Notes under the pieces: generated by a model | Seen by the model: only the letters and a program-made list of their open reading frames with translations | Told to the model about the DNA's origin: nothing | Databases searched by the model: none | Assembly (NCBI RefSeq): GCF_025943985.1 | Contig: NZ_JAPCWE010000010.1 | Location: 1-64,000 of the forward strand | Direction of reading: 5' to 3' | Length of the DNA stretch: 64,000 nucleotides | DNA from: Anaerorudis cellulosivorans | Lineage (GTDB): Bacteria; Bacteroidota; Bacteroidia; Bacteroidales; Dysgonomonadaceae | Part shown: in pieces, positions 1 to 64,000 of the stretch | Position numbering within the stretch: position 1 is the first letter of the stretch | How the letters are laid out: the number at the start of each line of letters is the position of its first letter | Made by a program: the position numbers and the translations under genes

Positions 1-361
1 TGCATTTGCAATCCATATTAGGATCACAAAGATGAGAATTCAAATCCGTTTAATCGAAAATTGTATACAACTAACTAAATTTCAAATATTTCAAAGAGCT
101 ATTGTAGATTTTAATGGGACAGCAATGAAAGCATATAATAGACAAGAAAAGCCATCAAAGCCTTATTCATTTCTTCTTTATTTGCATAATTCTCTTTAAA
201 AATGATATCCTTTTTAACTAAAGTTTAGCACTTCTTTATTTTCTGTCTTTCAAATCATTAAAGCGAAGTGCAAAACTTTAGTAATATAATAAGAAAAACA
301 TCAACGAGGTGGCGAAACTTTTAAAATATTAAATTAATAATATGTTTGACAAAAATATGTA
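1..361. other. Left-edge stretch with no convincing gene
   Basis: No recognisable gene is seen here. A reading frame is open on the plus strand from the window edge to a stop at 197-199 (65 codons, with an internal ATG at 32), but its predicted protein shows no family signature and could be chance in AT-rich DNA or the tail of a gene outside the window. The stretch also holds the inverted repeat described separately. The downstream end of the minus-strand S41 peptidase gene lies at its right border. Confidence 0.4.
217..282. repeat. Inverted repeat, 18-bp arms
   Basis: The arms at 217-234 and 265-282 are reverse complements with one mismatch and are separated by 30 bases. The repeat lies 80 bases beyond the stop of the minus-strand S41 gene. 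Neither strand shows a clear run of T after the stem, so a standard intrinsic terminator is not well supported. It could be a remnant of a small mobile element or a transcript-end structure. Confidence 0.6.
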
Positions 362-1387
362 TTATTCTTTTGATTTATTTTCGATGATAGCTCTTGCTCT
401 TTCGATAATGGTATCGATTTTTTTCTCGGCATCAGCGGGAAGCATCATCACTTTCACGTCGGGGTCTACACCGGATTCGATGTGTTCTTTTTCTGCATTA
501 AACATGGGACAAGCAGAGAAGCGTACCGACCATCCGTTAGGCAATTCCGAAGAAAAAGGTAACCCGCTTCCGCCTCCGGTTTTGTCTCCAACTATAGTAA
601 CGTTTGGTGCGTATTTCATGATGCTGACGAACTCGTTGGTGGCACTGTAACATCCTCTGTTGGTTAGCACAACCACAGGTTTTTGATATCGGATTCCTTT
701 ATAGCTATCAATATATTTTGGGTATAAGGGCGAAAAATCATCATGCCCCGGTCCTATTTTGTGAGAAATGTATCCGATAAGTGTTTTTTCATTAAAAAAA
801 CGACTGGCGATTCGTTCCACGTTTGTAAGGCTTCCTCCTCCATTATCACGTACATCAATAATCACTCCTTTGCAAATGGCCATGCGGCTTAAAATTTGCG
901 AAAGGCTCGAATTGCCAACATCGTTTGAGAAACTGCCATAATACACATAACCAATATTATCTTCCAAAATTTTATATTTCATGCCGCTTGCAATAAGATA
1001 GTCTGTTCCCAAATATTCTTCTTGAATGGTAAGATCAAAATTGGCCGGAAAGTCCTCTTGCCATTTCCAATAGCGCGACATGTCGTGAGAGGCAATCAGA
1101 TTGACGTGCCCGTCTTTCAGCTCTTCCAGCATTTTTCCCAACAGTTTGAATAGCGATTCGCTACTCATGGTATTCGTAACTCTTGGACTGTAGGCGTGGT
1201 ATACCGAATCCCAATCGATATCTTTGTGAGAAAAAAAGCAGTAGTGTCGATCCATAATAGTCCAAAGAGCCTCGAAATTGCCTCTTGGGGTGTTGTCAAA
1301 ATCCATAACCTGCACTTCACAACCCTCAATAAGACAAATGATTGAGATCATGAAAAGATGAGAAAAACGGGAACGTATTGTCTTCAT
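362..1387 (-). CDS. S41-family (C-terminal processing type) serine peptidase, lipoprotein
   Basis: A predicted 341-residue secreted serine peptidase of family S41. A hydrophobic N-terminus ends in a lipobox-like IEGC with Cys at residue 23, so it is probably a lipoprotein. The C-terminal half carries the S41 core: VIIDVRDNGGG, then GCYSATNEF holding the likely nucleophile Ser near residue 247, then VGDKTGGG. I see no clear PDZ domain between the N-terminal region and the core, as in the shorter Bacteroidetes S41 proteins. The start at 1387 puts the signal sequence directly at the N-terminus; an upstream in-frame start at 1483 would overlap rpiB and bury the signal. It is last in a minus-strand run after tkt and rpiB, 74 bases downstream of rpiB. 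Its substrate is not predictable. Confidence 0.85.
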   Translation of the reverse strand: MKTIRSRFSHLFMISIICLIEGCEVQVMDFDNTPRGNFEALWTIMDRHYCFFSHKDIDWDSVYHAYSPRVTNTMSSESLFKLLGKMLEELKDGHVNLIASHDMSRYWKWQEDFPANFDLTIQEEYLGTDYLIASGMKYKILEDNIGYVYYGSFSNDVGNSSLSQILSRMAICKGVIIDVRDNGGGSLTNVERIASRFFNEKTLIGYISHKIGPGHDDFSPLYPKYIDSYKGIRYQKPVVVLTNRGCYSATNEFVSIMKYAPNVTIVGDKTGGGSGLPFSSELPNGWSVRFSACPMFNAEKEHIESGVDPDVKVMMLPADAEKKIDTIIERARAIIENKSKE

Positions 1388-1461
1388 TGCGATAATTGCA
1401 AGATTATCTGTTGGCTCGATGCGTTTTGTGTCATCAACAAACTTTATATAGCGAAAAATTT

Positions 1462-1929
1462 TCAGCAACATTTTTCGTCGCAAGGAATTTTATCGATCCT
1501 GCGACGGTGTCTGCCTTCATCAAAGGGTGTATTTAAAAACACTTCCATAATTTCGAAAATTTCTTTTTCCGACAAAAAACGACCGGGAAGCGAAAGAATA
1601 TTGGCATCATTATGGGCGCGAGCATAATAGGTTATTTCCTTGTTCCAGCATAATGCGCCGCGAATGCCCTGATGTTTGTTTACCGTCATATTGATTCCGT
1701 TTCCTGTTCCGCAAATGGCAATGCCGGGATAACATTCACCGTTTTCCACGGCTTTTGCCAAAGGATGCCCATAATCGGCATAGTCTGCGCTTTCGGCGGA
1801 GTATGTGCCGAAATCCTTGTAAGGAATACCCCTTTCCTTGAGAAATTTTATCACATACTGCTTAGCAGCAAAACCGGCATGATCTGAAGCTATGCCGATG
1901 GTTTTTTCGGTTTTATCGATTGAAGACAT
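1462..1929 (-). CDS. rpiB: Ribose-5-phosphate isomerase B
   Basis: This 155-residue protein has the length and sequence of RpiB/LacAB sugar-phosphate isomerases, which interconvert ribose 5-phosphate and ribulose 5-phosphate in the non-oxidative pentose phosphate pathway. Visible motifs are SDHAGF near the N-terminus (Asp/His of the active site), DYGHP, and ICGTGNGI, which contains the catalytic Cys and the phosphate/anion-hole loop. The C-terminus ends in a Cys-rich tail (CDEKCC). It lies 30 bases downstream of transketolase on the same strand, so the two pentose phosphate enzymes are very probably co-transcribed. The cytoplasmic location and function are well supported. Confidence 0.95.
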   Translation of the reverse strand: MSSIDKTEKTIGIASDHAGFAAKQYVIKFLKERGIPYKDFGTYSAESADYADYGHPLAKAVENGECYPGIAICGTGNGINMTVNKHQGIRGALCWNKEITYYARAHNDANILSLPGRFLSEKEIFEIMEVFLNTPFDEGRHRRRIDKIPCDEKCC

Positions 1930-1959
1930 ATTTTTGTTGTTTTTATTCCCTCAGGTTTT

Positions 1960-3990
1960 TTATTTGTTTAATAATTTTTTCACCTGGTTACAGACGTTTT
2001 CTGCAGTATAACCCAGCTTTTCGTCAAGTACTTTATACGGAGCCGAGAATCCGAATGAATTCATACCCCATACGGTTCCGTCAGCACCAACAAGTCCTTC
2101 AAGCGTTACGGGTAGACCTGCGGTTAATCCGAATTTCCTTTTCCCTTTTGGTAAAACAGATTCCTGATATTCGACGCTTTGGGTTCTGAACAATCCTTCG
2201 GAAGGAACAGACACGATGCGTACCTTTATACCTTCTTTGTACAGCAATTCAGCCCCTTCGACCAAGGTTGAAACTTCGGAACCGGAGGCAAGTAATATTA
2301 TGTCGTAATCGGGATCATCTTCAACAATATAAGCGCCTTTTTCGGCTTGTAGGGCTTCCTGATAGCGCGAAGTCTTTGCAGGAAGATCTTTGATATTTTG
2401 CCGAGACAAAATTAAAGCAGTAGGCGTTTTAGCATTTTCCATCGCCATTTTCCATGCCACCGTGGTTTCATTTGCATCGGCCGGACGAAGAACGAGCATG
2501 GAATTATGTCCGCTATGATTTTGCAATTTTTCCATCAAACGTATTTGGGCTTCTTGCTCAACCGGTTGATGGGTCGGCCCGTCTTCTCCTACGCGAAATG
2601 CATCGTGAGTCCAGATGAAAATGGCCGGTTTTTCCATTAATGCTGCAATGCGAATGGCCGGTTTCATGTAATCGGAGAAGACAAAAAATGTTCCGCAAGC
2701 GGGAATTACTCCTCCATGTAAACTCATCCCGATGCACAGGCAAGCCATCGTAAATTCTGCTACACCCACTTGTAGAAATGCTCCTGAAAAGTCCCCTTTG
2801 GCAAAAGGACGGGTATGTTTTAAAAATCCGTCGGTTTTATCGGAATTTGAAAGATCGGCTGAAGCTACTACCATATTTTCCACTTTTTGTGCAAGGATCT
2901 CTAACACCATTGCCGAAGCTGCACGAGTGGCAATATTTGATTTTTGTTGAATGGCACTCCAATCGATATCGGGCAGTTCACGAGAAAACCATTTTTCCTT
3001 TTTGGCAGCCAATTCAGGATTTGCCTCTGCCCATTCGTTGTATCGTGCTTTTTTTGTAGCGACAATTTCTTTTAATTCTTCTCTCCTTTTTCGATATAAT
3101 TCGGCAACTTCGGGAAAAATCTTAAAAGGATCATCAGGATCGCCGCCAAGATTTTTTATCGTTTTTTCAAAATCTGCTCCTGCTGCGCTTAAGGGTTGTC
3201 CGTGAGTGGAAACCTGATTTTCAAATGATGACCCATCCGGAGCGACGGCACCTTTCCCCATAATCGTTTTGCCGATTATGAGTGTAGGTCGTTCCTTTTC
3301 CGCCTTGGCTTCTTTCAGTGCGTTACGGATTTCGTTCACATCGTTCCCATTGATGGTGATTACTTTCCAGTTCCATGCTTCGTATTTTTGTGCCACGTTT
3401 TCGCTGGTAACTACGGATGTTTTTGTAGAAAGCTGAATATCATTCGAATCGTAGAACATGATGAAATTGTCTAATCCCAGATGTCCGGCAATTCGTCCAA
3501 TGCCTTGAGAAATTTCTTCCTGTATGCCTCCGTCCGAAATATATGCGTAGATGGTTTGATTCATGATATCACCTAAACGGGCTTTTAAGAATTTGGCGGC
3601 AATAGCGGCACCGACAGCAAAAGCGTGTCCTTGTCCGAGAGGCCCTGATGTATTTTCGATTCCTCTTTCCACGTCAATTTCCGGATGTCCGGGGCAGGGG
3701 CTACCCCATTGACGAAATTGTTTTAATTCATCTAATGAAAATTTTCCGCTGAGGCATAGTACGGAGTAGAGCATCGGGGACATATGTCCGGGATCAAGGA
3801 AAAAACGGTCGCGAGATTCCCAGGTTGGGTTTTCGGGGTCATATTCTAGAAATTCGCTGAATAATACATTGATAAAATCTGCACCACCCATTGCTCCGCC
3901 CGGATGTCCCGATTTAGCCTTTTCGACCATTGAAGCAGAAAGAATGCGGATGTTATCCGCCGCTTTGTTCATTAATGAATTGTCGTTCAT
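1960..3990 (-). CDS. tkt: Transketolase
   Basis: A full-length 676-residue transketolase, which transfers two-carbon units between sugar phosphates with thiamine diphosphate. The N-terminal domain has the SGHPGGAMGG motif and the TPP/metal-binding region around SDGGIQEEIS; the middle (pyrimidine-binding) domain contains FVFSDYMKPAIRIAAL and THDAFRVGEDGPTHQP, and the C-terminal domain follows. It is the first gene of the minus-strand tkt-rpiB-S41 run, and a TAnnTTTG box lies about 85 bases upstream of its ATG. In anaerobic Bacteroidales the non-oxidative branch normally supplies pentoses for nucleotides, which fits the pairing with rpiB. The start is supported by the conserved N-terminus (LMNKAADNIRILS). 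Confidence 0.97.
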   Translation of the reverse strand: MNDNSLMNKAADNIRILSASMVEKAKSGHPGGAMGGADFINVLFSEFLEYDPENPTWESRDRFFLDPGHMSPMLYSVLCLSGKFSLDELKQFRQWGSPCPGHPEIDVERGIENTSGPLGQGHAFAVGAAIAAKFLKARLGDIMNQTIYAYISDGGIQEEISQGIGRIAGHLGLDNFIMFYDSNDIQLSTKTSVVTSENVAQKYEAWNWKVITINGNDVNEIRNALKEAKAEKERPTLIIGKTIMGKGAVAPDGSSFENQVSTHGQPLSAAGADFEKTIKNLGGDPDDPFKIFPEVAELYRKRREELKEIVATKKARYNEWAEANPELAAKKEKWFSRELPDIDWSAIQQKSNIATRAASAMVLEILAQKVENMVVASADLSNSDKTDGFLKHTRPFAKGDFSGAFLQVGVAEFTMACLCIGMSLHGGVIPACGTFFVFSDYMKPAIRIAALMEKPAIFIWTHDAFRVGEDGPTHQPVEQEAQIRLMEKLQNHSGHNSMLVLRPADANETTVAWKMAMENAKTPTALILSRQNIKDLPAKTSRYQEALQAEKGAYIVEDDPDYDIILLASGSEVSTLVEGAELLYKEGIKVRIVSVPSEGLFRTQSVEYQESVLPKGKRKFGLTAGLPVTLEGLVGADGTVWGMNSFGFSAPYKVLDEKLGYTAENVCNQVKKLLNK

Positions 3991-4074
3991 AAGATTGATT
4001 ATTTTATTGATTTTAATTTTTAATTATATGAAAATGGCGGCACTACAGGCAATAGTTTTTTTATTTCTCTTTCA

Positions 4075-4082
4075 CAAAGATA
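4075..4082 (-). promoter_or_regulatory. Putative promoter (-7 box) of tkt operon
   Basis: The minus strand reads TATCTTTG, which matches the Bacteroidetes TAnnTTTG element and would give a 5' leader of roughly 80 bases for tkt. No clear TTTG -33 element is seen at the usual distance. Confidence 0.45.
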
Positions 4083-4204
4083 TATTTTTTTCGTGAACAG
4101 AACATTAAAATGGCGCTGTTTTCTTGATTTTCCAAATTTCTTAACTTATGATAAAGCAGTCTATCAAATTATGGTTATCTTTATTGCCTATAATTTATGA
4201 TTTC

Positions 4205-4957
4205 ATGGCATTGAGTAAAAATAAAATAAAGTACATTCAATCGCTGAAAGATAAAAAACATCGCTTGGAGTATGGCACTTTTGTTGCTGAGGGTGAAAAA
4301 TTGGTTTTCGATTTATTGCAATCATGCCGATGTCAGTTTATTGCAGTTTTACCTGAAGTGTTGAGCAAATTTTCGAATTTCAAAGATGTCGAGATCGTTA
4401 CTGCTTCGGAAGAAGAATTGAAAAGAGCTTCATTTCTGAAAACGTCATCGTCCGTTATCGGCGTGTTTTATCAACCCGGAAGCAATTTTTCGGCCGGTGA
4501 TCTAAAAAATGATGTCCATTTGGTATTGGATGGTATCCAAGATCCGGGGAATTTGGGAACAATTGTACGGATAGCCGATTGGTTTGGCATTGAACATGTT
4601 TTTTGTTCCCGCGATACGGTTGATATTTACCTGCCGAAAACCGTTCAGTCAACAATGGGGGCTCTTTCACGGGTAAAAGTACATTATGTCGATTTGGACG
4701 TTTTTTTTAAAAGTACGTTGGATTTGCCTGTTTACGGTACTTTCCTCGATGGTGAAAATATATACGAGGCTAAATTTTCGGTGAATGGTTTTATTGTGAT
4801 GGGGAATGAAGGAAGCGGGATTCGTCCTTCTGTCGAAAAATGGGTTAATCGTCGGTTATTTATTCCGAATTATCCGGCTTTACGTTCAACATCGGAATCA
4901 CTAAATGTAGCAGCTGCTACTGCAATTGTTTGTTCGGAGTTCAGAAGGAGACAATAA
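4205..4957 (+). CDS. TrmH/SpoU-family RNA 2'-O-methyltransferase
   Basis: A 250-residue SPOUT-class RNA methyltransferase. The N-terminal substrate-binding part (KIKYIQSLKDKKHR, FVAEGEKLV) is typical of the 23S rRNA/tRNA ribose methylase group. The C-terminal knot carries the three SpoU motifs: DGIQDPGNLGTIVRIADWFG, then GNEGSGI, then STSESLNVAAATAI. These bind S-adenosylmethionine. The start at 4205 is chosen because the conserved N-terminus begins there; a start at 4148 would add 19 hydrophobic residues that look like untranslated leader. The exact nucleotide modified cannot be told from sequence. It stands alone, convergent with tRNA-His. Confidence 0.88.
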   Translation: MALSKNKIKYIQSLKDKKHRLEYGTFVAEGEKLVFDLLQSCRCQFIAVLPEVLSKFSNFKDVEIVTASEEELKRASFLKTSSSVIGVFYQPGSNFSAGDLKNDVHLVLDGIQDPGNLGTIVRIADWFGIEHVFCSRDTVDIYLPKTVQSTMGALSRVKVHYVDLDVFFKSTLDLPVYGTFLDGENIYEAKFSVNGFIVMGNEGSGIRPSVEKWVNRRLFIPNYPALRSTSESLNVAAATAIVCSEFRRRQ

Positions 4958-4961
4958 AAAA

Positions 4962-4988
4962 AATCACGTATCAAAAAAATACGTGATT
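4962..4988 (-). terminator. Intrinsic terminator of tRNA-His (minus strand)
   Basis: A perfect 10-bp stem (4962-4971 with 4979-4988) encloses a 7-base loop. Read on the minus strand it is followed by a run of seven T, so it should end the tRNA-His transcript. On the plus strand it lies just after the RNA methyltransferase stop but lacks a T run. Confidence 0.75.
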
Positions 4989-5034
4989 ACCTAAAACAAA
5001 TCATGAAAGAATGAAAAAAACTGTTCTCACAACG

Positions 5035-5109
5035 GGTGGAAGATGGGATTCGAACCCACGACTTACGGAACCACAATCCGTCGCTCTAACCAACTGAGCT
5101 ACAACCACC
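5035..5109 (-). tRNA. tRNA-His (GTG anticodon)
   Basis: Read on the minus strand this folds as a tRNA: a 4-bp D stem (GCTC/GAGC), a 5-bp anticodon stem (ACGGA/TCCGT) with loop TTGTGGT and anticodon GTG, and a T arm with loop TTCGAAT. The extra 5' G(-1) facing C73, diagnostic of tRNA-His, is present. CCA is not encoded. The acceptor stem is odd: positions 5:68 and 6:67 are both T opposite T, because the 3' strand reads CTTCCAC where CAACCAC would pair fully with GTGGTTG. The gene is flanked by a promoter-like box and a terminator. Confidence 0.93.
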
Positions 5110-5123
5110 ATTATTTGCGAGTG

Positions 5124-5151
5124 CAAAGGTAATAATTTTTTTTTCAAACAA
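5124..5151 (-). promoter_or_regulatory. Putative tRNA-His promoter
   Basis: On the minus strand TTG is followed after 17 bases by TACCTTTG, which fits the Bacteroidetes -33/-7 layout. The -7 box ends 14 bases before the tRNA 5' end. Confidence 0.55.
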
Positions 5152-5187
5152 GTGAAAAATCAAGCGTTTTTTCTCTTTATTTTCGAT

Positions 5188-5222
5188 TTTGATTCTTATT
5201 ATAGCAAAAAGTGCTATATTTG
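5188..5222 (+). promoter_or_regulatory. Putative promoter of the bifunctional-nuclease/rsmE/nth operon
   Basis: TTTG at 5188-5191 and TATATTTG at 5215-5222 (23-base spacing) match the Bacteroidetes promoter pattern. The spacing is on the long side. The GTG start of the first gene is 35 bases downstream of the box. Confidence 0.5.
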
Positions 5223-5257
5223 AAGTTTTATCATTAAAATAAAAAAAGAAATTTGTT

Positions 5258-5854
5258 GTGGCAAACCGAGTTAAACTTTCCGTATTGGGTATATCGTTTA
5301 GTCAGGTGCAGGCAGGTGCTTATGCACTTATTCTTGCTGAAGAAAACGGCGTTAGGAGATTGCCTATTGTAATTGGTACGCCTGAAGCACAATCCATTGC
5401 TCTTGTGATAGAGAATATCACTCCTCCGCGGCCGTTGTCGCATGATCTTATTCATTCCATATTTAAACATCTTAATATCGAATTGGCTGAGGTTTTCATT
5501 TATAAGTTTGAAAACGGTGCTTTTTATTCTGAGTTGTTATTGCGACAATATGGTCAGGAATATCGAATCGATTCGCGAACATCCGATGCTGTGGCTATTG
5601 CTATGCGTACCCATTCTCCGATTTATACTACCGAAGAGATTATGAAAAATATGGCGATTGTTTTCGAAGAAGGTGTATCGGCCTTTTCCGGTGAACAATC
5701 TTCGGAAAATGAAGAGGAGAAAGTTCCTGATGACCTCTCTCATCTTCGGTTAGATACTTTAAAGAGTCGACTTGATGAAGCTGTCAGGGAAGAAAATTAC
5801 GAATTGGCTTCACGCCTTCGGGATGAAATTAAACGGCGAGAAAACAAATCGTAA
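5258..5854 (+). CDS. Bifunctional nuclease (DUF151) domain protein with C-terminal UVR motif
   Basis: A 198-residue cytoplasmic protein. Residues about 1-130 form a BFN/DUF151 domain (LPIVIGTPEAQSIAL, SRTSDAVAIAMRT), the family whose plant and Thermotoga-type members are described as nucleases. Residues about 155-195 form a UVR-type helical hairpin (LDEAVREENYELASRLRDEI), the short interaction module found in UvrB, UvrC and ClpC. The combination is common in Bacteroidetes. Translation appears to start at a GTG at 5258, because no in-frame ATG fits the conserved N-terminus. It is the first gene of an operon, 12 bases before rsmE. Nuclease activity is family knowledge, not visible proof. Confidence 0.85.
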   Translation: MANRVKLSVLGISFSQVQAGAYALILAEENGVRRLPIVIGTPEAQSIALVIENITPPRPLSHDLIHSIFKHLNIELAEVFIYKFENGAFYSELLLRQYGQEYRIDSRTSDAVAIAMRTHSPIYTTEEIMKNMAIVFEEGVSAFSGEQSSENEEEKVPDDLSHLRLDTLKSRLDEAVREENYELASRLRDEIKRRENKS

Positions 5855-5866
5855 TTCCATCGTCAT

Positions 5867-6580
5867 ATGTCCGATACATTTTTTTATTACCCCGATATCA
5901 GAGAGAATTCCCAACTTTCTGAAGAGGAATCGCGCCATTGCATTAAAGTGCTTCGCATGAAAGAAGGCGATAGATTAACAATCACGGATGGGAAAGGATT
6001 TCTTTATGATTGCATTCTTGTAGAAGCTCACCCAAAGCATTGTATGGTAAGCATCGAAACAGAGAACTTTCGAGATAAAAGTTGGAATTTCAACCTTCAT
6101 ATTGCTTTTGCCCCTACCAAAAATATGGAACGTAATGAGTGGTTTGTGGAGAAAGCAACAGAAATCGGTGTAGATGAAATTACTCCGTTGCTTTGTCGGT
6201 TTTCCGAACGAAAAGAAGTTAAATCCGAACGACTAAGGAAAATCATGGTTTCGGCTATGAAACAATCTCGGCAGACAGTTCTTCCTTGTTTAAACGAAAC
6301 GATTCCTTTTCATGAGTTTATTTCAATGCCTTTCTCGGGCAGAAAATTCATAGCCCATTGCTATCCGACAGAAAAAAAACGGTTGACCCAAACATATAAA
6401 AAAGGGGAAGACGCTTTATTATTAATAGGTCCTGAGGGTGATTTTAGTGAAGAGGAAGTACAAAAAGCAATAGAGAAGGGTTTTCAACCGATTAGTTTGG
6501 GAGAAAACCGTTTGCGGACAGAAACAGCCTGTTTGGTGGCCTGCCACACTGTGCATGTTTTGAATCAATTGGAATTATAA
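5867..6580 (+). CDS. rsmE: 16S rRNA (uracil-1498-N3)-methyltransferase RsmE
   Basis: A 237-residue SPOUT methyltransferase matching RsmE in length and layout: an N-terminal PUA-like RNA-binding part (EESRHCIKVLRMKEGD) followed by a knotted catalytic domain with KNMERNEWFVEKATEIGVDEI, LLIGPEGDFSEEE and SLGENRLRTETA. RsmE methylates N3 of U1498 in 16S rRNA using S-adenosylmethionine. Its stop codon shares one base with the nth start (TAATG), implying translational coupling. Confidence 0.94.
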   Translation: MSDTFFYYPDIRENSQLSEEESRHCIKVLRMKEGDRLTITDGKGFLYDCILVEAHPKHCMVSIETENFRDKSWNFNLHIAFAPTKNMERNEWFVEKATEIGVDEITPLLCRFSERKEVKSERLRKIMVSAMKQSRQTVLPCLNETIPFHEFISMPFSGRKFIAHCYPTEKKRLTQTYKKGEDALLLIGPEGDFSEEEVQKAIEKGFQPISLGENRLRTETACLVACHTVHVLNQLEL

Positions 6581-7224
6581 TGACAAAAGCAGAACGCTAT
6601 AAAAACGTGTTGCAATGGTTTGAAGCCAACGCACAGTCGGCAACTACCGAACTGCATTACACCAATCCTTTTCAGTTGCTGATTGCGGTGATGTTATCGG
6701 CTCAGTGTACCGACAAACGTGTGAATATGATCACTCCTCCTTTATTTGAAGCTTACCCTACTCCTGAAGCTTTGGCCTCAGCTTCACCGGACGAAGTATA
6801 TGAATTCATCAAATCGTGTTCCTATCCAAACAACAAGGCAAAAAATTTGGTAAAAATGGCACAAAAACTGGTGAATGATTTCGGAGGGGAAGTACCGGCG
6901 GATATCGATTCACTGTTGACAATACCGGGAGTAGGGCGAAAGACGGCAAATGTGATGCTTGTCGTGGCTTTCGATGTTCCGGCGATGCCGGTGGATACGC
7001 ATGTGTTCAGGGTTTCGAATCGTTTGGGATTGACAGATAACGCAAAAACCCCATTGGAGGTTGAAAAAGAGCTGGTAAAATATATTCCGAAAGAATTCTT
7101 GTCAAAAGCACATCATTGGCTGATCCTTCACGGACGATATGTATGTACCGCACGAAACCCAAAATGTGAAGAATGCGGGCTTCGAGAATATTGTCAGTAC
7201 TATGGGTATAAAGTCTACGGTTAG
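6580..7224 (+). CDS. nth: Endonuclease III (DNA glycosylase/AP lyase)
   Basis: A 214-residue HhH-GPD DNA glycosylase that removes oxidised pyrimidines and cleaves the abasic site. The helix-hairpin-helix and catalytic region reads TIPGVGRKTANVML, followed by MPVDTHVFRVSNRLG, which contains the catalytic Asp; the catalytic Lys lies in SAQCTDKRVN. The C-terminus has the four-Cys [4Fe-4S] loop with spacing C-x6-C-x2-C-x5-C (CTARNPKCEECGLREYC). It ends the operon, and a weak inverted repeat lies in the gap before the convergent M23 peptidase gene. Confidence 0.96.
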   Translation: MTKAERYKNVLQWFEANAQSATTELHYTNPFQLLIAVMLSAQCTDKRVNMITPPLFEAYPTPEALASASPDEVYEFIKSCSYPNNKAKNLVKMAQKLVNDFGGEVPADIDSLLTIPGVGRKTANVMLVVAFDVPAMPVDTHVFRVSNRLGLTDNAKTPLEVEKELVKYIPKEFLSKAHHWLILHGRYVCTARNPKCEECGLREYCQYYGYKVYG

Positions 7225-7318
7225 TTTAACCCGGCTTTGAAACAAGTGTTTTGTTTATCATTGAAAAACAATAAAAGGGTTATAATGTGGACAAACGTTT
7301 TTCGATTGAAAATCACAT

Positions 7319-8644
7319 TTATAGATCTTCTTGAGTTAACGAATCGGGCATTGAAGCATATAGCCGCGTAGATTGCTGAAAACTATCCAATTGTCGCAGA
7401 ACCTTGTCTCTAACCACCAGAAAACTGTCCTTTAACTCAGGTTTTACAGGTAAAGAGGGCGGGGATTCCATAGTGAGCGGATTGATCGGTTGATTGTTTT
7501 TGTACACACGGAAATCGAGATGAGGCCCGGTAGACAATCCGGTCGATCCCACGTAAGCGATGATATCTCCTTGTTTCACAAAACTTCCTTTGTTGATTCC
7601 TTTGGCAAACCGGCTCAGATGCATATAAGTTGTAGTGTACATACTATTGTGTTTTACCTTTAGATAATTTCCTCCACCGTTTTGTTGATATCCTTTCTCA
7701 ATCACTACACCATCGCCGATCGTTTTTACCGGCGTACCTACAGGTGCAGCATAATCTACGCCATGATGCGCCCGGTATCGTTTCAGGATTGGGTGATAAC
7801 GGGAATTGGTAAACCTGGAGGTGATGCGAAAGAAGTCGAGAGGCGATTTCAGAAATTCCTTTCTCAGGCTATTGCCTTCTTCGTCAAAATATTCTCTCAC
7901 TGAATCCTGTTTGAAGGGAATCGCGCAGTATGCTTTGCCCTGATGCGTAAAAACCGCACCTTCTATCGAAGCGATATCCACGAAGGTAGTATCATCGATG
8001 TAGGCTTCATCATACATCAAACGAAACGAATCTCCCTTTTTTATGTCAAAAAAATCGATTTGCCAAGCATAGAGATCGGACAACTTAAGCGCAAGCAGCG
8101 GGTGAACTCCGGCATCGATGATCGCGTTCCATAACGAAGAGGTGATTGTTCCCTCGATATATTTACGTTGCAAAGTGATGGGTTTTTCCCCTTCATATGC
8201 TTTAATGTTTTCTGATGAGAGATCTACAACTACATATTCAGTTTTTGATTTTTCAAAAACAAGATACTCAATGTTTGAAGTGGAATCTTGCGTTGTGATG
8301 GCTGCATAGGTATTCCCGATTTGTAGTTTTGATGGAGAATAATAGGGCGAAACAGTTTGACTTATTTTATCGGATGTTGTACTTGTGAATCCTAGTCCCG
8401 TTAATATAGAAGCAAGGCAGTCGCCTTTTTTTATTTTATACCGGTTGACATTTAACGAATCGATACATATCCCATATTCGTGCATGTGAAATGTTTCTAT
8501 TTGTTCCACTGAATCGGGATGACCTTCTTTGTGCTTTGAGCTACAGGAAGTGATATGAACGATTATCAATAAACCTAATGCTATCCCGTATAGCCTTTTT
8601 ATTTTTTCTTTTTCCCGTATGTTGCCTTTTGTTAATGAAGTCAT
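7319..8644 (-). CDS. M23 family metallopeptidase, probable lipoprotein
   Basis: A 441-residue cell-envelope peptidase. The N-terminal hydrophobic segment ends at a lipobox-like ITSC. The middle part (residues about 60-240) has a LysM/OapA-like beginning (NRYKIKKGDCLASILTGLGF) and resembles the N-terminal domains of MepM-type peptidoglycan endopeptidases. The C-terminal M23 domain keeps the zinc/catalytic residues: HPILKRYRAHHGVDYAAP (H-x-x-x-D type), YMHLSRF and GPHLDFRVY. It probably cleaves peptide cross-links in peptidoglycan. The ATG at 8644 is preferred to an upstream TTG at 8653. An inverted-repeat structure sits directly upstream, between this gene and the aldose epimerase gene. Confidence 0.9.
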   Translation of the reverse strand: MTSLTKGNIREKEKIKRLYGIALGLLIIVHITSCSSKHKEGHPDSVEQIETFHMHEYGICIDSLNVNRYKIKKGDCLASILTGLGFTSTTSDKISQTVSPYYSPSKLQIGNTYAAITTQDSTSNIEYLVFEKSKTEYVVVDLSSENIKAYEGEKPITLQRKYIEGTITSSLWNAIIDAGVHPLLALKLSDLYAWQIDFFDIKKGDSFRLMYDEAYIDDTTFVDIASIEGAVFTHQGKAYCAIPFKQDSVREYFDEEGNSLRKEFLKSPLDFFRITSRFTNSRYHPILKRYRAHHGVDYAAPVGTPVKTIGDGVVIEKGYQQNGGGNYLKVKHNSMYTTTYMHLSRFAKGINKGSFVKQGDIIAYVGSTGLSTGPHLDFRVYKNNQPINPLTMESPPSLPVKPELKDSFLVVRDKVLRQLDSFQQSTRLYASMPDSLTQEDL

Positions 8645-8655
8645 GGTTATCAAGT

Positions 8656-8772
8656 AATTAATGAGCCCCTCCTAAAAGTCGTTTTCATTATTTTTTAATT
8701 ACAACGAACCTCTATTCAACTGATTTTTGTAAAAATCGCTTTGAATGGAGTTGCCGGAGGGACTCATTAATT
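8656..8772. repeat. Nested inverted-repeat structure, 117 bp
   Basis: Outer arms at 8656-8672 and 8756-8772 are 17-bp reverse complements with one mismatch. Inside them lies a second hairpin (8710-8719 with 8741-8750, one G-T pair) and inside that a 7-bp stem (8722-8728 with 8731-8737) with a 2-base loop. The unit fills almost the whole gap between galM and the M23 peptidase gene. It could be a miniature inverted-repeat element or a structured leader/terminator; no clear target-site duplication is seen. Confidence 0.7.
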
Positions 8773-8777
8773 CACAT

Positions 8778-9926
8778 TTAATTTTGTATTGAAAACTTGT
8801 ATACACACCGACTCGTATATTTTTCTCCCGGTTTCAGATAAGGTGAAGGCCATTTGGGTTTGTTGGGTGAATCCGGGTATTTTTGCGTTTCGAGACAGAT
8901 GGCTGTTCGATGGTTATAAATAATGCCCTTTTTCCCTTTGATCGTTCCATCGAGAAAATTGCCCGTATACACTTGCACTCCGGGTTCGGTGGTAAATACT
9001 TCCAGTCGAATATTGGTTTGTGGGCAATACACGGCAGCGGCAAGTTGAGAAACATCGCCTTGTGTATTCAATACCCAGTTGTGATCGTACCCTTTACCGA
9101 ATCTTAACTGTTCAAAATCGCTGTCGATGCGTTCGCCTACAGGTGTGGGGGTTCTGAAATCCATAGGGGTTCCCTCTACTTTTTCTATTTTGCCGGTGGT
9201 CATAAAGGTACTGTCAATCGGTGTATAGCTGTCGGCATTGATCGTCAATACATGATCCAAAATAGTATTCACAGGGTTACCGCTCAAGTTGAAATAGGAA
9301 TGATTGGTAAGGTTTACCACGGTTTCCTTGTCGGTTTCGGCTTCGTAACCGATATCGATGGCATTGTCGTCGGTAAGTTTCATTGTTACTTTTACGTTAA
9401 GGTTTCCGGGGAAACCGGCTTCTCCATCGGGTGACAAATAAGACAGCACTACCGTTTGGCTGTCGGGTTGAGCTGCTTTAAAAACTTTGGTATGAAAACC
9501 TTCGTCGCCACCGTGTAACGTATGTCCGTAATTGTTTTGGGGTAGCTGATATTCAACGCCTGCTACCGTAATTTTTCCGTGAGCGATGCGATTGCCATAC
9601 CGACCAATAGTTGCTCCGAAATTATTGGGAATATTGATGTAATCTTGAATGGAGTCAAAGCCTAACACTACATCTTGCATAGTCCCATCTTTGTCGGGTA
9701 CCATTACGGAAACAATTCGTCCGCCGTAATTCGTCACACACACTTCAACTCCGTTTGCATTCTTTAGAACATACAAATCGGTTGAGTCGCCATTTACAAC
9801 CGTTTGAAAATTACTTCTTTTTAGTCCCGAAAGGGTGGCCGCTTCTTCGGGCGCCTGCTTTTGTTTGTTTGTGCAACCGACGATGGCTACTATAGCCATC
9901 AGCCAACATAGTTTGTTAATCTTCAT
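8778..9926 (-). CDS. Aldose 1-epimerase (mutarotase), lipoprotein
   Basis: A 382-residue GalM-type mutarotase that interconverts alpha and beta anomers of hexoses. The N-terminus is a lipoprotein signal with lipobox AIVGC (Cys18), so it is exported, unlike the cytoplasmic GalM of enterobacteria; this form is frequent in Bacteroidetes. Family motifs include NFGATIGRYGNRIAHGKI, NNYGHTLHGGDEGFH (active-site His), NLTNHSYFNLSG (second His) and ICLETQKYPDSPN (catalytic Glu). It is followed downstream by the nested inverted repeat and the M23 gene. A periplasmic role in preparing sugars for uptake is inference. Confidence 0.93.
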   Translation of the reverse strand: MKINKLCWLMAIVAIVGCTNKQKQAPEEAATLSGLKRSNFQTVVNGDSTDLYVLKNANGVEVCVTNYGGRIVSVMVPDKDGTMQDVVLGFDSIQDYINIPNNFGATIGRYGNRIAHGKITVAGVEYQLPQNNYGHTLHGGDEGFHTKVFKAAQPDSQTVVLSYLSPDGEAGFPGNLNVKVTMKLTDDNAIDIGYEAETDKETVVNLTNHSYFNLSGNPVNTILDHVLTINADSYTPIDSTFMTTGKIEKVEGTPMDFRTPTPVGERIDSDFEQLRFGKGYDHNWVLNTQGDVSQLAAAVYCPQTNIRLEVFTTEPGVQVYTGNFLDGTIKGKKGIIYNHRTAICLETQKYPDSPNKPKWPSPYLKPGEKYTSRCVYKFSIQN

Positions 9927-10005
9927 AGTCTGTTTTTATTAAATCGGATATTTTAAAAAATCTTTTTTCCTTTTCATACTTAATCGGATATCGGAATAGC
10001 CAATA

Positions 10006-10749
10006 TTATTCCATTTTTCTTAATCGGACTTCTATACCGCTGTTTTTCAATGCTTCTTTCAATTGTTTTACATCGGTATTTCCAAAATGATAGGGATAAA
10101 GAATTTTCGGTGAAAACATGTTGGCGGCGTTTACGGCTTGTGTAATGGTCATGGTGTAAGGTTGATTCACCGGAAGGAAAGCGATATCGATATTTTTCAG
10201 GTTCTTCATTTCGGGAATGTCTTCCGTGTCGCCGGCAATATAAATCCTAAGACCGTCAATGGTCAGGACATAACCGTTGTCACGATGACGCGGATGAAAT
10301 TGTTCCCTGCCGGGTGTTGTGTTGTATGCAGGAACAGCTTCTATCAAGATTTGATCCGATACTTTTATTTTGTCGCCGTTTTTCATTGTTTTAGTTTTCG
10401 GATTTCCCCATTTTTTCGCACTTGCTTCGTTCATGATGAGCAGTGTATTGTCTTTTGACAACGTCTTAATGGCTTCAGGATCGAAATGATCTTCATGTTC
10501 GTGGGTTATCAAGATAATGTCGGCTTTTGGGAATGTGGAATAGTCGGCGTACATGGAAACGGGATCAACCTGAATAGAACGATTGTTGAACGTGAGTACA
10601 AGGCTACCATGCTTAATGAACGTAATCACCACTTCGTGATTGTTTTTTGTCTTGAAGGTATCCGTTTCATACGAACCGCCTTTTGCGGTAAAGGCCGTGA
10701 GAATTGCCATCATCATAAAAACAGATTTTAAATTTATGTTGCGTTTCAT
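10006..10749 (-). CDS. Secreted metallo-beta-lactamase-fold hydrolase (UlaG-like)
   Basis: A 247-residue metallo-hydrolase with an N-terminal Sec signal (hydrophobic FMMMAILTAFTA). The metal site is ITHEHEDHFDP (HxHxDH), with later ligands in IAGDTEDIPEM and LYPYHFGNTD. The layout matches the UlaG/YtnP-like 'MBL fold metallo-hydrolase' group, many members of which hydrolyse phospho- or lactone esters; the substrate here is unknown. It lies 79 bases before galM on the same strand and may be co-transcribed with it. A good promoter candidate is found upstream. Confidence 0.85.
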   Translation of the reverse strand: MKRNINLKSVFMMMAILTAFTAKGGSYETDTFKTKNNHEVVITFIKHGSLVLTFNNRSIQVDPVSMYADYSTFPKADIILITHEHEDHFDPEAIKTLSKDNTLLIMNEASAKKWGNPKTKTMKNGDKIKVSDQILIEAVPAYNTTPGREQFHPRHRDNGYVLTIDGLRIYIAGDTEDIPEMKNLKNIDIAFLPVNQPYTMTITQAVNAANMFSPKILYPYHFGNTDVKQLKEALKNSGIEVRLRKME

Positions 10750-10840
10750 ATCCCGATATTTTTGGTTATTGGTTGTTTATCTATTATAGTTGTCAAGTTT
10801 CATAAGGTTGTTTATGAAAACTTACATTTCCAATGGACTT

Positions 10841-10871
10841 CAAATGTATAATTTTATTTTTTAAATCACAA
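10841..10871 (-). promoter_or_regulatory. Putative promoter of metallo-hydrolase/galM
   Basis: On the minus strand TTG (10871-10869) is followed after 20 bases by TACATTTG (10848-10841), a good match to the Bacteroidetes -33/-7 promoter. The leader to the ATG at 10749 would be about 85 bases. Confidence 0.6.
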
Positions 10872-10935
10872 GAATTTTGTTCGAAAATTCGGGATCAGAG
10901 TCAACCTAAGTGCAAAAAAACAGATAACACCTTCT

Positions 10936-10990
10936 CCGCACCAAGTCCGTACCAAGGCTGCACCATCCTCGCTTCAAGTCCGCTCCAAGA
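10936..10990. repeat. Degenerate 11-bp tandem repeat, five units
   Basis: Five consecutive 11-base units resemble CCGCACCAAGT: 10936-10946, 10947-10957, 10958-10968, 10969-10979 and 10980-10990. Units 1, 2 and 5 are closest to each other; units 3 and 4 are more degenerate. The block is GC-rich in an AT-rich intergenic region. Confidence 0.7.
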
Positions 10991-11194
10991 TTTTACTTTT
11001 TTTGCTGCAAATACGCAGGTATGTTTTATCTCAAATCAACCACATCCGATCTTGTTGTTCCTGCTTAGGAGCAAGCATGAAGCGGACATAATACATTGGG
11101 ATTTCACCTCCATGCCGTTCGTTTTGGTGTATTGGCATGGTTAAGCCTGTGTTTGGTAAAGAGGCTAAGATCTCATTAAAAACCTCGGCGTTGG

Positions 11195-12769
11195 TTAAAA
11201 TTCAGAATTAAAGTGAAAACGGATGTTTTTGAAATCCTGTTGTGCCATTGTCAGGATGTAATTCGATTCGGCAAGAAAAACATCCCTTCCTTCTTTGTCG
11301 TAAGCCATGTAAAGGAATTTTCGTTTTTTAAATTCTTCCAATTCTTTTTCATCGTCACTTTCTATCCAGCATGCTTTATAAAGATTGAGCGGTTCCCATC
11401 GGCATTGCGCTCCGTATTCGTGTAACAGGCGATATTGGATGACTTCGAATTGCAGTTGTCCCACTGTACCGATAATTTTTCTGCCGTTAAATTGATGAGT
11501 GAACAATTGAGCTACCCCTTCATCCATCAGTTGTTCGATTCCTTTATGCAATTGCTTTGCTTTCATGGGATCGGCATTTTCGATGTATTTGAACATCTCG
11601 GGTGAAAAACTGGGCAACCCTTTAAAATGCAGGTCTTCTCCTGCCGTGAGCGTGTCGCCGATTTTGAAATTGCCGTTGTCCGGCAGTCCGACGATATCTC
11701 CCGCATAAGCTTCGTCCACCACTTCTTTTTTCTGAGCCATGAAAGCTGTGGGTGAAGAAAATTTCATCATTCGGTTGAAACGGACATGTTTGTAATTTAC
11801 GTTTCGTTCGAATTTACCCGAACAGACTTTCACAAAGGCTATGCACGAACGATGATTGGGGTCCATATTGGCGTGAATCTTAAACACGAATCCCGTAAAA
11901 GGCTCTTCGTACGGATCGACGATACGCTCTTCGGCCTGTACCGGACGTGGCGAAGGTGCTATGTCCACAAAACAATCGAGCAACTCTTTGACACCGAAAT
12001 TGTTCAAAGCCGAACCGAAAAACACCGGTGCAAGTTTGCCTGCAAGATATTCTTCGCGATTAAATGAAGGATATACTTCGGTGATCAACATAATATCGTC
12101 GCGTAATTTTTTCGCCAAGGGATTTTCGATATGCGTTTCCAATTCGGGTGAATCCATGTCGATAGTCACCGATTCTGTAATGGTCTGCTTGCCGGGTTTA
12201 TACAGGTCGAGGCGGTTTTTGTAAAGATTATACACCCCCTTGAAGCGCTGTCCCATGTCGATAGGCCAACTCAGCGGCCGTACGCTGATATGTAGTTCTC
12301 TTTCCAGTTCGTCCAACAGATCGAAAGGGTCTTTTCCTTCGCGATCCATTTTGTTGACAAAAACCATGACCGGCGTATGGCGCATCCGACATACTTCCAT
12401 AAGCTTTCGTGTCTGCATTTCGACTCCTTTAGCTGCATCTATCACGATGATTACGCTGTCGACCGCGGTCAGTGTGCGAAAAGTATCTTCGGCAAAATCT
12501 TGGTGACCGGGTGTGTCGAGGATATTGATTTTATAGTTGTCGTATTCGAACCCCATCACTGAGGTAGCTACCGATATTCCTCGTTGTTTTTCGATTTCCA
12601 TCCAGTCCGATGTTGCCGTTTTTTTTATCTTGTTCGATTTTACGGCTCCTGCTACGTGGATAGCTCCTCCGAAAAGAAGCAATTTTTCTGTTAATGTGGT
12701 TTTCCCCGCATCGGGGTGACTGATAATAGCGAATGTTCGTCTGCGTTGTATCTCTTTTTGTAATGTCAT
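11195..12769 (-). CDS. prfC: Peptide chain release factor 3
   Basis: A 524-residue translational GTPase of the RF3 type, which releases RF1/RF2 from the ribosome after termination. The GTPase domain shows G1 ([13 protein letters not shown]), G2/switch region ([14 protein letters not shown]), G3 ([13 protein letters not shown]) and G4 ([11 protein letters not shown]). The C-terminal part ([19 protein letters not shown]) is typical of RF3. The length is that of the family. It is the last gene of the minus-strand DUF4924-rmlD-prfC set, 43 bases after rmlD. Confidence 0.97.
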
Positions 12770-12812
12770 AAATGACTCTCTCTTGTTTGTCTCTTTCTTT
12801 TTGTATTGTGGG

Positions 12813-13772
12813 TTAGTTGTAGGATAATTTTTTCATGCATCTTTTTAATGCGTCCTCCCAATGAGGGATGGCGACATGAAATGTTGATTCTATTTTCGAT
12901 TTGTCCAGTACACTGTATCGGGGCCTTTCGGCTGCCACCTTATACTCTTCCGTTTTTATTGGACGGAGTTTGCATGTATCGATATGCGCAAGTTCCTTGA
13001 TTTTTTCGGCAAAACCATACCATGTTGTTTCACCTTGATTGGAAAAATGATAGATCCCATTTTTCCATTCGTTTTCTTCGGAATTTTCCAGTATCACCAT
13101 GATCATTTCCGCCAGATCGGCGGCATAGGTAGGAGATCCTTGTTGGTCGGAAACAACGTTGATTTCCTCTTTTTCGTTCATCAGTTTGAGCATGGTTTTC
13201 ACAAAATTCGTACCGTATTCGGAATAGAGCCATGATGTACGAATGATGACGAAATCGGGTTTGATTTCCAAAACGGCTTCTTCTCCTTTCAGTTTCGATT
13301 TACCATACACCGACAGTGGGTTCGGTTTCGCCTCTTCGGTGTAGGGAGTGGTTGCTTTGCCATCGAAAACATAATCGGTAGAAATATGAATGAGGCGGCA
13401 TCCCGACTCTTTTGCCGCTTTTGCCAGATTTTCGGTACCCGTGTAGTTGATGAGAAAAGCCTTTTCGGGTTCGTTCTCAGCTCTGTCTACCGCCGTATAA
13501 GCAGCGCAATTGATGATGTATTCTATCGCGTTGTTTTTGATGAAGTCGGAAACCTGGGGTAATGAGGTAATATTCAATTCATCAACATCGGTATAGATGA
13601 AATGAAATGCATTGTTCGTGCGTTTTTTCAGTTCACGAAGTTCGTTGCCCAATTGTCCGTTTGCACCGGTTACCAGCACATTTTTTTGAATCAGCCCATA
13701 ATAAAATTCCTGTTTGCGGGTAATGTTTTCCGTGCCGCCCAACTGTTTGGTTGTTCCTGTATAAATTGCCAT
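12813..13772 (-). CDS. rmlD: dTDP-4-dehydrorhamnose reductase
   Basis: An SDR-type NAD(P)H-dependent reductase catalysing the last step of dTDP-L-rhamnose synthesis for surface polysaccharides. The Rossmann motif [10 protein letters not shown], the [11 protein letters not shown] segment, [13 protein letters not shown] (YxxxK catalytic pair) and the C-terminal [13 protein letters not shown] are characteristic. The open frame is 319 residues, but the family normally begins a residue or two before VLVTGANGQ, so about 28 N-terminal residues are extra. No in-frame ATG lies closer. Either the extension is real or a start or sequence error hides a shorter form. It sits between DUF4924 and prfC; rmlA, B and C are not in the window. 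Confidence 0.93.
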
Positions 13773-13801
13773 ATGTGTGAGTTTACAAGAAAAAAGATAA
13801 T

Positions 13802-14335
13802 TTATTCTTCTTCCTGATCGATTGTTTTATATTTTTCCGAGAGTAAACGAAGAAAGCGAATAATCTGGTCGATTGCTGTTTGCGTTTCGTGAGAGATTTC
13901 CTTTTTCTGCAGCTTCAGCAATAAATAACCATATACAGCCGTAAAACATGTTTCCGTTTCAGGAATGTCTTTACGGTTTGATTTCGCTCTCAATTCAACG
14001 ATGAAAGGCAAGGTTTTGTAGTAAGTTGCCATGTATGCCGCTTCTTTTGGATCATTTAATAGCCGAAGATGAAGGTCGGTAAGGTCAGTGATTATATTTT
14101 TATTAATTTGTAAATGACCTTCCTTTTGAACGCCTTCGGATTTCATCATCATAATTAGGCCTTCATACCATTCATGCGCTTCTTTATTCTTTTCTTCTGA
14201 AAGATGAGCCGGTTCAATGAGATTTTGTTGAATTTGATCGATATCCAGTTCATAAGCCCGTAATATGTCTTCTGTTTGCCACATGTATAGCAAATATTCG
14301 GCAATATTTTCTTGTTTATTGGGTATATTGAACAT
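13802..14335 (-). CDS. DUF4924 family protein
   Basis: A 177-residue, probably helical cytoplasmic protein of unknown function matching the Bacteroidetes-specific DUF4924 family, typically seen beside rmlD and prfC. The conserved N-terminus is ENIAEYLLYMWQTEDILRAY. No catalytic motif or signal peptide is seen. The start at 14335 gives the conserved beginning MFNIPNKQENIAEY; an upstream in-frame ATG at 14392 would add 19 residues and cannot be excluded. Transcription probably begins at a TAATTTTG box (14439-14432, minus strand) that overlaps the divergent promoter of the next gene. Confidence 0.75.
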   Translation of the reverse strand: MFNIPNKQENIAEYLLYMWQTEDILRAYELDIDQIQQNLIEPAHLSEEKNKEAHEWYEGLIMMMKSEGVQKEGHLQINKNIITDLTDLHLRLLNDPKEAAYMATYYKTLPFIVELRAKSNRKDIPETETCFTAVYGYLLLKLQKKEISHETQTAIDQIIRFLRLLSEKYKTIDQEEE

Positions 14336-14421
14336 CGTTACTCTGTCTCTACTTAGAATTTTGCTCTTCGGCAGTCTTTTCAACTGTGCCATTTACTGCC
14401 TGTAAATTGATCTAAAAAGCG

Positions 14422-14439
14422 TATTTTTGTGCAAAATTA
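14422..14439. promoter_or_regulatory. Overlapping divergent promoters
   Basis: The plus strand has TATTTTTG at 14422-14429 for the metallo-beta-lactamase-fold gene, and the minus strand has TAATTTTG at 14439-14432 for DUF4924. The two -7 boxes lie two bases apart and face opposite ways, so polymerases would compete. The plus box rules out a GTG start at 14429 for the right-hand gene. Confidence 0.5.
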
Positions 14440-14446
14440 CAAATTT

Positions 14447-15241
14447 ATGCTCAAGTTTCATACTATAGAAACGGGATATTTTCTTGCCGACGGGGGCGCG
14501 ATGTTTGGACCGATACCGAAAAAATACTGGTCTCGGCGTTATCCTTGCGATGAAAACAACATGTGTGAGATGGTCATGAGAAGCCTTTTTGTTGAGACGG
14601 GTAATAGAAAAATTATTGTCGATACAGGAGCCGGCAATAAACAGCTCGACCGCCTGAAGTTTTATCAACCTCACCGGCTAGCTGATTTACACTTGGAAAT
14701 TAATCGATTCGGTTATGTTTCGGAAGATATAACAGATGTTGTTCTCACTCATCTGCATTTTGATCATTGTGGAGGCAGTACGATCAGGAATGCCGAAAAT
14801 GAAATTGTGCCTGCTTTTCCTAATGCAACTTACTGGTTAAGTCGAAAGCAATGGGAAAATTATCGTCATCCGTGTCTTTATGAAAAAGATTCTTTTTTTG
14901 CCGAAAACATTGATCCGGTTTTCGAATCAGGGCAATTGAAGTTGATTGATGAAGATGTAGCGCTTTTGCCGGGTTTTTTTCTGAGACTGTTTAACGGACA
15001 TACACCCGGGCAGATCGTTGTGATTGCTGATGCAGAGTCGGGGAAATTGATTTTTCCCGGTGATGTTATCCCTTCTCGGGCACATATGTCGTTGGGTTGG
15101 CTTTCTGCTTTCGATAACCATGCCGCATTGGCAATGGAGGAGAAGAAGCGACTGTTGGATGAAACCGTTGGTGCAGCACGCATTTTTGTTTTTTGCCATG
15201 ATGCTTTTACGCCTTATTTCAAAATTTCAGGGATACATTGA
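14447..15241 (+). CDS. Metallo-beta-lactamase-fold hydrolase
   Basis: A 264-residue cytoplasmic metallo-hydrolase with no signal peptide. Metal motifs are VLTHLHFDHCGG (HxHxDH), a further His in LFNGHTPGQIVV, the bridging Asp in IFPGDVIPS, and VFCHDAF near the C-terminus. The layout resembles the N-acyl-homoserine-lactonase/AttM branch, but lactonase activity cannot be inferred. The ATG at 14447 is chosen because an upstream GTG at 14429 falls inside the promoter box. It is divergent from DUF4924 and precedes clpC with its own gap. Confidence 0.83.
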   Translation: MLKFHTIETGYFLADGGAMFGPIPKKYWSRRYPCDENNMCEMVMRSLFVETGNRKIIVDTGAGNKQLDRLKFYQPHRLADLHLEINRFGYVSEDITDVVLTHLHFDHCGGSTIRNAENEIVPAFPNATYWLSRKQWENYRHPCLYEKDSFFAENIDPVFESGQLKLIDEDVALLPGFFLRLFNGHTPGQIVVIADAESGKLIFPGDVIPSRAHMSLGWLSAFDNHAALAMEEKKRLLDETVGAARIFVFCHDAFTPYFKISGIH

Positions 15242-15281
15242 TGATACCCATGTGTTTGTTTGAAATTTTTTGGCATTGTTT

Positions 15282-15335
15282 TTGTACAATATAGAGTACA
15301 TTAAGTACAATGATAAATAAAAAATTATATATTTG
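15282..15335 (+). promoter_or_regulatory. clpC promoter region with three GTACA boxes
   Basis: TATATTTG at 15328-15335 is a good -7 box, 33 bases before the clpC ATG. Upstream, GTACA occurs at 15284, 15296 and 15305, the first inside the palindrome TTGTACAA. These could be activator or repressor sites; this is inference. Confidence 0.45.
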
Positions 15336-15367
15336 TAGTCGTATGCTACAAGGAGGAATAAAAATAT

Positions 15368-17905
15368 ATGGATAACAATTTTTCACAACGAGTTAGGGAT
15401 ATCATGGCGTACAGCCGTGAAGAAGCCGGAAGACTCCAAAACAATTATATAGGTCCTGAACATTTGATGCTTGGTATTCTTCGCGATGGTGCGGGGTTGG
15501 CTGTTCAAGTGCTGCAGGACTTCGATATCGATCTTAGAGCTTTAAAAGAAAGCATCGATACGCAGATTCGCCATGTTCAAGAGCCTTACGATGGAAGTGG
15601 TGGAGAAGTGGTGATTAATAAGAATACCGAAAAGGTGCTCAAAATGAGTATTCTGGAGGCACGTCTCATGAGAAGTGACGAAACCGATTCGGAACATATC
15701 TTGCTTGCATTGCTTAAAGACAGGAATACCATTATAAACGATATTCTGACGCAATTTCAACTGGATTATTCGAGTGCATTTTCCTACATAAAGAGCATTT
15801 ACGATACTCAAAAAGAAGGCGATAGATTGAATTTTCCTTCAATGGGGCCTAATTTTACCGATGACGATGATGACGATATGCAGGATAGATCGTTTAGTTC
15901 GGGGCAAGGTGGTTCGCAAGCTAAATCGGCTTCGGATACCCCGGTTTTGGACAATTTTGGAACAGACATAACGCGTGCGGCAATGGAGAATCGACTTGAT
16001 CCTGTTGTCGGGCGCGAGAAAGAGATTGAGCGTATTGCGCAGATTTTGAGTCGGCGTAAGAAAAATAATCCTGTGCTGATCGGAGATCCCGGTGTGGGTA
16101 AATCCGCTATCGTGGATGGTTTGGCATTGCGTATAGTACAAAAGAAAGTTTCGCGCGCATTGTTCGATAAACGGATTATCTCACTCGATATGGCATCCAT
16201 CGTTGCCGGAACGAAGTATCGTGGTCAGTTTGAGGAACGTATCAAAGCCATTTTGAATGAGCTTTCGAAAAATCCGAACATCATTCTCTTTATTGATGAA
16301 ATACATACCATTGTTGGTGCCGGAGGAGCAACAGGTTCGCTGGATGCTGCCAATATGTTGAAACCTGCATTGGCGCGAGGAGAAATTCAATGTATTGGTG
16401 CAACTACGCTGGACGAGTATCGTAAAAACATTGAAAAAGACGGTGCATTGGAACGTCGTTTCCAAAAGGTGATTGTGGATCCGACTACTCCGGAAGAAAC
16501 GTTGCAGATTCTGAGGAACATTAAAGAACGTTATGAAGAGCATCATAATGTTCGTTATACCGATAAGGCGCTGGAAGCCTGTGTAAAACTGACTGATCGG
16601 TACATTAGCGATCGAACTTTCCCCGACAAGGCTATCGATGCTTTGGATGAGGCCGGAGCAAGAGTTCATATCTCCAATATTGTAATTCCTAAGGTTATCG
16701 AACAATTGGAAGACGAACTTAAGGAAGTGGAACGACAGAAAACCGAAGCCGTTAAGGCACAGAAATATGAATTGGCTGCCAGTTACCGCGATAAACAGCG
16801 TCAATTATTGCTGGCTTTGGAAGCTGAGGAAGAACGCTGGCAGAAAGAGATCAAGGAAAAACCCGAGATTGTGGATGAGGAGAAGGTTGCCGAAGTGGTT
16901 GCCATGATATCCGGCGTACCGGTTCAACGTATTGCTCAAGCCGAAGGTGAACGGTTGGTAGAAATGAAAGATGTGCTGAAAAAGCAAGTAATCGGTCAAG
17001 ATGAAGCTGTAGAAAAAGTGGTTAAAGCCATCCAGCGTAACAGAGTGGGATTGAAAGACCCCAACAAACCTATCGGGAGCTTCATGTTCCTTGGTCCGAC
17101 GGGGGTAGGGAAAACGCATTTGGCCAAGAAACTGGCCGAATACCTGTTTGATTCACAGGAGAACCTGATTCGTGTCGATATGAGCGAATACATGGAAAAA
17201 TTCAATGTATCGCGGCTTGTCGGTGCACCTCCGGGATATGTGGGTTATGAAGAAGGTGGTCAGTTGACCGAAAAAGTTCGTCGTCGCCCCTATTCGGTAG
17301 TACTGCTCGATGAGATTGAAAAAGCTCATCCTGATGTATTTAATATCCTGTTGCAAATCCTTGACGAAGGACATGTAACCGACAGCCTCGGGCGTAAGAT
17401 CGATTTTAAGAATACAATCATCATCATGACTTCGAATATTGGTACCCGCCAGTTGAAAGATTTTGGACGGGGAATCGGATTTAGAGCCGGAGCAGGGGAT
17501 GTTCCTGATTCCGAATATTCGCGAAGCATCATTCAGAAGGCTTTGAATAAAGCGTTTGCACCCGAATTTCTGAATCGTGTGGACGATATCGTCATGTTTG
17601 ATCAATTGAGCAGAGACTCTTTGTACAAGATTATCGACCTTGAATTGAACGGTTTATATAAACGGGTTAAAGAACTCGGCTATAATGTTATCGTTACCGA
17701 TTCTGCTAAGGAATTTATCTCCGATAAAGGTTATGATGTGCAATTTGGTGCTCGTCCGTTGAAACGTGCTATTCAGAAATATATTGAAGACGAGATGGCC
17801 GAAATGATCATTCGTACAGGTCTTCAAGAAGGCGAAACGATCGTTGTCGATTTCGACAACGCAACGCAACGCATTACGATGAATGTGGCCGAGCATGTAG
17901 GATAA
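15368..17905 (+). CDS. clpC: ATP-dependent Clp protease ATP-binding subunit ClpC
   Basis: An 845-residue AAA+ unfoldase that feeds substrates to ClpP. Order of domains: two N-terminal Clp_N repeats (about 1-145), an acidic linker with six Asp, the first AAA module (Walker A GDPGVGKS, Walker [10 protein letters not shown]), a UVR-type coiled middle region ([19 protein letters not shown]), the second AAA module (Walker A GPTGVGKT, Walker [14 protein letters not shown]) and the C-terminal D2-small domain. The middle region and size assign it to ClpC rather than ClpB. A strong AGGAGG site precedes the ATG. clpP is not adjacent. A terminator follows. Confidence 0.96.
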
Positions 17906-17931
17906 TATTTATTCATATTTTTTTAAAGCGA

Positions 17932-17969
17932 GCGTTTAACGAATATGTTTTCGTTAAGCGCTTTTTTTT
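17932..17969 (+). terminator. Intrinsic terminator after clpC
   Basis: A 12-bp stem (17932-17943 with 17950-17961, one G-T pair) with a 6-base loop is followed by eight T. Confidence 0.88.
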
Positions 17970-17970
17970 G

Positions 17971-17978
17971 TACTTTTG
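17971..17978 (+). promoter_or_regulatory. Putative -7 box for the GNAT gene
   Basis: TACTTTTG matches TAnnTTTG immediately after the clpC terminator and 28 bases before the GNAT ATG. Confidence 0.45.
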
Positions 17979-18006
17979 TTTCGTTTATTAAAATAGGTTA
18001 TTTTCA

Positions 18007-18438
18007 ATGGAGTTTTTACGTATAGAACCTACCGATACTTTACGATGGAACGAGGTATGGAAATTGTACGAGGAAAGTTTTCCTCTCTCTGAGCGTCGAA
18101 AAGAGGAAGATCATATTCGTGCTTGTACCGATCCTTTTTTCTTCCCTTTGTCGGCATGGGAAGAGGGGCAGCTTATAGGAATTATCTTTTATTGGGAATG
18201 GGATTCCTATCGCTATACGGAATATCTGGCTGTTACTCCCCATTTGCGTGGTCAGGGTTATGGATCGAAAATGTTGCGCTATTTGTGTGATTCCGATCAT
18301 ACGCTGATTTTGGAAATCGATCCGTTGGTTGACGAGTTATCGGTCAGGCGGTTGCAGTTTTATGAACGGGCCGGATTTACGCTTACTCCCTATCGTTTTG
18401 TTCATTTGCCCTATCGGTTGGAATCGAAGCCGAAATAA
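18007..18438 (+). CDS. GNAT family N-acetyltransferase
   Basis: A 143-residue protein with the GNAT fold. The acetyl-CoA binding motif A is YLAVTPHLRGQGYGSKMLRYL, containing the R/Q-x-x-G-x-G/A loop, and the later LQFYERAGF is the usual motif B end. The acceptor substrate, whether a small molecule or a protein N-terminus, cannot be inferred. It appears to be a single-gene unit between the clpC terminator and a short open frame. Confidence 0.85.
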   Translation: MEFLRIEPTDTLRWNEVWKLYEESFPLSERRKEEDHIRACTDPFFFPLSAWEEGQLIGIIFYWEWDSYRYTEYLAVTPHLRGQGYGSKMLRYLCDSDHTLILEIDPLVDELSVRRLQFYERAGFTLTPYRFVHLPYRLESKPK

Positions 18439-18462
18439 TTGCTTATTCTCAGTTATCCTACT

Positions 18463-18570
18463 ATGATTGACAAAGAACAATACCAAAATTTTCTGAAATT
18501 CATGAATGAGCGGGTTATCCGCTATTGCGAAGGTTATCCGTTTAAAGATGACCTCGATCCGGCCGATTGA
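18463..18570 (+). CDS. Possible 35-residue small protein
   Basis: A short open frame starting 24 bases after the GNAT stop. The product begins MIDKEQYQNFLKFMNERV and ends KDDLDPAD; it is charged, without signal peptide or membrane segment. The amino-acid composition is protein-like and the position suggests co-transcription with the GNAT gene, but I do not recognise a family. It may also be a remnant of a longer gene. Confidence 0.35.
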   Translation: MIDKEQYQNFLKFMNERVIRYCEGYPFKDDLDPAD

Positions 18571-18627
18571 AAATCATTTTGTAGAGAATGGTTTGTTTTG
18601 GGGTTTTATTTATTTAACTTAATAAAC

Positions 18628-18635
18628 TATATTTG
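18628..18635 (+). promoter_or_regulatory. Putative -7 box for the ECF sigma factor
   Basis: TATATTTG matches the Bacteroidetes -7 element, 49 bases before the sigma factor ATG. No -33 element is clear at normal spacing. Confidence 0.45.
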
Positions 18636-18684
18636 TTCCGGATTTTCAACTACATTCGCCTTCGTAAAAATTCATATGTAGCGC

Positions 18685-19251
18685 ATGGATTCTGCTTCGG
18701 ATATACGAAACTTCAATAACCTGTTTAACGAATATTATTCGCGCTTTGTTCGTTTTGCGATGGGATATCTGAAAGATCAGCCCGTCGCGGAAGATTTTGT
18801 GTCGGAAGCATTCACGCTTTACTGGGAAAACAGGGAAACCCTTTTGCAGGATACCAACGCACCGGCTTATATCTTGACTATCGTGAAAAACAAGTGCATC
18901 AACCATTTACATCATGAGCAGATTCGTTTGAATGCAGAAAAGGAAATGACCGAGCATGCCGAATGGGTGTTGAATACCCGTTTGGCTACCTTAGAAGCTT
19001 CCGATCCGGAGTACTTGTTTTCAGACGAAATGCGCGATATTGTTCGTAAAACCTTGGATAAATTACCCTTAAAAACACGTCGGATTTTTATTTTGAATCG
19101 GTATCATGGTTTTTCTTATAAAGACATTGCCAAAAAGATGAACCTTAGTCCAAAGACGGTTGAATATCATATTTCTAAAGCTCTCAGTTGTTTACGTCTT
19201 TCTTTGAGGGATTTTATTTTTCTTTCCGCCATTTTATTTTTATTATTTTGA
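18685..19251 (+). CDS. ECF-type RNA polymerase sigma-70 factor (Bacteroides PUL type)
   Basis: A 188-residue extracytoplasmic-function sigma factor. Region 2 (about 10-80) shows YYSRFVRFAMGYL and AEDFVSEAFTLYWENR; region 4 (about 120-175) shows LPLKTRRIFILNRYHGFSYKDIAKKMNLSPKTVEYHISKA split over the helix-turn-helix. The last dozen residues are strongly hydrophobic (FIFLSAILFLLF), a tail seen in some Bacteroidetes ECF factors. With the FecR protein and the STN-containing SusC downstream it forms a trans-envelope switch: ligand binding at SusC is relayed through FecR to free the sigma factor, which should then transcribe the susC operon. Confidence 0.93.
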   Translation: MDSASDIRNFNNLFNEYYSRFVRFAMGYLKDQPVAEDFVSEAFTLYWENRETLLQDTNAPAYILTIVKNKCINHLHHEQIRLNAEKEMTEHAEWVLNTRLATLEASDPEYLFSDEMRDIVRKTLDKLPLKTRRIFILNRYHGFSYKDIAKKMNLSPKTVEYHISKALSCLRLSLRDFIFLSAILFLLF

Positions 19252-19326
19252 TTAAAAAGTTTGTTTTTCTGTTAGGGATATCCCTTCCTCGTTTGTTATC
19301 TATATACAAGCGATGAAATTTTACGC

Positions 19327-20253
19327 ATGAACAAAGAGTTACTATATCGTTTTTTTGAAGGAACTGCTACCCTAGAGGAAGAGCAGCAGGTCAGGCAATG
19401 GGTTGAAGAATCGGAGCATAATCGGACTTTGTTTATGCGTGAAAGGAAAATCTATGATGCGCTTCTTCTTGTGTCTCCTCAATCTTTTCAAGAAAACAAA
19501 AAAGAGGTTAGGATATCCCTATGGATGGTCAGTACGGCCGCCGCAGTATTTTTATTGCTTTTGGTTAGCGGGTTGTATTGGGTACATCTTCAAGAGGAGA
19601 GGAAACTTCTCGGGCAATATCATACACTTCAAGTTCCTGCAGGGCAGCGTATCAATCTGATTCTTGCCGACAATACCAATGTGTGGTTGAATGCAAATAG
19701 TATATTTAGATATCCGACTGCTTTTGCCAAAAAAGAAAGAACGGTGTATTTGGAAGGTGAAGCCTATTTTGAGGTAAGTAAAAATAAGGAAAAACCTTTT
19801 ATCGTAAAGACGAATGAAGGAGATATCAACGTAACGGGGACTTCGTTCAATGTGAAAGCTCGTTCAGAGCATCACATATTTGAAACCTCTTTATTTGAAG
19901 GTAGCGTCGATATATATGACAATCATCGAAAAAAAGTTTCATTGAAACCTAATCAGCGAAGTGTTTTTGAAAACGGACAATGGGTGGTATCGCAAATTAC
20001 CGATTACGATCAATTTCTTTGGAGAAAAGGACTCATCGCTTTCGACAACAAATCATTGGCGGATATTTTGGAAACCTTGTCTGCGTATTTTGACGTGCAG
20101 ATCATGATCGAAGCTCCGTCGTTGCCGAAGCATACCTATACGGGGAAATTTCGACAGTCAGACGGTATCGATTATGCATTGCGTGTATTACAGAAAAGCA
20201 TTCGTTTCAGCTATGAAAAAGACGATGAAACAGGAATCATTTATATTAAATAA
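19327..20253 (+). CDS. FecR family anti-sigma factor
   Basis: A 308-residue inner-membrane anti-sigma factor. The cytoplasmic N-terminus (about 1-60) would bind the sigma factor. One membrane helix lies near residues 62-85. The periplasmic FecR domain follows (VPAGQRINLILADNTNVWLNANS, GEAYFEVSKNKEKPFIVKT). The C-terminal STN-like/DUF4974 domain (SLADILETLSAYFDVQI) should contact the N-terminal STN domain of SusC. It lies 75 bases after the sigma gene. A hairpin separates it from susC. Confidence 0.93.
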   Translation: MNKELLYRFFEGTATLEEEQQVRQWVEESEHNRTLFMRERKIYDALLLVSPQSFQENKKEVRISLWMVSTAAAVFLLLLVSGLYWVHLQEERKLLGQYHTLQVPAGQRINLILADNTNVWLNANSIFRYPTAFAKKERTVYLEGEAYFEVSKNKEKPFIVKTNEGDINVTGTSFNVKARSEHHIFETSLFEGSVDIYDNHRKKVSLKPNQRSVFENGQWVVSQITDYDQFLWRKGLIAFDNKSLADILETLSAYFDVQIMIEAPSLPKHTYTGKFRQSDGIDYALRVLQKSIRFSYEKDDETGIIYIK

Positions 20254-20306
20254 CAATTTAAAACACATTTGCCTATGAACTGACATATTGTACAAGAATA
20301 AAAAAA

Positions 20307-20332
20307 CCGATAAGTGCGGCAACACTTATCGG
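20307..20332 (+). terminator. Hairpin between fecR-like gene and susC
   Basis: A perfect 10-bp stem (20307-20316 with 20323-20332) with a 6-base loop is followed by CTAATTTT. It may end or attenuate the sigma/anti-sigma transcript ahead of susC. Confidence 0.6.
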
Positions 20333-20393
20333 CTAATTTTACATCAACACAATTAAATTCATTAACTGTATTAACTAAAAACATTACAAATGT

Positions 20394-23300
20394 ATGAATA
20401 AAAACAATTCGACAGGTAATTGTTTAACCAAAAAATTACCTATAAATCAATTTTTAAAAATTATGCGAATCAGCATTATTTTATTGTTTACCTGCGTTTT
20501 TTGTTCCATGGCAGAATCGGTTTACACCCAAAATGCCAAAGTAACCCTGAATAAACGCGATGCATCACTTAAAGAAGTGCTAAACGAAATTGAAGCACAA
20601 ACCGATTACCTGTTTATTTATAACGACGAAGTCAATGCAAATAAAAAAGTATCGGTAAAAGCAAAAAGCGAGAGGGTGGCAGATGTATTGGACGCTATCT
20701 TGAAAGATACCGATATCCGTTATTCCATGGAAGGAAACCACATCATTCTTTTTGTGAATGCAAAAGAAGGATCTTTAAACAAGAATGAATCATTAGTTGG
20801 GCAGCAGCAAAAGAAAACGATTACCGGCAAGGTTGTCGATGCCAATGGTGTACCCATTATTGGTGCCAATATTGTTGAAGTTGGTACTACAAATGGAACA
20901 GTAACAGATGTGGATGGCAATTTCTCGTTGGAGGTAGCTGACAATGCTGTTATTCGTGTTTCTTATATCGGTTATATCGATCAACAAATCAATACTGGCG
21001 GCAAAACCAATTTTAATATTGTTTTGCAAGAAGATATCAAAGCTTTGGAAGAAGTCGTAGTGGTAGGATATGGTGGTGTTGAAAGGCGAGATCTAACATC
21101 TGCTGTATCTAAAGTCACTAGTAAAGATTTTTTGTCAGGAGCTGTTAACAATCCTATGCAAATGATCGATGGTAAAATAGCGGGAGTAACTATATCAAAT
21201 TATGCAGCATCGGATCCCAATAGAAACCCTATGGATAATCTTCAGGTTAGAGGCGTTTCTTCTCTTGAGGCAGGTAATGCTCCATTAGTCGTAATAGATG
21301 GAATGCCAGGAGGGGATCTTCGCAATCTTTCTAATCAAGATATTGAATCTATTACTGTTCTAAAAGATGGTTCTGCTGCAGCTATCTATGGTTCACGAGC
21401 AGCAAATGGAGTGATCATTGTTCAAACAAAATCAGGGCGTGCAGGAAAAGTATCCGTAACTTATGATGGTTATTTGGAGCATGATATTATAGCACAAAAA
21501 CCAAATATACTTACTCCCGAAGAATTTGTCGAATTACAGAGAGACACAGATTTTGGCGCGCGTACTTTATGGTATGATGAATTGATTCGTAAAAACAATT
21601 TCGGACAAAATCATTATTTAGCTTTAGGAGGGGGGAGCGAGAACAGTATTTTTAGAATATCAGCCAATTATAAAGATAAATCAGCTATAGATATTGCAAG
21701 TGATAGGAATGAATATGGCGTTCGCGCTAATTTTAAGCAAATAACCTTAGAAGGAATTCTTGAATTATCGGGTAATTTATCTTATCGACTAGCAAATGAA
21801 GCATATACTAATTATGGAGCCTTTAAACAAGCCGTACAGTTGAATCCGACAATTCCTTTAAGAGATCCGGCAGATCCTTCTAAGTATTATTATTTTAAAG
21901 GCTATGATACTTATAATCCGGTAGGGGATTTAATGGATCGAGAAAATGGTGCAAGGCAAGAATATCACATTATGGATTTCAATATCAAATTAAATATTTT
22001 ACCAAATTTAAATACCGAATTAAAATTAGCTCGTCAAGGACATGTGATGAAGAAATCTGAATATTATAATTCGAACCATAGAGAATCTCTTGACAATATG
22101 CGAAAAGGAAGAGCCAGATTACAATCTGAAAATTGGGAGGATCTAACTTTAGAATGGGTAGGAAATTATTATACAAATATTAATTTACATGATATTAAAG
22201 CTATGGGAGGATATTCGTATCAAGAATTTAATAATGAAGGTTTTTGGGCTGAAAATATGGATTTTCCTTCCGATGCATTTAAATATAATAATCTGGATGC
22301 AGGTAAATGGAACATGGAAAAAGGGCGCTTAGGAATGGATTCTTGGAAAAGTAAAGAAAAAAATATTGCTTTTTTTGGACGTTTAAATTATGATTATGAT
22401 GATACTTACTTATTAACAGCTTCTTTACGATATGAAGGGAATACAAAATTTGGTGCAGATCATAAATGGGGTTATTTCCCGGCAGCCTCAGCGGCATGGA
22501 GAATAAGTCAACTTCCTTCACTAAATGAAATTAACTTTATTGATGATTTAAAATTACGTATATCTTATGGTGTAACTGGTCGATCGGGATTTCCTAGATA
22601 TAGTGCTCTTGCACGATATACCGGTTTTGGTAGATATTTAGATGATAATGGTCAATGGATACAAGTTTATGGACCTGCAAATAATCCAAATTATGACTTA
22701 CATTGGGAAAAACAAATTTCATGGAATTTTGGGTTGGATTATACATTGCTAAATCATAGCTTGACAGGAAGTTTGGATTATTTTATAAAAAAAGGTTCTG
22801 ATGTTATTTCATGGTATGATGCTCCAGTTCCTCCCAATATTCATGAGCAAATATTTACCAACGTGGGGTCAACTAGCACTAGAGGAGTAGAGCTTAATCT
22901 GGAATGGATGCCGGTAAAAACCGAAAACTTTGAATACAATACCACTTTAGTGGCCTCTTATTCTAAATCTATATTAGAAAAATTTTCAAATGAGCAATAT
23001 AAAAAAGGATATATAGATAGAGCATACCTTCCTTCTCCTGGGAATCCAGGCCCTGCTCAACGACTGGAAGAAGGTGTCGAAATTGGAAGTTTTCGAGGTG
23101 GAAGATATGCTGGTGTCGATGAAAATGGTTTCATTATGATATGGGAAAATGGTAAGGTAGGCGGTACAAAAAAACGAGCAGATCAAAGCAATGATGAAGA
23201 TTTAACTTATATAGGCCATGGGATGCCTCGATGGGAGATGTCATGGGGAAATACATTGAGATATAAGAACTTTGATCTTTCCCTCTTTTTTAAAGGAAAA

Positions 23301-23675
23301 TTTGATTATCAGATTTTGAATTTATATCAAATGTATTATGGGCTTCAGGCACAACCTAAAATAAATTTATTGAAAGATGCCTTTACCCGCAATGCTCACA
23401 TTAAAGGTCCGAAACACATTGTGGATTATTTTCTGGAAAATGGTGATTATTTAAAATTGGATAATGTTACTGTGGGATTTACGCCTAAATTAAATACCAA
23501 ATTAATATCAAATTTCCGTATTTATGCTACTGCCCGGAATGTATTTACGATAACTAAATATCATGGTTTAGATCCTGCTAATACTCAAATTGTTGGATTG
23601 GAACCAGGCATTGGAAGTTTGGATTTATATCCCACGACTACTAATTTTTCTTTTGGTGTTCAAATTACTTATTAA
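20394..23675 (+). CDS. SusC/RagA-type TonB-linked outer-membrane transporter with STN signalling domain
   Basis: A 1093-residue outer-membrane protein. After a signal sequence (RISIILLFTCVFCSMAES) come an STN domain (about 50-120, LKEVLNEIEAQTDYLFIYND), a carboxypeptidase-regulatory-like domain (about 140-230, ITGKVVDANGVPIIGANI), the TonB plug (about 238-360, VVVGYG, QVRGVSSL, VLKDGSAAAIYGSRAANGV) and a long beta-barrel ending in an aromatic residue (VQITY). The STN domain couples it to the upstream FecR/sigma pair. It should import an oligosaccharide together with the SusD lipoprotein 19 bases downstream. The barrel is much more AT-rich than the N-terminal domains (sampled 60-base lines of 18-30% against 43-45% GC), as if the ligand-specific part was exchanged. 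Confidence 0.96.
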   Translation: MNKNNSTGNCLTKKLPINQFLKIMRISIILLFTCVFCSMAESVYTQNAKVTLNKRDASLKEVLNEIEAQTDYLFIYNDEVNANKKVSVKAKSERVADVLDAILKDTDIRYSMEGNHIILFVNAKEGSLNKNESLVGQQQKKTITGKVVDANGVPIIGANIVEVGTTNGTVTDVDGNFSLEVADNAVIRVSYIGYIDQQINTGGKTNFNIVLQEDIKALEEVVVVGYGGVERRDLTSAVSKVTSKDFLSGAVNNPMQMIDGKIAGVTISNYAASDPNRNPMDNLQVRGVSSLEAGNAPLVVIDGMPGGDLRNLSNQDIESITVLKDGSAAAIYGSRAANGVIIVQTKSGRAGKVSVTYDGYLEHDIIAQKPNILTPEEFVELQRDTDFGARTLWYDELIRKNNFGQNHYLALGGGSENSIFRISANYKDKSAIDIASDRNEYGVRANFKQITLEGILELSGNLSYRLANEAYTNYGAFKQAVQLNPTIPLRDPADPSKYYYFKGYDTYNPVGDLMDRENGARQEYHIMDFNIKLNILPNLNTELKLARQGHVMKKSEYYNSNHRESLDNMRKGRARLQSENWEDLTLEWVGNYYTNINLHDIKAMGGYSYQEFNNEGFWAENMDFPSDAFKYNNLDAGKWNMEKGRLGMDSWKSKEKNIAFFGRLNYDYDDTYLLTASLRYEGNTKFGADHKWGYFPAASAAWRISQLPSLNEINFIDDLKLRISYGVTGRSGFPRYSALARYTGFGRYLDDNGQWIQVYGPANNPNYDLHWEKQISWNFGLDYTLLNHSLTGSLDYFIKKGSDVISWYDAPVPPNIHEQIFTNVGSTSTRGVELNLEWMPVKTENFEYNTTLVASYSKSILEKFSNEQYKKGYIDRAYLPSPGNPGPAQRLEEGVEIGSFRGGRYAGVDENGFIMIWENGKVGGTKKRADQSNDEDLTYIGHGMPRWEMSWGNTLRYKNFDLSLFFKGKFDYQILNLYQMYYGLQAQPKINLLKDAFTRNAHIKGPKHIVDYFLENGDYLKLDNVTVGFTPKLNTKLISNFRIYATARNVFTITKYHGLDPANTQIVGLEPGIGSLDLYPTTTNFSFGVQITY

Positions 23676-23694
23676 TTAAATAAAAGGAAATATT

Positions 23695-25377
23695 ATGACT
23701 AAATATATTTATAAAATTATCCTATTTTTAGGTTTAATTGTCTTCGTGGCTGGATGTACAGATTTAACAGAGGAACCATACTCCGATATTACATCAGACA
23801 ATTATTATCAGGATAAAAATTCAATTATTGCTGCCTTAATTCGACCTTTTGAACATGGTCATTGGTGTGGATGGGATGGTGATAGATGGATTTTACAGGA
23901 ATTATCATCAGACCAATTTGTCTGGACTCAAAAAGGACGGCATGGTTATGATGGTGGGAATTGGATAAGATTGCATCGTCACGAATGGACACCCGAAGAA
24001 GGTTCAATTAATGGTGGTTGGGTAGGCCCTTACCAAGGTATTGTGCAGTGTAATACTTTTATTGCCGATTTTCAAAAATTAGACTATCCTTCTTTTGGAT
24101 TGACAGAGGAAGATAAAGCTGATCATATTGGACAACTGCGTACGTTGAGAGCATGGTATTATTTATTTTTAATTGATTTTTTCAGAAATATTCCTATTTC
24201 GACGGATAATTCAACAATACTGGGTCAATCCACGCCTCAGCAGGTATTTGAATTTATTGAAAGTGAATTAAAAGAAAGTTTACCCGGGTTACCTCTAATC
24301 GCAAAAACCGGCCGATTTAATCAGGCTGCAGCTGCAGCTTTATTGGCTCGTCTTTATTTGAACGCAGAAGTATGGACAGAAAATGATAGATATGCCGACG
24401 CAAAAAAAATTGCTCAAGATATAATTGACGGAGTATATGGCAATTTTTCTTTAGATCCAGATTATAGAGGCCCTTTTTGTGACGGTTTGACAGAAAGACG
24501 TTCTCCTGAGAATATCTGGGTTTTCCCTCATGCTAGAAATATTTATGAATTCGGATGGATGTATGATGCTTTTATGCATTATCAAGCAAAATATTCTTTG
24601 GATAATCCACGAGGTGGATGGAATGGTATTCATCTCTCTCCTTCGAGAGATTTATCTGGGAATCTTTACACCTATAAATTAGGTGGTCCCTATGAAAAGT
24701 TTAGTGATGATGATTTCAGAAAACAGCCTTTCAGAACTACATTAACTGGATATGAAGGTTTCTTCTTGATCGGTCAGCAATATGCTTTTGATTATAGTAA
24801 AGGATATGGTTTCACTGAAGAAAAAATATTGGGGACAGAAGAATGGAACAATCAACCATTGCATTATGTGGATCAAGTAGGTAGATTTTCTGAAGGGGCT
24901 GAAGGCCTCGCAAAAGGATCTCATGTGGAAACAGGTGAAGAAAATTCAGGTGTGCGTTTTATTAAGTTTCCATGGTTGCCTGAAAGCAAAGGATTGTTTA
25001 TGAACAATTATGTTGCTGAAATCCGTCTTTCAGAAATGTACTATATTGTGGCTGAATGTCTATTTCGAGAAAGTGACGTTGCTGGAGCAGCAAAAATGTT
25101 AGACGCTGTGCGCAAACGTAATTTTCCTTCAGATAAATGGGCAGCGCACAGTTATGAGCTAAATTTGTCGAAATTAACTGAAGATGAATTTGTAGATGAA
25201 TTGGGAAGGGAGTTTTTAGGAGAAAGGCATCGTCGTACCGATTTGATACGTTGGAATCGTTTTGGTGAAGAATGGTGGGATAAACCTAAAGATAATCGAG
25301 ATAATACCGTATATCCTATTCCGGCAAGAGCTTTGAATGCTAATCCATTACTTAAGCAAACAACTCCGGGATTCTGA
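23695..25377 (+). CDS. SusD/RagB family nutrient-binding lipoprotein
   Basis: A 560-residue surface lipoprotein that caps the SusC barrel and binds glycan. The lipobox is FVAGC with Cys21. The N-terminal SusD-like part contains QLRTLRAWYYLFLIDFFRN and the TPR-like helices (AAAALLARLYLNAEVW); the RagB/SusD C-terminal part includes IRLSEMYYIVAECLFR and FLGERHRRTDLIRWNRFG. The gene has the same low GC as the SusC barrel. The ligand is unknown; the following mannosidases suggest an alpha-mannose-containing glycan. Confidence 0.95.
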   Translation: MTKYIYKIILFLGLIVFVAGCTDLTEEPYSDITSDNYYQDKNSIIAALIRPFEHGHWCGWDGDRWILQELSSDQFVWTQKGRHGYDGGNWIRLHRHEWTPEEGSINGGWVGPYQGIVQCNTFIADFQKLDYPSFGLTEEDKADHIGQLRTLRAWYYLFLIDFFRNIPISTDNSTILGQSTPQQVFEFIESELKESLPGLPLIAKTGRFNQAAAAALLARLYLNAEVWTENDRYADAKKIAQDIIDGVYGNFSLDPDYRGPFCDGLTERRSPENIWVFPHARNIYEFGWMYDAFMHYQAKYSLDNPRGGWNGIHLSPSRDLSGNLYTYKLGGPYEKFSDDDFRKQPFRTTLTGYEGFFLIGQQYAFDYSKGYGFTEEKILGTEEWNNQPLHYVDQVGRFSEGAEGLAKGSHVETGEENSGVRFIKFPWLPESKGLFMNNYVAEIRLSEMYYIVAECLFRESDVAGAAKMLDAVRKRNFPSDKWAAHSYELNLSKLTEDEFVDELGREFLGERHRRTDLIRWNRFGEEWWDKPKDNRDNTVYPIPARALNANPLLKQTTPGF

Positions 25378-25421
25378 ATCCCAATGATTTGTTTAAGATA
25401 TTTTAAATAAAATAAGAAAAT

Positions 25422-25449
25422 ATCCCCCTTCGATTAATCGAAGGGGGAT
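25422..25449 (+). terminator. Perfect palindrome after susD
   Basis: A 28-base perfect palindrome (12-bp arms 25422-25433 and 25438-25449, loop TTAA) lies 44 bases after the SusD stop. The following bases (TATATTC) are only weakly T-rich, so it may reduce rather than end transcription into the glycosidase genes, or protect the susCD message end. Confidence 0.6.
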
Positions 25450-25553
25450 TATATTCACTTTATATAACTTGTATAAATTCTTCCAATGAATGAGACTTTA
25501 TTGCAAGGATTAACTATCCCCACCATGAAATGAAGCTTACAATCAAATAAGGA

Positions 25554-27833
25554 ATGAGAATAAAATTAATTTTTTTAGCGTTTATTTTAGTACGAACAGT
25601 ATCCTTTGCCCAACAAAGAGAAGTGCAGCCGATTGATTATGTCAATCCCTATATGGGAAATATCAGTCATTTGTTGGTACCCACATATCCTACGATACAT
25701 TTGCCTAACAGCATGCTCCGTGTGTATCCACAACGAAGTGAGCATACCGCCGATTTGTTGTATGGCTTGCCTGTGGTTGTAACCGGACACAGGGGAAGAT
25801 TTGCATTTAACTTCAGTCCGTTTCAGGGAAAGGACGAAGAACTGAAACCGGTAATTTCCTTCAGTTATGATCAGGAAATCGTTAAACCCTATGTATATTC
25901 GGTTTATCTGGATGATCAACAAATAGAAGTGGATTATACTGTTTCGCATCAATCGGCTATTTACGTTGTTCGTTTTTCTCAGAGGAAACCGGTTTCTCTT
26001 ATTTTCAATTCCCGGAATGGTGGTTTACAATGGGATGGAAAAGCTCTTTCGGGTTATCAGGAGTTGGCGAATAATGCCAACGTGTATCTTTATTTGGAAC
26101 CTGATATCCTTCCGGGTAATGTTTCATCCTTGCAAAAGGGAGATTTAAAGGAACATACGAGGGAGGCCGAGGGAGAAAATGCAAACTTGATATTGCAATA
26201 TCCTGCCAATACGAAAGAGATAAAGATACGTTACGGAATATCTTATATCGATGTTGAGCAAGCAAAGAAAAATTTGCAGCGCGAAATTGTCGATTTTGAT
26301 TTTTCGCATGTAGCAGAAAAAGGGAGAAAGACATGGAACGAAGTGTTGGGCAAAATATTGGTAGAAGGTGGTTCTTATAGCGATAAAGTTATTTTTTATA
26401 CTTCTTTGTACCGTACGTATGAGCGACCGGTATGTATTTCGGAAGACGGGCGATATTTTAGTGCTTTCGATGGTAAAGTTCACGAAGACAATGGTATACC
26501 TTTTTATACGGACGATTGGATGTGGGATACCTATCGTGCGGCTCATCCGCTTCGCATTTTTCTCGAATCGAAGACGGAAAGCGATATCATCCATTCGTTT
26601 TTGCGCATGTCGGAACAGATGCCGAATTTTTGGTGGCCTACGTTTCCTCAAATCACAGGAGATGTTCGCAGCATGAATTGCAATCACGGTGTTGCAATCG
26701 TTTTGGATGCATACAGGAAAGGATTGAGGAATTTTGATCTTGGCCATGCTTATGAGGCGTGTAAAAAAGCGGTTATGGAAAAAACGTTGGCACCATGGTC
26801 GGATAAACCGGCCGGTGAGCTTGATAAATTTTACCATGAACATGGATATATCCCTGCATTAAGAGAAGGTGAAAAAGAAACCATTCCGGAAGTTCATCCT
26901 TTCGAAAAACGGCAGGCCGTTGCGGTTACGTTGGGAACATCGTATGACGAGTGGTGTTTGGCTCAAATTGCTCAGGAGTTGGGGAATGAAGAGGATTACC
27001 GATATTTTATTCGGAAATCGTATAATTACCGTAATCTTTTTAATTCGGAAACTGGTTTTTTTCATCCGAAAGATAAAGATGGAAATTTTATTGAACCTTT
27101 CGATTACCGGTTTTCAGGAGGAATGGGTGCGCGTGATTATTATGATGAAAACAACGGTTGGACATATCGTTGGGATGTCCAGCATAATATAGCCGATCTG
27201 ATTAATTTGATGGGCGGAAAGGAAAAGTTTGTAAAAAATTTGGATCAAACTTTCAGAGAGCCCTTAGGAAAAAGCAAATATGAGTTTTATGCTCAACTGC
27301 CCGATCAAACAGGTAACGTAGGTCAGTTCTCGATGGGAAATGAACCCTCCTTCCATATCCCTTATCTCTATAATTATGCCGGTCAACCCTGGAAAACGCA
27401 AAAACGTATCCATTCGTTACTTCGAATGTGGTTTCGAAACGATTTGATGGGTATTCCGGGTGATGAAGATGGGGGAGGTATGTCTGCTTTTGTGGTGTTT
27501 TCTCAGATGGGTTTTTATCCGGTTACGCCGGGCATGCCTGTTTACTCTATCGGCAGCCCATTTTTCGAGAAAATTACGATGAACCTGGCCAACGGAAAAC
27601 AGTTTACGATAATTGCAAAGAATTGCAGTGAGAAAAACAAATATATTCAATCCGCTAAATTGAATGGCAAACCATGGAATAAATGTTGGTTCAGTCACGA
27701 TGATATAATGAATGGGGGAACATTGGAATTAATGATGGGTGACAAAGCTAATCCAAGATGGGGTAGTACTCACGAAAGCGCTCCTCCTTCTGAGAATGTT
27801 ATTTCAGATAAAGGAGAAGGAATAGGCTCTTAA
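25554..27833 (+). CDS. Divergent GH92 family glycoside hydrolase (putative exo-alpha-mannosidase)
   Basis: A 759-residue secreted enzyme with signal peptide MRIKLIFLAFILVRTVSFAQ. The two-domain GH92 layout is visible: an N-terminal beta-sandwich, then the (alpha/alpha)6 domain with FYTDDWMWDTYRAAHPL, NHGVAIVLDAYRKG, RYWD-like YRWDVQHNIADLI, the acid-bearing MGNEPSFHIPYLYNYAGQPW, and GDEDGGGMSAFVVFSQMGF. GH92 enzymes are calcium-dependent exo-alpha-mannosidases. The N-terminal segment (DYVNPYMGNISHLLVPTYPT) and the GDEDGGG stretch differ from the usual GTGG.HTYPG and GNDDCGQ, so linkage or even sugar specificity may differ. It precedes GH38 by 47 bases. Confidence 0.88.
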   Translation: MRIKLIFLAFILVRTVSFAQQREVQPIDYVNPYMGNISHLLVPTYPTIHLPNSMLRVYPQRSEHTADLLYGLPVVVTGHRGRFAFNFSPFQGKDEELKPVISFSYDQEIVKPYVYSVYLDDQQIEVDYTVSHQSAIYVVRFSQRKPVSLIFNSRNGGLQWDGKALSGYQELANNANVYLYLEPDILPGNVSSLQKGDLKEHTREAEGENANLILQYPANTKEIKIRYGISYIDVEQAKKNLQREIVDFDFSHVAEKGRKTWNEVLGKILVEGGSYSDKVIFYTSLYRTYERPVCISEDGRYFSAFDGKVHEDNGIPFYTDDWMWDTYRAAHPLRIFLESKTESDIIHSFLRMSEQMPNFWWPTFPQITGDVRSMNCNHGVAIVLDAYRKGLRNFDLGHAYEACKKAVMEKTLAPWSDKPAGELDKFYHEHGYIPALREGEKETIPEVHPFEKRQAVAVTLGTSYDEWCLAQIAQELGNEEDYRYFIRKSYNYRNLFNSETGFFHPKDKDGNFIEPFDYRFSGGMGARDYYDENNGWTYRWDVQHNIADLINLMGGKEKFVKNLDQTFREPLGKSKYEFYAQLPDQTGNVGQFSMGNEPSFHIPYLYNYAGQPWKTQKRIHSLLRMWFRNDLMGIPGDEDGGGMSAFVVFSQMGFYPVTPGMPVYSIGSPFFEKITMNLANGKQFTIIAKNCSEKNKYIQSAKLNGKPWNKCWFSHDDIMNGGTLELMMGDKANPRWGSTHESAPPSENVISDKGEGIGS

Positions 27834-27880
27834 TAAAATCGAATAAAATTTATATTAATCCATAAATTTATCAATTTAAA

Positions 27881-30800
27881 ATGAAGAAGATTTTTTATTT
27901 GTTTTCGGCATGGTTGGCTTTTTTGCCCATGCTTTGTGCCCAGCCTACTTTAAAAGCGGGCGATTACGATATCACAAAAGATCGTTTGTTGTATACGGTA
28001 GGTTATTCGCATTTGGATACGGAATGGAACTGGGATTATCCGACCACCATCAATGAGTATATTTTGAATACGATGGTCGAAAATTTCAACCTTTTCGAAA
28101 AATATCCCGATTACGTTTTCAATTTTACGGGTTCGCGTCGCTATAAAATGATGAAGGAATATTACCCGCAGTTGTATACCAAAGTAAAAAAATATATCGA
28201 TCTGGGACGTTGGAGAGTATCCGGATCCTCTGTCGACGAAGGTGAGGTAAATATATCTTCATCCGAGTCACTTGTACGCCAGGTGCTTTATGGGAACAAT
28301 TTTTTCCGCAATGAGTTCGGGAAAGAAAGTGTGGATTACATGTTGCCCGATTGTTTTGGGTTTTTATGGAATCTGCCTTCCATTCTGCATCATTGCGGAT
28401 TGCTGGGTTTTTCGACTCAGAAATTGACCTGGCGTTCAGCTGCAGGCGTTCCGTTTAATGTTGGTGTTTGGAATGGTCCTGATGGTAAGGGGATTGTTTC
28501 TGCTTTAAATGCAACCAGTTATACTTCAAGGGTTGAAAATCGACTCGATAAAAGTCCTCAGTGGATTGAACGCTTGAATGAGGATAAGGAAAAAACAGGA
28601 TATGCCTTCGATTATCGTTATTTTGGAGTAGGCGATCAGGGAGGTGCTCCACGTGTTAACGACGTAAAACATGCCGTGAATAGTTTGAATCATGAAGATA
28701 GCAATTTTAAGGTTTTGCTCACTTCTTCCGATCAAATGTATAAGGATATCTCTCCTGAAATCAGAGAGAAACTACCGGTCTATTCCGGTGATTTATTACT
28801 TATCGAACACAGTGCCGGTTCGTTGACTTCGCAAGCTTTCATGAAACGAATGAATCGGAAAAACGAACTGCTTGCTTCCTCTGCCGAATTGGCATCTGTC
28901 GCAGCCGATTGGATGGGTGGAGCTTCCTATCCCTTCCGGAAACTGAATGATGCGTGGGATTTGGTTTTGGGAAGCCAGTTTCACGATATTCTGCCGGGGA
29001 CAAGTATTCCGAAAGCTTACGAATATGCGTGGAATGACGAATTTATTGCAGCCAATGGATTAGCCGAGTCACTCAAGAATGGTTTGAGTTCCATAAGCGC
29101 CAAATTAAATACAAAAACGGCAGGGAGAGCAGTTGTGGTTTATAATCCGGTGTGCCGAGAAAGAGAAGATGTGGTTTTTGCCGAATTGGAATATGCGGTT
29201 TTACCTCAATCGGTTGGCGTTTTCGACAAAAAAACCGGTAAAGAAGTTCCTTCTCAGATTGTGGAAAGAACGGAAAACACACTCAAAATATTGTTTTTAG
29301 CCGATATGCCTTCCGCCGGCGTTAAGGTATACGATGTCCGTGAGACATCCGGATTTGAAAAACCGACAGGACTTTCTATTTCGAACAATACGTTGGAAAA
29401 TGCCTATTACAAGGTAAAAATTGCTTCGAATGGCGACATCGTCAGCATTTTCGACAAAAAGACATCCAAAGAATTGTTGGCAAAGCCGGCACGTTTGGAG
29501 TTTTTATCGGAGACACCCAAGGAATGGCCTGCTTGGAATATGGATTGGGAAGACCGTCAAAAACCGCCGGTCGATTTTATGGACAAAGATGTCCAGTTAA
29601 CTATTGTGGAACAAGGTCCGGTGAGAGTGACTTTAAAAGTTCAGCGGAAAGGTCGGAATTCTGAAATAACCCAGTTTTACAGTTTGGCAGCAGGAGAGGC
29701 TGGTAAACGTCTGGAAGTAAGCAATAAGATAGATTGGCAATCGCGCGCAGTCAGTTTAAAGGCATCTTTTCCATTGACTGTTTCCAATAAGAATGCCACA
29801 TATAATTTGGGTGTTGGTACCATTTCGAGAGGCAATAACGACGAGAAGAAATTCGAAGTACCTTCGAAAGAGTGGTTCGACTTGACCGACGAATCCGGTA
29901 CATATGGCGTTACTATTTTGGAAGATTGCAGATATGGTTCCGACAAGCCGGAGGACAATACGGTTCGTTTGACCTTACTTTATACGCCGGGTATCAATCT
30001 ACCGGCATGGCGATGGACCATGTATCAGAGTACTCAGGATTGGGGTATTCATGATGTAAAATATGCCGTTTATGGCCATAAGGGTGATTGGCGAAAAGGA
30101 GAATCGGCATGGCAAGCACGGTTTTTTAATCAGCCCTTAATGGCTTTTGAGTCGTCAAAACATACAGGGGACATGGACGAATCGTTATCGATAATTTCAA
30201 TTAATCGACCTGAAGTAGGATTGATGGCATTCAAGAAAATGGAATCGGAAGAGGGTTATGTGATTCGTGTAAACGAATTAACGGGAAAAGATGTAAAGAA
30301 TATTCAAGTGACTTTACCCGTCGAAGTATTCGATGCTTATGAAATAAACGGACAAGAAAGAAGAATTGGTAATGTTAAGTTTACAAATAACGGCATCCGT
30401 TTCGACTTAAGCCCTAATACAATTAGAAGTTTTGCTGTAAAACTTAAAGGGGCAGACAAAACGGCGATTTTGCAACGTTCGGTCGAAATTCCTTATAATA
30501 CAGATGTGATCAGCTTCGATGAAAATCGGGAAGACGGCGTTATGTTTAATGGCCAATCATTTCCTGCTGAACTGTTGCCAGACTATGTTGAGAGTGAGGG
30601 TATCCGTTTCAAAATCGGCAGTAAGGAAGACGAGCAGAACAATGCAGTGGTCTGCAGCGGTCAAACCATTCCATTACCGACAGGAAATTTCACAAAGCTT
30701 TATTTGCTTACTGCAGCTGCAAACGACATTCAGGCAGATTTTTATGTGGATGGCCGGCCAACGAAGTTGGGGATTCAACGGTGGACGGGATATGTAGGAC

Positions 30801-31126
30801 AATTTTACAATCGCGTATTAAGTTCGGATCAAGATAAGGTGGTGGAAATGAAGGAACCTTATACTAAAACCGATAATATTGCGTGGTTTGCTTCTCACTG
30901 CCACAATAATTACCCGATGAAAAATCAGGCTTATCAATACAGCTATCTGTACAAGTATGCGATTACGATTCCTGCAGGTGCAAAAAACATTACTTTGCCG
31001 AATAATAGAGGCATCAAAATACTTGCTTTGACAGTTGCTGAACCGGAGGTTGAAGATTTGAAACCATTGCAAGCCCTTTATGATGAATTCGAAGGAAATC
31101 CGAAGTTCGAGTTACGTGAAAAATGA
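27881..31126 (+). CDS. GH38 family alpha-mannosidase, secreted
   Basis: A 1081-residue exported retaining alpha-mannosidase. After the signal peptide (FYLFSAWLAFLPMLCAQ) the GH38 N-terminal catalytic domain begins with VGYSHLDTEWNWDY (zinc-binding His and Asp); LPDCFGFLWNLP contains the likely nucleophile Asp, and SQFHDILPGTS holds a further zinc-binding His. The middle and C-terminal beta domains of the family follow, plus a C-terminal region of unassigned beta structure (about 900-1075). With GH92 upstream it should trim alpha-mannosides from N-glycans, yeast mannan or a bacterial mannose polymer. A strong terminator follows, so it ends the first transcription unit of the locus. Confidence 0.92.
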   Translation: MKKIFYLFSAWLAFLPMLCAQPTLKAGDYDITKDRLLYTVGYSHLDTEWNWDYPTTINEYILNTMVENFNLFEKYPDYVFNFTGSRRYKMMKEYYPQLYTKVKKYIDLGRWRVSGSSVDEGEVNISSSESLVRQVLYGNNFFRNEFGKESVDYMLPDCFGFLWNLPSILHHCGLLGFSTQKLTWRSAAGVPFNVGVWNGPDGKGIVSALNATSYTSRVENRLDKSPQWIERLNEDKEKTGYAFDYRYFGVGDQGGAPRVNDVKHAVNSLNHEDSNFKVLLTSSDQMYKDISPEIREKLPVYSGDLLLIEHSAGSLTSQAFMKRMNRKNELLASSAELASVAADWMGGASYPFRKLNDAWDLVLGSQFHDILPGTSIPKAYEYAWNDEFIAANGLAESLKNGLSSISAKLNTKTAGRAVVVYNPVCREREDVVFAELEYAVLPQSVGVFDKKTGKEVPSQIVERTENTLKILFLADMPSAGVKVYDVRETSGFEKPTGLSISNNTLENAYYKVKIASNGDIVSIFDKKTSKELLAKPARLEFLSETPKEWPAWNMDWEDRQKPPVDFMDKDVQLTIVEQGPVRVTLKVQRKGRNSEITQFYSLAAGEAGKRLEVSNKIDWQSRAVSLKASFPLTVSNKNATYNLGVGTISRGNNDEKKFEVPSKEWFDLTDESGTYGVTILEDCRYGSDKPEDNTVRLTLLYTPGINLPAWRWTMYQSTQDWGIHDVKYAVYGHKGDWRKGESAWQARFFNQPLMAFESSKHTGDMDESLSIISINRPEVGLMAFKKMESEEGYVIRVNELTGKDVKNIQVTLPVEVFDAYEINGQERRIGNVKFTNNGIRFDLSPNTIRSFAVKLKGADKTAILQRSVEIPYNTDVISFDENREDGVMFNGQSFPAELLPDYVESEGIRFKIGSKEDEQNNAVVCSGQTIPLPTGNFTKLYLLTAAANDIQADFYVDGRPTKLGIQRWTGYVGQFYNRVLSSDQDKVVEMKEPYTKTDNIAWFASHCHNNYPMKNQAYQYSYLYKYAITIPAGAKNITLPNNRGIKILALTVAEPEVEDLKPLQALYDEFEGNPKFELREK

Positions 31127-31169
31127 GATATTTGATCGAAATAATGTTTTTAACAGGTAATCCAACATT

Positions 31170-31197
31170 AATCCCGGAAGTAATTCCGGGATTTTTT
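31170..31197 (+). terminator. Intrinsic terminator after GH38 gene
   Basis: A perfect 10-bp stem (31170-31179 with 31184-31193), loop GTAA, followed by a T run. It separates the mannosidase unit from the following gene cluster. Confidence 0.9.
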
Positions 31198-31206
31198 GTT
31201 GATAGC

Positions 31207-31238
31207 ACTTAAATTTTAAAATTTAAGTCGTATATTTG
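31207..31238 (+). promoter_or_regulatory. Promoter with overlapping 22-bp palindrome
   Basis: A perfect 22-base palindrome at 31207-31228 (half-site ACTTAAATTTT) ends two bases before TATATTTG at 31231-31238, a full-match Bacteroidetes -7 box. The palindrome therefore covers the -33 region, as an operator would. A leader of about 145 bases follows before the phosphatase-family gene. Confidence 0.6.
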
Positions 31239-31389
31239 AAAGCAATTTATTTAATTACAAGGATATCAAAGAAGGTTTTTTTCTAAATACAACATATCGA
31301 TTTGATTGATAATTAATTGAATGGATATATTTTTGGAAAGCAAGTGAAGATAATAACCCTATTTTTGAAGAAAAAATTATCGTAATAAA

Positions 31390-32181
31390 ATGAAGAACTA
31401 TTATTTTGGTGCTTATTTTTTAAGTGCAGTGATTTTGTTTGTGTTTCTCTCTTGTTATTCTTTTCGTCAAGAGAGCAAAACGGAGTCGGGGAAGATCAGG
31501 ATTCTTTCCTACAACATACGCAATGCACGCGGGATGGATGAGGTGGTCAATTACGATCGTATAGCCGGCGTGATTCGGCGAATTGATCCCGATTGTGTGG
31601 CTCTTCAGGAACTGGACAGTGCCACGGAACGCAGCCTGGGTAAAGTGGTTCTTGACGAATTGGCAAAAAGGCTTGGCATGTATGCTTCTTACGGTTCATC
31701 TATTGATTACCAAGGTGGTAAATACGGAATTGGCATATTGAGCAAGGAGAAGCCGTTGCGAAAAGTGACCGTACCACTTCCGGGGAGTGAGGAGAAAAGA
31801 AGCCTGCTAATTGTTGAATTGCCCGATTATGTGATGTGTTGCACCCATTGGTCGCTCAGGCAGCCCGATCGATTGTCTTCGGTTGAAGTTATCAAGGAGA
31901 CGATGGAAAAATATACGACGAAACCTGTTTTTCTGGCGGGTGATTTGAATGCAACACCGGGATCACCCGAAATCCAAAAGCTTTCCAGGAGTTGGGAAAT
32001 GCTTAACGATCCTTATCAGCTCACCATTCCTTCAGATAATCCCCGTAACTGCATTGATTATATCTTTTTCAAAAAGAATCCCCTATTCCATATCACGGTT
32101 TTGCAGACCTGCGTTGAAAATGAATCGATGGCTTCGGATCATCGACCTGTATGGGTTGATGTTCAACTTTCGAAAAAATAA
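31390..32181 (+). CDS. Endonuclease/exonuclease/phosphatase (EEP) family lipoprotein
   Basis: A 263-residue exported protein of the EEP superfamily. The N-terminus is a lipoprotein-type signal (VFLSC, Cys near residue 22). All main catalytic motifs are visible: ILSYNIRNARG, CVALQELD (metal Glu), THWSLRQPD, GDLNATPGS (Asp/Asn), NCIDYIFF and the final SDHRPVWVDV (catalytic His). The fold cleaves phosphodiester or phosphomonoester bonds; sugar-phosphate, nucleic-acid or inositol-phosphate substrates are all possible. It is first in the cluster that continues with a PHP phosphoesterase and two oxidoreductases, which suggests that a phosphate group decorates the target. Confidence 0.87.
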   Translation: MKNYYFGAYFLSAVILFVFLSCYSFRQESKTESGKIRILSYNIRNARGMDEVVNYDRIAGVIRRIDPDCVALQELDSATERSLGKVVLDELAKRLGMYASYGSSIDYQGGKYGIGILSKEKPLRKVTVPLPGSEEKRSLLIVELPDYVMCCTHWSLRQPDRLSSVEVIKETMEKYTTKPVFLAGDLNATPGSPEIQKLSRSWEMLNDPYQLTIPSDNPRNCIDYIFFKKNPLFHITVLQTCVENESMASDHRPVWVDVQLSKK

Positions 32182-32251
32182 AAAATCATATCCATTACTT
32201 GAAATCGAATATAAGAACGGGTATTTTAATCCGGATAAAGTAAAATAATGA

Positions 32252-33367
32252 ATGATTTCTATGAATAAAAACAAAACATTTAAAATGATGAAAGCACACA
32301 GAAAAATAATGATTGTCGTCCTATGTGTTTTGGGCATGTATGGAAACGGAAACGCTCAAATTCGAAATGAAGAGGTTTATGAATTTCCCAACCTTAATGA
32401 AGAGAACTATCGTTATCACATCAATATTCCCGATATTGACGGATACAAAACCCTTAAATGTGACTTTCATGTTCATACGGTTTTTTCCGATGGAAAGGTA
32501 TGGCCTGACCAACGGGTGAACGAAGCCTGGAATGAAGGATTGGATGTAATTGCCATTACCGATCACATCGAATATCGTCCCTATAAAGATATTGTGATGG
32601 GCGATTTCAATAAGTCCTATGAAATTGCCAAAACACGGGGCGATGCTATTGGGATGATAGTGATTAAAGGTTCCGAAATTACCCGTCAGAAACCGTTGGG
32701 ACATTTGAATGCTCTTTTTCTTCAGAATTCCAATAAACTCGATCTTCCTAATCCGCTTGATGCTATCGACGAAGCAGTAAAACAAGGGGGCTACATCTTG
32801 TGGAATCATCCGGGATGGCCCAACGATACCAGCACTATATATCCTATCCACAGGGAATTGATTGCCGCCAATAAAATTCACGGCGTGGAAGTATTCAATT
32901 CTTCGGAAGAATATCCGAAAGTGATCGATTGGTGCAACGAACTCGGGCTTGCCCCTTTTGCCAATACGGATATTCACTATACCAGTGCCAATCTTTATAG
33001 GGGTAGGTTTGTGCGTCCAATGACCCTTGTCTTTGCCAAAGAATATACGGAAGAAGCAGTGAAGGAAGCATTGTTTTCCGGTCGAACGGTGGCTTGCTAC
33101 AATAACATTCTTTCAGGGAAAGAAAAGTTCCTTCAATCGCTTATTAAAGAATCTCTGTCTGTAAAAGTAATTAGTGAAAGCAAAGGAACCATCGAAATTA
33201 CCAATCACAGTGATATTACTTATCAAATCCGATATGGGAATCTGATGTATGCCGTTCCCTTGTATCCCAATCAGACGATGAGGGCAAACATACGTTCAGG
33301 TAGCGAAGTGACCTTTACGAATTGTGTTATCGCGAAGGATAAATATGTGGTGACCTCTCTTTGGTAA
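32252..33367 (+). CDS. Exported PHP-domain phosphoesterase (Sb-PDE-like)
   Basis: A 371-residue protein with a signal sequence ending near GNGNAQ. The PHP metal-binding motifs are intact: KCDFHVHTVFSDG, VIAITDHIEYRP, GSEITRQKPLGHLNAL, YILWNHPGWP and FANTDIHYT. PHP enzymes hydrolyse phosphoesters with a trinuclear metal site; proteins of this layout are annotated in Bacteroidetes as Sb-PDE family phosphodiesterases. A C-terminal beta domain of about 80 residues follows. Translation may start at 32252 or at the Met codon at 32261. It lies 70 bases after the EEP gene; the two phosphoesterases could act in sequence, a diesterase and then a monoesterase. Confidence 0.83.
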   Translation: MISMNKNKTFKMMKAHRKIMIVVLCVLGMYGNGNAQIRNEEVYEFPNLNEENYRYHINIPDIDGYKTLKCDFHVHTVFSDGKVWPDQRVNEAWNEGLDVIAITDHIEYRPYKDIVMGDFNKSYEIAKTRGDAIGMIVIKGSEITRQKPLGHLNALFLQNSNKLDLPNPLDAIDEAVKQGGYILWNHPGWPNDTSTIYPIHRELIAANKIHGVEVFNSSEEYPKVIDWCNELGLAPFANTDIHYTSANLYRGRFVRPMTLVFAKEYTEEAVKEALFSGRTVACYNNILSGKEKFLQSLIKESLSVKVISESKGTIEITNHSDITYQIRYGNLMYAVPLYPNQTMRANIRSGSEVTFTNCVIAKDKYVVTSLW

Positions 33368-33415
33368 AAGCAGATTAAAAACAAAATTCAATTTATATAT
33401 ATTTATAACAGAAAC

Positions 33416-34669
33416 ATGACAACCAGGAGACAATTTTTAAAGGCGGTCGGAGGCGTAACGCTTCTGACCATTGTTCCTCGTAATGTGCTGGGAAGGGGTA
33501 TGATAGCTCCCAGTGACGAGTTAACGAAAGGAATTATCGGTGTCGGCGGAATGGGGCGGAATCACATTCCTTACAACGGCACGCGTGTAGTGGCCATGTG
33601 CGATGTAGACAAGAATCATTTGAATGAAGCTGCCGCGCTGGTGAAAGACAAAATAGCCCTTTATCACGATTTTCGCGATCTGATTTTGGATAAGAACGTG
33701 GATATCGTTCATATTGCCACTCCGCCTCATTGGCACGGTATTATGGCGGTCGAAGCAGCCAATGCAGGAAAAGATATTTTTTGCGAAAAACCCATGACCC
33801 GTAGCATCGGCGAGGGGAAACGGGTGATGGAGGCCGTGAAACGGCATGGGAATATCTTTCGGCTGAACACGTGGTTTCGTTTCAAAGATACGTTTTACGG
33901 TTTGGGTACTCCCGTGAAACCATTGAAGAAGCTGGTCGACAGTGGCTTGCTTGGTTGGCCGTTGAAGGTTACTATCAGCAAACATACCGGTTTCGACTGG
34001 AAATTCTACTGGGTGGGCAAAACTCATTTGGAGCCCCAACCTGTTCCGCCGGAACTCGATTACGATATGTGGTTGGGACCGGCACCTTATAAGCCTTATA
34101 ACGTTCATCGTGTGCATCAGACCTTCCGCGGCTACTGGGATTACGATGCCGGAGGCCTTGGCGACATGGGTCAGCATTACATCGATCCGGTACAATACTT
34201 GCTGGGTAAGGACACTACCAGTCCCATAAAAGTAGAGGTGGACGCACCTCAACAGCATCCCGATGCGGTAGGTACGTGGCGTTCCATTACCTATACTTAC
34301 GAAGACGGTTGTCAGATCGTACTCTGGGGTGGAGACTACGGAAATCCCGATACTCCGTATATTGCCGGACCTAAAGGAAACGTGTATAAAAATTTTGTTT
34401 GCGACATCCCCGATTGGGAAAAGAAACTTGCCGAATATCCCGAACCGAAACCGCAGAACGGCGATTTTATCGAATGTGTGCGTACCCGTCAAAAGTTTGC
34501 TTTGAACGAAGTAAACGGATACTATTCGGCCACCATTGTCAACATGGGAGGCATTGCTTTACGGTTGAACCGCACCTTGCATTACGATCCCGTTAAACAG
34601 GAATTCATAAACGATCCGGAAGCAAACCGGTTGCTGAATCAGACCACTCGCTCACCCTGGAACATTTAA
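33416..34669 (+). CDS. Tat-exported Gfo/Idh/MocA family oxidoreductase
   Basis: A 417-residue NAD(P)-dependent dehydrogenase. The N-terminus TTRRQFLKAVGG is a canonical twin-arginine signal, so it should be exported folded with its cofactor, as is known for the Zymomonas glucose-fructose oxidoreductase. The Rossmann domain shows GIIGVGGMGRNH and IVHIATPPHWHGIMAVEA; FCEKPMTRS holds the family EKP motif with the catalytic Lys. The C-terminal domain includes YWDYDAGGLGDMGQHYID with the catalytic-site Asp/His. It precedes the HEAT-DUF1080 gene by 20 bases. It could oxidise a glycoside, or, as in GH109, use NAD to cleave one. Confidence 0.9.
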   Translation: MTTRRQFLKAVGGVTLLTIVPRNVLGRGMIAPSDELTKGIIGVGGMGRNHIPYNGTRVVAMCDVDKNHLNEAAALVKDKIALYHDFRDLILDKNVDIVHIATPPHWHGIMAVEAANAGKDIFCEKPMTRSIGEGKRVMEAVKRHGNIFRLNTWFRFKDTFYGLGTPVKPLKKLVDSGLLGWPLKVTISKHTGFDWKFYWVGKTHLEPQPVPPELDYDMWLGPAPYKPYNVHRVHQTFRGYWDYDAGGLGDMGQHYIDPVQYLLGKDTTSPIKVEVDAPQQHPDAVGTWRSITYTYEDGCQIVLWGGDYGNPDTPYIAGPKGNVYKNFVCDIPDWEKKLAEYPEPKPQNGDFIECVRTRQKFALNEVNGYYSATIVNMGGIALRLNRTLHYDPVKQEFINDPEANRLLNQTTRSPWNI

Positions 34670-34689
34670 TACGCAAACAAATTGAAGAA

Positions 34690-37600
34690 ATGATGAAACA
34701 GATAAAAAAATACACAACGTTTTTTGGTGTCTTTCTGCTCATGATGAGTGGAACAATGGCTCAGACACCGCAGCACAGAACCAACTCGACCATTGTTGCC
34801 GATGTGTTGGCACAACTGCCGGCACAAAACCCATCACAGTACAACCAACTGATGAAGGATTTGGTTTCTACCGGCGAAGAAGGATTCATGAACCTGATTG
34901 GTAGGTTGAATCCTCCGGGAAACAAAAGTAACGAAGCGGTGGATTATGCCCTTAGCGGATGGATCCATTTTGTCGCCAACGACGATACCCAACGGACAAT
35001 TGCGGCAAGTGCGTGCGAAAAAGCGCTGCAACAGCCTCTGGACGACGAGATAAAAGCCATGCTGATCCGTCAGCTCGAGCTTATAGGAGACGACAGTAAT
35101 GTAGCTGTGCTTTCGGCATTGCTCACGAACGAGCGGTTGTCGGGACCTGCTTCTCAGGCATTGGCACATATCGGTACGCCCGCTGCCGCCGAAGCCCTCC
35201 TTTCGGCTCTTTCGGCAGCCGGTACGGATCGGATGAAAACAACCTTTGTCAATGCGTTGGCACAAACCGATTATTCGCAAGCCGAATCCGTTATGCTGGA
35301 ATTGTTGGGCAACAATCCTTCAGGGGATTTGGAAAAAGTACTTTACGATGCCCTCTGCAGAATAGGAACAAAAGCCTCTTTAAAACCGTTGAAAAGTGCA
35401 GCCGAACAAAGGCAATATGCCTACGGAAAAGTCAATCCCACAGCTGCATATTTGACTTTGTTGAATCGGTTGGCCGAGAGCGAACCCGGTCTTGTGAAAA
35501 AAGAAGCCGAGAAATTCCTTTCTCGGGCAACAAAGTTGGAAAAACAGGATCTGAAGGCTGCTGCCGCAGGATTGCTGCTTTCCCTTCCCGCAACGGATAA
35601 GACCGGTTTGTTGAAAAAGGCATTGAAGGACGGCAATATCGTCTATCTGACTCAAGTATTGAATTCCTACCCCTATCAGGACGATGAAAAGGCTGTGAAG
35701 CTTATACTGAAGTCATTGTCTCCGAAAGCGTCATCTGATGTACAAATCGCTATTCTTTATTGGATTGGAAATCAAAAAGTGACCTCTGCGGTTTCCAGCA
35801 TTTCCGATTATTTGAATACATCGAACAAAGCCGTTCAAAAAGCAGCCGTTTATGCTTTGTCGGAGACAGGCGGAGAATCCGCTCTAATTTCGCTGGTAGG
35901 AATGTTGAAAAGTACCGATGAAAACGCAGTAATGTTGGCAAAAGAAGCGCTGGAAGGTTATGCGGGAGACATTTCCGCTGCGTTGACGTCGGTTTTTAAC
36001 GATTGCGGCAGCCAAGGAAAGATTGCGATACTGCAACTGATGGCAAACCGTCGGATGCATGATCAGTACCGGTTGGTATACGACCAACTGTTTGCTGATG
36101 ACGAACCTGTAAAAGTTGAAGCAGCAAAAACTCTTCGTTATGTGGTGACCGAAGAGAACCTTCCCGAGTTGTTTGGATTGTTGGAACAAACCGATGACCA
36201 GTATCTCTCATCCATTCAACAAGCCGTAAATGCTGCTTTGTCTATGCTTTCCCCCGAAGAGCAGATGAAACAAGTGATGGAAAGAATGAATGCTTCCTCC
36301 AAGAAGTATGCTTATTACGCTGTGTTGGCAAACAGTGGCACCCCGCAGGCATTGGATTTGATCATGAAAGCTTATCAAACCGAAACAGGAAAAAACAAAC
36401 AAGCTGCCTTCGATGCAATAAAACAATGGAAATCGTTCGATGCCGTATATGCTTTGCAGGATATTGCCCGCGGCAGTAAGGATAAGGAAGAGATTGCTCA
36501 GGCAGTGGATGCCATCGTCGAAAAAGTGGCATCGTCCAACAAGACGGGTGCAGTAAAATATCTTTTCCTGCGCAATGCCATGGAGATGGCACAGACCGTG
36601 AAACAGAAAAACAACATTCTGCGTTTGCTCGGCACTACCGACATGTATCAGGCCATGGTGTTTGTGGCGCCTTTCATGGACGATCCGGCACTGAGCGAAT
36701 CGGCAGCACAGGCAGCCATGAATATTGCCCTCAACAATCCGTCGTTTGCAGGAACCGAAACGACCGCTATTCTGAACAAAGTGAGTAAAACGTTGAATAA
36801 TCCCGATGCCGATTATCAACGTCAATCCATTCGGAAATATTTGTCGGAAAACCCCACAACGGGCGGATTTGTATCGCTTTTCAACGGCAAGGATCTTGAG
36901 GGGTGGAAAGGACTGGTTGGTAATCCTATTACCCGTGCCAAGATGAGCAAGAAAGAACTGGCGGCTGCACAAGCCAAAGCCGATAGTGAAGCTTTTAACG
37001 ACTGGAAGGTAGTGGACGGCACCATCGTTTTCGACGGTAAAGGTTTCAACAACCTTTGTACTGTTAAGCAATACGGCGATTTTGAGCTGTTGGTCGACTG
37101 GAAACTTTTCCCGGGGCCCGAACCCGATGCCGGTATTTACCTGCGGGGCACACCTCAGGTACAGATTTGGGATACGGCAAGGGTGAACGCAGGAGCCCAG
37201 GTGGGTTCCGGCGGATTGTACAACAACCGGGTCAACCCGAGTAAACCGTTGAAGGTTGCCGATCTGAAAGTAGGCGAATGGAATACGTTTCGCATCCGCA
37301 TGATTGGCGATCGGGTATCGGTTTGGTTAAACGGCGAATTGGTTACCGACAATGTTATATTGGAAAATTATTGGGATAGGAACCTGCCTATTTTCCCGAT
37401 CGAACAGATCGAGTTGCAGGCTCATGGCAGCAAAGTGGCCTATCGCGATATCTACATCAAGGAATTTGAGCGTCCCGAACCGTTCCGCTTGTCGGAAGAG
37501 GAGGAAAAGGAAGGATTCCGGGTTCTTTTTGACGGTACTAACATGCATGAATGGACGGGAAATACGAAAGATTATATGTTGGAAGACGGCAATATCGTCA

Positions 37601-38091
37601 TGCATCCGAGCAAAAGTTTCGGAGGAAACTTGTATACCAAAGACGAATTCGATAATTTTGTGCTTCGTTTCGAATTCATGCTTACTCCGGGAGCCAACAA
37701 CGGGTTGGGTATCCGTACGCCGATGGAAGGCGATGCCGCTTATGTCGGCATGGAACTTCAGATAATCGACAACGAAGCGCCCATCTATAAAGATCTTCAG
37801 CCCTATCAGTATCACGGGTCGGTTTACGGAGTGATCCCGGCCAAGAGAGGGTATCTGAAACCGACAGGCGAATGGAATTATCAGGAAGTGATTGCCAATG
37901 GCGACCATATCAAAGTGATTCTCAACGGCACCACCATACTTGACGGGAATATCCGTGAAGCAGCCAAAAACGGCACGATGGATCACAAAGATCACCCGGG
38001 ATTGTTCAATAAAAAAGGACATATCGGTTTTTTAGGGCACGGATCGGAAGTAAAATTCAGAAATATTCGAATTAAAGAGTTGAAAAATTAA
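34690..38091 (+). CDS. Secreted HEAT-repeat protein with two DUF1080 (3-keto-disaccharide hydrolase family) domains
   Basis: A 1133-residue exported protein (signal ...LLMMSGTMAQ). Residues about 30-715 are helical and Ala/Leu-rich with HEAT/armadillo-like repeats (AVLSALLTNERLSGPASQAL, AVQKAAVYALSETGGE). Two DUF1080/PF06439 jelly-roll domains follow: about 725-930 (FVSLFNGKDLEGWKG, DAGIYLRGTPQVQIWD) and 940-1132 (FRVLFDGTNMHEWTG, NNGLGIRTPMEG, MELQIID). Characterised DUF1080 proteins bind or hydrolyse 3-keto glycosides. The pairing of a long HEAT solenoid with two hydrolase-like domains is unusual; the solenoid may dock the enzyme to a partner. GC content is high, locally above 60%. Confidence 0.88.
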   Translation: MMKQIKKYTTFFGVFLLMMSGTMAQTPQHRTNSTIVADVLAQLPAQNPSQYNQLMKDLVSTGEEGFMNLIGRLNPPGNKSNEAVDYALSGWIHFVANDDTQRTIAASACEKALQQPLDDEIKAMLIRQLELIGDDSNVAVLSALLTNERLSGPASQALAHIGTPAAAEALLSALSAAGTDRMKTTFVNALAQTDYSQAESVMLELLGNNPSGDLEKVLYDALCRIGTKASLKPLKSAAEQRQYAYGKVNPTAAYLTLLNRLAESEPGLVKKEAEKFLSRATKLEKQDLKAAAAGLLLSLPATDKTGLLKKALKDGNIVYLTQVLNSYPYQDDEKAVKLILKSLSPKASSDVQIAILYWIGNQKVTSAVSSISDYLNTSNKAVQKAAVYALSETGGESALISLVGMLKSTDENAVMLAKEALEGYAGDISAALTSVFNDCGSQGKIAILQLMANRRMHDQYRLVYDQLFADDEPVKVEAAKTLRYVVTEENLPELFGLLEQTDDQYLSSIQQAVNAALSMLSPEEQMKQVMERMNASSKKYAYYAVLANSGTPQALDLIMKAYQTETGKNKQAAFDAIKQWKSFDAVYALQDIARGSKDKEEIAQAVDAIVEKVASSNKTGAVKYLFLRNAMEMAQTVKQKNNILRLLGTTDMYQAMVFVAPFMDDPALSESAAQAAMNIALNNPSFAGTETTAILNKVSKTLNNPDADYQRQSIRKYLSENPTTGGFVSLFNGKDLEGWKGLVGNPITRAKMSKKELAAAQAKADSEAFNDWKVVDGTIVFDGKGFNNLCTVKQYGDFELLVDWKLFPGPEPDAGIYLRGTPQVQIWDTARVNAGAQVGSGGLYNNRVNPSKPLKVADLKVGEWNTFRIRMIGDRVSVWLNGELVTDNVILENYWDRNLPIFPIEQIELQAHGSKVAYRDIYIKEFERPEPFRLSEEEEKEGFRVLFDGTNMHEWTGNTKDYMLEDGNIVMHPSKSFGGNLYTKDEFDNFVLRFEFMLTPGANNGLGIRTPMEGDAAYVGMELQIIDNEAPIYKDLQPYQYHGSVYGVIPAKRGYLKPTGEWNYQEVIANGDHIKVILNGTTILDGNIREAAKNGTMDHKDHPGLFNKKGHIGFLGHGSEVKFRNIRIKELKN

Positions 38092-38101
38092 AAAATCACG
38101 A

Positions 38102-38596
38102 ATGACAGAAAAAACGAATCAGTATTCTTACAGCAAGGCCCAACTATTTTGGTTGGTGTCCTTGCGTGTAATTATCGGGTGGTATTTTCTTTATGAAGGC
38201 CTGGCCAAGGTGATGACTTCCGGTTGGACATCGTATGGTTATCTGATGGATTCTCAGGGGTGGTTTGCCCCGCTTTTCAAAGCACTTGCACAAAATCAGA
38301 CCCTCATGCCTGTGGTTGATGCATTGAATATGTACGGATTGATCCTTATCGGATTGTTGTTGGTTTTGGGGTGTTTCGAAAAGCTCGGTTATATCGGCGC
38401 CCTTTTATTGCTGGCACTTTACTATCTTTCTCATCCTGCCCTCATTAATGCCGAATATATATTCCCTCCCGAAGGATCTTATTTGTGGGTAAACAAGAAT
38501 ATCATCATGATGGTGTCGATAGCCGTGCTCATGGTATTTCCAACGGGTATGGAGATTGGCTTGGATCGGGCCATTTTTAAGTGCAGTAAAAAGTAA
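38102..38596 (+). CDS. DoxX family inner-membrane protein
   Basis: A 164-residue protein with four predicted membrane helices (about 15-38, 71-91, 94-113 and 127-147), matching the DoxX/DoxD family. The first helix contains LRVIIGWYFLYEGLAKVM, the typical family start. Members are linked to quinone-dependent redox reactions (thiosulfate:quinone oxidoreductase subunit) or to redox stress; no cofactor site is visible. It is 10 bases after the HEAT-DUF1080 gene and 5 bases before the second oxidoreductase, so it is tightly co-transcribed with the redox genes. It could connect exported NAD-bound dehydrogenases to the quinone pool. Confidence 0.85.
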   Translation: MTEKTNQYSYSKAQLFWLVSLRVIIGWYFLYEGLAKVMTSGWTSYGYLMDSQGWFAPLFKALAQNQTLMPVVDALNMYGLILIGLLLVLGCFEKLGYIGALLLLALYYLSHPALINAEYIFPPEGSYLWVNKNIIMMVSIAVLMVFPTGMEIGLDRAIFKCSKK

Positions 38597-38601
38597 CGTT
38601 T

Positions 38602-40227
38602 ATGGCAGAAGACAAAAAGAAAAAAAGTATATCCAAAGGCAGACGTGAAGCATTAAAGACGTTGGCTACCGTTCCTGTTTTGGGAGTAATGGCTTACGGG
38701 GTATATAAAAAGGAGAAAAACGAACGGTCGAAACGTCTGGCGGCCGATATGTTTCGTTTTAAGGAAAAGCCGGTTCCGCCACCTGTTACCGACGGGAAAA
38801 GGATACGTATAGGAATTATCGGTTACGGTATCAGAGGAAAAGATTTGATGAATGCGTTGGGATTTTCAACTCCCCAACATGTGGAAGACTTGAAAACGGC
38901 ATGGAAGAGTAATGCTCAGGATAGTCGATATAAAGACTTCATGGAGCAGGAAGATTTAAATGTTGAGATAACGGCTGTGTGCGATATTTTCGACAAACAT
39001 GCCGAAGAGGCAATGGCAGCGGGAGCCAACATTCATCGTGAAGGATTGAACGGAAAATACGGACCGACACCGAAGCGGTATCGTAATTACAAAGAACTTC
39101 TTGCAGCCGACGATGTGGATGCGGTGATCATTGCTACTCCCGACCATTGGCACGGCACTATGACGATAGATGCGCTGAAGGCGGGGAAAGATGTCTATTG
39201 TGAAAAGCCGATGACCTGGACAGTTCCCGAAACCTATATGGTGAGAGAAGCAGTCAGAACGAGTAATCGCGTTTTTCAACTGGGACATCAAAACAGACAG
39301 ATCGAAACCTACAATCGGGCAAGGGAAATTGTGGAGAGAGGATTGTTGGGTCCTGTAACATTGGTGGAAACCAGTACTAATCGCAACGATCCCAACGGGG
39401 CATGGGTTTATCCGATAGATCCGGAAGCCAATCCGAAGACGATCGATTGGAAGCAGTTTGAAGGGGATCCTGAACGGATCAAGGAATATTTGGATTACAT
39501 GACTTCAGCCGGACTTGCAAAGTATATCGGTCCCGACAGCAGAGACAAGTTCAATCTGGAACGTTTTTTCCGCTGGCGCTGCTGGTGGGATTACAGTACA
39601 GGTTTGAGCGGCGATTTGCTGACCCACGAATACGATGCTGTCAACCAGATTCTTCAGCTGGGTATTCCCGATTCGGCAAGTTCTTCCGGTGGTATCTACT
39701 TTTTCAAAGACGGACGCACGGTGCCCGACGTGTTGCATACGGTTTACGAATACAAAGATCGGAATCTCTCCATGCTTTATTCAGCCACGTTGGCCAGCGA
39801 ATTCAACCGTTCACGCAAAATCATGGGGCATGATGCTACGATGGAGATCGGGAGCACCCTTTCCGTGACTGTCGATCCACGGTCGGAGCAGTATAAAGAT
39901 CAGATTGAGAAAGGAGTGATTAAACCCGGTCAGCCATTCTATACATATACACCCGGCCAAAAAGATGTAGATGCGATTTCTTCCGCCACGCAATTGTATT
40001 TTGCACAACGGGGTTTGCTGTATTCGTATGTTAACGGCAAACGGTTCAATACTACTTTCTTGCATATTAAAGAGTGGTTGGATTGTATTCGTTCCGGAAG
40101 AAAACCTTCGTGCGGAATAGAAGAAGGTTTTCAGGAGGCCATGACGGCACACATGGGTACTCGTGCCTATCTCGAAGGGCGAACCATGTATTGGGATCGC
40201 GATAAGGAACAGATCGTGAGAGGATAA
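38602..40227 (+). CDS. Gfo/Idh/MocA family oxidoreductase with twin-arginine N-terminal anchor
   Basis: A 541-residue dehydrogenase, longer than the first. The N-terminus KGRREALKTLATVPVLGVMA is a twin-arginine, hydrophobic segment without a clear cleavage site, so it may remain as a membrane anchor facing the periplasm. The Rossmann motif is IGIIGYGIRGKDL; AVIIATPDHWHGTMTIDALK and YCEKPMTWTVPE carry the family signature with the catalytic Lys. The C-terminal half contains RWRCWWDYSTGLSGDLLTHE. It closes the gene cluster and is followed by a terminator. It probably acts on the same glycan as the first oxidoreductase, perhaps at another position or on another sugar. Confidence 0.9.
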   Translation: MAEDKKKKSISKGRREALKTLATVPVLGVMAYGVYKKEKNERSKRLAADMFRFKEKPVPPPVTDGKRIRIGIIGYGIRGKDLMNALGFSTPQHVEDLKTAWKSNAQDSRYKDFMEQEDLNVEITAVCDIFDKHAEEAMAAGANIHREGLNGKYGPTPKRYRNYKELLAADDVDAVIIATPDHWHGTMTIDALKAGKDVYCEKPMTWTVPETYMVREAVRTSNRVFQLGHQNRQIETYNRAREIVERGLLGPVTLVETSTNRNDPNGAWVYPIDPEANPKTIDWKQFEGDPERIKEYLDYMTSAGLAKYIGPDSRDKFNLERFFRWRCWWDYSTGLSGDLLTHEYDAVNQILQLGIPDSASSSGGIYFFKDGRTVPDVLHTVYEYKDRNLSMLYSATLASEFNRSRKIMGHDATMEIGSTLSVTVDPRSEQYKDQIEKGVIKPGQPFYTYTPGQKDVDAISSATQLYFAQRGLLYSYVNGKRFNTTFLHIKEWLDCIRSGRKPSCGIEEGFQEAMTAHMGTRAYLEGRTMYWDRDKEQIVRG

Positions 40228-40233
40228 TATCAT

Positions 40234-40276
40234 CCCCGCTTTCCTAAGAAAATAGGAGGGAGGCGGGGAATTTTTT
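40234..40276 (+). terminator. Terminator after the oxidoreductase cluster
   Basis: CCCCGC (40234-40239) pairs with GCGGGG (40263-40268), with an inner imperfect CT-rich/AG-rich stem, followed by six T. It separates the convergent azoreductase gene. Confidence 0.75.
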
Positions 40277-40876
40277 CTAAAAATATTTCGCCAATTCTTC
40301 GGCTTTCCGGATGGCTTCGTTAACGATGGCTTCTACATCCTCTCCGATCACATCCAAATTGGTTGCAGATACGGTAACATAATCCGTAATGCCGAAAAGT
40401 GCCATCATGGCTTTGAGGTATTTGTCGCACATTTCCCATTCAGCAGCCATTCCTTCGCTGTAATCTCCACCGCTTGTTGTGATGTTTACTGCTTTTTTCC
40501 CTTCACATAATCCGGCGGCACCATTTTCTGTGTATTTAAAGGTAATGCCAGGAATGCTTATATAATCAATGTATGCCTTCAGGATGGCAGGAACTCCCAA
40601 GTTCCACATCGGTTCGGCAAAAATATACTTGTCGGAATTCCGAAACTGATAGGCGTACTTGGCAGTGATATCCTTTTCGGTTAACATTTCTGCCGAATGT
40701 TTGGCGACTTCTTCTTCTGTCAAAAAATGAATATTTTCTTTGGATAAGTCCAACGTGAGGACAGTATCTTCGGGGTGATACTTTTTATATGTTTCGACAA
40801 ACCGATCGGAAATTCTGAAGGTTCTCGATTCGCCTTCCGGTCTTGCATTTGCTTTGATATATAGAACAGTACTCAT
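40277..40876 (-). CDS. azoR: FMN-dependent NADH:quinone oxidoreductase / azoreductase
   Basis: A 199-residue flavodoxin-like protein of the AzoR family. Visible motifs are the N-terminal KANARPEGESRTFRISDRF (FMN phosphate loop), FAEPMWNLGVPAILKAYIDYI, and VNITTSGGDYSEG (flavin contact). The enzyme reduces quinones or azo compounds with NAD(P)H. Two adjacent ATG codons (40882 and 40876) are possible starts; 40876 gives better spacing from the AGGAG sequence at 40890-40886. It is 60 bases downstream of mazG on the same strand. Confidence 0.87.
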   Translation of the reverse strand: MSTVLYIKANARPEGESRTFRISDRFVETYKKYHPEDTVLTLDLSKENIHFLTEEEVAKHSAEMLTEKDITAKYAYQFRNSDKYIFAEPMWNLGVPAILKAYIDYISIPGITFKYTENGAAGLCEGKKAVNITTSGGDYSEGMAAEWEMCDKYLKAMMALFGITDYVTVSATNLDVIGEDVEAIVNEAIRKAEELAKYF

Positions 40877-40936
40877 ACTCATATTCTCCTTTATTTTAAT
40901 GTTAGATTCCTTGGCCGACAAAGGTAAGAAAAAAAG

Positions 40937-41722
40937 TTATTTCTCTGTGCGTTTAGCTTCCTGCCAGATTTTTTCCATTTCTTCAAGTGTCATGTTTTTC
41001 AATGTTTTCCCCTGCTCTTTTGCTCTCTCTTCCATGTAGTTGAAGCGATAGATAAATTTTTGGTTGGTACGCTCCAGGGCATTGTCGGGGTTCACTTTGT
41101 ACAATCGTGCAGCGTTGATGATGCTGAAAAGCAGATCGCCAAATTCTCCTTCCATTTTATTAGGGTTCGATTCATCGATTTCTGCCTTCAATTCCTCCCA
41201 TTCCTCTTTCACTTTTTCCCAAACATCCCGGCGTTCGTTCCAATCGAATCCCGCATTTCGTGCCTTATCTTGTATCCGATAGGCTTTTACCATCGACGGA
41301 AGCGAATCGGGAACGCCTCCCAGGATGGTTGAGTTGCCTCCTTTTTCTTTGAGTTTGATTTGTTCCCACGATTTTTCCACTTTGCGTGCAGATTCGGCTT
41401 GCGCATCGCCAAAAACGTGTGGGTGGCGAAATATCAGTTTGTCACAGAGGGTATTGCAAACATCGGCAATGTCGAAAGCTCCTTTTTCTTCTCCAATTTT
41501 GGCATAGAATACCACATGAAGGAGTAAATCGCCCAGCTCTTTTTTTATGGCTTCGTCGTCATTTTTAATGATAGCTTCGGCCAATTCATACGTTTCTTCT
41601 ATGGTATTCGCTCTTAGACTTTCGTTGGTCTGTTCGCGATCCCAAGGACATTTCTCTCTCAATTCGTCCATCACATCCAATAGTTTCCCAAAAGCTTCCA
41701 GTTTTTGTTCACGCGTATTCAT
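40937..41722 (-). CDS. mazG: Nucleoside triphosphate pyrophosphohydrolase MazG
   Basis: A 261-residue cytoplasmic protein with the two tandem MazG domains of the full-length enzyme. The first (about 20-125) has CPWDREQTNESLRANTIEETYELAEAI in family-typical order and KELGDLLLHVVFYAKIGEE with the metal-binding Glu/Asp; the second (about 165-255) has VKEEWEELKAEI and EFGDLLFSIINAARLY. It hydrolyses (d)NTPs to NMP and pyrophosphate, clearing aberrant nucleotides. No toxin-antitoxin partner is adjacent. Confidence 0.94.
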   Translation of the reverse strand: MNTREQKLEAFGKLLDVMDELREKCPWDREQTNESLRANTIEETYELAEAIIKNDDEAIKKELGDLLLHVVFYAKIGEEKGAFDIADVCNTLCDKLIFRHPHVFGDAQAESARKVEKSWEQIKLKEKGGNSTILGGVPDSLPSMVKAYRIQDKARNAGFDWNERRDVWEKVKEEWEELKAEIDESNPNKMEGEFGDLLFSIINAARLYKVNPDNALERTNQKFIYRFNYMEERAKEQGKTLKNMTLEEMEKIWQEAKRTEK

Positions 41723-41809
41723 CTCGTTGTCTTTCCTTTCTTCAAAAAAATTTGATGTTTGTTGTTGATTATTCCTTATAGCGATTTGATAATATTGTCG
41801 GTTTAAAGG

Positions 41810-43897
41810 TTATGCTCCGCCTGTATATCCGTTTGATTGATTGTGGTAGTTAGACTGTCTTTTTCTGTAGTTTCTTAATCCTGTCTGCAGAAATTCGATA
41901 TATTTTTCCACATTTTCGTCATAAGCATACGAAGGACCAACGGGTTTTCCTTCGTTGTCCAATGCTACGTAATAGGGCTGTGCATTGGCTCCGAATTTAT
42001 GGCGCTGAAGATAACTCCATTTGTCGCCGACGGTTTTCAGGCGGGTGATTCTTCCGTTTTCTTTCACTTCAATCACCTCCGGCAGTCGTGTTTTGTCGTC
42101 AACGATTAAGGTGATTAAAACGTATTCGTTGTCGATAATGTTTTTTACGCGAGGATCGGTCCACACCGATGCTTCCATTTTTCGGCAATTTACGCAGCCG
42201 TATCCCGAGAAATCGAGCAATACCGGTTTGCCGGCTTGTTTGGCGTAAGCCATGCCACTTTCATAATCAGTATATTTAGGACGCACCTCACCATTGTATA
42301 AACTAAAATCCTGTGTGTACATCGGTGGCGAGAAAGCGCTTATTGCTTTAAGCGGTGCGCCCCACAGTCCGGGCACCAAATAGATGGCAAAGGCAAACGA
42401 AAAAATAGCCAGAAACAAGCGGGGAATCGAAACATGTTCCACATCGCTGTCGTGGGGAAGTTTGAGTTTCCCGAGCAGATACACACCAAGCAGGGCGAAA
42501 ATTACAATCCAGAGTACAAGGAATACTTCCCTGTCAAGAATGCCCCATCCGTAAGCCAGATCGGCAACCGATAAGAACTTCAACGCAAAAGCCAGTTCCA
42601 GAAAGCCGAGGACTACTTTTACCGCATTCAGCCAGCCACCCGACTTTGGCATGGTTTGCAACCATGAAGGAAAGATGGCAAACAGAGCGAATGGGATGGC
42701 CAGTGCCAGTGCAAAGCCAAACATGCCGACAGTTGGCGACAAAATGTTCCCCCATGTAGCAGCTTCTACCAGCAATGTTCCGATGATTGGCCCGGTGCAT
42801 GAAAACGAGACCAGCACCAGCGTAAACGCCATGAAAAAGATGCTGAGTATTCCCGAAGCCGATTCGGCTTTCGAATCCATTTTGTTGGTCCACGAAGCGG
42901 GCAACACCAGGTCGAAACCGCCGAAAAACGAAATCGCAAATATCACCAGCAAAGCAAAGAAAATGAGGTTGAAAACAGCACTTGTTGCCAGATTATTCAA
43001 CGCACTTGCACCGAAAATGCTGGTAATCAGCAATCCCAAAACCAGATAAATCACAATGATGGCCACTCCATAAACAATGGCTTGCGAGACAGCCTTTTTA
43101 CGGTTTGCTGCGTTTCTTTTTAGAAAGAAGCTGACCGTCATCGGGATCATCGGCCACACGCAGGGTGTAAGCAGTGCGATAAGCCCCCCTATAAATCCCG
43201 AAATGAAAATCCACCACAGCGACATTTCGGAAACGTTCCCTTCCATTCCATAAGCTTTCAATTCCTCGATTACCGGTGTCCAGAGCGGATTTTTGTCGAT
43301 CTCGGCATGCCCTGTTGTTATAGAAGCAACTTCTGTGGCAACATACACGGGATCCGTTATAGAAAGGGTATCTTTCGTGAGAAGGGTTTGAGTACTAGTG
43401 GCGGGAGTTTTGTTTTCTGCCAATGGAGCAATAGTTTTTGGCAAGTCGTTAGCCGTAAAAGCAAAATCGATGGGCAAAGGCGGCGTACAGGTTTGTTCGT
43501 TACAAGCTTGTGCGCGCACATCGCCTTCAAGCACAAATTCGGCTTTGTTGGTAATCCTGAAACGTTGCACGAACCGGACTGTCCCGTCAAACGTTCCGAT
43601 ATTCATTTCGAAAATGGGATCGAAAGCCACTTTTGGTTTCTTACCTTCGGCATGAAATTTTCCGACAGGTTCTGCTCCTTTCAGTTTATCGATGGTCAGC
43701 GTTGTGGGAGTGGGACCTCCTTCCGGGATTTCCGTATCATACAAGTGCCACCCCGCTTCTATGGTTGCCTTTGCTATCAGACTGATTTCTCCGTTTCCGT
43801 TATCTTCGAGAGAAAATGCCCACGATACGGGATTTTGTGCTGTTGCATACGAAAGAAAAACAAGCAGAGAAACGAAAGCGGTTGTGATCCTTTTCAT
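41810..43897 (-). CDS. dsbD: Thiol:disulfide interchange protein DsbD
   Basis: A 695-residue inner-membrane electron carrier. After the signal peptide the periplasmic N-terminal DsbD-alpha domain contains C132-NEQT-C137. The central membrane domain (about 230-480, around eight helices) carries the two buried Cys in TPCVWPMIP and FSCTGPIIG. The C-terminal thioredoxin-like domain has GCVNC (C568/C571). It passes electrons from cytoplasmic thioredoxin to periplasmic thiols for disulfide isomerisation or cytochrome c maturation. An unusual tail of about 20 residues after the thioredoxin domain is Asn/Gly/Ser-rich. It is transcribed alone. Confidence 0.94.
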   Translation of the reverse strand: MKRITTAFVSLLVFLSYATAQNPVSWAFSLEDNGNGEISLIAKATIEAGWHLYDTEIPEGGPTPTTLTIDKLKGAEPVGKFHAEGKKPKVAFDPIFEMNIGTFDGTVRFVQRFRITNKAEFVLEGDVRAQACNEQTCTPPLPIDFAFTANDLPKTIAPLAENKTPATSTQTLLTKDTLSITDPVYVATEVASITTGHAEIDKNPLWTPVIEELKAYGMEGNVSEMSLWWIFISGFIGGLIALLTPCVWPMIPMTVSFFLKRNAANRKKAVSQAIVYGVAIIVIYLVLGLLITSIFGASALNNLATSAVFNLIFFALLVIFAISFFGGFDLVLPASWTNKMDSKAESASGILSIFFMAFTLVLVSFSCTGPIIGTLLVEAATWGNILSPTVGMFGFALALAIPFALFAIFPSWLQTMPKSGGWLNAVKVVLGFLELAFALKFLSVADLAYGWGILDREVFLVLWIVIFALLGVYLLGKLKLPHDSDVEHVSIPRLFLAIFSFAFAIYLVPGLWGAPLKAISAFSPPMYTQDFSLYNGEVRPKYTDYESGMAYAKQAGKPVLLDFSGYGCVNCRKMEASVWTDPRVKNIIDNEYVLITLIVDDKTRLPEVIEVKENGRITRLKTVGDKWSYLQRHKFGANAQPYYVALDNEGKPVGPSYAYDENVEKYIEFLQTGLRNYRKRQSNYHNQSNGYTGGA

Positions 43898-44239
43898 TTT
43901 TATGTGGTTTTACCGGGTTTTGGTTGCGAAAATACGAAAAGTTTCGTGAGTGTACGATTTTTTTGTCTGTTTTCTCATGTCGGTTTTCTGTTTGGGTGAA
44001 AAATTTTACTTCCATCTCATTATTATTATTTAGCTACTACTTCTACTTCTGTAACTATTAAATCCTATTATTAAAACGAGAGCAAAAATTCGGGTTTATT
44101 CATAGTTTGCTTTATCTATGTCAGTTCAACAAATGAATTCAGACGTTTTTTCAACGCATTGTTTTTGTAAAAATGAAGATTTTTTTCTGTAAAATCGATA
44201 AGTTATCCTTATTTTTGCCGGCAGATCTCGATAGGTAAC
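43898..44239. other. Divergent intergenic region of 342 bases
   Basis: No gene is seen between the divergent dsbD and epimerase genes. On the minus side TATTTTCG near 43930-43940 may be the dsbD -7 box. On the plus side TATTTTTG at 44210-44217 is a good -7 box for the epimerase gene. The middle is AT-rich with short CTACTTCT direct repeats. Confidence 0.5.
44210..44217 (+). promoter_or_regulatory. Putative -7 box of the epimerase gene
   Basis: TATTTTTG matches TAnnTTTG and lies 22 bases before the ATG. TCTG about 19 bases upstream could serve as a weak -33 element. Confidence 0.5.
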
Positions 44240-45253
44240 ATGAACAAAAAGAAAATCCTTATTACCGGTGCCAGTGGATTCATTGGAAGCACAGCCGTTG
44301 AAAAAGCCCTTGCATCGGGTTACGAAACATGGGCAGGCGTTCGCGCCGGCAGCAACAAAGCTTATTTGCAAGACGAACGCATCCATTTCATCGACTTGTC
44401 TTATGCCAATAAAGACAAGCTTGTGAAGCAGTTGCAATCTTTTGCAGCCCAATACGGACGATTCGATTACATTGTTCACACAGCCGGGATTACAAAAGCA
44501 TTGCATAAATCCGATTTCGAACGCGTTAATTATTTATATACGAAAAATTTCGTCGATGCGCTTGTCGAAACTCGAAATATTCCGGACAGTTTTATTTTCA
44601 TCAGCAGTTTAAGTGCGTATGGTGCTGGAGACGAAAAGGGATATACGCCTATTTCTACCCATCAAACCCCTCATCCCAATACGGCGTACGGACGAAGTAA
44701 ATTGTTGGCGGAGAATTATATTAAAAGCCTTCCCGATTTTCCTTACGTTATACTGCGACCGACCGGTGTTTATGGTCCGCGTGACAAAGATTATCTCATC
44801 CTGATGCGGTCCGTAAAAAAGGGTATTGCCGTGGGAGCCGGATTTAAAAAGCAGTTGTTAACTTTTATCTATGTGGAAGATTTGGTAAAGGTTATTTTTG
44901 AATGCATCGAAAAAGGAATTCGAAGAAAAGAGTATATTGTAGCCGATGGAGATTACTATAGCGATGACGAATTCAACAAGCTGGTACAGCAGGCTCTTGG
45001 CAAAAAGCATGTTCTGCGCATTAAGGTTCCGCTTTGGATTGTAAAACCGGCAGCGTTTATAAATGAGAAAATTGCAGCAATAGTCGGCAAGCCCACAACG
45101 TTCAATACCGATAAATATCCTATCATGAAACAGCGTAACTGGTTGTGCGATGTTACGCCGCTTCAATATGATCTTGGATTTCGTCCGGATTACTGTCTGA
45201 AAGAGGGTATAGAAAAAACCGTGCAGTGGTATAAGGAAAACGGATGGTTGTGA
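44240..45253 (+). CDS. NAD-dependent epimerase/dehydratase family protein
   Basis: A 337-residue extended short-chain dehydrogenase. The NAD-binding motif is TGASGFIGS near residue 10; VHTAGITKA, FISSLSAYG and the catalytic YGRSK (YxxxK) follow, with VILRPTGVYGPRD typical of the family. It probably acts on a nucleotide sugar or a related carbonyl compound; the exact substrate cannot be told. No signal peptide is present. It forms a single-gene unit before dapB, with about 98 bases between. Confidence 0.87.
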   Translation: MNKKKILITGASGFIGSTAVEKALASGYETWAGVRAGSNKAYLQDERIHFIDLSYANKDKLVKQLQSFAAQYGRFDYIVHTAGITKALHKSDFERVNYLYTKNFVDALVETRNIPDSFIFISSLSAYGAGDEKGYTPISTHQTPHPNTAYGRSKLLAENYIKSLPDFPYVILRPTGVYGPRDKDYLILMRSVKKGIAVGAGFKKQLLTFIYVEDLVKVIFECIEKGIRRKEYIVADGDYYSDDEFNKLVQQALGKKHVLRIKVPLWIVKPAAFINEKIAAIVGKPTTFNTDKYPIMKQRNWLCDVTPLQYDLGFRPDYCLKEGIEKTVQWYKENGWL

Positions 45254-45322
45254 ATAGTTGATACAAAACATAAAATTAAGAACAAATAACGCTCAGGCGA
45301 AAGGAACTACGGCATAATTTGT

Positions 45323-45330
45323 TATTTTTG
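45323..45330 (+). promoter_or_regulatory. Putative -7 box of the dapB-lepB operon
   Basis: TATTTTTG matches TAnnTTTG, 21 bases before the dapB ATG. It also excludes an upstream start at 45319. Confidence 0.55.
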
Positions 45331-45351
45331 CCTTTTATAAAAAAACACAGA

Positions 45352-46068
45352 ATGAAAATTGCATTGATCGGCTACGGTAAGATGGGGCATGAAATCGAAA
45401 AAGTTGCCCGCGAAAGAGGTCATGAAATTGTCTGCATTATCGATATAAACGACGAAGAAAAGTTTGATTCTGCCGAATTCAAAAGTGCCGATGTGGCCAT
45501 TGAGTTTTCCTCACCCCAAAGTGCACTTCGCAATTATCGGAAAGCTTTTGCCGCCGACGTTCCTGTAGTATCGGGGACAACCGGATGGCTGCAACATTTG
45601 AATGAGGTGAAACAGCTTTGTGAGAAAGAAGGGAAAACTTTTTTCTATGCCTCGAATTTCAGCCTTGGCGTAAATATCTTTTTTGCGGTAAATCGTTATT
45701 TGGCAGAAATCATGAATCGGTTTCCCGATTATGATGTACGGCTTGAGGAAACACATCACATTCACAAGCTGGACGCTCCAAGTGGCACGGCCATCTCGTT
45801 GGCAGAAGATATTCTTGCCCGCATCGACCGAAAAGAAACCTGGGTGCTCAACGAAGCCCATTCGCCTCATGAATTGGAAATCAAAGCATTTCGCGAAGAC
45901 GAGGTGCCCGGCATTCATACCGTTATTTACGAATCGGAAGCCGATATGATCCGCATCACACACGATGCCAAAAACCGCAAAGGTTTTGCGCTAGGCGCTG
46001 TGTTGGCGGCTGAGTTTACACAAGGGAAAAAAGGTTTTCTGACGATGGAAGACCTCTTAAAGTTTTAA
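45352..46068 (+). CDS. dapB: 4-hydroxy-tetrahydrodipicolinate reductase
   Basis: A 238-residue enzyme of the lysine/meso-diaminopimelate pathway, reducing the dihydrodipicolinate-level intermediate with NAD(P)H. The N-terminal Rossmann motif is IALIGYGKMGHEI; VSGTTGW, FYASNFSLGVN and the DapB signature EETHHIHKLDAPSGTA (catalytic His-His and Lys) follow. It is slightly shorter than enterobacterial DapB, as usual in Bacteroidetes. The start at 45352 agrees with the conserved N-terminus. It is first in an operon with lepB and a wbqC-like gene. Confidence 0.96.
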   Translation: MKIALIGYGKMGHEIEKVARERGHEIVCIIDINDEEKFDSAEFKSADVAIEFSSPQSALRNYRKAFAADVPVVSGTTGWLQHLNEVKQLCEKEGKTFFYASNFSLGVNIFFAVNRYLAEIMNRFPDYDVRLEETHHIHKLDAPSGTAISLAEDILARIDRKETWVLNEAHSPHELEIKAFREDEVPGIHTVIYESEADMIRITHDAKNRKGFALGAVLAAEFTQGKKGFLTMEDLLKF

Positions 46069-46095
46069 ATAAAAGAGTTTACATATATAAACAAT

Positions 46096-47559
46096 ATGAC
46101 ACTGAAAGAACGCATCTCAAAGGCCACTCGTGGACAATGGATAGGCTTTGCTGCATGGTCTTTGCTTTGGACCCTTTTTTCGATTTGGTATGGCAGTGCT
46201 TGGCTGTTGTTGCTCATTATCTTGTTTTTCGATATTTATATTACTAAATATGTTCCTTGGACATTTTGGAAAAAATCGAAGAACTCTGCTTTCCGTAAAG
46301 TGATGGAATGGGTAGATGCCATTATTTTTGCCCTCGTTGCTGTGTATTTCATCAATACTTTTTTCTTTCAGAATTATCAGATACCATCTTCATCGCTCGA
46401 AAAATCGCTGTTGGTAGGCGATTTTCTTGCCGTCAGCAAACTTAGCTACGGCCCTCGTGCGCCCATGACGCCGTTATCGTTTCCGCTGGCACAACACACG
46501 ATGCCGGTGGTGGGTGGAAAATCGTATATCGAAAAACCACAGTGGAAATACCGGCGATTGAAAGGTTTTGGTAATGTACAACGCAACGATATCGTGGTTT
46601 TTAATTTTCCTGCAGGCGATACAGTAGCCCTGAATATGCAAGCTGTCGACTTTTATACTCTTGCTAAATATAATCCCAACGGAAGTGCCGGTATCAGGGC
46701 AGATAAACGAACCTATGGCGAGGTAATCTGGCGGCCGGTTGATCGACGCGAAAACTATGTGAAACGGTGTATCGGATTGCCGGGCGAAACCATTCAGATG
46801 AAAAACGATACGGTATATATCGACGGCAAAATTGTTCCCCATGCCAAAATGGCTCAACACAATTATTATATTCAAACGGATGGAACCGTTATCGCTTCTT
46901 CCGTTTTTGAGGATTTGGGCATTAGTAAAAGCGATTATTTGGGTGTGGATAATTTTGGGCAGCCTGTTCCAAAATATCAGGATTTGACCAATGTCGACAG
47001 TCTGAGTGCCGTTCAATTGGGATTGAAGCAACACAACGGTTCTTTCGGCAAATTATATGGTCCCATGCCGATGACCGACGAGATGGTCGAAAAAATGAAA
47101 GCGAAGCCTTTTGTATTGGTGATAATAAAGGAAAAGGAGCAACCCGGAGCGGGATACTATTATCCGTTGGATTACGAAACCGGATGGACGCGCGATACGT
47201 ATGGCCCGCTTTGGATACCGAAAAAAGGCGCAACGATTACTTTCGACAAGGATGTCGATTTCAAGGTGGCTGCATATGAACGGTGTATAAAAAATTATGA
47301 GGGAAACGATTTTGCATACCGCAACGGGAAAGTGTATATCAACGGGCAACAAGCCGATTCGTACACTTTTGCAATGGATTATTATTTCATGATGGGTGAC
47401 AATCGGCACAATTCGGCCGACTCGCGCGTGTGGGGTTTCGTGCCGGAGGATCATATCGTTGGGCAGCCGATTTTGATTTGGCTTTCTCTCGATAAGGATA
47501 AAGAATGGTTTCATGGGAAAATCCGCTGGAAACGGTTGTTCAGAAGTGCTAAGAGGTAA
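46096..47559 (+). CDS. lepB: Signal peptidase I
   Basis: A 487-residue membrane peptidase that removes signal peptides. Hydrophobic segments lie at about 15-50 and 75-95. The catalytic Ser is in IPSSSLEKSLLVGD (S-x-x-x..L pattern, about residue 101), the catalytic Lys in NYVKRCIGLPGE, and box E is MMGDNRHNSADSRVWGFVP. A long insertion (about 245-390) between the Lys and the GDNRHNS box is typical of Bacteroidetes LepB and makes the protein much larger than the usual 250-330 residues. It overlaps the next gene by one base. Confidence 0.95.
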   Translation: MTLKERISKATRGQWIGFAAWSLLWTLFSIWYGSAWLLLLIILFFDIYITKYVPWTFWKKSKNSAFRKVMEWVDAIIFALVAVYFINTFFFQNYQIPSSSLEKSLLVGDFLAVSKLSYGPRAPMTPLSFPLAQHTMPVVGGKSYIEKPQWKYRRLKGFGNVQRNDIVVFNFPAGDTVALNMQAVDFYTLAKYNPNGSAGIRADKRTYGEVIWRPVDRRENYVKRCIGLPGETIQMKNDTVYIDGKIVPHAKMAQHNYYIQTDGTVIASSVFEDLGISKSDYLGVDNFGQPVPKYQDLTNVDSLSAVQLGLKQHNGSFGKLYGPMPMTDEMVEKMKAKPFVLVIIKEKEQPGAGYYYPLDYETGWTRDTYGPLWIPKKGATITFDKDVDFKVAAYERCIKNYEGNDFAYRNGKVYINGQQADSYTFAMDYYFMMGDNRHNSADSRVWGFVPEDHIVGQPILIWLSLDKDKEWFHGKIRWKRLFRSAKR

Positions 47560-48179
47560 TGGCTCCTGTTCTTTTGTCGTCGTTTTATTTGGCTCCTGTT
47601 CAATATTACAGTAAGCTTTTTCGTGCCGAAAGAGTGTATATCGAAATTCACGATACCTATCAGAAACAATCCTATCGAAATCGATGTCTGATTGCCGGAG
47701 CCAACGGTATTCTTCCTTTATGTATTCCTATAGAAAAACCCGAAGCAGCGAAATGCAAGATGAAAGATATCCGGATTTCCGATCATGGAAACTGGAGGCA
47801 TTTGCATTGGAATGCCTTGGTTTCGGCATATAATTCCACTCCCTTTTTCGAATTTTATTGTGATGATTTTCGGCAGTTTTACGAAAAAAAATATGCCTAT
47901 CTGCTTGATTTTAACGAAGAACTTCGTGTGTTGATTTGCAGGTTGCTCGATATACAGCCTCTTGTAACATATACCGACCGTTTTGTAGAAACGGTTCCCG
48001 AGGGAATGATGGATTTCAGAGAAACCATTCATCCCAAACCGATCCGGCAGAAACCTGATCCCGACTTCAAGGCGATTCCTTATTATCAGGTGTTTAGTGA
48101 AAAATATGGATTTCTGGAAAACTTGAGCATTGTTGACCTTTTGTTTAATATGGGAAATGAATCGCGGTTGTATTTATAA
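47559..48179 (+). CDS. WbqC family protein
   Basis: A 206-residue cytoplasmic protein of the WbqC-like family, first known from O-antigen clusters and of unproven function. The N-terminal YLAPVQYYSKLF, the KQSYRNRCLIAGANG segment and NWRHLHWNALVSAY are family features. It shares one base with the lepB stop (TAATG), indicating translational coupling. No catalytic motif is recognised. Confidence 0.85.
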   Translation: MAPVLLSSFYLAPVQYYSKLFRAERVYIEIHDTYQKQSYRNRCLIAGANGILPLCIPIEKPEAAKCKMKDIRISDHGNWRHLHWNALVSAYNSTPFFEFYCDDFRQFYEKKYAYLLDFNEELRVLICRLLDIQPLVTYTDRFVETVPEGMMDFRETIHPKPIRQKPDPDFKAIPYYQVFSEKYGFLENLSIVDLLFNMGNESRLYL

Positions 48180-48200
48180 GTACTTTTAACCGAAAATCCC

Positions 48201-48208
48201 TATCTTTG
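48201..48208 (+). promoter_or_regulatory. Putative -7 box of gltX
   Basis: TATCTTTG matches TAnnTTTG, 19 bases before the gltX ATG. Confidence 0.5.
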
Positions 48209-48227
48209 CACCTTATTAAAAGCAATT

Positions 48228-49754
48228 ATGGATAAAAAAGTGCGCGTTCGTTTTGCTCCCAGTCCTACGGGGCCGCTTCACATCGGTGGCGTTCGTACGG
48301 CATTGTACAATTATTTGTTTGCCAAGCAGCATCAAGGCGATTTCATTCTCCGTATCGAAGATACTGATTCGCAACGCTTTGTGCCGGGAGCAGAAGAATA
48401 TATTCAGGAAACATTCGACTGGTTGGGGCTGGAATTTGATGAGAGTCCCCAAAAAGGGGGTCAATACGGTCCTTATCGACAATCGGAGCGAAAAGATATT
48501 TATAGGCAGTATGTTTGGCAACTTTTGGAAAAAGGGGAGGCTTACATCGCTTTTGATACGCCCGAAGAGCTGGAGAAAAAACGCAAAGAAATACCTAATT
48601 TTCAGTACGATGCTTCTACGCGGATGCAGATGCGTAATTCACTTTCGCTGTCGAAAGAAGAAACGCAGGAACTTCTCGACAGTCACTCACAATATGTAGT
48701 TCGCATTAAGATAGAGCCCGGCATCGATATCAGGGTCGATGATCTCATTCGGGGGAAAGTGACTATTAATTCCTCGGTGTTGGACGATAAAGTGATTTAT
48801 AAATCGGCCGATGAATTGCCCACTTACCATTTGGCAAATGTAGTGGATGATCATCTCATGCAAATTACTCATGTGATTCGGGGTGAAGAATGGTTGCCTT
48901 CGGCACCATTGCATGTGTGGTTATACCAAAGTTTCGGGTGGGAAGATTCCATGCCGCAGTTTGCCCATCTTCCCTTGCTGCTTAAACCCGAAGGAAGTGG
49001 AAAACTAAGCAAGCGTGATGGTGATAGATTGGGATTTCCCGTTTTTCCGCTGCAATGGAAGGACCCGAAAACCGGAGAAATTTTTTCGGGTTACCGCGAA
49101 AGTGGTTATCTGCCCGAAGCGGTAATTAATTTTTTGGCTTTGTTGGGTTGGAACCCGGGAACGGAACAGGAGATTTTTTCGTTGGAGGAGCTTATCGGTG
49201 CATTTTCGTTTGAGCGATGCAGCAAAAGCGGTGCACGGTTCGATTACGAAAAAGCACGCTGGTTTAATCATAAATATATACTTGCCACACCGGATGAGAA
49301 GATCGCAGCTATGTTTATGCCGGTGTTGGAAGAAAAAAACATACCTGCCTCGCACGATTATGTAACACAGGTGGTGGGGTTGGTGAAAGATCGGGTAAGT
49401 TTTGTAAAAGAATTGTGGGATCAATCATCCTATTTTTTTGTAGCTCCAACTGTTTATGACGAAAAGACGGTTAGAAAACGCTGGAAAGTCGAAACGCCCC
49501 ATCAGATGCGCGAATTGATCGATATACTGGAAAAAATGGATGATTTTTCTGCCGAAAACCAGGAAAAAGTTATCATGAAGTGGATTCAAGACAACGGATA
49601 TCACCTCGGTAACGTGATGAATGCCTTCCGCTTGGCATTGGTTGGTGAAGGGAAAGGGCCTCATATTTTCGATATCACCGTTATGCTGGGTAAAGATGAA
49701 ACTATTTCTCGTTTAAAAAAAGCCATCGAAACTATTCCTACGCCTAATGTATAA
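48228..49754 (+). CDS. gltX: Glutamyl-tRNA synthetase
   Basis: A 508-residue class I aminoacyl-tRNA synthetase. The HIGH motif is [13 protein letters not shown] near the N-terminus, and the KMSKS loop is KLSKRDGD (about residue 260). The C-terminal anticodon-binding domain follows. The length is typical. Whether it is discriminating for tRNA-Glu or also charges tRNA-Gln cannot be decided here. It overlaps the waaA start by 8 bases. Confidence 0.97.
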
Positions 49755-50985
49755 CTTTGCTATCCATTTATATGCTTTTTTTATCCATTTGATTTCGCCT
49801 TTTCACAAAAAGGCGAAACAGATGGTGAGGGGTCAGAGAAATGCGTATCGGATTCTTGGTGAGAGGATAGACCCGAAAGAGAAATACATTTGGGTTCATT
49901 GTGCCTCGCTTGGTGAGTTTGAGCAAGCAAGGCCGCTGATCGAGGCGCTGAAAAAAGAGTATCCTGAATACCGTATATTGCTTACCTTTTTTTCCCCTTC
50001 CGGTTATGAGGTACGAAAAGATTATGCATTTGCCGATATTGTGTGTTATCTGCCTTTCGATACGCCTAAGAGGGTGACCGCGTTTTTCAATTTGGTTAAA
50101 CCAACGCTGGCCGTTTTCGTTAAATATGAATTTTGGTATAATTACATTCATGAAGCTTATCTTCGAAAGATTCCGGTTTATCTGATTTCGTCAATTTTCA
50201 GAGATAATCAACCGTTTTTTAAGAAAAACGTCGGACGTTACGGAAAGATGCTGCATTTTTACCGGGAGATATTTGTTCAGGACGAGCATTCAAAAGAATT
50301 ATTGAACCGACAAGGCATTACTCGCGTAATGGTTACAGGTGATACCCGTTTCGATCGGGTGATTGAGATTCGACGCCAAGCAAAGGAACTGCCCCTTGTC
50401 CATGCGTTAACGGCTGATAAGGAAAGTGATGGCGGAATGGTTTTGGTTGCAGGAAGTTCATGGCCTCCCGATGAAGATATTTTTATCGAATATTTCAATA
50501 CCCGGCCACGCTTAAAGTTGATCATTGCTCCACATGAAATACACGAATCGCATCTCCGGGAAATCGAAAAAAAACTGAAACGTCCTTATATACGCTATTC
50601 TCAGGCTACAGAAGAAAACATTAGGGATAAGGATTGTCTGATCATCGATTGTTTCGGGTTACTCTCTTCCATTTATCGGTATGGAGATATTGCTTATATT
50701 GGCGGAGGATTCGGCGTGGGCATACACAATTTGCCCGAAGCGGCGGTTTATGGTATCCCGGTGATTTTTGGTCCCAATTTCAGAAAGTTTCGCGAAGCAC
50801 ATGACCTTATTGAAAAAGGTGGGGGATTTGTTATTCATAATAAGAAGGAATTCAACGAACTGATGGATTATTTCGTAAAGAATCCTGAAACTCTTTCTGA
50901 GGCAGGGTCGAAAGCGGAGAATTACATTTTGAATAATGTCGGAGCCACGCGTCAAATCATAGAAAAGATCACGGCCGATTTATAA
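49747..50985 (+). CDS. waaA: 3-deoxy-D-manno-octulosonic acid (Kdo) transferase
   Basis: A 412-residue glycosyltransferase that adds Kdo to the lipid A precursor at the inner membrane. An N-terminal hydrophobic segment ([11 protein letters not shown]) anchors it; [20 protein letters not shown] contains the catalytic Glu, and [21 protein letters not shown] is the CMP-Kdo binding motif. It shows that the organism makes Kdo-containing lipopolysaccharide. It overlaps gltX by 8 bases, a linkage common in Bacteroidales. Confidence 0.95.
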
Positions 50986-51030
50986 TTTTTGATTTATACG
51001 ATACTTTTTCATACGTTTTCGGTTTTTTTT

Positions 51031-51038
51031 TAAATTTG
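51031..51038 (+). promoter_or_regulatory. Putative -7 box of the 7TM-HD gene
   Basis: TAAATTTG matches TAnnTTTG, 52 bases before the ATG at 51091. Confidence 0.4.
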
Positions 51039-51090
51039 TTTTTCCAAACAATCGCACTTTTTTGTTGTTTAAAATACATAAGGGTTTGTA

Positions 51091-53163
51091 ATGGGAAACA
51101 TTAATATTTCGTCTCAAAAAAAAATAAGGATCAGGACACGAGTTTTTGTTCCGATGATCTTTATGATCGCTATTTTGTTGATCACTTATTTTTTTCCCCG
51201 TCAGGGAAAATTTCAATATTCGTTTAGTGAAGGGCGACCATGGCGGTATGGATTGCTTACGGCTCCGTTTGATTTTCCTGTGTATAAATCGGCAGAACAG
51301 TTGAAAAGAGAGCAAGACAGTATTTTGGCTTTTTTTGAACCTTATTATATAATCGACAATCAGGTAATGAAAAATGCATTGGCCGAGTTCGATGCCGATA
51401 GGAATACAAAATCCAATCTCAAAAATCTGGAGCCTGCTTACATTCATTACATTCGCAATAAGTTGACGGAAGTGTACAACCAAGGCATTATGAGTGTCGA
51501 GGATTACGAACGAATAGCTTCTTCTGCTACCCGGTCGTTCAGGCTTAAAGAAGGGAATGTGGCAAATTCACGGGATATAGAAAGTATCCATACCATCCGT
51601 TCAGCATACGAAAAAATTTTGAACGAAAGGCCGAAGCATTTGGATGAGAATAAGTTGAAATCGGCCGATATCAATAATTATCTTAAAGAAAACATCATTT
51701 ATGATGCTTCCACATCGGAAAAAGCCAAACGGGAATTTATTCAACAGGTTTCGCCTACCATCGGTATGATACAGGCGGGTCAGCGGATAATCGATCAGGG
51801 TGAAATTGTGGATGCACAAACATATACCATATTGTCTTCGTTAAAGCGAGTAATCGAAGAACGTAGCGGCGGTGTGGGGAGCGATAGTTGGCGATTGGTG
51901 GGCGAGTTTCTGCTGGTGTTGATTTTACTGGGATCGTTTTATCTTTATTTGCTGTTTTTTAGACCCCGAGAGTTTCGGAATCGTAAAAATGTCACTTTCA
52001 TGTTGTTAATCATCACTTTTTTTGTGATATTAACGGCCATTACCGTTAAATTCAACCTGTTTAATGTCTATATCATTCCTTATGCTATTGTCACTATCTT
52101 GATTCGTACTTTTATCGATTCTCGGACGGCACTGTTTGCCAGCATCGTAACCATTCTTCTCAGTTCGTTGATGGTGCCCTATCCGTTTGAGTTTATCGTG
52201 ATTCAGATAACGGTGGCTATGGTTTCTATTTTTGTACTGAAAGAATTGTCCGAACGTTCGCAGTTAATTCAAAGTTCGTTTTTTATTCTTATAACCTATA
52301 TTTTAGCATATGTGGGGTTGACGCTATATGCCGAAGGTGATATTAAGAAAGTGAACGGCATGATATTGGTTTATTTTCTTATCAACTTCATTTTCATCAT
52401 GTTTTCCTATTTGTTGGTTTATATTTTCGAGAAGTCTTTCGGATTTATTTCGGGAGTGAGTATGGTGGAATTGGCCAACATCAATAAGCCTTTGTTGAAA
52501 GAACTGTCGGAAAAAGCGCCGGGCACATTTCAGCATTCCATGCAGGTTTCCAATCTGGCTACTGCTGCGGCTACGAAAATTGGGGCGAATGCTTCCCTTG
52601 TGCGTACCGGGGCACTGTATCACGATATCGGGAAAATGGTCAATCCGGCATTTTTTACGGAGAATCAAGCGCCGGGAATAAATCCTCATGCGGGATTGCC
52701 TTTCGAAGAAAGTGCGCGCATCATTATCAATCATGTGAAAGACGGAGTGAAAATTGCCAAACAAAATGGGTTGCCTCAGCAAATTATCGACTTCATTGAA
52801 ACGCACCATGGTACCAGTGTACCGAAATATTTCTACATTTCGTGGAAGAATGTGAATCCAGGAAAGGAAATCGATGAAGAGGTGTTCAGGTATCCCGGTC
52901 CGAATCCTTTCTCCAAAGAAACGGCTATCATGATGATGGCAGATGCAGTGGAAGCATCTTCACGTAGTTTGCCGGAGTATAGCGAAGAGTCGATTCGTAA
53001 TTTGGTTAATAAGATAATCGATGATCAGTTAGAAGAGGGATATTTCAAAAAAGCACCGATAACTTTTAAGGATATCGATACAGTAAAAGGAGTATTTGTG
53101 GATAAGTTGAAAACTATATACCATACGCGCATTGCCTATCCTGAGCTCAAAACACAGATATAA
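51091..53163 (+). CDS. pgpH: 7TM-HD family cyclic-di-AMP phosphodiesterase (PgpH-like)
   Basis: A 690-residue membrane phosphodiesterase. An N-terminal membrane helix (about 18-32) precedes an extracytoplasmic 7TMR-HDED-type domain (about 40-265), then about seven helices (270-460) and a cytoplasmic HD domain (from about 475) with the metal motif in FQHSMQVSNLA, GALYHDIGKM (HDIG), INHVKDG, ETHHGT and MADAVEASSRS. The layout matches PgpH, which hydrolyses c-di-AMP. It lies 105 bases after waaA and may also be read from that transcript. Confidence 0.92.
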   Translation: MGNINISSQKKIRIRTRVFVPMIFMIAILLITYFFPRQGKFQYSFSEGRPWRYGLLTAPFDFPVYKSAEQLKREQDSILAFFEPYYIIDNQVMKNALAEFDADRNTKSNLKNLEPAYIHYIRNKLTEVYNQGIMSVEDYERIASSATRSFRLKEGNVANSRDIESIHTIRSAYEKILNERPKHLDENKLKSADINNYLKENIIYDASTSEKAKREFIQQVSPTIGMIQAGQRIIDQGEIVDAQTYTILSSLKRVIEERSGGVGSDSWRLVGEFLLVLILLGSFYLYLLFFRPREFRNRKNVTFMLLIITFFVILTAITVKFNLFNVYIIPYAIVTILIRTFIDSRTALFASIVTILLSSLMVPYPFEFIVIQITVAMVSIFVLKELSERSQLIQSSFFILITYILAYVGLTLYAEGDIKKVNGMILVYFLINFIFIMFSYLLVYIFEKSFGFISGVSMVELANINKPLLKELSEKAPGTFQHSMQVSNLATAAATKIGANASLVRTGALYHDIGKMVNPAFFTENQAPGINPHAGLPFEESARIIINHVKDGVKIAKQNGLPQQIIDFIETHHGTSVPKYFYISWKNVNPGKEIDEEVFRYPGPNPFSKETAIMMMADAVEASSRSLPEYSEESIRNLVNKIIDDQLEEGYFKKAPITFKDIDTVKGVFVDKLKTIYHTRIAYPELKTQI

Positions 53164-53250
53164 ACTTAATTCGTACTCCTCTATCAGAGAACAGTTTCAA
53201 AATTCAATTCTCAGTGGCTGATTATTTATGTTGAGACAGCCTCTTCTTTT

Positions 53251-54771
53251 TTATTCCCATTCGATTGTGGCGGGAGGTTTGGACGAAATATCGTAAACCA
53301 CGCGGTTCACCCCTTTGACTTTATTGATAATTTCGTTTGATACTTTTGCCAGAAATTCATAGGGGAGATGTGCCCAATCGGCGGTCATCGCATCGATGGA
53401 GGTCACGGCGCGAAGTACAATGGTGTTTTCATAAGTGCGTTCGTCACCCATTACGCCGACCGATTGTATCGGCAGCAGAATAGTTCCTGCCTGCCAAACT
53501 TTATCGTATAGATCGGCAGCTCGGAGAGCGGAAATGAAGATGTCATCGGCATCTTGTACAATGCGTACTTTTTCGGGTGTAATATCGCCAAGGATGCGAA
53601 TTCCAAGACCGGGACCCGGAAATGGATGGCGATAGATGATTTGGGGTTTCATACCTAGTGCCAATCCGATACGACGCACTTCGTCTTTAAACAGGAGTCG
53701 GAGTGGTTCACAAAGTTTGAGGTTCATTTTTTCGGGGAGTCCGCCTACATTGTGATGACTTTTTATAGTCATTCCTGTGATGGAAAGCGATTCGATGATA
53801 TCGGGGTAAATGGTTCCTTGAGCCAGCCATTTTATACCCTCTAGTTTGCTTGCTTCCTCTTCAAAAACATCAATAAACCCCTTTCCTATAATTTTCCGTT
53901 TCTTTTCAGGATCGGTAACTCCTTTCAATGCTTTGTAAAAACGTTCTTTGGCGTCTATGCCGATAACATTCAAGCCCATATCCTGATAATCGGCCAGTAC
54001 CTTTTCGAATTCGTTTTTGCGCAACAGCCCGTGATCAACAAAAATACACGTCAAATTTTTACCGATGGCCTTGTTCAGCAACATGGCAGTAACTGACGAA
54101 TCTACGCCACCCGACAGAGCAAGGATAACTTTATCGTCTTTCAATTGTTCTTTTAGTTCCTTAACAGTTGTCTCAATAAATGAAGCCGGCGTCCAGTCTT
54201 TTCTGCATCTGCAGATGGTAAGAAAATTATCCAGTATTCTCATTCCATGTTCCGTGTGCGATACTTCAGGATGAAACTGAACTCCCCAAGTAGGTTCGCC
54301 TTCTACTTTATATGCAGCAATCGTTACCTCTTCAGTTGATGCAATGGTCCGAAAATGATCGGGCAAGCGGAGAATGACATCGCTGTGTGACATCCATACC
54401 TGTGAATTTTGCGGGAGATTGCCGAGCAACGGATCGGAATTATCCACTATTTGCAGACGTGCACGACCATATTCGCGAGTAGAGCTTCTGCCGACTTCTC
54501 CTCCGGCGGATTGTGCAATATATTGAGCTCCATAACAAATCCCCAGCACCGGATAATGGGAACGGATGACACTTAAATCAGTTTTAAAAGCGTTGGGATC
54601 GTTTACAGAAAAAGGGCTTCCGGATAGGATTACCCCTTTTACATTTTTATCGTCGTAGGGGAACTTATTGTAAGGCACTATTTCGCAATAGGTGTTCAGT
54701 TCCCTTATTCTTCGGCCGATAAGTTGGGTTGTTTGCGATCCGAAATCGAGAATGATTATTTTTTCGTGCAT
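53251..54771 (-). CDS. guaA: GMP synthase (glutamine-hydrolysing)
   Basis: A 506-residue bifunctional enzyme converting XMP to GMP. The N-terminal class I glutaminase shows VLGICYGAQ (nucleophile Cys) and [11 protein letters not shown] (His/Glu). The ATP-pyrophosphatase domain has the P-loop [10 protein letters not shown], and the C-terminal dimerisation domain contains [11 protein letters not shown] and [12 protein letters not shown]. The start at 54771 gives the conserved [13 protein letters not shown]; an upstream start at 54852 would run through the promoter. It is divergent from the receiver/PEP-synthase-like gene. Confidence 0.97.
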
Positions 54772-54797
54772 AATAAATGGGATGATTTTCAGAGGTG

Positions 54798-54805
54798 CAA
54801 AGGTA
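54798..54805 (-). promoter_or_regulatory. Putative -7 box of guaA
   Basis: The minus strand reads TACCTTTG, a TAnnTTTG match 26 bases before the guaA ATG at 54771. Confidence 0.55.
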
Positions 54806-54859
54806 CAAAAACTTCCCAATTTATGGAACATCCTTTTTCTGTAATTCATCAAATTTTAT

Positions 54860-54867
54860 TAAGTTTG
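54860..54867 (+). promoter_or_regulatory. Putative -7 box of the receiver/PEP-binding gene
   Basis: TAAGTTTG matches TAnnTTTG, 24 bases before the ATG at 54892. Confidence 0.5.
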
Positions 54868-54891
54868 TATTCAGATAAATAGAAATGGTAC

Positions 54892-57876
54892 ATGAAATCA
54901 GATATATCCAAATCCGTTATTAAGACGCATGACATCAGACAGTTTCAGTTTCGCGATACACCATTTGTGAAATTGATGAACAGGCGCATTTACAATATCC
55001 TGATGATTGCTTCGCGTTACGATATGTTTATTTTACAAGACGACGGTCGGGTAGAAGAGCAGATTTTCAATGAGTATGCATCGCTCAACCTTCGTTATCC
55101 GCCACTTTTTACTCAGGTAAGCACCCGAAAAGAGGTAATGAATGAGTTGAAAACCAATCGTTACGAATTGATTATTTGCATGCCGAATATGGATAACAGC
55201 GAGGTATTCGAGATGGCAAAAAACATTAAGGCCGACCATCCTCATATTCCGATTGTGGTTTTGACCCCTTTCTCTAAAAGTGTGTCTAAAACATTGGAAA
55301 AGGAAGATTTAAGCGGGATCGATTATGTTTTTAGTTGGTTGGGAGATGCCGACTTGCTGCTGGCTATCATCAAACTCATTGAGGATCGCATGAATGTAGA
55401 AAACGATGTAAAAACCGTTGGGGTACAAACCATTATGTTGGTTGAGGATTCTGTACGGTTTTATTCGTCCGAACTCTCCCTTTTATATAAGTTTGTATTG
55501 TTTGAATCGAAAGAATTTTCAAGAGAAGCCCTGAATGAGCATCAGCGTATGCTCCGCATGAGGGGAAGGCCTAAAATACTTTTGGCTCGAAGTTATGAGG
55601 AGGCGGTTGATCTTTACCGTAAGTATGGCAATAATATGCTTGGAGTTATTTCCGATATGAGTTTCAATCATGAAGGGGAGAAAGATAAATTAGCCGGAAA
55701 AAAATTAGGGGAGTGGATTCGAAATCACGACAAATACATTCCTATTATTTTGGCTTCGTCTGAAAGTGAAAACAAGAAATATGCGGTTGAAATTGATGCT
55801 TCGTTTATCGACAAAAATTCCAAAACATTTCCTTACGATCTTCGCAAAGCGATAAAGGAGAATTTCGGTTTTGGTGATTTCATCATTGTTAATCCTCACA
55901 CCCAAGAAGAAATTTTCAGAATAAAGAATCTGAAGGAATTGCAAAACACTATTCGGCAGATTCCCGACGATTCGTTATATTTTCATTTGTCGCGTAATCA
56001 TTTTTCCCGTTTTTTTTATTCGCGAGCTATGTTCCCTGTTGCAGAAATGCTGAAACGGATCGACGTTTCGGAATACGAGAGTATGGATGAGGCACGTGAG
56101 CTGATTTATGATGCCATCGTGCAGTATCGGCGCATGAAAAATACGGGTGTAGTGGCGATTTTCGACCGAGATCGGTTCGATCAGTTTTCCAATTTTGCCC
56201 GTATTGGGGAAGATTCGTTGGGCGGAAAAGGCCGTGGTTTGGCGTTTATGGGGAGCATGGTTAAAATGCACCCCGAGTTTAATGCCTATGATAATTTCCC
56301 GGTTCTGATTCCGCGTACCGTGGTGCTTTGTACGGATATCTTCGATGAATTTATGGAAACCAACCAATTGTATCCGCAGGTGATGTTGGATTTGTCTGAT
56401 GAGGAGATTTTGAAACTCTTTCTGAATGCGAAGCTTCCGGAAAGGTTGGTCAACGATTTTTTGGTGTTTTTTGATGCCATCAACGGTCCTATAGCCATTC
56501 GTTCCTCGAGTCTTCTGGAGGATTCCCGCTATCAGCCTTTTGCCGGAATTTATTCCACATATATGATTCCTTTTGTGGACGATAAGCAAGAAATGGTACG
56601 GATGATCAGCGACGGGATTAAAGCGGTATATGCTTCAGTTTTTTATAAAGACACCAAGGCTTACATGGCTGCAACCCGAAACTTTATTGATCAGGAAAAA
56701 ATGGCCATTCTTCTGCAGGAAGTGGTAGGCACACAGTATGGTTCGCATTTTTATCCGACCATTTCAGGCGTAGCGCGCTCGATCAATTATTATCCTATCG
56801 GAAACGAAAAACCGGAAGATGGGATAGTAAACATGGGCCTGGGATTGGGGAAATACATTGTGGACGGCAATGTGGGATTGCGTTTTTCCCCTTTGCATGC
56901 TTCCAACATTCTTCAATTGAGCACTTTGGAAATGGCTTTAAAAGAAACGCAGACCCGTTTTTATGCACTCGATATGAATAATGCCGTAAAAGAGTTCCCT
57001 GTTGATGATAGTTTTAATCTCCTGAAGCTGGGATTGAAAGAAGCCGAGAATGATGGGGCATTGAGGTATATTGCATCGACCTATGATCCGATGGATCAGA
57101 TTATCCGTGAGGGCTATTATCCCGGTGGACGAAAAGTCATTTCTTTTTCGCATATTCTGCAGCATGGTATGTTTCCCCTTGCCGAGATTTTGGATAATGT
57201 GTTGAAGGTGGGGCAACGTGAGATGGGACGACCGGTAGAAATCGAGTTTGCCGTTAATGTGAAGAATCAAAAGGAAGGCGCTTTTTACTTGTTGCAAATC
57301 CGCCCCATTGTCGATAGTCGCGAAATGGTGTCGGAAGATCTCTCCAAAATAGAAAAAAAAGAAATGATTCTTTATTCTGAAAGTGCTTTGGGAAATGGCA
57401 TTTCGAATGATGTTTATGATGTGGTTTATGTAAAGACGGAATCATACAATGCAGCTAATAATTCGCTGGTTGCGCGTGAGATTGAGAAACTGAACAAAAC
57501 CTTTTCCGAGAGTGATCGAAATTATATTCTCGTCGGACCCGGTCGGTGGGGTTCTTCCGATCCTTGGTTGGGAATCCCGGTTAAATGGCCCCATATCAGT
57601 CAGGCTAGGGTTATTGTGGAGTCGGGATTGGAGAATTACCGAGTGGAACCGAGTCAGGGAACCCATTTTTTTCAGAATCTCACTTCATTTGGAGTAGGGT
57701 ATTTTACCATCAATCCCTTTTTAAAAGACGGAGGTTTTTTCGACGAAGCTTTTTTGAATGCTCAACCTGCAGCATACGAAACGGATTTTATTCGGCATGT
57801 ACACTTCGATAGTTCGCTGACAATAATCATCAATGGCAAAAAGAAAACAGGAGTGGTATTAAAACCGGGAGAATAA
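54892..57876 (+). CDS. Receiver-PEP/pyruvate-binding (PPDK-N) hybrid protein
   Basis: A 994-residue cytoplasmic protein. The first receiver-like domain (about 35-165) lacks the phospho-Asp (ICMPNM where D is expected). The second (about 180-320) looks intact: VEDS acidic pair (E185/D186), D255 in ISDMS, Ser in LASSES and Lys in FIDKNS. Then comes a PEP-synthase-type ATP-grasp domain (about 435-815) with GGKGRGLAFMG, PIAIRSSSLLEDS and FYLLQIRPI. The phosphohistidine swivelling domain and PEP TIM barrel of true PEP synthases are absent; instead there is a C-terminal domain of about 170 residues with YILVGPGRWGSSDPWLG. Function unknown; it may be a signal-controlled ATP-dependent phosphotransferase acting on a separate partner. 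Confidence 0.82.
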   Translation: MKSDISKSVIKTHDIRQFQFRDTPFVKLMNRRIYNILMIASRYDMFILQDDGRVEEQIFNEYASLNLRYPPLFTQVSTRKEVMNELKTNRYELIICMPNMDNSEVFEMAKNIKADHPHIPIVVLTPFSKSVSKTLEKEDLSGIDYVFSWLGDADLLLAIIKLIEDRMNVENDVKTVGVQTIMLVEDSVRFYSSELSLLYKFVLFESKEFSREALNEHQRMLRMRGRPKILLARSYEEAVDLYRKYGNNMLGVISDMSFNHEGEKDKLAGKKLGEWIRNHDKYIPIILASSESENKKYAVEIDASFIDKNSKTFPYDLRKAIKENFGFGDFIIVNPHTQEEIFRIKNLKELQNTIRQIPDDSLYFHLSRNHFSRFFYSRAMFPVAEMLKRIDVSEYESMDEARELIYDAIVQYRRMKNTGVVAIFDRDRFDQFSNFARIGEDSLGGKGRGLAFMGSMVKMHPEFNAYDNFPVLIPRTVVLCTDIFDEFMETNQLYPQVMLDLSDEEILKLFLNAKLPERLVNDFLVFFDAINGPIAIRSSSLLEDSRYQPFAGIYSTYMIPFVDDKQEMVRMISDGIKAVYASVFYKDTKAYMAATRNFIDQEKMAILLQEVVGTQYGSHFYPTISGVARSINYYPIGNEKPEDGIVNMGLGLGKYIVDGNVGLRFSPLHASNILQLSTLEMALKETQTRFYALDMNNAVKEFPVDDSFNLLKLGLKEAENDGALRYIASTYDPMDQIIREGYYPGGRKVISFSHILQHGMFPLAEILDNVLKVGQREMGRPVEIEFAVNVKNQKEGAFYLLQIRPIVDSREMVSEDLSKIEKKEMILYSESALGNGISNDVYDVVYVKTESYNAANNSLVAREIEKLNKTFSESDRNYILVGPGRWGSSDPWLGIPVKWPHISQARVIVESGLENYRVEPSQGTHFFQNLTSFGVGYFTINPFLKDGGFFDEAFLNAQPAAYETDFIRHVHFDSSLTIIINGKKKTGVVLKPGE

Positions 57877-58091
57877 TTTTCTTTTCAATCTTAGATCTTG
57901 GTACAGTAATATTTATATGCGAAAAACATGTAGTTTGCTACTGTTTAAGGAAGCTGTAAGTGTGTTAAGTATAGTTAAAATATACACTTTTATGCAGCGT
58001 TTTGCTTCTTCACCAATCTATTTCAATGTGTATACGAGATCTCAACTACACAAATTACACTATTTTTTAATTATTAAGAAAGAAAGTTATT

Positions 58092-58835
58092 ATGAAAAGA
58101 TTTTCCATTTATGTAGTAAGCCTGATGTTGTCAGGCACATTTTTTATTGCTTGTGACGATGATGAAAGCAATGGCAAATTGACTTTTGACAAGAATAGCG
58201 TTGAAGTGTTTGTCGGTGAGGAAACTGTTATGAAGGTTAGAGGTGGAGTAGCTCCTTATACAGCGACACCGGCCGATGAGACAATTGCCGAGGCAACAGT
58301 AGACGGCGGTGATATAACGATCAAGGGAGTGAAAGAAGGCACGACTACCGTAAAAGTAACGGATAAGAACGGTCTTGAGGCTACCATAGCCGTTGAGGTG
58401 AAAGAAGATCCCTATGAGAATGAAAAAGGAGATGCCACCGTGCGGATCAAATGGGATACGTACGAGAAGATAGAAGGCAGGGATGAAGGAATCTTTTTGT
58501 TGACCAAAGCAGAAGACAAGACGGTTACTTTTTCCTGGACAAACGAAGAGGAAGTTGAGTCTCTGGTGTTGACGTTTAAGGATACCGAAGATAAAATCGG
58601 TGCCGAAGGTAATGAAGAAGAAAGCGCTTCCGGAAAAGAGGATGCAACTCCTGTAGGTAAACTGACGGTAACCGTTGACGGAGAAAGTACCGATTACGAT
58701 GTAACTTCATTTAGGCTTGTGCAAGCCAAACCGGCCGACGATGAAGAAGGAACTCCGATTACTTATTGGATTGCCTTTACGGCAGACAATAAATCAGGAC
58801 TTGCTGTTGCTCCGTTGACAGTAGAGACGGAGTAA
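58092..58835 (+). CDS. Ig-like (BIG2-type) domain lipoprotein
   Basis: A 247-residue exported lipoprotein, with the signal MKRFSIYVVSLMLSGTFFIAC ending at Cys21 in a lipobox (FIAC), followed by an Asp/Glu stretch (DDDES) like a Bacteroidetes surface-export signal. Residues about 30-105 form a bacterial Ig-like domain (VEVFVGEETVMKVRGGVAPY, KGVKEGTTTVKVTDKNG). The remaining acidic part (about 110-247) is beta-rich and unassigned. It may be a surface-exposed binding protein; the ligand is unknown. It lies between the receiver hybrid and the alpha-2-macroglobulin gene, with a strong terminator after it. Confidence 0.72.
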   Translation: MKRFSIYVVSLMLSGTFFIACDDDESNGKLTFDKNSVEVFVGEETVMKVRGGVAPYTATPADETIAEATVDGGDITIKGVKEGTTTVKVTDKNGLEATIAVEVKEDPYENEKGDATVRIKWDTYEKIEGRDEGIFLLTKAEDKTVTFSWTNEEEVESLVLTFKDTEDKIGAEGNEEESASGKEDATPVGKLTVTVDGESTDYDVTSFRLVQAKPADDEEGTPITYWIAFTADNKSGLAVAPLTVETE

Positions 58836-58857
58836 GCTAAAGTTTTATTTTTTCTTT

Positions 58858-58906
58858 ACCGGTATCTTCTTCCAATGCATGCTATGAAAGAAGATACCGG
58901 TTTTTT
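58858..58906 (+). terminator. Intrinsic terminator after the Ig-like lipoprotein gene
   Basis: A perfect 14-bp stem (58858-58871 with 58888-58901) with a 16-base loop is followed by six T. Confidence 0.92.
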
Positions 58907-59015
58907 GGCTCTTTCCGGCGATCCTCATATTGTCTATTCCCTTTTCAATCAAAACAAAAAGTAGCTGAAATTGTTAAAAGGATAGTCGATTCAATTATTC
59001 GCAAACAACGCATCT

Positions 59016-62000
59016 ATGAACAAAATTTACCTTACATTGCTCCTTTTGGCCTATGCTGCAGGAGTTTTTTCCCAGAATAACCTTTCGATGAATAAAGACC
59101 GTTATGAAGACGAATGGATAAAAGTGGTCGAATTTGAACAAAAATCGCTGCCTCGATCGGCTTCGAAAGTTGTAGATAATATTTTACGCAAGGCGATTGC
59201 CGAAAAAAACAGTCCTCAGGTAATTAAAGCGCTCATTCATAAAGGAAAATATGAATTGACTATAGATGCCGAAAACGATACGATTGTATTTGTGAAGCTG
59301 AATGAGATGCTTTTAAGGAGTACGGATAACATTGAAAAATCGGTCTTGCATTCCCTATTGGGCGAGCTTTATTTGCAGTATTATCATAAATATCGGCATG
59401 AAATTGACCGCCGGACTATTTTAACAGGGTATGTGCCTTCAAATATGAAGGAGTGGACAAGGAATATTTTTTTCGATAAAATTGTTGAGCATCTGAATAC
59501 TTCGCTTGCCCCTCATGCTGAATTGGAAAGAACGAAAGTGGAAACGTATGCAACCGTGGTAGAGTTGGGAAAAGATTCTCGTCGGTTTTTCCCTTCAATG
59601 TACGATTTTTTGACACGGCGTGCCATCGATTTTTTCAAGCAGTTGAGTGGGAATGAAGATTTAAGCATAACGCTGGTAAAGAAGAATATTCAGCAGGAAT
59701 TGCTATTCGCCCCGGCTGAAGTGTATATAAACTTGCCGTTTGATCCCTCCTCAACCGACTATCATTTATGGACATTGGAAACTTATCGTAAGTTGTTGCG
59801 ATCGTTGCTGGAGTGCAAGATGGACGAATCTGTGCTGCTTGTCGAGTTGGACAAGCTCGAGCATTTGCGAAATTTGCCGTCGGCCTTTGATAACTATGCC
59901 TTACCTGCGTTGGAGAAACTGCTCTCGCGATGGGAAACCAATCCGATGAGTGTGGAGATTATCGATAAAATAGCCGATTTTTACCTGAATACATCCGTTC
60001 ACACCTTGGCTTATCGTGCTGACGATTCGGTTCAAGTTGCAAAAAACAAGAAGGCATATGAACTTTTAAAAAAAGGGATAGAACAATTTCCCCGGTATGA
60101 ACGGATAAGTATATTGCAAAACAAGTTGAATGTTCTTACGCATCCTTCACTGGTTGTTGAGGGGAGAAAAACATTTACTCCACGTGGCGAGAAGAAACTG
60201 AAAGTAACGTATAGGAACCTTCAGAAAGTAACGGCTAAACTGTATTGTATTACTGCACCTGTTTCATACCGTAGTGATGAGGGATTGATGAAAAATGAAA
60301 GAAAGGTGTTTGTTAAAGATATAGTATTTGAGTTGCCTACCCTTGAGCCTTATCGATTTGGGGAAGCGTCGTTTTTTGTCGATATACACGAGTATGGGAC
60401 GTATAAACTGGAATTCGAGACAGATAAAAAAACGGACGACAAAGCTGCCTGTTATTTCTCGGTTTCGGATTTGTCCTCCTTTTCCCGAGCATTGGATTCG
60501 AATAACTATGAGTTTTTCGCGGTAAATAGAGTAACCGGAAAACCGATAAAAAAGGCGCAGATTCATCTTTATTCACTGAAAGGGGATTGGAAAAACCGCT
60601 ATTATCGGAAAGAGAATGTGCTGATAACCGATAAGTCGGGTAGGGCTTCGTTTAACTTATCGAATAAAAAAGAGGGTAGGGATCTATTTTATCGGGTGGT
60701 TTCGGGAAAGGACAGTTGCTCTTTGCTTTCCCCCGTGCCCTATCGGTATGAGCAATATGTATCCGGCGAAAGTAGTCGCGAAACGGTCAATTTGTTTACC
60801 GACAGAAACGTGTATCGTCCGGGGCAGACGGTTTTTTTTAAGGTGATCGCTACGCGAACGGATGGGAGAGCTGCTGTTTTGCATCAAAATAAAACGTTAG
60901 AAGTTGTTCTTAAGGATGCCAACATGCAGGAAGTGGCAAAACAGCGGTTGAAGACTAATGAATTTGGTTCAGTTGCCGGAGAATTTGTACTTCCACGTCA
61001 TGTGTTGTCGGGATATTTTCAACTTGTTTATGAAGATCAAGTGGTAGGATTCAGGGTGGAGGAGTATAAACGTCCTACTTTTGAAGTGATCTTCGATAAA
61101 ATCAGCCAAACCTATGCTTTTGGAGAAGAAATTACGTTGAAAGGCAAAGCCGAAAGTTTTTCGGGAATAAAAATCCGGCAGGCAGGTGTGAATTATCGCA
61201 TTCTTCGTCGACAGCCTTGGTGGCGATCGTTGGTTAGTTCTTCTGAATATTTCGATGGGGGTACAGTGGTTACCGATGAAAGGGGTGAATTTGAAATACG
61301 ATTTATTCCCCGCAAGTCGGATGTCGATCCTGTTTTTCCTGCCGTATATACTTTTTCGGTGGAAGCGGTGGTTACCGATATCAATGGTGAAAGTCAGAGG
61401 GGAAATTATGATATAGTCGTTGGCGATGTTTCCATGATGTTGGACATCGAGATGACGGAGAAATGGGAGAAGAACGAAGCCCCTCAGATCGTTTTTTCTG
61501 CCAAAAATCTCGACGGAAATGAAATTGCGACAAAAGGAACCTATCGGGTTTTTTCCTTGTCGGAAAACGACTCTATTTCCCAACAAGTATTGGAAGGCAA
61601 TTTTGTAACCGGCGAACAAATGGAGTTGAGGGCGAAACTGGGTCGATTATCTTCGGGAAAATATTGTATTCGGTTATTGGCAGAAGACGATAAGGGAAAT
61701 ACGGTGGAAGCAGAAAAAAAGGTGGTATTGTTTTCTTATGCCGATAAAAAACCGCCTTATAAAACCAATGAATGGTTGGTGGAAAAAAATACCACTTTTG
61801 GTGAAGGAGTAAATTCAGAAATTATCCTCGGAGTTTCCGACAAAGATGTCCCTGTTTTGTTTGAAATATGGCAAGGGAACAAGCTGCATAAAAGGGAGTG
61901 GGTTACCTTGAGCGAAGAAAACAGGACATTTCGTATTCCTTATCAAGCTCAATTGAAAGATCAGGCGTCGGTTGTTTTTACCTACATAAAAAACGAAAAA

Positions 62001-64000
62001 TTTTATTCTCATCGGGTAGATTTGCAAGTTGAAAAAGAGAAGAAGGAATTGGGGGTAAAACTATCCGTTTTTCGCGATAAGATACGACCCGGCACACAGG
62101 AAGAGTGGCGATTGACGGTAACTGATGTGGATGGGAAACCGGCAAGGGCTGAAGTATTGGCTTCCATGTACGATTTCTCGTTGGATAAGATTTATCCGAC
62201 TACAGCTTGGGAATGGAAAGTATCGGATGGGAGAGAGGCAATGAATAGGGTCCCGCTTATTTACAAGGATGTTTCTTTCGATAACGAATTTGTCACACAA
62301 TATTTTCCGTTTGATGAAATAAAGATTGTGCCTTTTGTTTTCGATACCTTCAATTGGTTCGGATTCAGTTTGTTTTCGAGAAGTGATTTTATGACCAGGG
62401 GATTAACTTCGGATATAAAAGGGAATTTGATGGGAATGGCTTCAACAAAAAAAAGCAGGGGTGACAGCGAGGTGTTTTTTACATCTGCTCCTGAAGTGAA
62501 TTTTCAATCCGATAGGGTGGCAAAAGGATCAGAGGAGAAAGCGGAGCCAATAGGGGGACAGAGTAAATTGCCCGGTTTCACGGATATTTACCAATCGCGG
62601 CGAAATTTCAATGAAGCAGCATTCTTTTTCCCTCAACTGCGGACTGACGACAAAGGCGAGACACAGCTGGCGTTCACGGTTCCCGAAAGTAATACCCGCT
62701 GGCGTTTTCGGGTGCTGGCTCACGATAAAAAGTTGAACGTCGGACAAATCGAAGCATTTGCCGTATCGCAGAAAGAGTTGATGGTTACGACCAACATGCC
62801 GCGATTTTTTCTTCAAGGTGACAAGACGGGAATCTCGGCAAAAATATCGAATCTTTCAGACCGTGATATCGCCGTGAATGTAAAAATCGAATTTTTCAAT
62901 CCCATGACCAACGAGGTAATAAGCAACATTGCCGTTCAACAGGAGGTACAAACGTTTTCGCTTGCAAAAGGAGCTTCTTCTGCTGCATCGTGGATGGTTG
63001 ACGTACCGGCCGATATCGATGTTCTTGGCGTGCGTATAATTGCCGAAAACGAATCGTTCAGCGACAGCGAACAACATGCCATTGCCGTGCTTCCCAATCG
63101 TATGCTCGCTACAGAAAGCATGCGCTTGGATGTACAGGCCAATGAAACCAAGGAATTTACAATGGATCGGTTGGCAAATCGTTCTTCCGATACTGCCCGG
63201 CCTTATCGTCTCACGTTGGAATTTGCTTCCAATCCGGCCTGGTATGCCATACAGGCGTTGCCGGTAATGAGCAATCCCGAAAGCGATAATGCAGTGAGTT
63301 GGTTTGCTTCGTACTATGCCAATACCTTGGGTTATCATATTTCGCAGGCTTATCCTCAAGTTGCTGCCATGATTGAGGTATGGAAAAAACAATCGTTTTC
63401 GGAAGAAACTTTTCTCTCGAATCTTCAAAAGAATGAAGAACTGAAAAATGTTTTGCTGGAAGAAACTCCATGGGTGTTGGAAGCTAAAAACGAAGCAGAG
63501 CAAAAGGAAAAACTGTCGTTGCTGTTCGATCCCAATCGTTCAAATCTGATCACTCGACAGGCTGTCGATAAACTTCGTGAGTTGCAGACTTCCGAAGGGG
63601 GATGGAGTTGGTTTAAAGATTTTCGCTCAAGCCGCAGCATCACGCAATATATTCTTTACGGGTTTAGTCAATTGAAAGAACTGAAGGCTGTCGAGTTTAC
63701 CGACGATATTCGTACGATGCAGGCTAAAGCCGTTTCGTACATCGATTCCGAAGCGTTGCGAAGTTTCGAACTTTTCAAAAAGCAGGATAAGAATTGGAGA
63801 AACATCAAAACTATTTCTACACCCGATTTGGAATATTTATATGTTCGATCAGCGTATACGCAGTATGCATCGAGCAAAGAGGTACAAGAAATGGTCAATT
63901 TTTATACGGGGACATTGGTAGATAACTGGACAAAATACGGTTTGTATGAGCGTTCGCTTATTGCCTTACTGATGTCACGCCGGGGCAAGCAGTCTGTGGT
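59016..64000 (+). CDS. Alpha-2-macroglobulin family protein (partial, runs off the right edge)
   Basis: At least 1661 codons are open from the ATG at 59016 to the window end with no stop. The N-terminus is a cleavable Sec signal (YLTLLLLAYAAGVFSQ) without lipobox Cys. A macroglobulin MG2-type domain begins near residue 590 (FTDRNVYRPGQTVFFKV), and the A2M domain near residue 1200 (FFPQLRTDDKGETQLAFTV, NTRWRFRVLAHD). Near residue 1405 the segment that should carry the thioester C-x-E-Q reads ALPVMSNPESDNAVSWFASYYAN, with no Cys. LQTSEGGWSWFKD follows in the alpha-helical domain. Such proteins are thought to trap proteases in the periplasm; without the thioester this one would have to act non-covalently. 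Confidence 0.9.
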   Translation, partial: MNKIYLTLLLLAYAAGVFSQNNLSMNKDRYEDEWIKVVEFEQKSLPRSASKVVDNILRKAIAEKNSPQVIKALIHKGKYELTIDAENDTIVFVKLNEMLLRSTDNIEKSVLHSLLGELYLQYYHKYRHEIDRRTILTGYVPSNMKEWTRNIFFDKIVEHLNTSLAPHAELERTKVETYATVVELGKDSRRFFPSMYDFLTRRAIDFFKQLSGNEDLSITLVKKNIQQELLFAPAEVYINLPFDPSSTDYHLWTLETYRKLLRSLLECKMDESVLLVELDKLEHLRNLPSAFDNYALPALEKLLSRWETNPMSVEIIDKIADFYLNTSVHTLAYRADDSVQVAKNKKAYELLKKGIEQFPRYERISILQNKLNVLTHPSLVVEGRKTFTPRGEKKLKVTYRNLQKVTAKLYCITAPVSYRSDEGLMKNERKVFVKDIVFELPTLEPYRFGEASFFVDIHEYGTYKLEFETDKKTDDKAACYFSVSDLSSFSRALDSNNYEFFAVNRVTGKPIKKAQIHLYSLKGDWKNRYYRKENVLITDKSGRASFNLSNKKEGRDLFYRVVSGKDSCSLLSPVPYRYEQYVSGESSRETVNLFTDRNVYRPGQTVFFKVIATRTDGRAAVLHQNKTLEVVLKDANMQEVAKQRLKTNEFGSVAGEFVLPRHVLSGYFQLVYEDQVVGFRVEEYKRPTFEVIFDKISQTYAFGEEITLKGKAESFSGIKIRQAGVNYRILRRQPWWRSLVSSSEYFDGGTVVTDERGEFEIRFIPRKSDVDPVFPAVYTFSVEAVVTDINGESQRGNYDIVVGDVSMMLDIEMTEKWEKNEAPQIVFSAKNLDGNEIATKGTYRVFSLSENDSISQQVLEGNFVTGEQMELRAKLGRLSSGKYCIRLLAEDDKGNTVEAEKKVVLFSYADKKPPYKTNEWLVEKNTTFGEGVNSEIILGVSDKDVPVLFEIWQGNKLHKREWVTLSEENRTFRIPYQAQLKDQASVVFTYIKNEKFYSHRVDLQVEKEKKELGVKLSVFRDKIRPGTQEEWRLTVTDVDGKPARAEVLASMYDFSLDKIYPTTAWEWKVSDGREAMNRVPLIYKDVSFDNEFVTQYFPFDEIKIVPFVFDTFNWFGFSLFSRSDFMTRGLTSDIKGNLMGMASTKKSRGDSEVFFTSAPEVNFQSDRVAKGSEEKAEPIGGQSKLPGFTDIYQSRRNFNEAAFFFPQLRTDDKGETQLAFTVPESNTRWRFRVLAHDKKLNVGQIEAFAVSQKELMVTTNMPRFFLQGDKTGISAKISNLSDRDIAVNVKIEFFNPMTNEVISNIAVQQEVQTFSLAKGASSAASWMVDVPADIDVLGVRIIAENESFSDSEQHAIAVLPNRMLATESMRLDVQANETKEFTMDRLANRSSDTARPYRLTLEFASNPAWYAIQALPVMSNPESDNAVSWFASYYANTLGYHISQAYPQVAAMIEVWKKQSFSEETFLSNLQKNEELKNVLLEETPWVLEAKNEAEQKEKLSLLFDPNRSNLITRQAVDKLRELQTSEGGWSWFKDFRSSRSITQYILYGFSQLKELKAVEFTDDIRTMQAKAVSYIDSEALRSFELFKKQDKNWRNIKTISTPDLEYLYVRSAYTQYASSKEVQEMVNFYTGTLVDNWTKYGLYERSLIALLMSRRGKQSV

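Follow-up and report, generated by a model that had tools for sequence, protein, structure and literature searches.

A receiver-bearing, PEP-synthase-like protein of Anaerorudis cellulosivorans with a probable cryptic phosphohistidine domain, and the linkage of its relatives to glutamate dehydrogenase genes

Gene and domain architecture

The window (the whole stretch of 64,000 nucleotides of Anaerorudis cellulosivorans DNA analysed here) was found to possess, on its plus strand at positions 54892-57876, an ORF for a protein of 994 amino acids which is present as a single copy in its genome. The ORF and its coordinates agree with those of an initial annotation made from the sequence alone. No described function for the protein was found in the literature, and a defence role was not indicated by PADLOC (0 hits). 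A full-length AlphaFold model was built from a 65-sequence alignment (mean pLDDT 83.5) and has receiver folds at residues 33-168 and 177-330, a helical linker, an ATP-grasp domain (about 433-808) and a C-terminal domain (825-991). Structure prediction, which had been recommended in the initial annotation, yielded two receivers, an ATP-grasp domain and a C-terminal domain resembling phosphohistidine swivelling domains. The features are as follows:

54892..57876, plus strand: protein of 994 aa with two receivers, linker, ATP-grasp and putative swivelling domain (ORF; homologues in Bacteroidales 57-76% identical over the full length)
54988..55395, plus strand: receiver 1, residues 33-168, degenerate, lacking the phosphoacceptor Asp (Response_reg hit at 75-134; receiver fold in the model; ICMPNMDN at the acceptor strand)
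55420..55881, plus strand: receiver 2, residues 177-330, with intact acid pair, Asp, Ser and Lys (invariant residues; structural matches)
55654..55656, plus strand: codon of D255, predicted receiver phosphorylation site (invariant in 65/65 homologues)
55894..56151, plus strand: helical linker, residues 335-420 (weak DUF5752 similarity)
56188..57315, plus strand: PPDK-type ATP-grasp domain, residues 433-808, catalytic motifs intact (PF01326 match; conserved residues; model)
57364..57864, plus strand: C-terminal domain, residues 825-991, proposed cryptic phosphohistidine swivelling domain (model-based structural matches)
57664..57666, plus strand: codon of H925, proposed phospho-accepting His in S-Q-G-[ST]-H-F-F (His in 134/134 motif-bearing sequences)

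The similarity of the linker to DUF5752 (PF19027) is confined to residues 343-377 and falls under the Pfam cut-off (E 5.7e-4).

Receiver domains

The Pfam Response_reg match is weak and divided over two stretches (E 2.5e-8). The initial annotation had described a degenerate receiver followed by an intact one, and both descriptions hold. Receiver 1 keeps the fold in the model and has no Asp at the acceptor position. For receiver 2 the residues had been assigned correctly, with E185, D186, D255, S289 and K308 all invariant among the 65 aligned homologues, and the full set expected of a response regulator (acid pair, Asp, Ser/Thr and Lys within a receiver fold) is present. Its model, which includes an additional helical hairpin around residues 193-225, was matched to Spo0F (6ifh, Z 14.6) and to the PorX receiver (Z 13.6). 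No histidine kinase was noticed next to the gene within the window.

PorX and other receiver-enzyme response regulators of Bacteroidota resemble the 994-aa protein in that receivers drive an enzymatic output and not DNA binding, and the PorX receivers rank among its good structural matches. The difference lies in the output, which is a PglZ-type domain in PorX and a PPDK-type ATP-grasp domain here.

ATP-grasp domain and relation to PEP-utilising enzymes

Residues 441-823 match PPDK_N (PF01326) with an E-value of 1.3e-47 (163 bits against a cut-off of 27), and the modelled domain has Z scores of about 22-24 against rifampin phosphotransferase and PEP synthase. Three architectures were found, namely full-length relatives, a shorter receiver-less form and a nucleotidyltransferase-bearing form, and each of them conserves K446 (within GGKG), R537, E543, Q609, E783, E785, Q802 and R804; in the last form the residue at E783 is Asp, as in PPDK. 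Assigned by motif and partly by hhalign, the equivalents of PPDK K22, R92, D321, E323, Q335 and R337 are K446, R537, E783, E785, Q802 and R804, all of which are conserved. Since these residues match the PPDK catalytic residues by motif, there is no indication that ATP chemistry has been lost. The PPDK-type domain of the initial annotation is thus upheld by the PF01326 match and the conserved motif residues, and the ATP-binding residues, whose loss had been named there as an argument against its reading, are retained.

A PEP/pyruvate-binding TIM barrel was not found, either as a Pfam hit or as a fold in the model, and the protein ends after the swivelling-like domain. With an intact ATP-grasp domain and no such barrel, the acceptor must differ from a pyruvate held in the same chain. 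An ordinary PEP synthase was rejected, as the barrel is missing. No rifampin-binding domain lies between the ATP-grasp and C-terminal domains, which are joined by a short linker only (residues 809-824), and the NCBIfam rph score was 18.8 against a cut-off of 999.

C-terminal domain

The C-terminal domain, used as single sequences or as a 19-member profile, has no Pfam family and no sequence relative in the PDB. PF00391 (PEP-utilizers) gave 0 hits in 19 such domains at E-values of up to 1, profile-profile comparison with phosphohistidine domains by hhalign gave a probability below 1% and was no better than controls, and Foldseek returned nothing below E 0.001 for the isolated domain. The initial annotation had left the domain unassigned, which is correct as regards sequence families; the best matches of its predicted structure, however, are phosphohistidine swivelling domains.

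Modelled alone, the domain had a pLDDT of 88.2 and a pTM of 0.88. When this model was compared by VIA-align, ranks 1-9 among the matches listed were all phosphohistidine domains, with Z scores of 5.6-6.7, which are moderate and by themselves no proof, as a Z under 8 may reflect a shared arrangement only. These included the extra (ECT) domain of pyruvate kinase (3t05; Z 6.7, 108 aligned, 3.1 Å), residues 756-867 of rifampin phosphotransferase (5fbu; Z 6.5, 112 aligned, 3.3 Å) and residues 375-510 of PPDK, its central domain (5jvn; Z 6.2, 125 aligned, 4.1 Å). The N-terminal domain of Enzyme I (Z 5.5) came after the first nine, and many other rows were the CCT/TRiC apical domain and aconitase, which share the same swivelling beta/beta/alpha fold class. 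The moderate Z of the isolated domain is strengthened by single alignments running over both the ATP-grasp and the C-terminal domain, in which residues 423..991 of the full-length model align with 3..508 of PPDK 1kbl (Z 16.2) and residues 433..993 with 8..467 of PEP synthase 2ols (Z 24.4).

Every one of the 134 distinct sequences having the flanking motifs, variant architectures included, has His at the position of H925. In both the full-length and the isolated-domain models H925 is the first residue of a helix, following S-Q-G-[ST], a place which corresponds by helix start and motif to that of the catalytic His in T-S-H-A-A of PPDK. On this evidence the domain is probably a cryptic phosphohistidine swivelling domain. 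The claim of the initial annotation that the protein is without a phosphohistidine domain is true of sequence profiles, but the model of residues 806-994 resembles such domains, and the [ST]-His in this region is invariant. The annotation had named a conserved C-terminal phospho-His domain as a finding that would contradict it, and such a domain is probably present.

The same annotation had suggested a search for a partner His-domain protein. Such a partner was rejected, as the only PF00391 match in the genome belongs to an ordinary PPDK, and seven relatives with orthologues (91-100% complete) have no PF00391 match at all.

The 994-aa protein is like PPDK and PEP synthase in its PPDK_N ATP-grasp domain with conserved catalytic residues and in the next domain in the same order, which aligns structurally with their central phosphohistidine domain. 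It differs from them in having two N-terminal receivers and neither a PEP/pyruvate TIM barrel nor a PF00391 match. Because the barrel and a recognisable PF00391 domain are missing, it is a PEP-utilising phosphotransferase variant which lies outside PPDK/PEP synthase. Rifampin phosphotransferase (RPH) is similar in the structures of its ATP-grasp (Z 24.4) and phosphohistidine (Z 6.4-6.5) domains and in its transfer to a non-pyruvate acceptor, as is proposed for the 994-aa protein, whereas the latter has no rifampin-binding domain, is receiver-controlled and is linked to glutamate dehydrogenase. Glucan, water dikinase is a dikinase which has no PEP barrel and reaches an external acceptor through a phosphohistidine relay, and as a general description the mechanism proposed for the 994-aa protein is similar in these two traits; no carbohydrate-binding domains were found in the 994-aa protein, and its neighbours are other ones.

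Linkage to glutamate dehydrogenase genes

In Bacteroides and its relatives, which are dominant in the gut, glutamate dehydrogenase (GDH) is a central enzyme of ammonia assimilation. Its control was seen in gut Bacteroides decades ago, and no assignment of that control to a protein was found in the literature.

The HMM search proposed in the initial annotation for the C-terminal domain gave no family match and did provide a distribution, the domain being found in 49 of the 296 Bacteroidota genomes searched, the window genome included. With GDH genes located by PF02812 and linkage counted in the 48 genomes other than that of the window, 67 of 82 copies were found at most 6 kb from a GDH gene, with linkage in 39 of the 48 genomes. 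The chance expectation for a GDH gene within 6 kb is about 0.7% per copy. The arrangements vary and include operonic upstream and downstream, divergent and convergent ones, often within the same operon; at some loci (L118, L119) regulator, GDH, regulator and GDH alternate. The linkage holds with at least three GDH subtypes and, together with the varied arrangements, this means that one frozen cluster does not explain it. No constant nitrogen genes besides GDH were seen in the neighbourhoods read.

The recurrent order in Bacteroides is gdhB<, POP<, gene>, gdhA<, malic enzyme<. All 69 Bacteroides genomes that are at least 98% complete carry the gene (the genus being judged from a near-identical B. 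graminisolvens copy). In three of the Bacteroides genomes (L166-L168) gdhA is immediately convergent with it, whereas in others gdhA lies kilobases from it or is not linked to it. A public record of Parabacteroides distasonis has gdhA directly divergent from a 'PEP/pyruvate-binding domain-containing protein'. From these data GDH is very probably the functional partner of the 994-aa protein, and the 994-aa-type gene is a specific candidate for GDH control. GDHs linked to the gene were also compared with those of genomes lacking it, and no clear modification site emerged; a few N-terminal positions differ (e.g., H38 and E40 in B. graminisolvens gdhA numbering) in a comparison that is confounded by phylogeny.

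Many Bacteroidia carry GDH and no 994-aa-type gene. The gene is not beside GDH in the window genome and its closest relatives. Both GDH genes of the window genome are on another contig, so the linkage has been lost there and is not universal. These two genes (L124:4862-6250 and 11070-12407, contig C5) are convergent and about 5 kb apart, with no regulator between them. The gene is followed, at 58092-64001 of the window, by a small ORF, lipoprotein-like and containing Ig-like sequence, and by a very large one. ORFs of both kinds also adjoin the orthologues at L003 and L017, so that in the lineage of the window such synteny replaces the GDH linkage.

Two copies have irregularities of their own. 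The P. distasonis copy (L205, NZ_OY725790.1) lies on a 277-kb record which is labelled a plasmid and carries ruvC and gdhA; this may be a mislabelled chromosomal fragment. In one Bacteroides genome (G403:C74:19505-22446) a TAG at query residue 780 breaks the gene close to where the ATP-grasp domain ends; the gene may be a pseudogene there or encode a split protein, or the stop may stem from an error in sequencing.

Proposed role in GDH control

The initial annotation had proposed an ATP-dependent transfer under two-component control to an unknown acceptor. The two-component input, the intact PPDK-type ATP-grasp domain and the lack of a PEP-binding barrel bear this out, the absence of a phosphohistidine domain does not stand, and the linkage in 67/82 copies with the Bacteroides synteny now makes GDH a strong candidate for the acceptor. 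A two-component-gated, ATP-driven phosphohistidine phosphotransferase with GDH as its partner is given an even chance. In such a mechanism, D255 of receiver 2 would report a signal for nitrogen or energy, and the ATP-grasp domain, when permitted, would autophosphorylate H925 on the swivelling domain, as in PPDK/PEP synthase. As there is no PEP/pyruvate barrel, the swivelling domain would then hand on its phosphoryl group to an acceptor protein, for which GDH is the likeliest candidate, and this transfer would set GDH activity. Phosphoryl transfer to GDH, taken by itself, is judged to fall just short of an even chance. If the scheme is true, PEP-synthase chemistry extends to the control of a protein, and two-component signalling is joined to a metabolic enzyme by covalent modification and not by transcription.

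Gene linkage by itself gives no chemistry, and it would fit equally well with an ATP-dependent allosteric or assembly factor which binds GDH and changes its conformation or oligomer state through ATP or the receiver, with no phosphohistidine chemistry. The only moderate structural similarity of the proposed His domain also favours such a factor, but the retention of the ATP-grasp catalytic residues and of H925 across three strongly diverged architectures suggests chemistry, and this explanation is considered rather unlikely. A direct transfer of a phosphoryl or pyrophosphoryl group from ATP to the acceptor, without a His intermediate, as in the initial annotation, would account for the lack of a phosphohistidine domain at the sequence level; it is very improbable, since the modelled C-terminus resembles phosphohistidine domains in structure and its [ST]-His does not vary.

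PPDK, PEP synthase, rifampin phosphotransferase and glucan, water dikinase all have non-protein acceptors. This precedent, and the occurrence of malic enzyme and GDH as neighbours, would suit a metabolic enzyme in which H925 passes its phosphoryl group to a small molecule of glutamate/2-oxoglutarate metabolism, the GDH linkage being a pathway association. The protein, however, consists of receivers, helical linker, ATP-grasp and C-terminal domain only, with no acceptor-binding domain, and its copies pair with individual GDH genes, alternating operons included, more like cognate regulators; such an enzyme is held to be unlikely. It is also quite improbable that the gene merely shares a nitrogen regulon with GDH while its protein has an unrelated target. 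The missing linkage in the window genome and several lineages speaks for this, but linkage recurs across orientations and GDH subtypes, and no further nitrogen gene is constant in the regions read.

The phosphohistidine mechanism may also be set against older physiology. A 3-kb segment downstream of gdhA reportedly restored GDH activity in trans in E. coli in the work of Baggio and Morrison in 1996, and Yamamoto et al. are said to have described a reversible inactivation of B. fragilis GDH in 1987. The gene in the syntenic species is 3 kb long and convergent with gdhA, and would fit this segment. If the reported restoration holds, activation of GDH is the favoured direction of the effect. The title of the 1996 work, as listed in PMC4539542, points to one or more trans-acting genes downstream of gdhA in B. 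thetaiotaomicron (Baggio and Morrison, 1996). For B. fragilis, PMC4539542 gives inhibition at high organic nitrogen (Abrahams and Abratt, 1998). The 994-aa-type gene would fit the trans-acting gene(s) of B. thetaiotaomicron.

Sister architectures

A sister protein of 1060 aa also adjoins GDH (L112:6805-9987, L113:6960-10157, L115:7230-10409, L117:3846-7025). It has a different N-terminal region, PPDK_N and a C-terminal domain of the same type, in which the GTH motif is invariant; in addition it carries a nucleotidyltransferase domain (NTP_transf_2). The widest form of the proposal, that a two-component-gated, PEP-synthase-derived phosphohistidine relay reversibly phosphorylates GDH and controls ammonia assimilation throughout Bacteroidota, with sister forms (580-aa; nucleotidyltransferase) replacing the receivers, is offered tentatively and with the balance of probability against it. 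The receiver-less 580-aa form often adjoins the 1060-aa sister, and the two are possibly another GDH control system.
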